Origin: Verrucomicrobiota bacterium
Lineage (GTDB): Bacteria; Verrucomicrobiota; Verrucomicrobiia; Chthoniobacterales; UBA10450
Reading direction: 5' to 3'
DNA length: 33,443 bases
Assembly (NCBI GenBank): GCA_003219435.1
Contig: QHOW01000023.1
Location: forward strand, 1 to 33,443
Shown here: positions 1 to 33,443 of the stretch, piece by piece
Layout of the letters: each line of letters starts with the position of its first letter
Position numbering within the stretch: the stretch's first letter is position 1
Translations under genes and position numbers: made by a program
The notes under the pieces: model-generated
Databases searched by the model: none
Told to the model about the DNA's origin: nothing
What the model saw: the letters and a program-made list of their open reading frames with translations, nothing else

Positions 1-1
1 A

Positions 2-574
2 ATTTGCCGTGGAAAAGAAACCGCTGCTGAATGGCTCGACGTTCATCGCACCTGGCACGAAATGGGTGGCCGCAGCACTTGTACCATGCTCTATGGGCAC
101 ATCGAAACGCCCGCTCATCGCGTCGATCATTTACGCCAGCTCCGCCAATTGCAGGACGAGACCGGCGGCTTTGCCGGTTTTGTTCCTTTTGCCTTCGAGC
201 CGCAGACTACAATACTCTCGAACATAAAACGCGTGTCCGCGTTCGAGCAGCTTCGTAATCTCGCCGTTAGCCGAATTTATCTGGATAACATCGACCATTT
301 GACGGCTTACTGGGTCAGCCTTGGTTTGCCGTTGGCGCAAGTCTCGCTCAGCTACGGCGTGGACGATCTGCACGGCACAATTTTGGAGGAAAAAATTTTC
401 CATATGGCAGGAGCGACCACGCCACAGCAACAAACCGTGGCGGCGCTCGAACACACCATCCGCGAAGCTGGCCGCGATCCGGTCCAGCGCGATAGCTTTT
501 ATCGTCATTTGTCCACCTCCGCGCGAAACGGAGAAAAATCGGCAGCGGATTCGGCGGAACTTGTCTGCGCGTGA
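2..574 (+). CDS. mqnE: Aminodeoxyfutalosine synthase MqnE, C-terminal part (5' end outside window)
   Basis: Frame open from base 2 (ICRGKETAAEWLDVHRTWHEMGGRSTCTMLYGHIETPAHRVDHLRQLR...AYWVSLGLPLAQVSLSYGVDDLHGTILEEKIFHMAGA), typical of radical-SAM MqnE/MqnC C-termini; followed by mqnA. Confidence 0.85.
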   Translation: MCRGKETAAEWLDVHRTWHEMGGRSTCTMLYGHIETPAHRVDHLRQLRQLQDETGGFAGFVPFAFEPQTTILSNIKRVSAFEQLRNLAVSRIYLDNIDHLTAYWVSLGLPLAQVSLSYGVDDLHGTILEEKIFHMAGATTPQQQTVAALEHTIREAGRDPVQRDSFYRHLSTSARNGEKSAADSAELVCA

Positions 575-582
575 ATCGAAAA

Positions 583-673
583 TGTGAACAGTGATCCGTG
601 AACAGTGAACGGAGCGCCGCCTTACCTGCACTCGCCCATTTTCATTTCACCGATCACTGATCACCGATCACTT
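583..673. repeat. Heptad repeat array (GTGAWCN)n in inverted arrangement
   Basis: GTGAACA GTGATCC GTGAACA GTGAACG, then the reverse complement of GTGATCG GTGATCA GTGATCG GTGAAAT. Confidence 0.75.
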
Positions 674-1560
674 TGGAATCTCCGCGCATCGGCTGCGTCA
701 AATATCTCAACGCGCGGCCGCTGATTCGAGGGTGGCCGGGTGCGGTAGACTTCGACCATCCTTCGGCGTTGTGTCAGCGACTCGCGGCTGGCGAACTGGA
801 TATCGCCCTTGTTTCAAGCTTCGAATTTTTGCGCAATCCAATCTACCGGATCGTCGATGACGTTTCGATTTCGTCGGATGGACCGGTTTACAGCGTTGTA
901 GTCGCCCACCGTGTCGAAATGTCCGAGATCAAAGAAATCGAACTCGATCCTGCCTCGGAAAGTTCGGTAAATCTCCTGCGTTGCTTACTCGCGGAGATCG
1001 GATTGAATCCGTGGTTAATTTCAAACGGTGAATTTAGAAAAAGCGCGCAGCGCGACGTTCCGGGGAGCGCCCCGAAAGCTTTCGGGGCCGTTGCCGGCAG
1101 TCCGCCGCAGGACGAATTCGCCGTGGCGAACTTGTCGGCAACACCTAACGCGCGCCTCCTAATCGGCGATCAAGCCATCCGCTTCCGGCAGAGACATGCC
1201 GGGGAATTTAGTTTCTGGGACCTCGGCGAGCAATGGAACAAACTCGTCGATCTTCCATTCGTGTATGCACTCTGGTTGATTCGGCCTGAAGTTCGCGACT
1301 CCGAGTCCCTCGCGGAACGCTTGCGCAAGCTGCGCAATGAAAATCTAGCCGACATCGACAAGCTGGTCGCTGAAGAGGAAGAATTCGATCACGATTTTTG
1401 TCGCCGCTATTACCGGGAAAACTTGCGCTTCAGCTTTGGCAAAGAAGAAAAACAAGGGTTGACCGAGTTCCATAAACGCTGCTTGAACCTGCAGCTTTTC
1501 CCGGGCGGTGGTTTGGGATTTGGAGCTTGGGATTTGGAGCTTGCTAGTCGCTGCGTATGA
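673..1560 (+). CDS. mqnA: Chorismate dehydratase MqnA (menaquinone biosynthesis), with an in-frame palindromic insertion; apparent TTG start
   Basis: IGCVKYLNARPLIRGW, ALVSSFEFLRNP, DGPVYSVVVAHR, ARLLIGDQAIRF motifs; adjacent to mqnE. Confidence 0.85.
   Translation: MESPRIGCVKYLNARPLIRGWPGAVDFDHPSALCQRLAAGELDIALVSSFEFLRNPIYRIVDDVSISSDGPVYSVVVAHRVEMSEIKEIELDPASESSVNLLRCLLAEIGLNPWLISNGEFRKSAQRDVPGSAPKAFGAVAGSPPQDEFAVANLSATPNARLLIGDQAIRFRQRHAGEFSFWDLGEQWNKLVDLPFVYALWLIRPEVRDSESLAERLRKLRNENLADIDKLVAEEEEFDHDFCRRYYRENLRFSFGKEEKQGLTEFHKRCLNLQLFPGGGLGFGAWDLELASRCV
1041..1145 (+). repeat. Palindromic in-frame insertion within mqnA
   Basis: Perfect 20-nt palindrome GCCCCGAAAGCTTTCGGGGC (1069-1088), then a long imperfect palindrome GTTGCCGGCA...GAATTC...TGTCGGCAAC (1090-1142). 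It encodes a low-complexity stretch not expected in MqnA. Confidence 0.65.
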
Positions 1561-2435
1561 AACGCGGCGGCGAGCTGCGTGTCGGTATCTCTGGTTGGCG
1601 CTACCCTGGGTGGCGGGGGAAGTTTTATCCGAAAGGCTTGCCGCAGCGGCGCGAACTCGAATACGCCAGCCGTATCCTGAATTCAGTCGAACTCAACGGC
1701 TCCTTTTATTCGCTGCAACTACCATCGAGTTATCAGCGCTGGTATTCAGAGACACCAGACGATTTTGTCTTCGCGATAAAAGGCCCGCGTTACATCACGC
1801 ACATGAAAAAATTGCGTCATGTCAAATTACCACTTGCAAACTTTTTCGCTTCCGGCGTGCTCGCGCTTCGCGGGAAACTTGGCCCGATGCTCTGGCAGCT
1901 CCCGCCAAACCTCAGTTGGAACAAAGAACGCCTGGAAGAATTTTTCGAATTGTTGCCGCGCGATACGCGCAGCGCGGCGAAGCTTGCCAAAAAGCACGAT
2001 AACAAGTTGAAAGGGCGCGCCTGGATCAAGGTCGATGTCTCCCGCCCACTGCGCTATGCGCTCGAAGTTCGGCACAAAAGCTTCATCACGTCCGACTTTT
2101 TCGACCTGTTGCGCGAACACAACATCGCCTTTGTCTTTGCCGACACCGCCAGAAAATTCCCATACGCTGAAGATTTGACCGCCGATCTCGTTTACATTCG
2201 CTTGCACGGCGCGAAAAAACTTTACGTCAGCGGTTACAATAACAGGGCGCTCGACTGTTGGGCTAACCGCATCGAGCTGTGGAGGACGAGCAAACAACCT
2301 CGCCACGCCAAAACAGTTACGCATGCCAAGGCTCGGGCCAAGAATCTTGACGTTTTCGTTTACTTCGACAACGACGCTAAGGTCCACGCTCCCTTCGACG
2401 CGCAACGACTAGCAGCGCGGCTCGGAGTTAAGTGA
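1557..2435 (+). CDS. DUF72 (YecE-like) family protein
   Basis: VGISGWRYPGWRGKFYPKGLPQRRELEYASRILNSVELNGSFYSLQ ... VYIRLHGAKKLYVSGY ... DVFVYFDNDAKVHAPFDA; overlaps the mqnA stop by 4 nt. Confidence 0.85.
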   Translation: MKRGGELRVGISGWRYPGWRGKFYPKGLPQRRELEYASRILNSVELNGSFYSLQLPSSYQRWYSETPDDFVFAIKGPRYITHMKKLRHVKLPLANFFASGVLALRGKLGPMLWQLPPNLSWNKERLEEFFELLPRDTRSAAKLAKKHDNKLKGRAWIKVDVSRPLRYALEVRHKSFITSDFFDLLREHNIAFVFADTARKFPYAEDLTADLVYIRLHGAKKLYVSGYNNRALDCWANRIELWRTSKQPRHAKTVTHAKARAKNLDVFVYFDNDAKVHAPFDAQRLAARLGVK

Positions 2436-2438
2436 ATT

Positions 2439-2999
2439 TCAACCAGCCGGCACCGGCCCAATCTTCTTCCAATACTGAAGAATCCGCCCACTTCCCGGAG
2501 GTGATTCGAATTCTGTTGGTCGCGGTCCACCGGGCGGGCCCCAGCATGCACGTTTGTGGCTCGCGTCGATGATCTCGTAGATGCCGCGCGTCAGTTGACC
2601 GGCGTTCGCTCCCCCTTCTGCGATTGAATCCACCTGTTTCGGTCTGGTGTTCGGATTGACCGTAAAACGGCCAGCGGGATGCGTCCCAATGCCGCTCGCC
2701 TTTGGAAAACGGAATGTATTGCGATCAGTAATCAGGATTGTATTTCGCAACATGCTTGCGGGCACAGGCTTTCCGTTCACCACGGCGCGGGTCAATTGCC
2801 AGGTTCCCGACAATTCTTCGTAATCTTTCTCTGCGGCAGCAGATTGTGTGGTCGCGCCGCCAGATCGGCCGTTTGCGCATCCACCGGCAATCGCTAGCAC
2901 AGCACTAATAGCCAGGATCGGTATTGCTTTAATCATCCGTGCTTTTTGCAGCGAAAATCGCCGTTTGTCGAGCCCGGTGTGCTTTACGGACGATGGCAT
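2439..2999 (-). CDS. Putative lipoprotein with TIGR03067-like domain
   Basis: Signal peptide with lipobox-like AIAGGC followed by ELSGTWQLTRAVVNGKPVPASMLRNTILITDRNTFRF; true start probably an internal Met (MIKAIPILAIS). Confidence 0.6.
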   Translation of the reverse strand: MPSSVKHTGLDKRRFSLQKARMIKAIPILAISAVLAIAGGCANGRSGGATTQSAAAEKDYEELSGTWQLTRAVVNGKPVPASMLRNTILITDRNTFRFPKASGIGTHPAGRFTVNPNTRPKQVDSIAEGGANAGQLTRGIYEIIDASHKRACWGPPGGPRPTEFESPPGSGRILQYWKKIGPVPAG

Positions 3000-3047
3000 T
3001 TAATCTGCCATGTGTTGTCAGGAGATCGCCCGCGAATAGAGTAATCG

Positions 3048-4805
3048 GTGCAAAGCCGCGTAGAGAGCGATCTAATCAGTGCAAAGCCGCCTGCAACCTT
3101 TGCGCGGCAAAGCCGATGGATCATTGCGCCGCCTGAGGAGTTGAATGGTGGACCGATCTCATGGACTGAGATTTGTGGATCGGCCTGCATCGCGCGGTTG
3201 CTAATGCGCAAGGGGTTCGCCAGCGCGGAAGAAGTGGAAACATTCCTGCGGCCGCGTCTCAGCTCGTTAAGCGATCCATTTTTGCTTCCGAATATGGAAA
3301 GGGCCGTGAAGCGAATTCTGGCTGCGTTAGACCCACAGGAACGCATCGTAATTTTTGGAGATTACGATGTCGATGGGGTGACTTCGCTCGCGCTGCTGGC
3401 AGAAATGTTACGTGCCTATGGCGCCACGCCGGACTTATTCCTGCCGCTGCGAATGGAGGAAGGCTACGGATTGAGCCGTGAAAGTGTGGATCGCTGCATT
3501 GAGCAACATCATCCGCAACTTCTGATCGCGGTCGATTGCGGCACGTCGTCGGTGGTCGAGATCGCCGATCTCACGGAGCGCGGCGTGGATGTGATTGCAC
3601 TCGATCATCATGAGCCCAAAGCGGATCTGCCTGGTTGCGTGGCAATAGTGAATCCAAAGATCAATCCGCAGTCGCCGTTTCATTATCTTTGCAGCGTCGG
3701 AATCGTTTTCAAATTGTGTCACGCGCTTCTTAAAACGCGTCCGGTCGAGTTCGATTTGAAGTCGAAGCTCGACCTTGTTGCGCTCGGCACTGTCGCTGAC
3801 ATCGTTCCGCTTCATGGCGAAAACCGCGTTCTCGTGCAGCGCGGCGCGATGGAGATCGCACGAACGTCGCGTATCGGCTTGAAGAAACTAATGCAAGTCG
3901 CCGGAGTACAGCTGCCCATTTTGCCCGAGGACATTGGTTACCGACTTGGCCCGCGATTGAATGCTGCGGGGCGTTTGAATACAGCGGAGAAATCTTTGCG
4001 GCTGTTGCTCACTCACGACGAAGGCGAAGCATCGGTACTCGCAGCGGATCTCGACCGGCACAATCGCGAGCGCCAGGAAGTGGAAAAGCAAATTTTCGAT
4101 GCAGCGATAGAGAAGATCGACAATCAGTTCGACGCAACGCGCGACGCGGCCATCGTGACAGGCGCGCGGGGCTGGCATCCGGGAGTGCTCGGCATTGTGA
4201 CCTCGCGGATCGTTCGAAAATATCATCGACCCGCCATTGTAATCGGCTTCGATGAGAATGGTGTCGGCAAAGGAAGCGGACGAAGCATTGAAGGGTTGAA
4301 TCTGGTCCAAGCGTTGAGTCGTTGCGCGGACCGGCTTGACAAATTCGGCGGGCACGAAATGGCGGCAGGATTGGCCCTGCGCGAGGAAAATTTCGACCTT
4401 TTTGCCGAAACATTTCGCAACGCGGCTCGCGATCTTCTCTCCGAAGAAGCTTTGCAACCCTGCGTGCAATTAGATTATGAGCTCGCATTTTCCGAAATCG
4501 ATATCGAGTTTCTACGGTGGCACGAGATGCTGCAGCCATTTGGAAACGGAAATCCCCAGCCGCTTTTCCTTGCGCGCAAAGTCGAGCCGGTGGCGCCGCC
4601 GCGCGTAGTGAACGAAAAGCATCTCATCTTTCGTCTCCGCCAAGGCAATCGCCATCGCCGCGCGGTTTATTTTAATGGCGCGCCAAATCAACTTCCGCTC
4701 GCGCCGTGGGACATCGCATTTCGGATTCGCGCGGATGAATATGAGGGCGAAACCTTAGTCGCCATGCAAATCGAAGGGGTGCGGACAGCGGAGCCCAGCC
4801 AATGA
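3048..4805 (+). CDS. recJ: Single-stranded-DNA-specific exonuclease RecJ (start codon uncertain)
   Basis: DHH motifs: IFGDYDVDGVTSLALLAEML, IAVDCGTSS, ALDHHEPKADLP, VALGTVADIVPLHGENR, GGHEMAAGLAL. Confidence 0.9.
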   Translation: MQSRVESDLISAKPPATFARQSRWIIAPPEELNGGPISWTEICGSACIARLLMRKGFASAEEVETFLRPRLSSLSDPFLLPNMERAVKRILAALDPQERIVIFGDYDVDGVTSLALLAEMLRAYGATPDLFLPLRMEEGYGLSRESVDRCIEQHHPQLLIAVDCGTSSVVEIADLTERGVDVIALDHHEPKADLPGCVAIVNPKINPQSPFHYLCSVGIVFKLCHALLKTRPVEFDLKSKLDLVALGTVADIVPLHGENRVLVQRGAMEIARTSRIGLKKLMQVAGVQLPILPEDIGYRLGPRLNAAGRLNTAEKSLRLLLTHDEGEASVLAADLDRHNRERQEVEKQIFDAAIEKIDNQFDATRDAAIVTGARGWHPGVLGIVTSRIVRKYHRPAIVIGFDENGVGKGSGRSIEGLNLVQALSRCADRLDKFGGHEMAAGLALREENFDLFAETFRNAARDLLSEEALQPCVQLDYELAFSEIDIEFLRWHEMLQPFGNGNPQPLFLARKVEPVAPPRVVNEKHLIFRLRQGNRHRRAVYFNGAPNQLPLAPWDIAFRIRADEYEGETLVAMQIEGVRTAEPSQ

Positions 4806-7579
4806 GCGAGTCTCGTAAAGAAAAAGTTTGTGACGGCGAGGGCGCCGTCACCAGCACGCGAGGCGCGTGCGCTCCCCAGATTGAAATCTCGCGGCCGCTC
4901 GCTGAGCTTGATTGGATCCCGCGACCGCGTTTACTCGCGCTGCGCCGTCTCGGCATCGAAACGGTGGAGGATTTGCTCACCCATTTTCCGCGCCGTCACG
5001 AAGATCGACATCAGTTTCCCCATTTTCCACGCGAAGAGAGCGACATTCCGATTTGCCTTTGCGGTGAGGTAGTTAAAACGTCGGTGCGCAGGTTTGGCGG
5101 ATGGAAAAAAATCTTTGAAGCGACATTGGAGGAGTCGAGCCCGAACGCGTTGAGCGAACCGCTCGTGTGCCGCTGGTTCAACTTGCATTACGTGCAAAAG
5201 ATGATCGCGACCGGGCAGCGCCTCGTCGTTTTTGGCAAACCGCGCCTGCGGGGCAAACGGATTTGCATGGATCACCCTGAGTTCGAGGTCATCGAGAATG
5301 ACGAGGAGATATCAATCCATTTTCGGCGCATCACGCCGATTTATCCTGCTACAGAAGGTCTTTCCCAGCGCGTCTTGCGCAGCATCATCTACCGCTTGTT
5401 GAATGAAGTCTCCGGCGCGCCTCTGGAAAAACTACTGCCAACCGACCTCGCGACTGGCGAACGATGTCATGCAATTCGCGCGATCCATTTTCCGGAAAGC
5501 TGGGAGGCGCGTGATGCCGCTCGCGAGCATCTGGTGCTCTCGGAGTTCTTCGCGATGCAAATGTTGATCGCATCGCGACGCTCCGACTCATCGATTCGAA
5601 TGGGCGACGCGCACTGCGGACCTGGCACTCTGCTCGACAAATTTTTAGAGGCGTTACCGTTCCAGCTGACTGGCGCGCAGTCGAAAGTAATCGCGGAAAT
5701 CCAGCGCGATCTGGCGGCGCGTCATCCGATGAACCGTTTGCTCCAGGGAGATGTGGGCTCGGGCAAAACCGTTGTTGCCATCGCGGCGATGTTGCTTGCG
5801 GTCGAAGCGGGGTATCAGGCCGCATTCATGGCGCCAACACAAATTCTCGCTGAACAACATTATGATGTGCTGCGGCGCTGGCTGGAACCCCTCGGCGTGC
5901 GCCTGGCACTGCGGACCGCGGCGCGCCAGGAAGACAACGTGCCGCTGCCGTTGTTTGCGGGTGCGCAGGATCCGGGTAGCGCACGCGTCTCACGTGTTGG
6001 CGACGGTGTCTCGCCGTCGCGGACTTTCCTTGATGTTGAGCCAGCTGACAGCGCTTTCTACTCTCGTCGTCGACTCCCGCATTTCGAAAAGCCGTGGGCG
6101 ATCTACGCGGTAACGATTAGCACGAAATCGCGTCGATGTTTGTCACCAAATGCTCGCACCATCGTTCTCGATGCATTCCGGCATTTTCACGACAAACGTT
6201 ACGAACTTTTTGCAGTATGCGTGATGCCCGATCATGTGCATCTACTGATTCAGCCGTGGCCGAAGGAAAATGACGATGCGGGAAACGTAGTTTTTTGGCC
6301 GCTCAGCGGCATAATACATTCGATCAAATCATTTTCGACGCACAAGATTAACAGGGTCGAACGAAAGAGTGGAACACTTTGGGAAAAGGAACGGTTTGAC
6401 CGTTACGTTCGATCAGATCGCGATCTGGAGGAGAAGTTCCACTACATTCTCCGCAACCCGTGGGAGACGGGCGTGGCTGGACAGAACGAGGATTATCCGT
6501 GGGTCTGGACTCAGGATGATGAGGCGCGCAAGGAAAGTTCGTTTCGGCGCGACGCCGAAACCAACACGCGGGACGCGTGCGCTACCCAGGCCGGGGCGGG
6601 CGATGGCGCTCCTCACATCATCATCGGGACGCACGCGCTGCTTTACGAAAAGGTTTCGTTCTCGAATCTCGGGCTCGTTGTAATCGACGAGCAGCACAAG
6701 TTTGGTGTTGCGCAACGCGCCCGGTTGACCGCGCGCGAACCAGCGCCTGATGTTCTGGTGATGACGGCCACGCCGATCCCGCGCACCCTGACGATGACGG
6801 TTTACGGCGACCTCGATGTTTCAGTTATCGATGAGATGCCGCGTAACCGCGGAAAGGTAATCACGGCTGTGCGCGACGTATCGAAGCTCGGCGAAGTCCT
6901 CAGTTTTTTGCGAGGACAATTGGAAACGGGGCGACAACTCTATGTGATTTATCCCCTGATTGATGAGAGTGAAAAATTGGACGTCAAGGCGGCATCGGCC
7001 GAGTACGAGTTGTGGCGGGAACAACTGCATCCCTATCGCTGTGAATTACTTCATGGCCGCATTCCGGCGGCGGAGAAGCAGAACACCATGGAACGATTTC
7101 GTCGGGGTGAAACGAACGCATTAATCAGCACAACGGTGATTGAAGTTGGGGTCGATGTTCCGAACGCGACGGTGATGCTGGTCGAAAATGCGGAGCGCTT
7201 CGGGCTGGCGCAGCTTCATCAGCTTCGCGGGCGCATCGGCCGTGGGCAGCACAAATCGTATTGCATCTTGTTAACGTCGGAGCAGTCGAGGGAAACATCG
7301 GCTAAGCTCGCTGTTTTGGAACGAACGAATAACGGCTTTGAAGTGGCGGAGGCGGACTGGGATTTGCGCGGCCCCGGCGATCTGCTTGGCACGGCGCAAA
7401 GCGGCTTACCCGCGCTCAAGATCGGCAACTTGAAAACCGATGCAGGCTTGATGCGACGGGCGCGGGCGGCAGCAATGTCGATTTTCCAAGCCGATCCGCG
7501 CCTGGAATTGCCTGAGAATCAACGTTTCCGGAGTTTGATTGTCGAACAACAGGGACGCACTTTTTCGAACATCAGTTGA
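4802..7579 (+). CDS. recG: ATP-dependent DNA helicase RecG, carrying an in-frame REP near the N-terminus and an in-frame RAYT-type transposase domain inside the helicase core
   Basis: RecG motifs: RLLQGDVGSGKTVVAIAAMLLAVEAGYQAAFMAPTQILAEQHY, IIIGTHALLYEKVSFSNLGLVVIDEQHKFGVAQRARL, VMTATPIPRTLTMTVYGDLDVSVIDEMP, ERFGLAQLHQLRGRIGRG. 4-nt ATGA overlap with recJ; single uninterrupted 925-aa ORF. Confidence 0.93.
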   Translation: MSESRKEKVCDGEGAVTSTRGACAPQIEISRPLAELDWIPRPRLLALRRLGIETVEDLLTHFPRRHEDRHQFPHFPREESDIPICLCGEVVKTSVRRFGGWKKIFEATLEESSPNALSEPLVCRWFNLHYVQKMIATGQRLVVFGKPRLRGKRICMDHPEFEVIENDEEISIHFRRITPIYPATEGLSQRVLRSIIYRLLNEVSGAPLEKLLPTDLATGERCHAIRAIHFPESWEARDAAREHLVLSEFFAMQMLIASRRSDSSIRMGDAHCGPGTLLDKFLEALPFQLTGAQSKVIAEIQRDLAARHPMNRLLQGDVGSGKTVVAIAAMLLAVEAGYQAAFMAPTQILAEQHYDVLRRWLEPLGVRLALRTAARQEDNVPLPLFAGAQDPGSARVSRVGDGVSPSRTFLDVEPADSAFYSRRRLPHFEKPWAIYAVTISTKSRRCLSPNARTIVLDAFRHFHDKRYELFAVCVMPDHVHLLIQPWPKENDDAGNVVFWPLSGIIHSIKSFSTHKINRVERKSGTLWEKERFDRYVRSDRDLEEKFHYILRNPWETGVAGQNEDYPWVWTQDDEARKESSFRRDAETNTRDACATQAGAGDGAPHIIIGTHALLYEKVSFSNLGLVVIDEQHKFGVAQRARLTAREPAPDVLVMTATPIPRTLTMTVYGDLDVSVIDEMPRNRGKVITAVRDVSKLGEVLSFLRGQLETGRQLYVIYPLIDESEKLDVKAASAEYELWREQLHPYRCELLHGRIPAAEKQNTMERFRRGETNALISTTVIEVGVDVPNATVMLVENAERFGLAQLHQLRGRIGRGQHKSYCILLTSEQSRETSAKLAVLERTNNGFEVAEADWDLRGPGDLLGTAQSGLPALKIGNLKTDAGLMRRARAAAMSIFQADPRLELPENQRFRSLIVEQQGRTFSNIS
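4817..4879 (+). repeat. Solo REP-like double-hairpin element inside the recG N-terminal coding region
   Basis: aaagaaaaagtttGTGACGGCGagggCGCCGTCACcaGCACGCGaggCGCGTGCgctccccag: two perfect hairpins (9-bp and 7-bp arms). Homologous to the ends of the 5974-6587 element; encodes KEKVCDGEGAVTSTRGACAPQ. Confidence 0.85.
5974..6031 (+). repeat. Left REP-like terminal inverted repeat of the RAYT element
   Basis: GGGTAGCGCACGCGTCTCACGTGTTGGCGACGGTGTCTCGCCGTCGCGGACTTTCCTT; contains hairpin GCGACGG/CCGTCGC. Confidence 0.9.
6530..6587 (-). repeat. Right REP-like terminal inverted repeat of the RAYT element
   Basis: Reverse complement reads GGGTAGCGCACGCGTCCCGCGTGTTGGTTTCGGCGTCGCGCCGAAACGAACTTTCCTT; hairpin GTTTCGGCG/CGCCGAAAC. 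Confidence 0.9.
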
Positions 7580-9099
7580 TGAAGAATCTCGCCAAATTTC
7601 TGCTTTTTGTCCTGCTTATCAGCGCAGGAATTTCTTTGCTCTACGATTACCGCCTCAAACATGGAGGGCTAAATCTGCCTTCCGTCCGAAAACCGGAAAA
7701 ATACACGTTGGCCTCGACTCCCAGCGTGGATTCAAAGCAAGTCGCCTCGCTTGACGCATTAAACCGGGAGCGGCGCGCGCTCGTCAACAGCGTGATCCCG
7801 TCTGTTGTCGCGGTGAAAACATCGAAGAAAATCGGTATCCGGCGGGAGTACGAGATGGATCCTTTCGAGTTTTTCTTTCCTAACCAGCGGCGATTCCGGA
7901 ATCCGAACGACGAAGCGCTGGTCCAAAATGCGCTTGGCTCCGGTGTAATCGTGACGAATGAAGGCCATATCATAACGAACAATCACGTGGTCGATCAAGT
8001 GGACGAAATTGAGGTGCAGTTGAGCGATGGCCGGACGAAAAAGGCGCGGTTAGTAGGCGCAGATTCTCAGGTAGATCTGGCGGTGCTCAAGATTGACGAT
8101 CCCGGAGTCAAGCCGCTCAAACTGGCTGATTCGGACTCGGTGCAGGCTGGAGATTTTGTCCTTGCCATTGGTAATCCATTTGGATTCGAGGAAACGGTCA
8201 CGGATGGAATCATCAGTTCGAAAGGGCGGCCGAACCGCAGCGATTTCTTCGGGGACCTTCTGCAAACCAATGCGGCAATCAATCCGGGAAACAGCGGGGG
8301 TCCCCTAATCAATCTGCGCGGTGAAGTTATCGGCATTAACACGGCAATCATTTCGCGCAGCGGCGGTTCGCAGGGAATCGGTTTCGCGATCCCCTCGAAT
8401 ACAGTTCGCACCGCGCTTGAGAGTTTATTGAAGCAGGGCCGGATTATCCGCGGTTATCTGGGGATCCAGACGCGTGGGTCGCAGCCGGGCCAAAGCAACG
8501 CAGGCAGCGAAGGCGTGATCGTCGAGGAAGTAATGCCGGGATCGCCCGCAGCTCAGGCGCACCTGCAACCAGGCGACGTTATCCGCAAGTTCAATGGCCG
8601 CGACGTAAAGAATATGTATGCGCTGAGAAGTGTTTTGGCGCAGGCCGAGTTGAATAAGAACGTTGAGCTCGAAATTGTGCGTGCCGGCAAGCCGTTGAAA
8701 GTGACGACTCAGATCAAAGAGCAGCCCGTTGATTACGAAACGTCCGGCGTTCTGCCTCGGCGAGGCCAGCCACAGCCGCAGGCCCCGGGGCAGCCGAACG
8801 ATCAAGGCGCAGTCAGCAGCCCTCTCGCCGCAATTCACGTGGACGAGCTAACTCCAGAAATGGCGCGTCAGCTCAATCTGCCAAACAATGCGCGCGGCGT
8901 GGTGGTCACCAGCGTCGATCCTGATAGCGGCGTGGCCGAATTGCAAAAAGGCGACGTGATCGAAGAAATTAATCAGCAACCAGTGACCTCAGTCTCAGAT
9001 TACAACAAGATTGCCGCCTCGCTTGATCCCAGCCAACCGCAGATCTTGTCTGTTTGCCGTCATCGGATGCGTTCGTTTCTCGTCTTGCGGCCGCGGTAA
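7576..9099 (+). CDS. Do/DegQ-like periplasmic serine protease (HtrA family) with two PDZ domains
   Basis: GSGVIVTNEGHIITNNHVVDQV, DLAVLKID, NPGNSGGPLINLRGEVIGINTAI, two PDZ segments; N-terminal signal anchor; ATGA overlap with recG. Confidence 0.9.
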   Translation: MMKNLAKFLLFVLLISAGISLLYDYRLKHGGLNLPSVRKPEKYTLASTPSVDSKQVASLDALNRERRALVNSVIPSVVAVKTSKKIGIRREYEMDPFEFFFPNQRRFRNPNDEALVQNALGSGVIVTNEGHIITNNHVVDQVDEIEVQLSDGRTKKARLVGADSQVDLAVLKIDDPGVKPLKLADSDSVQAGDFVLAIGNPFGFEETVTDGIISSKGRPNRSDFFGDLLQTNAAINPGNSGGPLINLRGEVIGINTAIISRSGGSQGIGFAIPSNTVRTALESLLKQGRIIRGYLGIQTRGSQPGQSNAGSEGVIVEEVMPGSPAAQAHLQPGDVIRKFNGRDVKNMYALRSVLAQAELNKNVELEIVRAGKPLKVTTQIKEQPVDYETSGVLPRRGQPQPQAPGQPNDQGAVSSPLAAIHVDELTPEMARQLNLPNNARGVVVTSVDPDSGVAELQKGDVIEEINQQPVTSVSDYNKIAASLDPSQPQILSVCRHRMRSFLVLRPR

Positions 9100-9126
9100 A
9101 CTAATCTGGAAATCAGAGCCGATCTA

Positions 9127-9233
9127 GCCGTCTGGCTGTGCCTGCCGCGCTGGAGCCAGCGAAGGCGGGTCAAGCCGTGCCCGGCGGCAAGGTGAACCGG
9201 CGCGGCGAGCGAGCGCCGTGGCTACAGGCGCGA
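9127..9233. repeat. GC-rich palindromic intergenic element (REP-like)
   Basis: Hairpins CGCTGGagCCAGCG and AGCGCCGTGGCT pairing imperfectly with AGCCGTGCCCGGCG, in the gap between htrA and the convergent CADD gene. Confidence 0.5.
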
Positions 9234-9245
9234 ATGAGCGCGCGC

Positions 9246-9917
9246 TCAGCACGCAATCGCGTGACGGCGGCAAACGCCGGAAAGCATTTGCCAGAGCGCG
9301 CTGAGAACGCGATTCACCGATTCTTTCACCGATTCAAAATTGCGATTGTCGATGTACTCCCCGAGCATTTTGCGTTCGGCCGCAGAATGTTCGCTATCCG
9401 CTTCAATGTGGACGCTGAAGTATTCGTAATGTTTCGGATCGGTGAAGGCGTAACGCCTTTTCAATCCGTCGATCTTCGATTCACAGATCGCCGGAATTTG
9501 GCTCTCGTAGGCGTAGAGGGCGGCGAGACCATCCGCCGTCGATCCATTGCCGCAGACCGATCGAAAAGTTTCGGTCAAGCCCTTCGTCTCCGGCCACTCT
9601 TCTGATTTACGTACCTCGGAAGCGGAAACGTGGAGGCCTTCGGCAAACTGGAGCCAAAGCTCAGGATGATTCGGCGAGCCGGCTTCTTCATCGACTAGGT
9701 TGCCGAGCAATGTTTTCCGGGTCACCTGATCGTCGCAGTTCGCGTGCACTGCCGAGAGATACGTCGGAAACGCTGCGACATGATGATAGTACTGCTTCAC
9801 GTAATCCGTCAGCGCTTCTTTGCTGAGCTCTCCTCGCGTCCACGCAAGGTAAAATGGATGTTTTAAGAGATGTTTCTCCGCGATGTCATTGTCAATCTTC
9901 TCGAGATATTGGTTCAT
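9246..9917 (-). CDS. CADD family protein (TenA/PqqC-like heme-oxygenase fold; putative para-aminobenzoate-forming enzyme)
   Basis: KHPFYLAWTRGELSKEALTDYVKQYYHHVAAFPTYLSAVHANCDD...NLVDEEAGSPNHPELWLQFAEGL...ALYAYESQIPAICESKIDGL...HYEYFSVHIEADSEHSAAE closely resembles Chlamydia CADD from memory, including the Tyr in HPFY and the metal-ligand motifs. Start set at MNQYLEK. Confidence 0.85.
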   Translation of the reverse strand: MNQYLEKIDNDIAEKHLLKHPFYLAWTRGELSKEALTDYVKQYYHHVAAFPTYLSAVHANCDDQVTRKTLLGNLVDEEAGSPNHPELWLQFAEGLHVSASEVRKSEEWPETKGLTETFRSVCGNGSTADGLAALYAYESQIPAICESKIDGLKRRYAFTDPKHYEYFSVHIEADSEHSAAERKMLGEYIDNRNFESVKESVNRVLSALWQMLSGVCRRHAIAC

Positions 9918-9945
9918 CATGATTCTCCAATGCTGTTTTTTTGTA

Positions 9946-10011
9946 GCCACAGATTGACACAGATTTTCACAGATTAAAGAAGCAGAATTCTTATCCGTGT
10001 TAATCTGTGGC
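9946..10011. repeat. Decamer array CACAGATTNN x3 with inverted partner
   Basis: GCCACAGATTGACACAGATTTTCACAGATTAAAGAAGCAGAATTCTTATCCGTGTTAATCTGTGGC; 10-nt period and ~15-bp terminal inverted arms. Confidence 0.8.
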
Positions 10012-10097
10012 GAAGATGTCAGGCCGCGGGAGGGGCAAAAGAATCATGCACTTCTCAGGTCATGCGTCTGATCCACTATGTATTCGCGGTGCTGCGG

Positions 10098-10325
10098 TTA
10101 ATGGCACCGTTCATGGCAATTGTCCGCCTGCTTGTTGCATCTTTCCATGCAGGGGCCACGACTGCATGAATCCAGACAGTGGCTGCGATTGCATTCGCAC
10201 TGCTGATGACAGTCCTTTACCTCGGAACAATCGCGCGGCCAATTGGCTGAGAACACTGCTGCGACGCCAAGGATACCGCCTGCCAGCAAAATAATCGCGC
10301 TCCATGTTGTTACGATGTTTCTCAT
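10098..10325 (-). CDS. Small secreted or membrane-anchored Cys-rich protein (75 aa)
   Basis: ATG preceded by AAGGAAGG-type RBS; MRNIVTTWSAIILLAGGILGVAAVFSANW hydrophobic segment, then a 10-Cys domain with four CX3C motifs. Confidence 0.65.
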   Translation of the reverse strand: MRNIVTTWSAIILLAGGILGVAAVFSANWPRDCSEVKDCHQQCECNRSHCLDSCSRGPCMERCNKQADNCHERCH

Positions 10326-10494
10326 AGTTTTTCCTTCCTTGTTAACGCACGTCGTCAAATAAGGTCTAGTCGCAAAGCCGGGCAAAACACCGGCTATCCC
10401 TTGCGAAACTTAATACTCCCCAGATATCGGCAGTTCAAAGATTAGGGCTCAGCGATGCTTTGTGGCAAGATAAATTGCCGGGGACAGATATGCG

Positions 10495-13400
10495 TTACGC
10501 CGATTTTAAAATGTGTTTGATGCCGCGGATGGGAATGACGACCCAGTCGGGGCGATTATTTAGTTCGTAACCGATTTCGTAAACGGCTTTGTCGAGTAGA
10601 TAGGCTTCGAGCATGATCTGGAGGTCGTCGCTGTTTTGCGGGATGAAAATCGCGGCGGCGGTTGTTTTCAAATAACGTTGCAGAAAGACGCTGCTGACCT
10701 GGCGGTACCAAAGGTCGGCCCAGCGTTCGAGGAAGGGGACGTCTTCGCTGCGCATGGCCGGCTGCCAGAGCGCGCTGTAGGCAGCGTACTGAAATGAGCG
10801 CATCATTCCGGCGACATCACGCAGGGCGGAGCGTTTCAGTTTTCGCTCGCTGAGTGCGCGCGCGGGTTCGCCTTCAAAATCAAGAATCACGAAGTCTTTT
10901 CCGGTGTAAAGCAGCTGGCCGAGATGATAGTCGCCATGGATCCGGATTTTTGCGGCATTGGTGCGACGATCGAGAAGCCGTTTTTCGCGCCCAAGTATTT
11001 CTTGTTCCGCAGCGAGCACTTCTTTGGCTTCGTCTCGAAATGTTTTGGGCAGGTCCGGCAATTTCTTTTCGAGAAACGTGAACGCGCGTCGCAGCGATGC
11101 GCGCATGGTTTGATAAACAGAGCGCTGCGCCATGGCATTGAACGGTTCGGGCGCAAAGGCGGGATCTTCCATGCTGGAGGCGAGCGCAAGGTGCAGCTCA
11201 CCTGTTCGTTGTCCCATTTGCATTGCCTTGTCAGGATAAATGCCCCCGATCAGCTCATCGAGGAGGGCACCTGGCGGCGCAGTTTCATTCTGCAGATCGG
11301 CTTTCCGCCCCAGCACCCGTTCGTAGTAGCGGCCCATGGCATCCAGGGTGAGCGTCCAAACGTCGCCTTCGTTTGTGGCCGCGCTTTGCAAGAGACAAAC
11401 AACCGTCGGATCGGCCTTAGGCCGGCGATATTCGATTGCTCCGAGGAACGCCGGCACATTTGGAAAATCGGCGCGTTCGGTCAGAAAGCAGTTTATTTCC
11501 ACATCGGGATTCACGCCGTCCTCCAGTTTGCGATATAGCTTAAGGAAGAATTTGTTATCGAAGAGCATCGAAGAGTTGCTCTGTTCACCGCCCAAAACGT
11601 GTGATTTGTCTGAGACGACGAGATCACCCGGTCGGAGCGTCTTACGAGCGACGCCCACCAGATCGCCTCCCCGTCCCTTGATAATCTGGCCTTGCGCGAT
11701 CGTCTCGAACAATTGAGAGCGAAACTTCCCGTCCCAGATCGCGTCCATCAGGACGGTTTCCTCAGTGCTCGCAAAACGCGCGATGATCGCTTGCGGCGTG
11801 CTCTGGAAAACAGCGCGCGCAGCGTCACCGGATGCAATCTTTACCGGGAGAGCATATGTTTCCGTCGGTCCATCGAGATAGCTCACTTCGACGAACCAGA
11901 GTCGTCCAGCATCGGCGTCCGAGGAGATGGCAGGGTGCTCGATCACCCTAAGATGCCGCAAGGTCCGCGCTTTGGAACCAAACCAGCGGCGGTTCTGGAT
12001 GTAATTGGGAAGGATTTCCTTCTCCAGCTGTTCGCGCTGGCCATCGTTAAGCAAGCTATGCAATTCTGCATGCGCACGGATCGTCGGCACCAGGCGCTTC
12101 TTTGACGTCCGGCGCCCTTCGGTCGGCGCTTGCAGGGCGAACCAGTAGTAGGCATGTGGGCCTAGCGTGATGACATAGCGCGATTTCTTAATCGGACGAA
12201 ACAGATTGCGGCTGAAGACTTCCATCGGGACACAGCCGTTGAAGCGCGAAAGATCGAGCTCCGCCGACTGTGCGAAGCGCGAGAGGTTCACGACCACCAG
12301 AATTGTTTGATTTTCGTGGTGCCGGAGGAAGGCCAGAACTTTCGCATTATCTGGATAGAGAAACTCAAGGGAACCGCGTGAAAACGCCTTAAAGTTTTTT
12401 CGCATCGCAATGACACGGCGCATCCACCACAACAATGAGGAGAGATTTTTCTGCTGATTCTCAACGTTGACCGCTTCGTAGTGATATTCCGGGTCGATCG
12501 TGATCGGCAGATAGAGCTGCTGCGGATTGGCTCTTGAAAATCCGGCGTTGCGGTCCGGACTCCACTGCATGGGGGTGCGGCAACCGTTGCGATCGCCAAG
12601 ATAGAAGTTGTCCCCCATGCCTATTTCATCTCCGTAGTAAATGATCGGGGTGCCCGGCATGGAAAACAGGAGCGTGTTAAGCAACTCGATTTTGCGGCGG
12701 CTGTTTGCGAGCAGCGGCGCGAGCCGACGGCGGATGCCAAGATTGATGCGTGCGTGAGGGTCGCTGGCGTAAACCCGATACATGTAATCGCGCTCCTCGT
12801 CCGTCACCATCTCGAGCGTCAGTTCATCATGATTCCGCAGGAACATTGCCCACTGGCAAGTGCCGGGAATCGGCGGAGTTTGCTCGAGGATATCAATGAT
12901 CGGAAAGCGATCCTCCATCTGTAGCGCCATGAACATGCGCGGCATGAGCGGAAAATGAAAGTTCATGTGCGATTCGTCACCTTTGCCAAAATAAGCGGCG
13001 GCGTCCTCCGGCCATTGGTTGGCCTCTGCAAGCAGCAATCGGTTCGGAAATTTTGCCTCCGCATGAGCGCGCAGCTTGCGAAGATAGTCATGGGTCTCCG
13101 GCAGATTTTCGCAGATAGTGCCATCGCGTTCGTAAAGGTACGGGACCGCGTCGAGGCGGAGGCCGTCAACGCCAAGGCCGAGCCAAAAATCGCAAACCTT
13201 CTCGACTGCTTTGTGCACGGCCGGGTTATCGAAATTCAAATCCGGCTGATGCGAATAAAAGCGATGCCAATAGTAAGCTTTTGCAACCGGATCCCACGCC
13301 CAATTTGAGGTCTCGAAATCCTTAAAGATGATCCGTGCATCCTGGTATTTCTCCGGTGTGTCGCTCCAGACATAGAAGTCACGTTCCGGTGAACCAGAAG

Positions 13401-13779
13401 GAGCGCGGCGCGACTTTTGGAACCACGGATTTTGATCGGATGTGTGATTGATCACCAGTTCGGTGATGACCCGCAAATTGCGCTCATGCGCCGCATCAAG
13501 AAACGCGCGGAAATCATCGAGCGTGCCGAAGTTGGGATTGACGTCGAAATAATCGGCGATGTCGTAGCCGTCGTCACGGAGCGGCGATGGATAGAATGGC
13601 AGGAGCCAGATGGCTGTAATGCCAAGTTCCCGGAAATAATCCAGCTTTTCGATTAGGCCCCGGAAATCGCCCATTCCGTCGCCGTCGCTGTCGCAGAAGG
13701 TCTTGACGTGCAGTTCGTAAATGACCGCGTCCTTGTACCACAGCGGGTCGACAATGGTTTCCCGATCATTTGCTGCCAT
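10495..13779 (-). CDS. treS: Maltose alpha-D-glucosyltransferase (trehalose synthase) fused to maltokinase
   Basis: GH13: WYKDAVIYELHVKTFCDSDGDGMGDFRGL, GVDGLRLDAVPYLYERDGT, FLRNHDELTLEMV. C-terminal maltokinase: RRWFGSKART, RIHGDYHLGQLLYTGKDFVILDFEGEPAR. Confidence 0.93.
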   Translation of the reverse strand: MAANDRETIVDPLWYKDAVIYELHVKTFCDSDGDGMGDFRGLIEKLDYFRELGITAIWLLPFYPSPLRDDGYDIADYFDVNPNFGTLDDFRAFLDAAHERNLRVITELVINHTSDQNPWFQKSRRAPSGSPERDFYVWSDTPEKYQDARIIFKDFETSNWAWDPVAKAYYWHRFYSHQPDLNFDNPAVHKAVEKVCDFWLGLGVDGLRLDAVPYLYERDGTICENLPETHDYLRKLRAHAEAKFPNRLLLAEANQWPEDAAAYFGKGDESHMNFHFPLMPRMFMALQMEDRFPIIDILEQTPPIPGTCQWAMFLRNHDELTLEMVTDEERDYMYRVYASDPHARINLGIRRRLAPLLANSRRKIELLNTLLFSMPGTPIIYYGDEIGMGDNFYLGDRNGCRTPMQWSPDRNAGFSRANPQQLYLPITIDPEYHYEAVNVENQQKNLSSLLWWMRRVIAMRKNFKAFSRGSLEFLYPDNAKVLAFLRHHENQTILVVVNLSRFAQSAELDLSRFNGCVPMEVFSRNLFRPIKKSRYVITLGPHAYYWFALQAPTEGRRTSKKRLVPTIRAHAELHSLLNDGQREQLEKEILPNYIQNRRWFGSKARTLRHLRVIEHPAISSDADAGRLWFVEVSYLDGPTETYALPVKIASGDAARAVFQSTPQAIIARFASTEETVLMDAIWDGKFRSQLFETIAQGQIIKGRGGDLVGVARKTLRPGDLVVSDKSHVLGGEQSNSSMLFDNKFFLKLYRKLEDGVNPDVEINCFLTERADFPNVPAFLGAIEYRRPKADPTVVCLLQSAATNEGDVWTLTLDAMGRYYERVLGRKADLQNETAPPGALLDELIGGIYPDKAMQMGQRTGELHLALASSMEDPAFAPEPFNAMAQRSVYQTMRASLRRAFTFLEKKLPDLPKTFRDEAKEVLAAEQEILGREKRLLDRRTNAAKIRIHGDYHLGQLLYTGKDFVILDFEGEPARALSERKLKRSALRDVAGMMRSFQYAAYSALWQPAMRSEDVPFLERWADLWYRQVSSVFLQRYLKTTAAAIFIPQNSDDLQIMLEAYLLDKAVYEIGYELNNRPDWVVIPIRGIKHILKSA

Positions 13780-13835
13780 GTGGCTAACCTTTGCCGCACA
13801 AGGCGCGCTGTGCAACGCACGGATTCGCGGAAGCC

Positions 13836-13857
13836 GATCCCGAAAGCTGTCGGGATC
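13836..13857. repeat. Short palindrome GATCCCGAAAGCTGTCGGGATC
   Basis: 8-bp perfect arms around AAGCTG; same CCGAAAGCTTTCGG-type core as in mqnA and at 14605. Confidence 0.6.
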
Positions 13858-13895
13858 AATTCAAATCCAATGTGCTACCTTCGATCGAAGAATGT

Positions 13896-14528
13896 CTAGC
13901 GCTGCGCTACCAGGGTGACCTGGCTGGCTATGCATTGCCAGTTGCCGCCTCGATTCATCCAGGTGTCGGTAAAGCGATAGGTGCGATCAAATGCCTTGCC
14001 ATCTTTTCCCGTGCCTTTTTCGTTGGCCATCCCGACGACAACTGCACCGCCGGCGCCGTACATGTGCACATCGAGTTTTTCGGCCTTGGTCGAGGTATAC
14101 GTGTCTTTATCGCTCTTTGCCTCGGCCAGCATTGCACGGCGATTCTGAACTTTGCCCTTGGAATTTACACCAATGAAATCAGCAGCCACCATCGATTCGA
14201 TGGTTGCGGTGTCATGTTTGGCGATAGCGGCTGACCAGCGGTTTTCGTTATCCTTCAACATGGCGCCCACGTTCATTTTCTTTCCCCGGGCAGATGGCGC
14301 GGTCTTTGCAGGACCAGGCGTCGTCGCGGGCTCTTCTTTTTTCTGAGCGTCTGGTTCCTTTGTCGGGCTGGTAGCCGCCTTGGCCTCGGGCGTGGGAGCA
14401 GGAGTTTCTTGGATGGTCGTGGATGGTGTCTCTGCCGATGTCGGAGTAGGAGTTTCCTCACCTTGCGCAAGCACGAAGGTGACGAAGCTTAGAGCAGCAA
14501 TGCCAATAAGTGACATAATTAATTTCAT
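13896..14528 (-). CDS. Secreted protein with T/P/A-rich linker and DUF4440/SnoaL-like (NTF2-fold) domain
   Basis: Signal peptide MKLIMSLIGIAALSFVTFVLAQG; NENRWSAAIAKHDTATIESMVAADFIGVNSKGKVQNRRAMLAE...TDTWMNRGGNWQCIASQVTLV; AGGAAGG RBS. Confidence 0.7.
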   Translation of the reverse strand: MKLIMSLIGIAALSFVTFVLAQGEETPTPTSAETPSTTIQETPAPTPEAKAATSPTKEPDAQKKEEPATTPGPAKTAPSARGKKMNVGAMLKDNENRWSAAIAKHDTATIESMVAADFIGVNSKGKVQNRRAMLAEAKSDKDTYTSTKAEKLDVHMYGAGGAVVVGMANEKGTGKDGKAFDRTYRFTDTWMNRGGNWQCIASQVTLVAQR

Positions 14529-14604
14529 ATGATTTTCCTTCCTGAATACCTTTCGAACGCAGAATCGCGCAGAATCTATTCTTCTATCTTGGCGGCCAGT
14601 GACT

Positions 14605-14618
14605 CCGAAAGCTTTCGG
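14605..14618. repeat. Perfect palindrome CCGAAAGCTTTCGG
   Basis: Direct reading; same core as 1069-1088. Confidence 0.6.
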
Positions 14619-14871
14619 GTCAACCCGCGTTATTTGCCGGAGCGTATTAGCGGTGCTGTCGCACAGTCAAGAATTTATCATCGGGTGCGAATGGAATTCA
14701 CCAATTTGTGTTCTCTGGGCTGCGCTTGGAACCAGTGGACGAAGCCGTCTGCGCAGAGTAAGAGACGAAAGATGAGTCTGTTCCTGATTCAGCCGTGGAC
14801 CTTGCAATTTGATCCGGAAACCTTTCGGGGTTGACGACCTCCTCTTGAGCGATCCAACCTGATTCCCCTTC

Positions 14872-15588
14872 ATGCATCGCACAGCCAAGAAACCTGCCCG
14901 GGCCGCAAAACCGAGAACCGGGAGGCGTATGCGGGCCGCAGCACCAACGACGAAGAAACACGCGCGCGCCGGGAAACCGAAAGCGCGACAGCTCTCTGTT
15001 TCACCACCACTTGAACCGGGAGCACCCAGTGATCTGGATTTAATGCAGGCAATCCAAGCCGAGGACCCAGACGCGCTTGCCCAACTTTACGATCGATACA
15101 ATGGCATTTTGAAAGCGCTTATTCTGCGCGTGGTCCACAACGACGCCGAGGCCGACGATCTCTTGCAGGAAATCTTCATGGAGATTTGGAACCAGGCGAA
15201 GAATTTTTCTGCCCAAAAAGGCAAACCTCTCGGCTGGATGGTTACCCTGGCGCGGCGGCGGGCGATTGATGGTTTGCGCAAGAAACAGGCTTATGCCCGC
15301 GCGGAGGAGCGGCTGCAAAACGAAACGGAACAGCAACCGGATGCCTGGGTGCATAACGCGACCGAAGAAGCAATCGTATTGAGCGACACGCGGGTTCTTA
15401 TACGCAAGGTGATCAACGGACTTCCGCCAGCCCAGCAGCAGGCAATCGATCTCGCATTTTTTAACGGCATGAGCCAGCGCGAAATCGCCGCAAAAACGAA
15501 TACACCATTGGGCACAGTGAAAACACGGCTTGAATTGGGACTAAAAAAAATCTATGACGGCCTCAAGGAGTTGAAAGATGAGCTTTGA
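14872..15588 (+). CDS. ECF-type RNA polymerase sigma factor with a basic N-terminal extension
   Basis: ALAQLYDRYNGILKALILRVVHNDAEADDLLQEIFMEIWNQA...GWMVTLARRRAIDGLRK...ALDLAFFNGMSQREIAAKTNTPLGTVKTRLELGLKKI-type region 2 and 4 motifs. Confidence 0.9.
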   Translation: MHRTAKKPARAAKPRTGRRMRAAAPTTKKHARAGKPKARQLSVSPPLEPGAPSDLDLMQAIQAEDPDALAQLYDRYNGILKALILRVVHNDAEADDLLQEIFMEIWNQAKNFSAQKGKPLGWMVTLARRRAIDGLRKKQAYARAEERLQNETEQQPDAWVHNATEEAIVLSDTRVLIRKVINGLPPAQQQAIDLAFFNGMSQREIAAKTNTPLGTVKTRLELGLKKIYDGLKELKDEL

Positions 15589-15814
15589 GGAGTTCAAGAA
15601 CCAATCGCGGCTCTATGTCATCGGCGCGCTGGAGCCGGAAGAGCAGGAAGAATTCGAGAGAGCGCGTGCAAAATTCGGTAAGAAAGCCGAAGACTTCATC
15701 ACGGAATGTTATGGTTTGCATGAAGCGTTTGCCTTGAGCTTGCGACCGGCGAAGTCTTCAGCCGCAATCAAGGAGCGGCTCATGGCGATGGTGCGGGCAC
15801 GGAAGGAAACCTAA
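15578..15814 (+). CDS. Mini anti-sigma-factor-like protein (RskA N-terminal-like, no TM)
   Basis: Overlaps the sigma gene by 11 nt; RLYVIGALEPEEQEEFERA...HEAFALSLRPAKSSAAIKERLMAMV resembles RskA-type N-terminal anti-sigma domains and ends before any TM segment. Confidence 0.65.
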   Translation: MSFEEFKNQSRLYVIGALEPEEQEEFERARAKFGKKAEDFITECYGLHEAFALSLRPAKSSAAIKERLMAMVRARKET

Positions 15815-16329
15815 CCGCCCGATCCCGGCCCTTGTTCCCAACCGCCCAATTCGCGCAGGATAAATTCCTGCAGAAAGCCATAGAAGTTTACCTGAAATAA
15901 GCTCAAGTCTCGGCGCGATCCGATCGGTGAACGAAACTGATCGCTCAACTCGCCATCGGTGAAGTGATATTTTGCGGCAATGACCAGCCGCGCCTGATTA
16001 AGTGCACTCAACCAGGCGTCCGCATGTTTCGAGGGAATGCGCAACGTCCGATTGGCGAATTTGTTTTCGTTACCATTTAGCTGTTCCAGGTCCGCTGCCA
16101 CTGTTTGCGTTGCTGTCTGAAAGAGCCGCCGCAACTCAGGTTCGACATAAAGTTTCCATTCCGCGCAAATCTCCGTTTCCTTCCCGTTCGTTGGCGGGCT
16201 AAAGATGCGTTCTTCGGCGGCTGGCACACCCTCTGGATTTGCGCTTGCTGGGATTTGCCGGAGAAGTTCGGCGAGAAATGGATCCAGCTCGGAGATCTCG
16301 ATCTCGTCGTTGCGTCGGCAAATTTCCAT
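15811..16329 (-). CDS. DUF2017 family protein
   Basis: Start at MEICRRNDEIEISELDPFLAELLRQIP; ...RTLRIPSKHADAWLSALNQARLVIAAK; directly downstream of clpS, a known DUF2017 context. Confidence 0.65.
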   Translation of the reverse strand: MEICRRNDEIEISELDPFLAELLRQIPASANPEGVPAAEERIFSPPTNGKETEICAEWKLYVEPELRRLFQTATQTVAADLEQLNGNENKFANRTLRIPSKHADAWLSALNQARLVIAAKYHFTDGELSDQFRSPIGSRRDLSLFQVNFYGFLQEFILRELGGWEQGPGSGG

Positions 16330-16330
16330 A

Positions 16331-16672
16331 TCAACCAGCCTTTTCGAGCGTGGCGAGCAGGAGATAGCCGTGCAACTGCTGCACATAAAGTTCGCCGCGC
16401 TCGCGCATGCCGCTCCACAAGATCGAGCGCCCTTTATGATGCACCTCGAGCATGTGTCTTTCCGCTTTTTCACGCGGATAGCCGAAGACGCGCTGGAAAA
16501 CCATCGTCACATAGCTCATCAGATTCACGGGATCGTTGTGCACGACGACTTGCCATGGAAGGTCAAGTTCTTCTTCGGCACGAGCCTCTTTCTCGATGGT
16601 GGGCTTATCAATTGTCGAAGGTCCCGCATTTTTCCAAACATGGAACGTGGTGATCGCTGCGCGTTTATTCAT
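16331..16672 (-). CDS. clpS: ATP-dependent Clp protease adaptor ClpS
   Basis: PWQVVVHNDPVNLMSYVTMVFQRVFGYPREKAERHMLEVHHKGRSILWSGMRERGELYVQQLHGYLL. Confidence 0.9.
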   Translation of the reverse strand: MNKRAAITTFHVWKNAGPSTIDKPTIEKEARAEEELDLPWQVVVHNDPVNLMSYVTMVFQRVFGYPREKAERHMLEVHHKGRSILWSGMRERGELYVQQLHGYLLLATLEKAG

Positions 16673-16772
16673 CGCCACCTCCTCGCCAAAGTGGCTCCGC
16701 ACTCATATTCAAAAAGGCTAACATACGTCACCTTCAGTTCAAACGTGTGGATGCGATTGAGATCGAGCGTCT

Positions 16773-17234
16773 CTACCTCTTTGCATTCGCGGCTGTGAGA
16801 ATTCGCTTTTGCATCCTCTCCATCTCACGGGCGTCAACGCGGTTGCGATCGTCGAAACCGTGCAAATGCAAAAGGCCATGGACGATGTACAATCGAAGTT
16901 CGCGTGCGAGCGAATTTCCGAAGACACGAGCGTGACGTCGCGCTGTTTCAACGCTGATAAAGATTTCGCCATGTTGAAACGTCAGCACGTCCGTAGGTCC
17001 CGTTTGATTGAGGAATTGCCGATGCAACGACGCCATTCGACGATCCGAGACAAGCCAAACGAAAATCTTGCTCAGCCTGGTTAGGTCCGTCGGTTCCCGC
17101 TTGCGCAGTCGCAGACACGCACGCAGCGCTTTCGCCGCGAACTTTTCGAGATCGCCAACGTTAATAGGAACAGTTCGTTGCAGATTGCGAACGGTGATCT
17201 GCGGAAGTGCTGCAGGGTTTGGATCGCTCCTCAT
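16773..17234 (-). CDS. ybeY: Endoribonuclease YbeY (rRNA maturation factor)
   Basis: TDVLTFQHGEIFISVETARRHA ... ELRLYIVHGLLHLHGFDD; start taken at MRSDPNPAALPQITVRN. Confidence 0.85.
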   Translation of the reverse strand: MRSDPNPAALPQITVRNLQRTVPINVGDLEKFAAKALRACLRLRKREPTDLTRLSKIFVWLVSDRRMASLHRQFLNQTGPTDVLTFQHGEIFISVETARRHARVFGNSLARELRLYIVHGLLHLHGFDDRNRVDAREMERMQKRILTAANAKR

Positions 17235-17246
17235 CGAATTCGCCAA

Positions 17247-17277
17247 CTGTAGGGGAGGCTGACAGCTTCCCCTACAG
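17247..17277. repeat. 31-bp palindrome CTGTAGGGGAGGCTGACAGCTTCCCCTACAG
   Basis: Near-perfect 14-bp arms around GAC, between panE and ybeY. Confidence 0.85.
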
Positions 17278-17296
17278 AACATTCCGTTGTTCGCGC

Positions 17297-18241
17297 TCAT
17301 CGGGAGGTTTCCTTCTCTGGCTGCGCCCGCTTTGCATCAAGAGCTTTAAGGAGCGCATAGACCATCTCAAGTTTCGGCGTGTTTGCGCCGGCAGCAGCAG
17401 CGCGGCGCAGCGGCTCGCCCCAAATCGCTTCCACCTCGAGTGGCTTGCCCGCCCTCCAGTCAAGCAATGTGGCAGGTTTGTACGCGCTCATGTTTCCTGT
17501 GCGTTTGATTTGCTCAAGAGCCGCGGCGCTCTCCAGCGCATGACCGCATTTGTTTGCCGCATCAATCACCTCATTCATCAGGCCCAGGGTCACGCGATGT
17601 AAAGCTTCATCGGCAAGAATGGCGGCCGTATCGAGTCCGCCGGCGAGGATTGACAATCCGTTAAAGGGAATATTCCAGACAAGCTTGCGCCAGCGCTCGA
17701 GCGCAAGGTCCTCGGCGATGCCGCACTTGATTCCGCAGGCGGAAAACTGCGAAGCGATCGCATGTATGCGTTCACCTGGTTTGCGACCGTACTCGCCGAT
17801 CACGATATGCCCGTAATCGTAACACTCGATTTCGGTGCGCGAAATGCGACTCAAACAAATGAAGCAAAGACCACCCAGCACGCGTTCCGCTCCAAAATGC
17901 GCGGCGAGAAATTCTTCATTGCCCAGGCCGTTCTGCAAGGTGAGGAGCATCGTCCGCTCATGCAGAAGCGGGGGGATAAGATCGACGAGATCGGCATTGG
18001 AAATCGCCTTGACGGCGATCAGAATCAAATCGCACGGGCCGATTTCCTTCGTTGAGTTGTAACAGTTTACTTTTGCGACTCGGAAATTCTCACCTCTGCC
18101 GCGGACGTATAAACCCTTCTCTCGCACCTGGGTCAAATCGCCGCGCATCAAGAAATGCACGTCACTCCCGCCGTAGCCGAGTCTTGCTCCATAGTAGCCA
18201 CCGATTGCTCCCGAACCGACTACCGCGATGCGCAAGCCCAT
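17297..18241 (-). CDS. panE: 2-dehydropantoate 2-reductase (ApbA/PanE family)
   Basis: LRIAVVGSGAIGGYYGARLGYGGSDVHFLMRG ... LILIAVKA ... LTLQNGLGNEEFLAAHFGAERVLGG ... ERWRKLVWNIPFNGLS. Confidence 0.88.
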   Translation of the reverse strand: MGLRIAVVGSGAIGGYYGARLGYGGSDVHFLMRGDLTQVREKGLYVRGRGENFRVAKVNCYNSTKEIGPCDLILIAVKAISNADLVDLIPPLLHERTMLLTLQNGLGNEEFLAAHFGAERVLGGLCFICLSRISRTEIECYDYGHIVIGEYGRKPGERIHAIASQFSACGIKCGIAEDLALERWRKLVWNIPFNGLSILAGGLDTAAILADEALHRVTLGLMNEVIDAANKCGHALESAAALEQIKRTGNMSAYKPATLLDWRAGKPLEVEAIWGEPLRRAAAAGANTPKLEMVYALLKALDAKRAQPEKETSR

Positions 18242-18260
18242 TTAACGAGTTAACGATTTT

Positions 18261-18353
18261 TGTCATTCCGAGCGGAGCAAAGCGCGGTCGAGGAATCTCT
18301 CAACATCAACAGTAAGAGGTGTCTCGACTCCGCTCGACATGACAGGAACGAAA
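18261..18353. repeat. Inverted-repeat intergenic element (TGTCATTCCGAGCGGAG...CTCCGCTCGACATGACA)
   Basis: Arms TGTCATTCCGAGCGGAG...TCGAGGAATCTCT and AGAGGTGTCTCGACTCCGCTCGACATGACA in the panE-ndh gap. Confidence 0.75.
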
Positions 18354-18374
18354 TCACTAAACCATTAACCGTTT

Positions 18375-19655
18375 TCACGCCGGCGGTCTCTGTTCTGCCT
18401 GAAAATTCCGCGTGATCAAGCGCGCGCCTTTGTTGAACGTAAAATATGCCCACGCCCATTGGAAAAGCACTGCGAGGCGGTTGCGAAAGCCGACCAGAAA
18501 AATAATGTGCACAAAAAGCCAGACGAGCCACGCCGGAAGCCCGCTCAAATGCACGATATTTAAATCCGCGACGGCTTTGTTCCGTCCAATCGTTGCCATG
18601 CTTCCTTTGTCCCAATAGCGGAAACGCTGTGGTTTGCGTCCCTCGATCATTGCTAAAATGTTGCGCGCCGCGTGACGCCCCTGCTGCATGGCGACTGGTG
18701 AAACTCCCGGTAAAGGCTGCCCAGTCTGATGTGAAAAATTTGCGAGGTCGCCAATCACCTGGACCTCGGGGTGTGCGGGAATTGTAAGATCGTCGTTCAC
18801 GATGACCCGGCCGACTCGATCGACCGGCGCGCCGAGTGTTTTTCCAACGAATGAAGCGTTGTTACCCGCAGCCCAGATTTTAACGCGGCATGGAACAAAT
18901 TCGTCGCCTACCTGCACTCCGGCCTCAGTGAGGGCAGTCGCGCGCGCGCCTGTGCGCACTTCCACGCCAAGATCGACCAGTTGTTTCAATGCGCTCGCTG
19001 ATAAATCTTCTGGAAAGGCAGCCAGCAAGCGCCGCTCGCCCTCGATGAGAATCACGCGTGTCTGAGATGGATCGATATGGCGAAAATCTCTGGCCAACGT
19101 GTAGCGCGCGATCTCTGCAATTGCGCCTGCCATTTCCACGCCGGTCGGTCCGCCGCCAATGATCACGAAAGTCATCGCCGCCTTCCGCGCTGCTTCGTCG
19201 GTGATTTTCTCCGCGTATTCGTATGCCATGAGAAGGCGACGCCGCAGCTCGATCGCGTCCTCGAGACTTTTCAGTCCGGGCGCCAATTTTTCCCATTCGT
19301 TATGCCCGAAATAGGAGTGCCGCGCGCCGGTGGCCAGGATCAGGAAGTCATAATCGATTTCCATCTCGATCGTCTTAATTTTTTTGGCATCGACATCAAC
19401 CGATTCCACCTCGGCAAGGATTACCTCCACATTCTTGTATTTGCTCAACACAGCCCGCACTGGCGCAGCAATGTCGGCCGGTGACAGCGCGGCTGTCGCA
19501 ACCTGATAGAGCAGCGGCTGAAAGAGATGGTAATTCGTACGGTCGATCACGGTGACGCGTATATCTTCGCAAGCCAGCTTCTTCGCTGCCTCCAGTCCAC
19601 CAAATCCCGCTCCAACTATCACCACGTGCGGCTTTTCCGTTGGCGTGTTCTCCAT
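18375..19655 (-). CDS. NAD(P)/FAD-dependent oxidoreductase, type II NADH dehydrogenase-like
   Basis: Start at MENTPTEKPHVVIVGAGFGGLEAAKKLA; NYHLFQPLLYQVATAALSPADIAAPVR; FVIIGGGPTGVEMAGAIAEIA; VIGDLANF. Confidence 0.88.
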   Translation of the reverse strand: MENTPTEKPHVVIVGAGFGGLEAAKKLACEDIRVTVIDRTNYHLFQPLLYQVATAALSPADIAAPVRAVLSKYKNVEVILAEVESVDVDAKKIKTIEMEIDYDFLILATGARHSYFGHNEWEKLAPGLKSLEDAIELRRRLLMAYEYAEKITDEAARKAAMTFVIIGGGPTGVEMAGAIAEIARYTLARDFRHIDPSQTRVILIEGERRLLAAFPEDLSASALKQLVDLGVEVRTGARATALTEAGVQVGDEFVPCRVKIWAAGNNASFVGKTLGAPVDRVGRVIVNDDLTIPAHPEVQVIGDLANFSHQTGQPLPGVSPVAMQQGRHAARNILAMIEGRKPQRFRYWDKGSMATIGRNKAVADLNIVHLSGLPAWLVWLFVHIIFLVGFRNRLAVLFQWAWAYFTFNKGARLITRNFQAEQRPPA

Positions 19656-19664
19656 GGGCAACAA

Positions 19665-19721
19665 TTGTAGGGCGTTTCTGCGAAACGCCAATCTTCTGGC
19701 GCCTAACACAGGCGCCCACAA
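19665..19721. repeat. Twin-hairpin element with terminal inverted repeats TTGTAGGGCG...CGCCCACAA
   Basis: GGCGTTTCtgcGAAACGCC and TGGCGCCTaacacAGGCGCCCA; lies in the divergent ndh/rpmI intergenic region. Confidence 0.8.
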
Positions 19722-19766
19722 ATCGATCCTTGTCAGCACTGCAATTTCCTCTATCTTTCGCCGCTC

Positions 19767-19976
19767 ATGCCGAAATCGATCGCTCGCAGCAAGACACGCA
19801 AAGCAGTGGCAAAACGCTTCAAGATCACCGCACGCGGGAAGGTCCTGAGAGCGCACTCTTCGCGCCGGCATTTGCTTTCATCCAAGAATGCAAAACGCAG
19901 ACGCCACCTCGGTAAGGCGGCCCGAGTCCACGATACGGATGTTGCCCGTATCAAGGCAAATCTGCCATTTGGCTAG
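19767..19976 (+). CDS. rpmI: 50S ribosomal protein L35
   Basis: MPKSIARSKTRKAVAKRFKITARGKVLRAHSSRRHLLSSKNAKRRRHLGKAARVHDTDVARIKANLPFG is typical bL35. Confidence 0.92.
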   Translation: MPKSIARSKTRKAVAKRFKITARGKVLRAHSSRRHLLSSKNAKRRRHLGKAARVHDTDVARIKANLPFG

Positions 19977-20337
19977 CAGGCGGCTTTGGCGCGCCCCCGC
20001 CAAGTTGCAAATTACGGTGTGATCTCTCAGAGAGAGAATACCGCTTAGTACCCGGCAGGCGCGATTGCTTCGCGGCGCATCGTCGTGGTAGTAGTCGTTA
20101 CGGTCGTCATTTGGCGCATGGCTTCCAGCGAGTTAGGCGCCGGCTCCGGACTATATAGATCGCGGCGATTAACGAGCGTAGTCCACGAGTTCGCCGCGGC
20201 GAAAAGAACCAAGAGCAAAACCAGCGCCAGCCATTTCACAGCGTCGATGCAAACAGAAGCATCATGGCTTGTCAATGCCCGGGTCCTTTTTTGAAAAACG
20301 CGATTGCATGAAGGCGATGTTGCGGGAAAATTCCCTT

Positions 20338-20436
20338 TCCGCCAGGGGCTATGGATTGAGGACTTACGAACCCCGCCAGGGCAGGAATGCAGCAACGGTA
20401 GTCTGATCCTCCTTGCCGTAGTTCTCTGGCGGGCTT
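20338..20436 (+). ncRNA. ffs: Small bacterial signal recognition particle RNA (4.5S-like)
   Basis: Domain IV signature CCGCCAGGGCAGGAATGCAGCAACGG (GGAA tetraloop on GCA/TGC, symmetric and asymmetric loops). Flanks pair: CCGCCAG/CTGGCGG, GAGGA/TCCTC. Followed by a T-run. Confidence 0.85.
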
Positions 20437-20440
20437 TTTT
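20434..20440 (+). terminator. Intrinsic terminator U-tract after the SRP RNA terminal stem
   Basis: CTGGCGGGCTTTTTT follows the paired 3' end. Confidence 0.55.
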
Positions 20441-20467
20441 GGTAGGGCGCGACCGCCGGGCGCGCTG
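20440..20467. repeat. Partial copy of the TGGTAGGG element
   Basis: tggtagggcgcgaccgccgggcgcgctg vs tggtagggtgcgaccgccgggcgcgccg at 22546 (26/28). Confidence 0.75.
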
Positions 20468-20481
20468 CCGGCAGTTGGAAT

Positions 20482-20769
20482 ATGAAACTCCTCAAGGTAA
20501 AAACGGCGCGCTTTTCCCAAGTGGTAGAAGAATCTGGGAAACCGGAGGTTTACACGCTTTGGCAAAAACCGGCCGCCGATCGGCATTTACAATCGCAGAT
20601 TAAGAATAACCGCGTCATGACGATTCAAAAGAGCGACGGCGGGACAGATTTTGGAATGTCTGGTTTCAAAGAAAGGAAAGGCGCAACTTATCTCCTGTTT
20701 CCCAAATCGCTGAAACGCTTTGCGAACAAGCGAATCGTCGGAATCGACTGGGCGCTTCTTCGTGAGTAG
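20482..20769 (+). CDS. Hypothetical protein (95 aa)
   Basis: ORF with ATG, plausible globular composition (KLLKVKTARFSQVVEESGKPEVYTLW...GFKERKGATYLLFPKSLKRFANKRIVGIDWALL); no family recognised. Confidence 0.5.
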   Translation: MKLLKVKTARFSQVVEESGKPEVYTLWQKPAADRHLQSQIKNNRVMTIQKSDGGTDFGMSGFKERKGATYLLFPKSLKRFANKRIVGIDWALLRE

Positions 20770-20802
20770 GGAATGTTCTGGTCCCTTCGCCACCTCGCCC
20801 AT

Positions 20803-20872
20803 GCTGTAGTCCTCAGCGGATTTGGTGCGGTACTCCCTCAGGGCCAATGCGCTGAGGACAGCGCACGCTACA
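20803..20872. repeat. Inverted-repeat element GCTGTAGTCCTCAGCG...CGCTGAGGACAGCGCACGCTACA
   Basis: Arms complementary by direct reading; intergenic between the 95-aa ORF and the HIT gene. Confidence 0.75.
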
Positions 20873-20882
20873 GGAGGTCGCT

Positions 20883-21218
20883 CTAGCCCGGTGGCCAGGC
20901 GAGTGCGCGTTTGCCAAGCAGATGCACATGCAAATGCGGCACGCTCTCACCTGCGTCGGGTCCGCTGTTGATTACGACGCGGTAACCACTGGAAAGGTCG
21001 AGTTTCTTAGCGAGATCGCGTGCCACGAGAAGTAATTTCCCGAGTAACGCGCGGTCGTTTTCGGTCGCATCCGCCAGACGCGGCACCACCCTTTTGGGGA
21101 CGATTAGCACATGCACCGGGGCTTGCGGATTCACGTCGTGAAAGGCGACCGCTTCGTTATCTTCCCAGATGATTTCCGCCGGAATGTGGCGCGCGATGAT
21201 TTTTTCAAAAATAGTCAT
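20883..21218 (-). CDS. HIT (histidine triad) family protein
   Basis: TIFEKIIARHIPAEIIWEDNEAVAFHDVNPQAPVHVLIVPKR...GYRVVINSGPDAGESVPHLHVHLLG (HLHVHLL triad). Confidence 0.92.
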   Translation of the reverse strand: MTIFEKIIARHIPAEIIWEDNEAVAFHDVNPQAPVHVLIVPKRVVPRLADATENDRALLGKLLLVARDLAKKLDLSSGYRVVINSGPDAGESVPHLHVHLLGKRALAWPPG

Positions 21219-21311
21219 GGCATTTTTACGTACCTTCGCCACGCGTGCTCCGAAGGGGATTCGCGAGCAGGCGGGGCGGCAGGGACAAGTGAACTTCGGA
21301 ATGAGCCGGCA

Positions 21312-21893
21312 TTAGCGCAAGGAACAATTAAACAGCGTGACGCTCCCATTCGCCGTTAGTTTTTCGCGCACGAAACAGACGATTTCCTCACGCAGGGCGT
21401 CGCAGGCGCGCGTCCATGCTTTCACGCCGCGAAGTTGTTTCACGCAAGATTGCAGCGAGCAGAGTTGCAGGTCGTCCACGCCGGTCTCAATGAGCGTGTT
21501 GATCCGCTTTTCCAAGAGATCAAAAAACGCGAGCTCGTAACCCGTGCCCGCTTCGTAAGCAATGTCCAGCAACGAGATGGAAATGGGCGGCGGGGAAGGC
21601 GCAAAATGCGGCACGATTTCCTTATAACCGATCACTTTCAGGACGTAGCGCACGGTCTGCGAGAGCTGGCTGAAGGCGACTACGTTTTCGTCATTCCGCA
21701 GGTGCAGATAAAACGCAATGCTCTCGGTGACGTGATCGGTTAGCCACCAGCGCGGATAGCCGGCTTCATCAGCCGCCCGCGTGATCGCAGCGTGCAGCCA
21801 ATCGCGATTGAACTCGAACAGTTGCCCCGAGTCCGTGCGGAGATATGGAAATTCTTCCTTAAACGCGACCATGGTTCTTGTTAATTGCGGCAT
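21312..21893 (-). CDS. Conserved-looking hypothetical protein downstream of nrdR
   Basis: ORF overlapping the 3' end of nrdR; MPQLTRTMVAFKEEFPYLRTDSGQLFEFNRDWLHAAITRAADEAGYPRWWLTDHVTESI; family not recognised. Confidence 0.6.
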   Translation of the reverse strand: MPQLTRTMVAFKEEFPYLRTDSGQLFEFNRDWLHAAITRAADEAGYPRWWLTDHVTESIAFYLHLRNDENVVAFSQLSQTVRYVLKVIGYKEIVPHFAPSPPPISISLLDIAYEAGTGYELAFFDLLEKRINTLIETGVDDLQLCSLQSCVKQLRGVKAWTRACDALREEIVCFVREKLTANGSVTLFNCSLR

Positions 21894-22425
21894 CGCGCGA
21901 TCGAGCAGGAACGGTAGCCGACTCGCCCTGCGCTGTCTCAGGCGGAAACAATTCCCGCTGGAGCGCATTCGTCTTTACCCGGTGACCAAGCGTATGGATT
22001 GCGTCCACAAATTGATCGACATCCTGAAAGCGCTGGTACACGGAGGCGTAACGCAAATACGCCACTTCATCGATGCCGCGCAATTTGTCGAGCACTTTGG
22101 CTCCGATGGCCGAAGAAGGAACCTCGCGTCCGGTCGTTTCGAGTTCGTGGACAATTTCGTCCACCATGTCTTCCAGTGTGAGAAGGCTGGTCGAACGTTT
22201 TTCAAAAGCTTTGGCGATGCTGCCGGCCAGTTTGCGCCGATCGAACGGCTCATGTGTCCTGTCACGTTTCACCACGCGCAGATCGGAACGTTCGATCTCC
22301 TCATAGGTGGTAAAGCGATATTTGCATTTCAGACATTCGCGGCGACGGCGAATGCTCGAACTATCCCGCGACTGACGGGAATCGATGACTTTGTCATCAC
22401 GAGACCCGCACTTGGGGCAACGCAT
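21859..22425 (-). CDS. nrdR: Transcriptional repressor NrdR
   Basis: MRCPKCGSRDDKVIDSRQSRDSSSIRRRRECLKCKYRFTTYEEIE zinc ribbon plus ATP-cone (VVKRDRTHEPFDRRKLAGSIAKAFEKR). Confidence 0.95.
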   Translation of the reverse strand: MRCPKCGSRDDKVIDSRQSRDSSSIRRRRECLKCKYRFTTYEEIERSDLRVVKRDRTHEPFDRRKLAGSIAKAFEKRSTSLLTLEDMVDEIVHELETTGREVPSSAIGAKVLDKLRGIDEVAYLRYASVYQRFQDVDQFVDAIHTLGHRVKTNALQRELFPPETAQGESATVPARSRDAAINKNHGRV

Positions 22426-22545
22426 AGTGTCAGAGCGCTAATTAGCACACCATAGGTTGTGGCGTCAATGCTTCTTTCGGTTCTTTCTTGCTCTTCTTCA
22501 TGATCGCGTTTTGAACCTCATATCGTAATCAAAATCCGAGACGAG

Positions 22546-22614
22546 TGGTAGGGTGCGACCGCCGGGCGCGCCGCGTCGGACAGACGGGCTCCCGCAACTT
22601 CGGGATCCCTACCA
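22546..22614. repeat. 69-bp element with 8-bp terminal inverted repeats TGGTAGGG...CCCTACCA
   Basis: Internal stem TCCCG...CGGGA; first 28 nt nearly match 20440-20467. Confidence 0.75.
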
Positions 22615-22686
22615 TTTGTGAGATGGCTGCCAGCGCTTCAGCACGCCGCATTGACGTGGCATGTCGCCGACGGTACACGCTTCGGA

Positions 22687-23606
22687 ATGGAGAAGCGCAG
22701 CTCAACCAGCGCAACCTACGGTCCCTGGCTTGTCGGTCTTGGCGCCGCGCTTTGGGGCACGGAGAGCGCGTGGCGGATCCCGCTCAACGAATTGTTCGAT
22801 GCGAAGGTGATCGTTTTCTGGGAACACGTGCTCATCCTGATCATGTTCCTGCCGATTCTAATCTCGCGTTTTGACGAGATCCCTAAAATCCATGCGTGCA
22901 CTTGGGGATACCTGGTTTTCTCCGGTTTCGCTGGCTCGGCTGTCGGCACAATCTTTTTCACGTTAGCGTTAAAATACGGGAATCCGACCGTGGTAAACGT
23001 GATCCTGAATATCCAGCCGGTTATTTCAACAATGGCTGCATTCCTGGTCTTCGCCGACCGGCTGGCCCCTCGCTTTTTCGTTTACGCCAGCATTGCGATT
23101 CTTGCGGGAATCTTCGTCTCGGTAGCGCATCCAGCGCTGATCGGCGTCTCATTTGAGCGCGCCGGCCTGAGCCAGGGCACCGGGTTCGCACTCATTTGCG
23201 CGCTCTTCTGGGGTCTCTCGACCGTTGCCGGCTCGCCGCAAGTTTGCGCATTGTCGTCGGGCTCACCTGCATGACGCTGATCCTTCTCGCCTACGGCAAA
23301 CTTCATGGCGCGACGCTCTGGCCGATGGCGGCGCAGACACACGCCGCAAAGGCGATCGTTCTACTGGTTCTTCTCGCTTCGGTCTCAGGCGGAATTCCGC
23401 TCTTGATTTATTTTGAAGGGCTTCGTCTCACGCGCGCATCGACGGCTGGCTATTTCGAAATGATTCAGACGCTGGCCGCCGTTTGCATCACCTGGGGCTT
23501 CTTTCACGCGAGTCTCTACCCGCACCAGGTCGTTGCGGCGCTCGTTCTCATCGCAGCGGTCGCCATGGTCCACCACGTTCAACTACAGGTCGAAGCACAC
23601 GACTGA
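22687..23606 (+). pseudogene. EamA/DMT family transporter interrupted by a frameshift near 23240
   Basis: N-terminal half in one frame (MEKRSSTSATYGPWLVGLGAALWGTESAWRIPLNELF...GFALICALFWGLSTVAG), continuing in another frame (LAASLRIVVGLTCMTLILLAYGKLHGA...IAAVAMVHHVQ). Confidence 0.8.
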
Positions 23607-23735
23607 TCGCTGGTGGCTTGTGGCGACTGCCCCAATCACAGGGCGGCGCTACGGTCTTCCAACAGAGAACAGAGCAAATCACAAAGCAAAATCGCTCCAT
23701 TTGCTCTTTGTTAGGGTGGAAATAGACTCGCTGTA

Positions 23736-26700
23736 GTGGCCGAAGACCGTAAGGCAGAGGGGAGGACACGCCGGCGCGCGTGGCGTCGCGTCGCGACGGC
23801 GCTTGTTATATGCGCGGCCCTCGTAGTGCTTTTTCATCGTCCACTTCTGTTAGCCCTCGGGCGACAAATCGCGTTGCATTACGCTGCGAGAGAAAATTTG
23901 AAGGCTAATTTTCGCCTTGAGGGCAATGTCTTCACGAACCTAACGGTGCGGAATCTCCACGCCATTCCAACCGGGCCGAGCGATGTCGAATCGATCGATA
24001 TCGATTTTGCGCGCGCCGATTACGGTTTGTTCGGTCCGTTGCGACATGGGCTCAGTTCAATCAAGAATCTGGAGGTGCGTTCTGCGCGCATTGTCTTGAA
24101 TCCGGCCAAGGCCCCGCTTAGGCCCCGCCCGCCGAACCCGAAAAAGAAAATTACGTTGCCCGATGTCTTTCCGGAACGAGTGCATTTAGTCGATGCAACT
24201 GTCATCGTACGAAATCGTCCGCATGATTTCGTGATGGAACATGTCGATCTTGATTTGGATCCGCGGAATCCCGGGCAATTAAGGATCGACAAGTTGCAAC
24301 TCGTCGGTGGCCAGATGTGGTTGAAAGTTGCCGCGCAGACAACCTACGCGAACAGAATCCTGATCTTGCGCGAAGTGGCTCTCTCGAATGACGAGCGTAT
24401 TCGCGAGCTGCGCGTTGATGCATCGCGTATCGCCGAAAGAAAGCTCGCTATTAATTTAAATTATTCCGTCGGAGCTGGAACGCTTTCCGGTTCTTTCGCG
24501 CTCAATGAAGCGCAATCATCGCTCAATACCGATCTCCATCTGCACGCCGAGAACGTTCCTCTCGGTGTCATCAATAAATATGCGGCGCTTCCGGAAGACT
24601 TCATTCGCGGGCAAATAGAAAAGTTGGATGTCGATCTTGGTGGTTTGATCAGTTCTCCGCGCACTTGGCAGGGGAAACTGATTGCGCAAATCAGCAATTT
24701 CCAGCAGCGAGGAACCGCGTTCGACCGCGGTATCTTTCAGATTTCCGCGGCAAATGGCACGGCGGTTCTGCAAACGGGCGACATTCTTCAGGGCGAGAAC
24801 GAGTCTCATCTTCGCGGGACTATCGAATTTCCCGCCACATTCAAAGACTTTGGCCGCACTCCGACGCATCTGGAAGTGGCTGGCACGGCAGCAGACCTCC
24901 AGCACCTGACCGCGGGAACGCCTCTCCGATTGACCGGCTCGGCTCAATTCACCGGAAAGATCGACATCGTCAACGCAAAGGTCGAAGCGAATTTTGGTGT
25001 GACTGCAAGTTCCGTCGGGTTTCCCGAAGGAACCATAGAAAAGATGAGTGCCACGCTTCGCGTGTCCAAGGTTGTGCCGCCCGCCGGCAGTAAAAAGCCG
25101 TGGTTTGCAGATCTTCGCACTGCAATGGAAATCGGTTTAACCAACATACATTACCGGGAGTACGTAATTGACTCACTAAGCGGATCGCTCAGCGGGCTGG
25201 ATGATCTGCTGGGACTGGATCGGTTAAGTCTGCGTCGAAATCAAAACGAACTAAGTGTTCGCGGCCGATACCGGCTTCCAGCAGATCCCGGCAAAGCTTC
25301 GTCACATCCAGCGGAGCTGGAGGTTAACCTGAACGGGCCTGAAGTCGGCGATTTTTGGGCGGTAGATTCGCCGAACAGAATAAGCGGGCCATTGCAAATG
25401 ACAGCTCAGATCGAATGGAAACAAGAGGTCGCCAACGGAAACGTCTCGATCTCCGGGTCGAACCTCAGGATACGGGACCTGGTTTTTCGGCAACTCAGCA
25501 CGCAATGTTCGGTTTCCAACAATGTGATCTACCTACAGGATTGCAGCGCAATTCTGAACGACAGCGATTTCATTAACGCAACCGGGAGTCTGAACTTGCG
25601 AGAGCCCTATCATTACAACGGGAAAATTTCCGCGCGCGTGGCGGATTTATCAACGCTTCAGCCTCTGCTTCGCGCTTCCGGCAACGAAAATGAACTTGCG
25701 GGGTCTTTTGCGTTGGATTGGGAGGGAAACGGCAACGCGCAAACAATCAAAAATTCGGGGAAGCTGAATCTCGTTCTGGAGAAGGGCCGTTACGGCAATT
25801 TGCAATCGGTTCAGGCAAAGATCGATGCGTCGTACTCGCCCGAGGGTCTCGATGTCCCCATTATCTTTTTCGCGACCAACAACATGGATTTTCAGGCAAT
25901 CGCCCAGGCAAAGGGCGAGACACTTGAGATCAGCAAGATTCAGCTCGACCAGGGCCAGGCGAAATTCGCAACCGGTTATGTCTCGATCCCCTTCGTGTGG
26001 GGAAATCTCGGCACGAGTGCGCCGGTCGTTCCATCCGGTGGAAAAGTCGTCGCCACGTTTCAATCCGAGAATCTGGACATACGTAAAGTTTTCGAGGACA
26101 TCGGCGTCAAACCAATGGCGTCAGGAACTTTGAATGCAAAGCTCGAGGCCAAAGGAACGGTCGCAGACTTAAACGCGCGGCTCGAATTGCAAATGCGCGA
26201 TTTACGAAGCGAGGGATGGCCACATCTCGAGCCGGCAACGTTCGATGTCACCGCGGAAGTCGTCCACGATCGGCTCGCGATCGCAGGGAAGCTTCAACAA
26301 ACTCGCATTCAGCCGTTGGAGCTAAATGCGAACATGCCGTTTGATATTCCGAAAATTGCTCACGCCGGAAAATTGCCAGACGAAACACCGATCACGGCAA
26401 AAGCTCGCCTGCCGCGAAGCCCAGTGAATTTTGTCCGCCAATTTCTTCCGGCGCTCGAGGCCCTGGATGGGGATGTCGGCTTGGACGTCGATGTAAGCGG
26501 AACAATCGACAATCCGGTCTTGAGCGGAGCGGGGGACATGCGAATCAACGTTGCCCGATTCACAAACGCGACTCTTCCTGCGCTTCACAACTTAAATGCT
26601 CGGTTAAACTTCGCTGGCAATACCGTCACGCTCGAAGGCTTCGAGGGAAACCTCGCTGGCGGCCCTTTCAGGATGAGCGGACGAATCACGTTCCCAAGGT

Positions 26701-27614
26701 TGACCGAACCGACTCTCGATTTGCAATTGAAGGCCGAGAGCGTGCTCATTGCCCGGAACGATACGCTCACCGCGCGCGCGGATGCGGACTTGAAGGTGAC
26801 GGGCCCATTCCTCACGGCCACAGTCACCGGCAACGTCGCGCTGACGAACAGTCATTTCCTGAAGAATATCGATCTTATTCCGATCGGCCTGCCGGGCCGA
26901 CCCGCGCCGGAGCCGCCGTCGTCGCGTCCAGAATTTTCCCTGCCAGACCCGCCAATCCGGAATTGGAAATTCGATGTCGCAATTAAAACAAAAGATCCCG
27001 TCCTCATTCGCGGGAACCTGGCCACCGGCGGTGCGATTGTCGATCTCAAGTCGACCGGCACAGGTCTGCATCCGGAGTTGCAAGGTTTGGTGCGAATGCA
27101 GAATGTCGAAGCGACATTGCCATTCAGCCGGCTCGAAGTTTCCTATGGCTTTCTCTATTTTGATCCAAGCGACTCCTTCAATCCGCGGATCGATCTTCAG
27201 GGCACATCGGTCATCCGCGATTACACAGTGCGGGTTTATGTCTATGGAACTTTGCTCGCGCCCGAGGCCATTTTTACGAGCGAGCCGCCCCTGCCACAGG
27301 AGGAGATCATTTCCTTGATCGCCACTGGCGTCACCAGGGCGGAATTGTCAGGAAACAATAACGTTCTCGCCGGTCGGGCTGCAATGTTATTGGTGCAGCA
27401 ACTCTACCGGAAAATTTTCAAAAAAGGCGAACCGACTCAGAGCAACGCATTTTTTAATCGCCTCGATCTGGACGTAGGAACTGTCGATCCTCGAACCGGT
27501 CAACAGCAAGTTAGCGCACGCTTCAAGATCAACGATCAATTTGTCCTCGTTGGCGACGTCGGAGTTGGGGGCGAGTATCGCGGGATACTAAAGTATCTGA
27601 TTCGGTTCCGCTAA
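23736..27614 (+). CDS. Translocation/assembly module TamB-domain protein (DUF490)
   Basis: 1292 aa, N-terminal TM, AsmA-like repeats, TamB C-terminus (GLVRMQNVEATLPFSRLEVSYGFLYFDPSDSFNPRIDLQGTSVIRDYTVRVYVYGTLLAPEAIFTSEPPLPQEEIISLIATG). Confidence 0.88.
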   Translation: MAEDRKAEGRTRRRAWRRVATALVICAALVVLFHRPLLLALGRQIALHYAARENLKANFRLEGNVFTNLTVRNLHAIPTGPSDVESIDIDFARADYGLFGPLRHGLSSIKNLEVRSARIVLNPAKAPLRPRPPNPKKKITLPDVFPERVHLVDATVIVRNRPHDFVMEHVDLDLDPRNPGQLRIDKLQLVGGQMWLKVAAQTTYANRILILREVALSNDERIRELRVDASRIAERKLAINLNYSVGAGTLSGSFALNEAQSSLNTDLHLHAENVPLGVINKYAALPEDFIRGQIEKLDVDLGGLISSPRTWQGKLIAQISNFQQRGTAFDRGIFQISAANGTAVLQTGDILQGENESHLRGTIEFPATFKDFGRTPTHLEVAGTAADLQHLTAGTPLRLTGSAQFTGKIDIVNAKVEANFGVTASSVGFPEGTIEKMSATLRVSKVVPPAGSKKPWFADLRTAMEIGLTNIHYREYVIDSLSGSLSGLDDLLGLDRLSLRRNQNELSVRGRYRLPADPGKASSHPAELEVNLNGPEVGDFWAVDSPNRISGPLQMTAQIEWKQEVANGNVSISGSNLRIRDLVFRQLSTQCSVSNNVIYLQDCSAILNDSDFINATGSLNLREPYHYNGKISARVADLSTLQPLLRASGNENELAGSFALDWEGNGNAQTIKNSGKLNLVLEKGRYGNLQSVQAKIDASYSPEGLDVPIIFFATNNMDFQAIAQAKGETLEISKIQLDQGQAKFATGYVSIPFVWGNLGTSAPVVPSGGKVVATFQSENLDIRKVFEDIGVKPMASGTLNAKLEAKGTVADLNARLELQMRDLRSEGWPHLEPATFDVTAEVVHDRLAIAGKLQQTRIQPLELNANMPFDIPKIAHAGKLPDETPITAKARLPRSPVNFVRQFLPALEALDGDVGLDVDVSGTIDNPVLSGAGDMRINVARFTNATLPALHNLNARLNFAGNTVTLEGFEGNLAGGPFRMSGRITFPRLTEPTLDLQLKAESVLIARNDTLTARADADLKVTGPFLTATVTGNVALTNSHFLKNIDLIPIGLPGRPAPEPPSSRPEFSLPDPPIRNWKFDVAIKTKDPVLIRGNLATGGAIVDLKSTGTGLHPELQGLVRMQNVEATLPFSRLEVSYGFLYFDPSDSFNPRIDLQGTSVIRDYTVRVYVYGTLLAPEAIFTSEPPLPQEEIISLIATGVTRAELSGNNNVLAGRAAMLLVQQLYRKIFKKGEPTQSNAFFNRLDLDVGTVDPRTGQQQVSARFKINDQFVLVGDVGVGGEYRGILKYLIRFR

Positions 27615-27615
27615 G

Positions 27616-29787
27616 ATGCAGCGCAGGGTCCTCTTCTGTCTCGCAAACGTGGCCCTGGCATTGAAAGTCGCGGCGCAGAGCGCGGTGGATGTTACACGGC
27701 CTGAAGAAAGGCAAAAAGCGCGGCAGGCTGTCGTAAAGCAACAGGAGAAACGTGCGCAACGGACGAGCATCATCGAATTTCGCGGCCAGCGGGCTTTCGG
27801 CGAAAAGGAATTACGCTCGGCTTTAAAAGAGGAGATCACGACGATCGACGATTTTGGGTTGAGTCCGGCCCGGGCGGACGATCTCGCGTTCTTCCTCGAA
27901 GTTTTTTACCGAAAGCATGGTTATGCGAACGTGAACGTGCATTACGCCATCGAATCGCAGGATCGCCTTCGTCTCGATATCAGCGAAGGCCCGCGCTTCA
28001 CGCTTGGGACTGTGATCTTTGATGGAAATGCGGGGGAGCCAAGCGACAAGCTCTTCGAGTATGTAGTCGGACCGACGCGCGAGCGATATTCTAAGCTTGA
28101 GAAGAAGTTGCCCTTCGTTGCTGCTGACATGCAGGAAGGAGCGGGGTTGGTGCAGCGTTTATATATCGCGGAAGGATTTTTGAATGCTGTGGTCGATCCG
28201 CCCCGTTATACTTTCCACGAGCAAACCAGCCAGGTTGACGTCGTCATTCCGATTCACGAGGGGCAGCAATATTTCTTCGGGAGCGTCTCGTTTAGCGGGC
28301 AAACCATTTATGATGCAGAGACACTGCGCGGACAGATGTTCGATCTCCTGCGACAACCTTACACCGACGCGCGAGTGGCCGATATTCCGCGGCGTCTCGA
28401 GGCATATTTCAAGGCGCGCGGTTATTATGACGTCAAAGTCGCGGCCAGCAGCGCGCCAGAGGAAGCAGTGAATGGTCGAGTACCGGTGCAAGTCGCGATC
28501 ACAGCAGGTGCTGTTTACCGCTTTGACGGCATTACAGTAACCGGGCTCGATCGACTGCATCCCAGTTATGTCGTCAAACGGTTCAGTAAACTTCGGGGCG
28601 ACATTTATAGCCCGGATGTCCTCGATGAGCGGTTTCGGACCTTGATGCGGACAGGCCTCTTTAATCTTGTCCAAATTAGACCTGTTCCGGTTGATGGACA
28701 TCTCTTGCGGCTCGACATCTCGGCAGAGGAAGCGAAGAGTAAGGAACTCGGTTTTTTGATCGGATACGGCACGTATGAGGGCGGCATCGCCGGGGTGCAA
28801 TATCGAGATCGCGATCTTTTCGGTTACGGCAGGCCGCTCACAACTTCGATTGAGGTGTCAGGACGAGGATACAGAGGGGAGATTTTGTACGAAGATCCGT
28901 TTTTCTTTGATACGGATTTTTCCTTTAAAGCTCGTCTCGCCGCATTCACTTTCAGATTCGATGGCTACACAAAATTTGAATTGGGCGGACGACTCGAGCT
29001 AACGCGAAAGATCACTAAGTACGACGAGGCCGGCGTGACCTTCGCTGTTCGCCACGTCAAAATAATCGATGCCGACATCAAGCCAGTCTTCCTCGGCGAC
29101 CAGGATTACTTTGTAAATACGCTCGGCTTCACAAATACCATCGACATGCGTGAGAGCCCCTACGTGACGCCGCGGGGGTTCCTGATCAATAACACATTGG
29201 ATTTGGCCTCGAGCGCGTTCGGAAGCGACATCGAATTTATCCGCGGCACGATCCGCCTGGGCTACTACCTTCCTTTTGGACCGAAACCTCTTACGCCCGG
29301 TGTGGTGGAAGATAAACCGGGCACTCCGTTGCGACGCTGGTTCCAGCAGTCTTCGATCGCATTCGGCGCGCGCGCCGGCATTATTCATTCGCTTACCGTG
29401 AGTGGTCCCGCGGAAGCGACCGCAATTCCCATCGATGAGCGTTTTTTCATTGGGGGAAGCGACACTGTGCGAAGCTTTGGTTATCGCGATCTCGGTCCAC
29501 ACGACCCAAAAGGTCATCCAATTGGAGGTGAATTTTTCACCGTGTTTAATGTCGAGTACACCTTTCCAATTTTCGGCGAATTGCAGGGCGCGCTGTTCAC
29601 GGACGCGGGCAATCTGCTCCCGACATCGGAAGAACCAGGCCTCGACGACATGCGCTATGCTGTAGGCGTAGGGCTGCGTTATAAATTGCCGGTCGGCCCG
29701 ATTCGTCTCGATTACGGCGTCAATCCCGACCCGCGCGCCGATGAAGACTTCGGCGCATTCCATTTCAGTTTCGGCTTTGCTTTTTAA
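27616..29787 (+). CDS. BamA/TamA family outer membrane protein (POTRA plus beta-barrel)
   Basis: POTRA-like segments; barrel motifs RFFIGGSDTVRSFGYRDLGPHD, GALFTDAGNLLP, YAVGVGLRYKLPVGPIRLDYGVNPD, terminal FHFSFGFAF. Confidence 0.88.
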   Translation: MQRRVLFCLANVALALKVAAQSAVDVTRPEERQKARQAVVKQQEKRAQRTSIIEFRGQRAFGEKELRSALKEEITTIDDFGLSPARADDLAFFLEVFYRKHGYANVNVHYAIESQDRLRLDISEGPRFTLGTVIFDGNAGEPSDKLFEYVVGPTRERYSKLEKKLPFVAADMQEGAGLVQRLYIAEGFLNAVVDPPRYTFHEQTSQVDVVIPIHEGQQYFFGSVSFSGQTIYDAETLRGQMFDLLRQPYTDARVADIPRRLEAYFKARGYYDVKVAASSAPEEAVNGRVPVQVAITAGAVYRFDGITVTGLDRLHPSYVVKRFSKLRGDIYSPDVLDERFRTLMRTGLFNLVQIRPVPVDGHLLRLDISAEEAKSKELGFLIGYGTYEGGIAGVQYRDRDLFGYGRPLTTSIEVSGRGYRGEILYEDPFFFDTDFSFKARLAAFTFRFDGYTKFELGGRLELTRKITKYDEAGVTFAVRHVKIIDADIKPVFLGDQDYFVNTLGFTNTIDMRESPYVTPRGFLINNTLDLASSAFGSDIEFIRGTIRLGYYLPFGPKPLTPGVVEDKPGTPLRRWFQQSSIAFGARAGIIHSLTVSGPAEATAIPIDERFFIGGSDTVRSFGYRDLGPHDPKGHPIGGEFFTVFNVEYTFPIFGELQGALFTDAGNLLPTSEEPGLDDMRYAVGVGLRYKLPVGPIRLDYGVNPDPRADEDFGAFHFSFGFAF

Positions 29788-29790
29788 TTT

Positions 29791-31296
29791 GTGGCTGCTC
29801 AAAGCAAGTTCAGGTCCGCTGGTATGAAAGATCGACAAGAAAGTCTGCACGGCGATGTCGGCGATCTTGGCGACGTTCCGCCTGCGATTTTTCGCGAACA
29901 ACTTCATCGCCTCGCCGATTGGATCGCCGACTATCGCGAGCAAATTGCCGAGCGCCGCATTGCTCCAAATGATAAGCCAGGGGCAATCCTGGCGCGGCTG
30001 AATCGAGCGGCACCGGAAAATGCCGCAGGGCTCGATGAAATCTTCGCTGATATTGACCGCGTGATTGTGCCCGGCGTTGCGCATTGGGCGCATCCGCAGT
30101 TCATGAGTTATTTCGGGTGTACCACGACAAGCCCCGGCATTCTCGCCGAAATGATGACCGGTGCGCTCAACGTCAATGCGATGACGTGGCGGACTTCACC
30201 CGCGGCAAGCGAGCTTGAAACGCTGGTCCTCGATTGGCTTCGGCAATGGCTTGGGTTGTCCGAGCAATTTGGGGGCGTTGTTTACGATACGGCTTCGATT
30301 TCGACGATGCACGCTCTCGCCACCGCGCGTGAGCAAGCGGCGCCGAGTACGCGGAAACAGGGCTTGAGCGGGCGTGGCCTGCCGGGTTTCCGCATTTATA
30401 CTTCAAGCCAAGCGCATAGCTCTGTGGAAAAAGGCGCGATTGCAATCGGCATTGGCGAGGACAACGTCCGGCGAATTGGGTGCAATGCCGACTTTCGAAT
30501 GGACGTGTTGGCATTGCGGAAGATGGTCGCGTCCGATCTCCGCAATGGTTTCAAACCTCTCGCTGTCGTCGCAACAGTCGGCACAACATCAACAGCAAGC
30601 GTGGATCCAGTCCCGCAGATCGCGCAAGTTTGCCGCGAACATGAGATGTGGCTGCACATCGATGGCGCTTACGGTGCCGGGCTTGCACTCCTTCCGGAGT
30701 GCAAATGGGTGGCAGCCGGTTGGAACGAAGCGGATTCCATCGTGATCAATCCGCACAAAATGCTTTTTATTCCATTCGATTTCAGCGCTCTCTATGTTCG
30801 CGATATCGCTCGTTTGCGTCGCCTCTTTACTCTCGCACCGGAACATTTGCACCTCCGCGATCCGGTCGGCGCTGAGATCAACTATATGGATTATGGAGTG
30901 CAGCTCGGTCGCCGCTTCCGCGCGCTCAAGGCCTGGGTCGTTTGGCGCGCATTTGGCCGCGAAGGGCTCGCGGCGCGCATTCGGGAACATTTGAGGCTTG
31001 CCAAACTCCTGGCGGATTGGATTGAGAATGACGAACGTTTCGAATTGTCTGCACCTGTTGTCATGGGCGTTGTTTGTTTCCGGTTCAAAGCAGGCGCTGA
31101 CGATCAGAAGATCGATATGGTTAACAGCAGCGTTGTCGAGCGCATCAATGCTTCCGGGCGCGCTTATCTGACGCAGACAAGATTGCGCGGCCGAACCGTC
31201 ATGCGCATCGGCTTGGGAAACGTTCTCACGACTGAGCAGCACCTGCGCAACATCTGGAAGCTTATTCAGGCAACAGCAACCGAAGTCGCCGCATAA
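29791..31296 (+). CDS. Pyridoxal-phosphate-dependent group II decarboxylase (aromatic-L-amino-acid decarboxylase-like); start may be at 29824
   Basis: AHPQFMSYFGCTTTSPGILAEMMTGALNVNAMTWRTSPAASELETLVLDWL, WLHIDGAYGAGLALLPE, SIVINPHKMLFIPFDFSALYVRD (PLP Lys in NPHK). Confidence 0.9.
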   Translation: MAAQSKFRSAGMKDRQESLHGDVGDLGDVPPAIFREQLHRLADWIADYREQIAERRIAPNDKPGAILARLNRAAPENAAGLDEIFADIDRVIVPGVAHWAHPQFMSYFGCTTTSPGILAEMMTGALNVNAMTWRTSPAASELETLVLDWLRQWLGLSEQFGGVVYDTASISTMHALATAREQAAPSTRKQGLSGRGLPGFRIYTSSQAHSSVEKGAIAIGIGEDNVRRIGCNADFRMDVLALRKMVASDLRNGFKPLAVVATVGTTSTASVDPVPQIAQVCREHEMWLHIDGAYGAGLALLPECKWVAAGWNEADSIVINPHKMLFIPFDFSALYVRDIARLRRLFTLAPEHLHLRDPVGAEINYMDYGVQLGRRFRALKAWVVWRAFGREGLAARIREHLRLAKLLADWIENDERFELSAPVVMGVVCFRFKAGADDQKIDMVNSSVVERINASGRAYLTQTRLRGRTVMRIGLGNVLTTEQHLRNIWKLIQATATEVAA

Positions 31297-31410
31297 TTTT
31301 TTTGTTAGATGCCCGTATCCTTCCTGTCATGCGGCCGGTTGTCCTCGAGAAACTATTTGGCGTGCTCTGAATGCTCCCTAAATTCTGCGGGCTAAAAGGA
31401 AATTCGGCTT

Positions 31411-32931
31411 ATGATGAAGTTACTTCGCAAGCATCGTCACTGGTTGATGATTGTGATCGCCATTCTCGCGATCCCTTTCATCTTCTATTTCGTGCAACGG
31501 CCGGATTACGGCGCGATGCGCTCCGATCAATTCGTTCGCATTTACGATCGCAATGTTTCGATGTTGGAAGCCCAGCAAATGGTGCGCTTGTTCAACCTGG
31601 CGCAGGCCCTTGGCATGTCGGATTTCATGCAAGCCCTGACCCCGGGCGTGCAGGATCCGAACCAGGTTTATACCCAGTTCGTATTAAACTTATTGGTTCT
31701 GCGTCATGAAGCTACGCGGCTTGGCATTCGACCGGGTGCATCGGAGGTCGCTGACGTTGTGCGTGCGCTACCGGTATTCCAAAGCGAATCGGGCTTCGAC
31801 CTGCATAAGTTTAGCGATTTCGTGCAAAATGCGCTCGCGCCCAATGGTCTTGCCGAGGAGCACATCGAGCAACTGGTTCGTGACGAGCTCTGCCTGAACC
31901 AAATTAAGCAGCTGCTCGGGACAGGCGTCTCCATCCCGGAAGCAGAGATCAACTCAGATTACCAACGGGCCTACGACAAATTATATGTGAGCCTTGTTCG
32001 GTTGCGCCCGGACGATTTTGCCAGGGAAATCACAATCACTGATGAGGACGTGCAGAAGTATTACGAAACACACCAGGCTGAGCTCAAAAGCGAGGAAAAA
32101 CGCAAGGTCGATTTTGTCAGCCTGACGCTCACTGACGATCAGAAGAAGCTGACTGGAAAAGAGCGCATCGAGGTTCTGCAGGAGCTTTCCGACCGCGCAA
32201 CCGATTTCACCCAGGCGCTCCTGGAAAAAGACGCGGATTTCAAGCAAGTGGCTGAGAAATTTCATGTGCCGGTGCGGACGACCGGCGAGTTTACGGCAAC
32301 GAATCCAGATCCGCAGTTGAATGCCGACCCACAACTCAGCGCCGCTGCTTTTAAACTATCGTTGAAAGAACCGCACAGCGATCCAATCCAGGTGGCGGAT
32401 GGATTTTATATCCTGCATCTCGCCGGGATCGTGGAGGCGCGTCCTCTCAGTATTGAAGAGGCGAAACCGAAGATCGTGGAGGCGATCAAGGGCTCTCGGG
32501 CTCGTGAGCTGATGTCAACGAAAGGCGCGGAGATTGCTCGGCAGCTACGCCAGGCGACTCAATCCGGCCAGGCGCTCGAAGCAACAGCCCAACAAGCGGG
32601 AGTAAAAGTGGAGAAGCTTCCGCCTTTCTCGGTGCTGGAGGAAGGAACGGAAGGCCGGGACAAGAAGCCGAAGGAGGAGTCGCCTGAGATGCTCACAATT
32701 AAGAATGCCGTGGCGTATCTGAACCCGGGTGAGATTACTGACTTTTTGCCGGCGGGGGACAGTGGACTCATCGCTGTGTTGGGAAAACGCGAGCCCTCCG
32801 CGGACGCAACAAATAGCGAGAAGAAAGCGGCATTTGAAAAACGGCTCATGAACAACAAGCGGCAAATTGTTTTTTATGAATGGCTGCGGGAGCGGCAGCA
32901 AGCGGCCGGCGTGCAATTTGCCAAAGGCTAA
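31411..32931 (+). CDS. SurA/PpiD-like peptidyl-prolyl cis-trans isomerase, membrane anchored
   Basis: N-terminal TM (HWLMIVIAILAIPFIFYFVQ), SurA_N-like region, PPIC-type rotamase segment (ITDEDVQKYYETHQAELKSEEKRKVDFVSLTL...VADGFYILHLAGIVEARPLSIEEAK). Confidence 0.75.
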   Translation: MMKLLRKHRHWLMIVIAILAIPFIFYFVQRPDYGAMRSDQFVRIYDRNVSMLEAQQMVRLFNLAQALGMSDFMQALTPGVQDPNQVYTQFVLNLLVLRHEATRLGIRPGASEVADVVRALPVFQSESGFDLHKFSDFVQNALAPNGLAEEHIEQLVRDELCLNQIKQLLGTGVSIPEAEINSDYQRAYDKLYVSLVRLRPDDFAREITITDEDVQKYYETHQAELKSEEKRKVDFVSLTLTDDQKKLTGKERIEVLQELSDRATDFTQALLEKDADFKQVAEKFHVPVRTTGEFTATNPDPQLNADPQLSAAAFKLSLKEPHSDPIQVADGFYILHLAGIVEARPLSIEEAKPKIVEAIKGSRARELMSTKGAEIARQLRQATQSGQALEATAQQAGVKVEKLPPFSVLEEGTEGRDKKPKEESPEMLTIKNAVAYLNPGEITDFLPAGDSGLIAVLGKREPSADATNSEKKAAFEKRLMNNKRQIVFYEWLRERQQAAGVQFAKG

Positions 32932-32943
32932 GCACGGATGAGT

Positions 32944-33185
32944 TTAACCACGAATTGACACGAATGGACACGAATTACGGAAGCCCGGTAACCGTGGACC
33001 TTCTTATAAATGATTTCTCCCATCTCTATTCGCGTGAATTTGTGTGATTCGCGGGCATAAAATTTTAGCTCAGCCGGGCGAATAACCCGCCACGGCGCAT
33101 AGGTGCGAACAGACGGCGAATAGATCAGAAAGAGATGTCGCAAACCGGATTGTTATTGGTGTTAATTCGTGTTCATTCGTGGTTT
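32944..33185. repeat. Decamer arrays CACGAATTNN in inverted arrangement flanking a ~180-bp spacer
   Basis: CACGAATTGA CACGAATGGA CACGAATTAC (left); reverse complement of CACGAATGAA CACGAATTAA CACC (right); a degenerate block at 33027-33055. Confidence 0.8.
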
Positions 33186-33200
33186 GCTCTTGTGGCACAG

Positions 33201-33443
33201 ATGACGCCCGAAGAAATCTTTGATGACGCCAATGGCGATCTCGCCATCGGCAATTTGGAAAGCGCGGTGGAGAAATACCGGCGCTGTGTTCAGATCGCTC
33301 CGGACTTTTTCGATGGCTGGCATGCCCTTGGCATGTCCCTGATGAAGCTCGGTCGCTTCAATGAAGCAATCGAAGCAGGGAAAAAAGCGGTTGAGCTTCG
33401 ACCCAATGATCAAATCGGCTGGACCAGTCTCTCGCTCTTTTAC
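33201..33443 (+). CDS. TPR-repeat protein (3' end outside window)
   Basis: MTPEEIFDDANGDLAIGNLESAVEKYRRCVQIAPDFFDGWHALGMSLMKLGRFNEAIEAGKKAVELRPNDQIGWTSLSLFY; open to window end. Confidence 0.85.
   Translation, partial: MTPEEIFDDANGDLAIGNLESAVEKYRRCVQIAPDFFDGWHALGMSLMKLGRFNEAIEAGKKAVELRPNDQIGWTSLSLFY

Follow-up and report, generated by a model that had tools for sequence, protein, structure and literature searches.

The usual view places REPs outside genes and treats RAYTs as single-copy genes lying between other genes. In-frame palindromes within genes are, for their part, already established in Opitutus and Rickettsia. Among GTAG types, intragenic REPs are most numerous in the verrucomicrobium Opitutus terrae, and two Xanthomonas species carry different REPs at about the same recB site (Di Nocera et al. 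2013, PMC3733652). Rickettsia palindromic elements (RPEs) are described in PMC10969869, which cites Ogata et al. 2000, as in-frame palindromes in protein-coding genes.

The locus considered here, a short and selfish-looking hairpin element, lies in the vitamin K biosynthesis gene mqnA of a soil Verrucomicrobiota genome (G000), within a 33,443-nt stretch of contig QHOW01000023.1 (the window). It resembles GTAG-tagged REPs and RAYTs, and the intragenic REPs of Opitutus (PMC3733652), in that the palindromes are short, have a foot like GTAG/GGAG, are numerous and partly paired, and occur in frame in genes of a verrucomicrobium whose genome also has RAYTs; here the foot is GGGGAGC at 1062, copy number is high and RAYTs are flanked by REPs. 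It differs from those systems in the reuse of one codon site of a metabolic gene by several unrelated palindromes, in nesting, and in the whole in-frame RAYT found in relatives. The likeness to RPEs lies in an in-frame palindrome giving a protein-coding gene an extra surface peptide, whereas RPEs are ~150 bp long, belong to Rickettsia and have no RAYT link in the text consulted. Inverted REP pairs of the REPIN kind (PMC3116915) also occur in the window genome, 51 of them convergent among the matches listed, but a REPIN consists of two inverted REPs ~100 nt apart, whereas in mqnA there is one REP only, its hairpins modified. The RAYT-bearing relatives resemble intein carriers in having a selfish domain in frame inside a core enzyme; Pfam detected VitK2_biosynth and Y1_Tnp only, with no splicing (Hint) domain, and, unlike inteins, neither RAYT nor insert shows any sign of removal from the protein.

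Reuse of one codon site by unrelated palindromes, nesting and a selection-maintained in-frame RAYT were absent from the literature searched, and no paper on in-frame RAYTs was found in that search, which covered few subscription journals. A hot spot in mqnA, nested elements and RAYTs kept in frame appear to be novel.

A nested palindromic composite in mqnA

The features of the gene and its insert are as follows.

673-1560, + strand: mqnA, the insert-bearing gene for chorismate dehydratase (295 aa, ORF 673-1557); Pfam VitK2_biosynth, E 1.7e-40; its fold matches the structures 7an8, 7ahr and 6o9a of that enzyme
1041-1145, + strand: stretch first singled out, codons missing from the nearest orthologs
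1062-1068, + strand: REP head GGGGAGC, from alignment with the recG REPs and model R1
1069-1088, + strand: first hairpin, a perfect 20-nt palindrome GCCCCGAAAGCTTTCGGGGC of a dispersed palindrome family
1090-1100, + strand: left arm of the second hairpin, GTTGCCGGCAG; the orthologous hairpin in G007 is GTTGTCGGCAGCTTGCCGACAAC
1101-1130, + strand: nested dispersed element TCCGCC...GGCGAA, 30 nt, inserted at AG^CTTG
1131-1142, + strand: right arm of the second hairpin, CTTGTCGGCAAC, from comparison with relatives
14605-14618, no strand assigned: second window copy of CCGAAAGCTTTCGG, a repeat of the 14-nt core

A preliminary description of the sequence had proposed an in-frame palindromic insertion at 1041-1145, and comparison with orthologs bears this out: between the anchors Cys104 and Ile164 the window copy has a linker of 180 nt, as against 84 nt in the nearest orthologs (G012, G022, G002, G003, G008 and G038), from the closest of which the insert is absent. 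The perfect 20-nt palindrome that it reported is present at 1069-1088, and so is the ~53-nt imperfect one, at 1090-1142 with its GAATTC centre at 1114-1119. A one-base offset between its arms hid the latter from a gapless repeat finder; its outer arms pair on folding (z -3.1, with 1/200 shuffles as good). A better description of the interval is an 11+12-nt palindrome (1090-1100 and 1131-1142), GTTGCCGGCAG^CTTGTCGGCAAC, opened at AG^CTTG by the 30-nt element TCCGCCGCAGGACGAATTCGCCGTGGCGAA. The insert is thus a nested palindromic composite, a REP-type element of head and two hairpins whose second hairpin is split by the 30-nt element. The best estimate of the element boundaries is 1062-1142; positions 1041-1061 are additional linker, shared in part with one relative, G011. 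All six frames are open across the insert.

Both parts recur elsewhere. In a census of repeats by pattern and model searches, the 14-nt core CCGAAAGCTTTCGG of the first hairpin was found in 23 copies in the 2.73-Mb draft genome, where ~0.01 would be expected and the core read backwards gave 0 matches. In long open frames it mostly occupies the frame reading PKAFG, as it does in mqnA. The 30-nt element has 11 copies in the genome, and in G010 and at other loci it also opens the first REP hairpin (CTGCCAG^CCTG). Across 37 contexts genus-wide, its junction falls at a palindrome (hairpin) axis in 30%, against 4% of controls; the contexts lacking such an axis mainly have G^CNTG in common. With the axis at the junction in only 30% of contexts, a rule that the element always enters hairpin tips was dropped.

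Genome-wide, CCGAAAGCTTTCGG palindromes (window 14605-14618, L026, L005, L038, L027) have variable yet complementary extensions and often sit inside ORFs; the palindrome is possibly terminator-like or mobile. The 3' end of mqnA (1501-1557) runs through a GGGATTTGGAGCTT-type repeat, giving the protein the tail GLGFGAWDLELASRCV, and looks like another repeat captured in frame. The spacer upstream of the gene (575-672) consists of GTGATCGGTGA/GTGAACAGTGA-like short repeats.

Shared architecture with the REPs of recG

Within 6 kb a second core gene, recG, has been invaded as well, as originally noted.

4828-4877, - strand: REP in recG with the same architecture, R1 61.5 bits
5974-6023, + strand: REP to the left of recG's in-frame RAYT, R1 59.3 bits
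6110-6388, + strand: RAYT (Y1_Tnp) domain in frame inside recG, PF01797
6538-6587, - strand: REP to the right of recG's in-frame RAYT, R1 64.8 bits

The suggestion that the mqnA palindromes form a different family from these REPs finds no support, because the mqnA REP shares the architecture of the recG REPs around the transposase. In relatives G006, G007, G026 and G014 the mqnA linker reads GGGGAGC-ACAGGCTGCCAGCCTGT-CGTGTCCGGCAGCCTGCCGGACACG or near forms (the head is GGGGACC in G014), and the recG REPs of the window read GGGGAGC-GCACGCGCCTCGCGTGC-TG-GTGACGGCG... The two sets align without gaps over 50 columns, with the same head (GGGGAGC or GGGTAGC in every aligned element but one), a 17-nt first hairpin and then a second hairpin, all hairpin lengths being equal. 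The arms differ in sequence while complementarity is kept: 22 cells of the alignment changed on both sides of a pair, a number reached in 0/500 shuffles.

A covariance model, R1, was built from this alignment of relatives' mqnA elements and recG REPs. Its three best matches in the window are the recG REPs, and the mqnA insert comes next, at 21.6 bits (E 0.003), where E-values are rough and the training set partly consists of orthologous mqnA elements; the score is this low because both hairpins of the window copy have been altered by further palindromes. Genome-wide, R1 recovers at least 150 REPs (E <0.03), and among the matches listed 102 are arranged as 51 convergent pairs at spacings of 49-136 nt, against 0 divergent ones, which is the REPIN layout. 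Whereas REPs are paired elsewhere in the genome, the window mqnA copy is single, without an inverted partner. The genome also has 12 PF01797 matches, and the RAYTs in recG and metH have R1 REPs to their left and right. At one further locus (L142, C315) LemA and TPM domains share an uninterrupted reading frame that runs across a REP; read-through of this REP may have fused two neighbouring genes.

The mqnA linker as a hot spot

The comparison set comprised fifty-odd mqnA orthologs at congeneric and family level, all from drafts or metagenome bins, in which single-contig errors are possible, yet the patterns recur in independent bins. Linkers range from 66 to 180 nt in the first ortholog set, where their length is a multiple of three in 48/48, and the same holds for 27/28 in a further set (75/76 together); distant outgroups have linkers of 66-108 nt. 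Folding against shuffles gave mixed z-scores (G006 -4.7, G001 -4.8, G020 -7.0, G014 -0.9, G026 -0.5) that do not on their own separate elements from native linkers, and element types were therefore assigned by sequence, model R1 and genomic copies, with degraded linkers and type II remnants judged by eye.

On this basis, the mqnA linker is a hot spot in relatives of Ca. Udaeobacter, with at least four palindrome types. Type I REPs occupy it in G006, G007, G026 and G014, and type I with the nested 30-nt element in the window genome, G001, G010 and G011. Type II (GTAGC-ACAGGCATCTTGCCTGT-...) is found in G030 and G032, whose R1 matches are weak (E 0.008 and 0.19). Type III (~105 nt), which has no sequence kinship with type I and is dispersed in 18/35 congeneric genomes, occurs in G020 and G013, with remnants in G037 and L229. 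The linker of G025 holds another palindrome and that of L217 a 27-nt hairpin with perfect arms. The sisters of G020 and G013 (G024 and G031; 100% support) lack type III at this site, and a separate clade has it, so that at least three apparent gains or transfers are required.

Type I insertion replaced part of the native linker, since a REP of ~50 nt brought a net gain of 24-33 nt; no target-site duplication was definable at the mqnA inserts. One bin, G022, contains two different mqnA genes (L056, L076), one with a linker identical to that of G006, and this second copy is probably bin contamination.

An AlphaFold2 model of MqnA (mean pLDDT 81, pTM 0.79) keeps the chorismate dehydratase fold, with 7an7, 7an9, 7ahr, 2nxo and 6o9a as the best structure matches. 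Its only stretch with pLDDT <50, residues 125-153, is the insert, which thus falls in the sole low-confidence loop. The model supports a translated, disordered and tolerated loop in an MqnA that is presumably active.

RAYTs inside mqnA and other core genes

In three soil genomes (L231, L235 and L242; Verrucomicrobia bacterium AV106, AV12 and AV114) the mqnA linker extends to 841-921 nt and contains a RAYT (PF01797; HUH motif NHVHAL) flanked by two direct type III copies, which are 87% identical in L231 and 96% in L235. In these two the mqnA-RAYT-mqnA frame is open throughout, with 539 and 523 aa between stops, respectively; L242 loses this frame close to where the insert ends. No mqnA other than the RAYT-bearing one was found in the three genomes. 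The RAYT within mqnA is under purifying selection, its dN/dS of 0.08-0.13 being near that of MqnA (0.05-0.08) at dS 0.34-0.58. Other RAYTs of the same genomes share at most 53% identity with it and likewise lie within long open frames (600-1342 aa).

The window genome has RAYT (Y1_Tnp) domains in frame inside recG (window 4802-7579), metH and carB (loci L103/L132, C205, and L105, C88). In metH the domain lies between S-methyl_trans and Pterin_bind, and in carB between the two CPSase halves.

The RAYT families at mqnA (type III) and at recG differ. It is tempting to view the RAYTs of Ca. Udaeobacter and its relatives as long-term in-frame passenger domains of core genes (mqnA, recG, metH, carB), expressed and selected within the host protein; the palindromes at the same sites would then be solo copies or footprints, and the mqnA linker a repeatedly used, permissive docking site. 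The chances of this broader proposal being right or wrong seem about equal. Nesting, the hot spot and the whole RAYT at the same site in relatives all go beyond the preliminary description.

Origin of the insert

The insert is very probably mobile DNA, a palindromic element of REP type that landed in frame in a surface linker where MqnA tolerates it and that afterwards gained further palindromes. Dispersed parts, REP architecture, and varied elements and RAYTs at one linker together indicate that the linker is a recurrent landing site. RAYT (HUH) enzymes would move REP-type elements as single strands, and either a solo element or a complete RAYT unit would arrive at the linker, keep the frame, and then decay or be replaced. 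Only insertions of 3n length without stops would survive, and the insert would be translated as a disordered loop in an MqnA that stays active.

The route by which the composite reached the window genome is a separate matter, compatible with that explanation: a relative such as G001 or G011 may have donated it with an mqnA segment through homologous recombination. With the inserts of G001 and G011 the window insert shares 87-89% identity, against ~63-82% for the flanking gene (DNA), and the full composite was not found at any other locus in the genus. In the C-terminal half of MqnA, G000 groups with the insert-free G012 and G022, and a grouping of G000, G001 and G011 is rejected (AU p ~1e-6); the N-terminal half does not reject that grouping (p 0.41), but its trees are weakly supported and G000 with G012 and G022 is not rejected either (p 0.105). 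For the C-terminal half, accordingly, a whole-gene history with one origin for the window insert and its counterparts in G001 and G011 is rejected. Two courses of events are possible: an mqnA segment was exchanged by recombination, or the insertion is old and the C-terminal half was replaced afterwards. Arrival by recombination appears evenly poised.

It is improbable that the palindromes are instead there as a structure under selection in the mqnA mRNA, namely a hairpin with a regulatory or stabilising role that happens to code. Several linkers do fold better than shuffles (G006, G001 and G020), yet sister species differ in sequence, length and type, several relatives have no hairpin, and every part of the insert recurs elsewhere in the genomes. 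Somewhat less credible still is translational bypassing, in which the ribosome would skip the inserts and yield a protein without the extra residues, although stable hairpins inside a coding region recall the bypassing elements of yeast mitochondria. The 3n lengths in both ortholog sets and the open RAYT-bearing inserts of 867-921 nt count against it, because skipped DNA would require neither. The view that a disordered, GC-rich linker has simply varied in length, with palindromes arising by chance, can practically be dismissed: outgroups without repeats also vary in linker length, but the copy numbers of the 20-nt palindrome's core (23 against 0.01 expected) and of the nested element (11) exclude it.

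Implications

In an enzyme of an essential pathway, a single codon site has thus been filled by no fewer than four types of palindrome; in relatives it also carries an intact in-frame RAYT under purifying selection. Within this one gene the site can be seen empty, with a solo element, with a nested element, with a whole transposase unit and with a decayed remnant. Such a natural series allows direct tests of how REP/RAYT systems choose their targets, survive in frame and become domesticated. mqnA is a natural test case of mobile DNA living in essential genes without breaking them.
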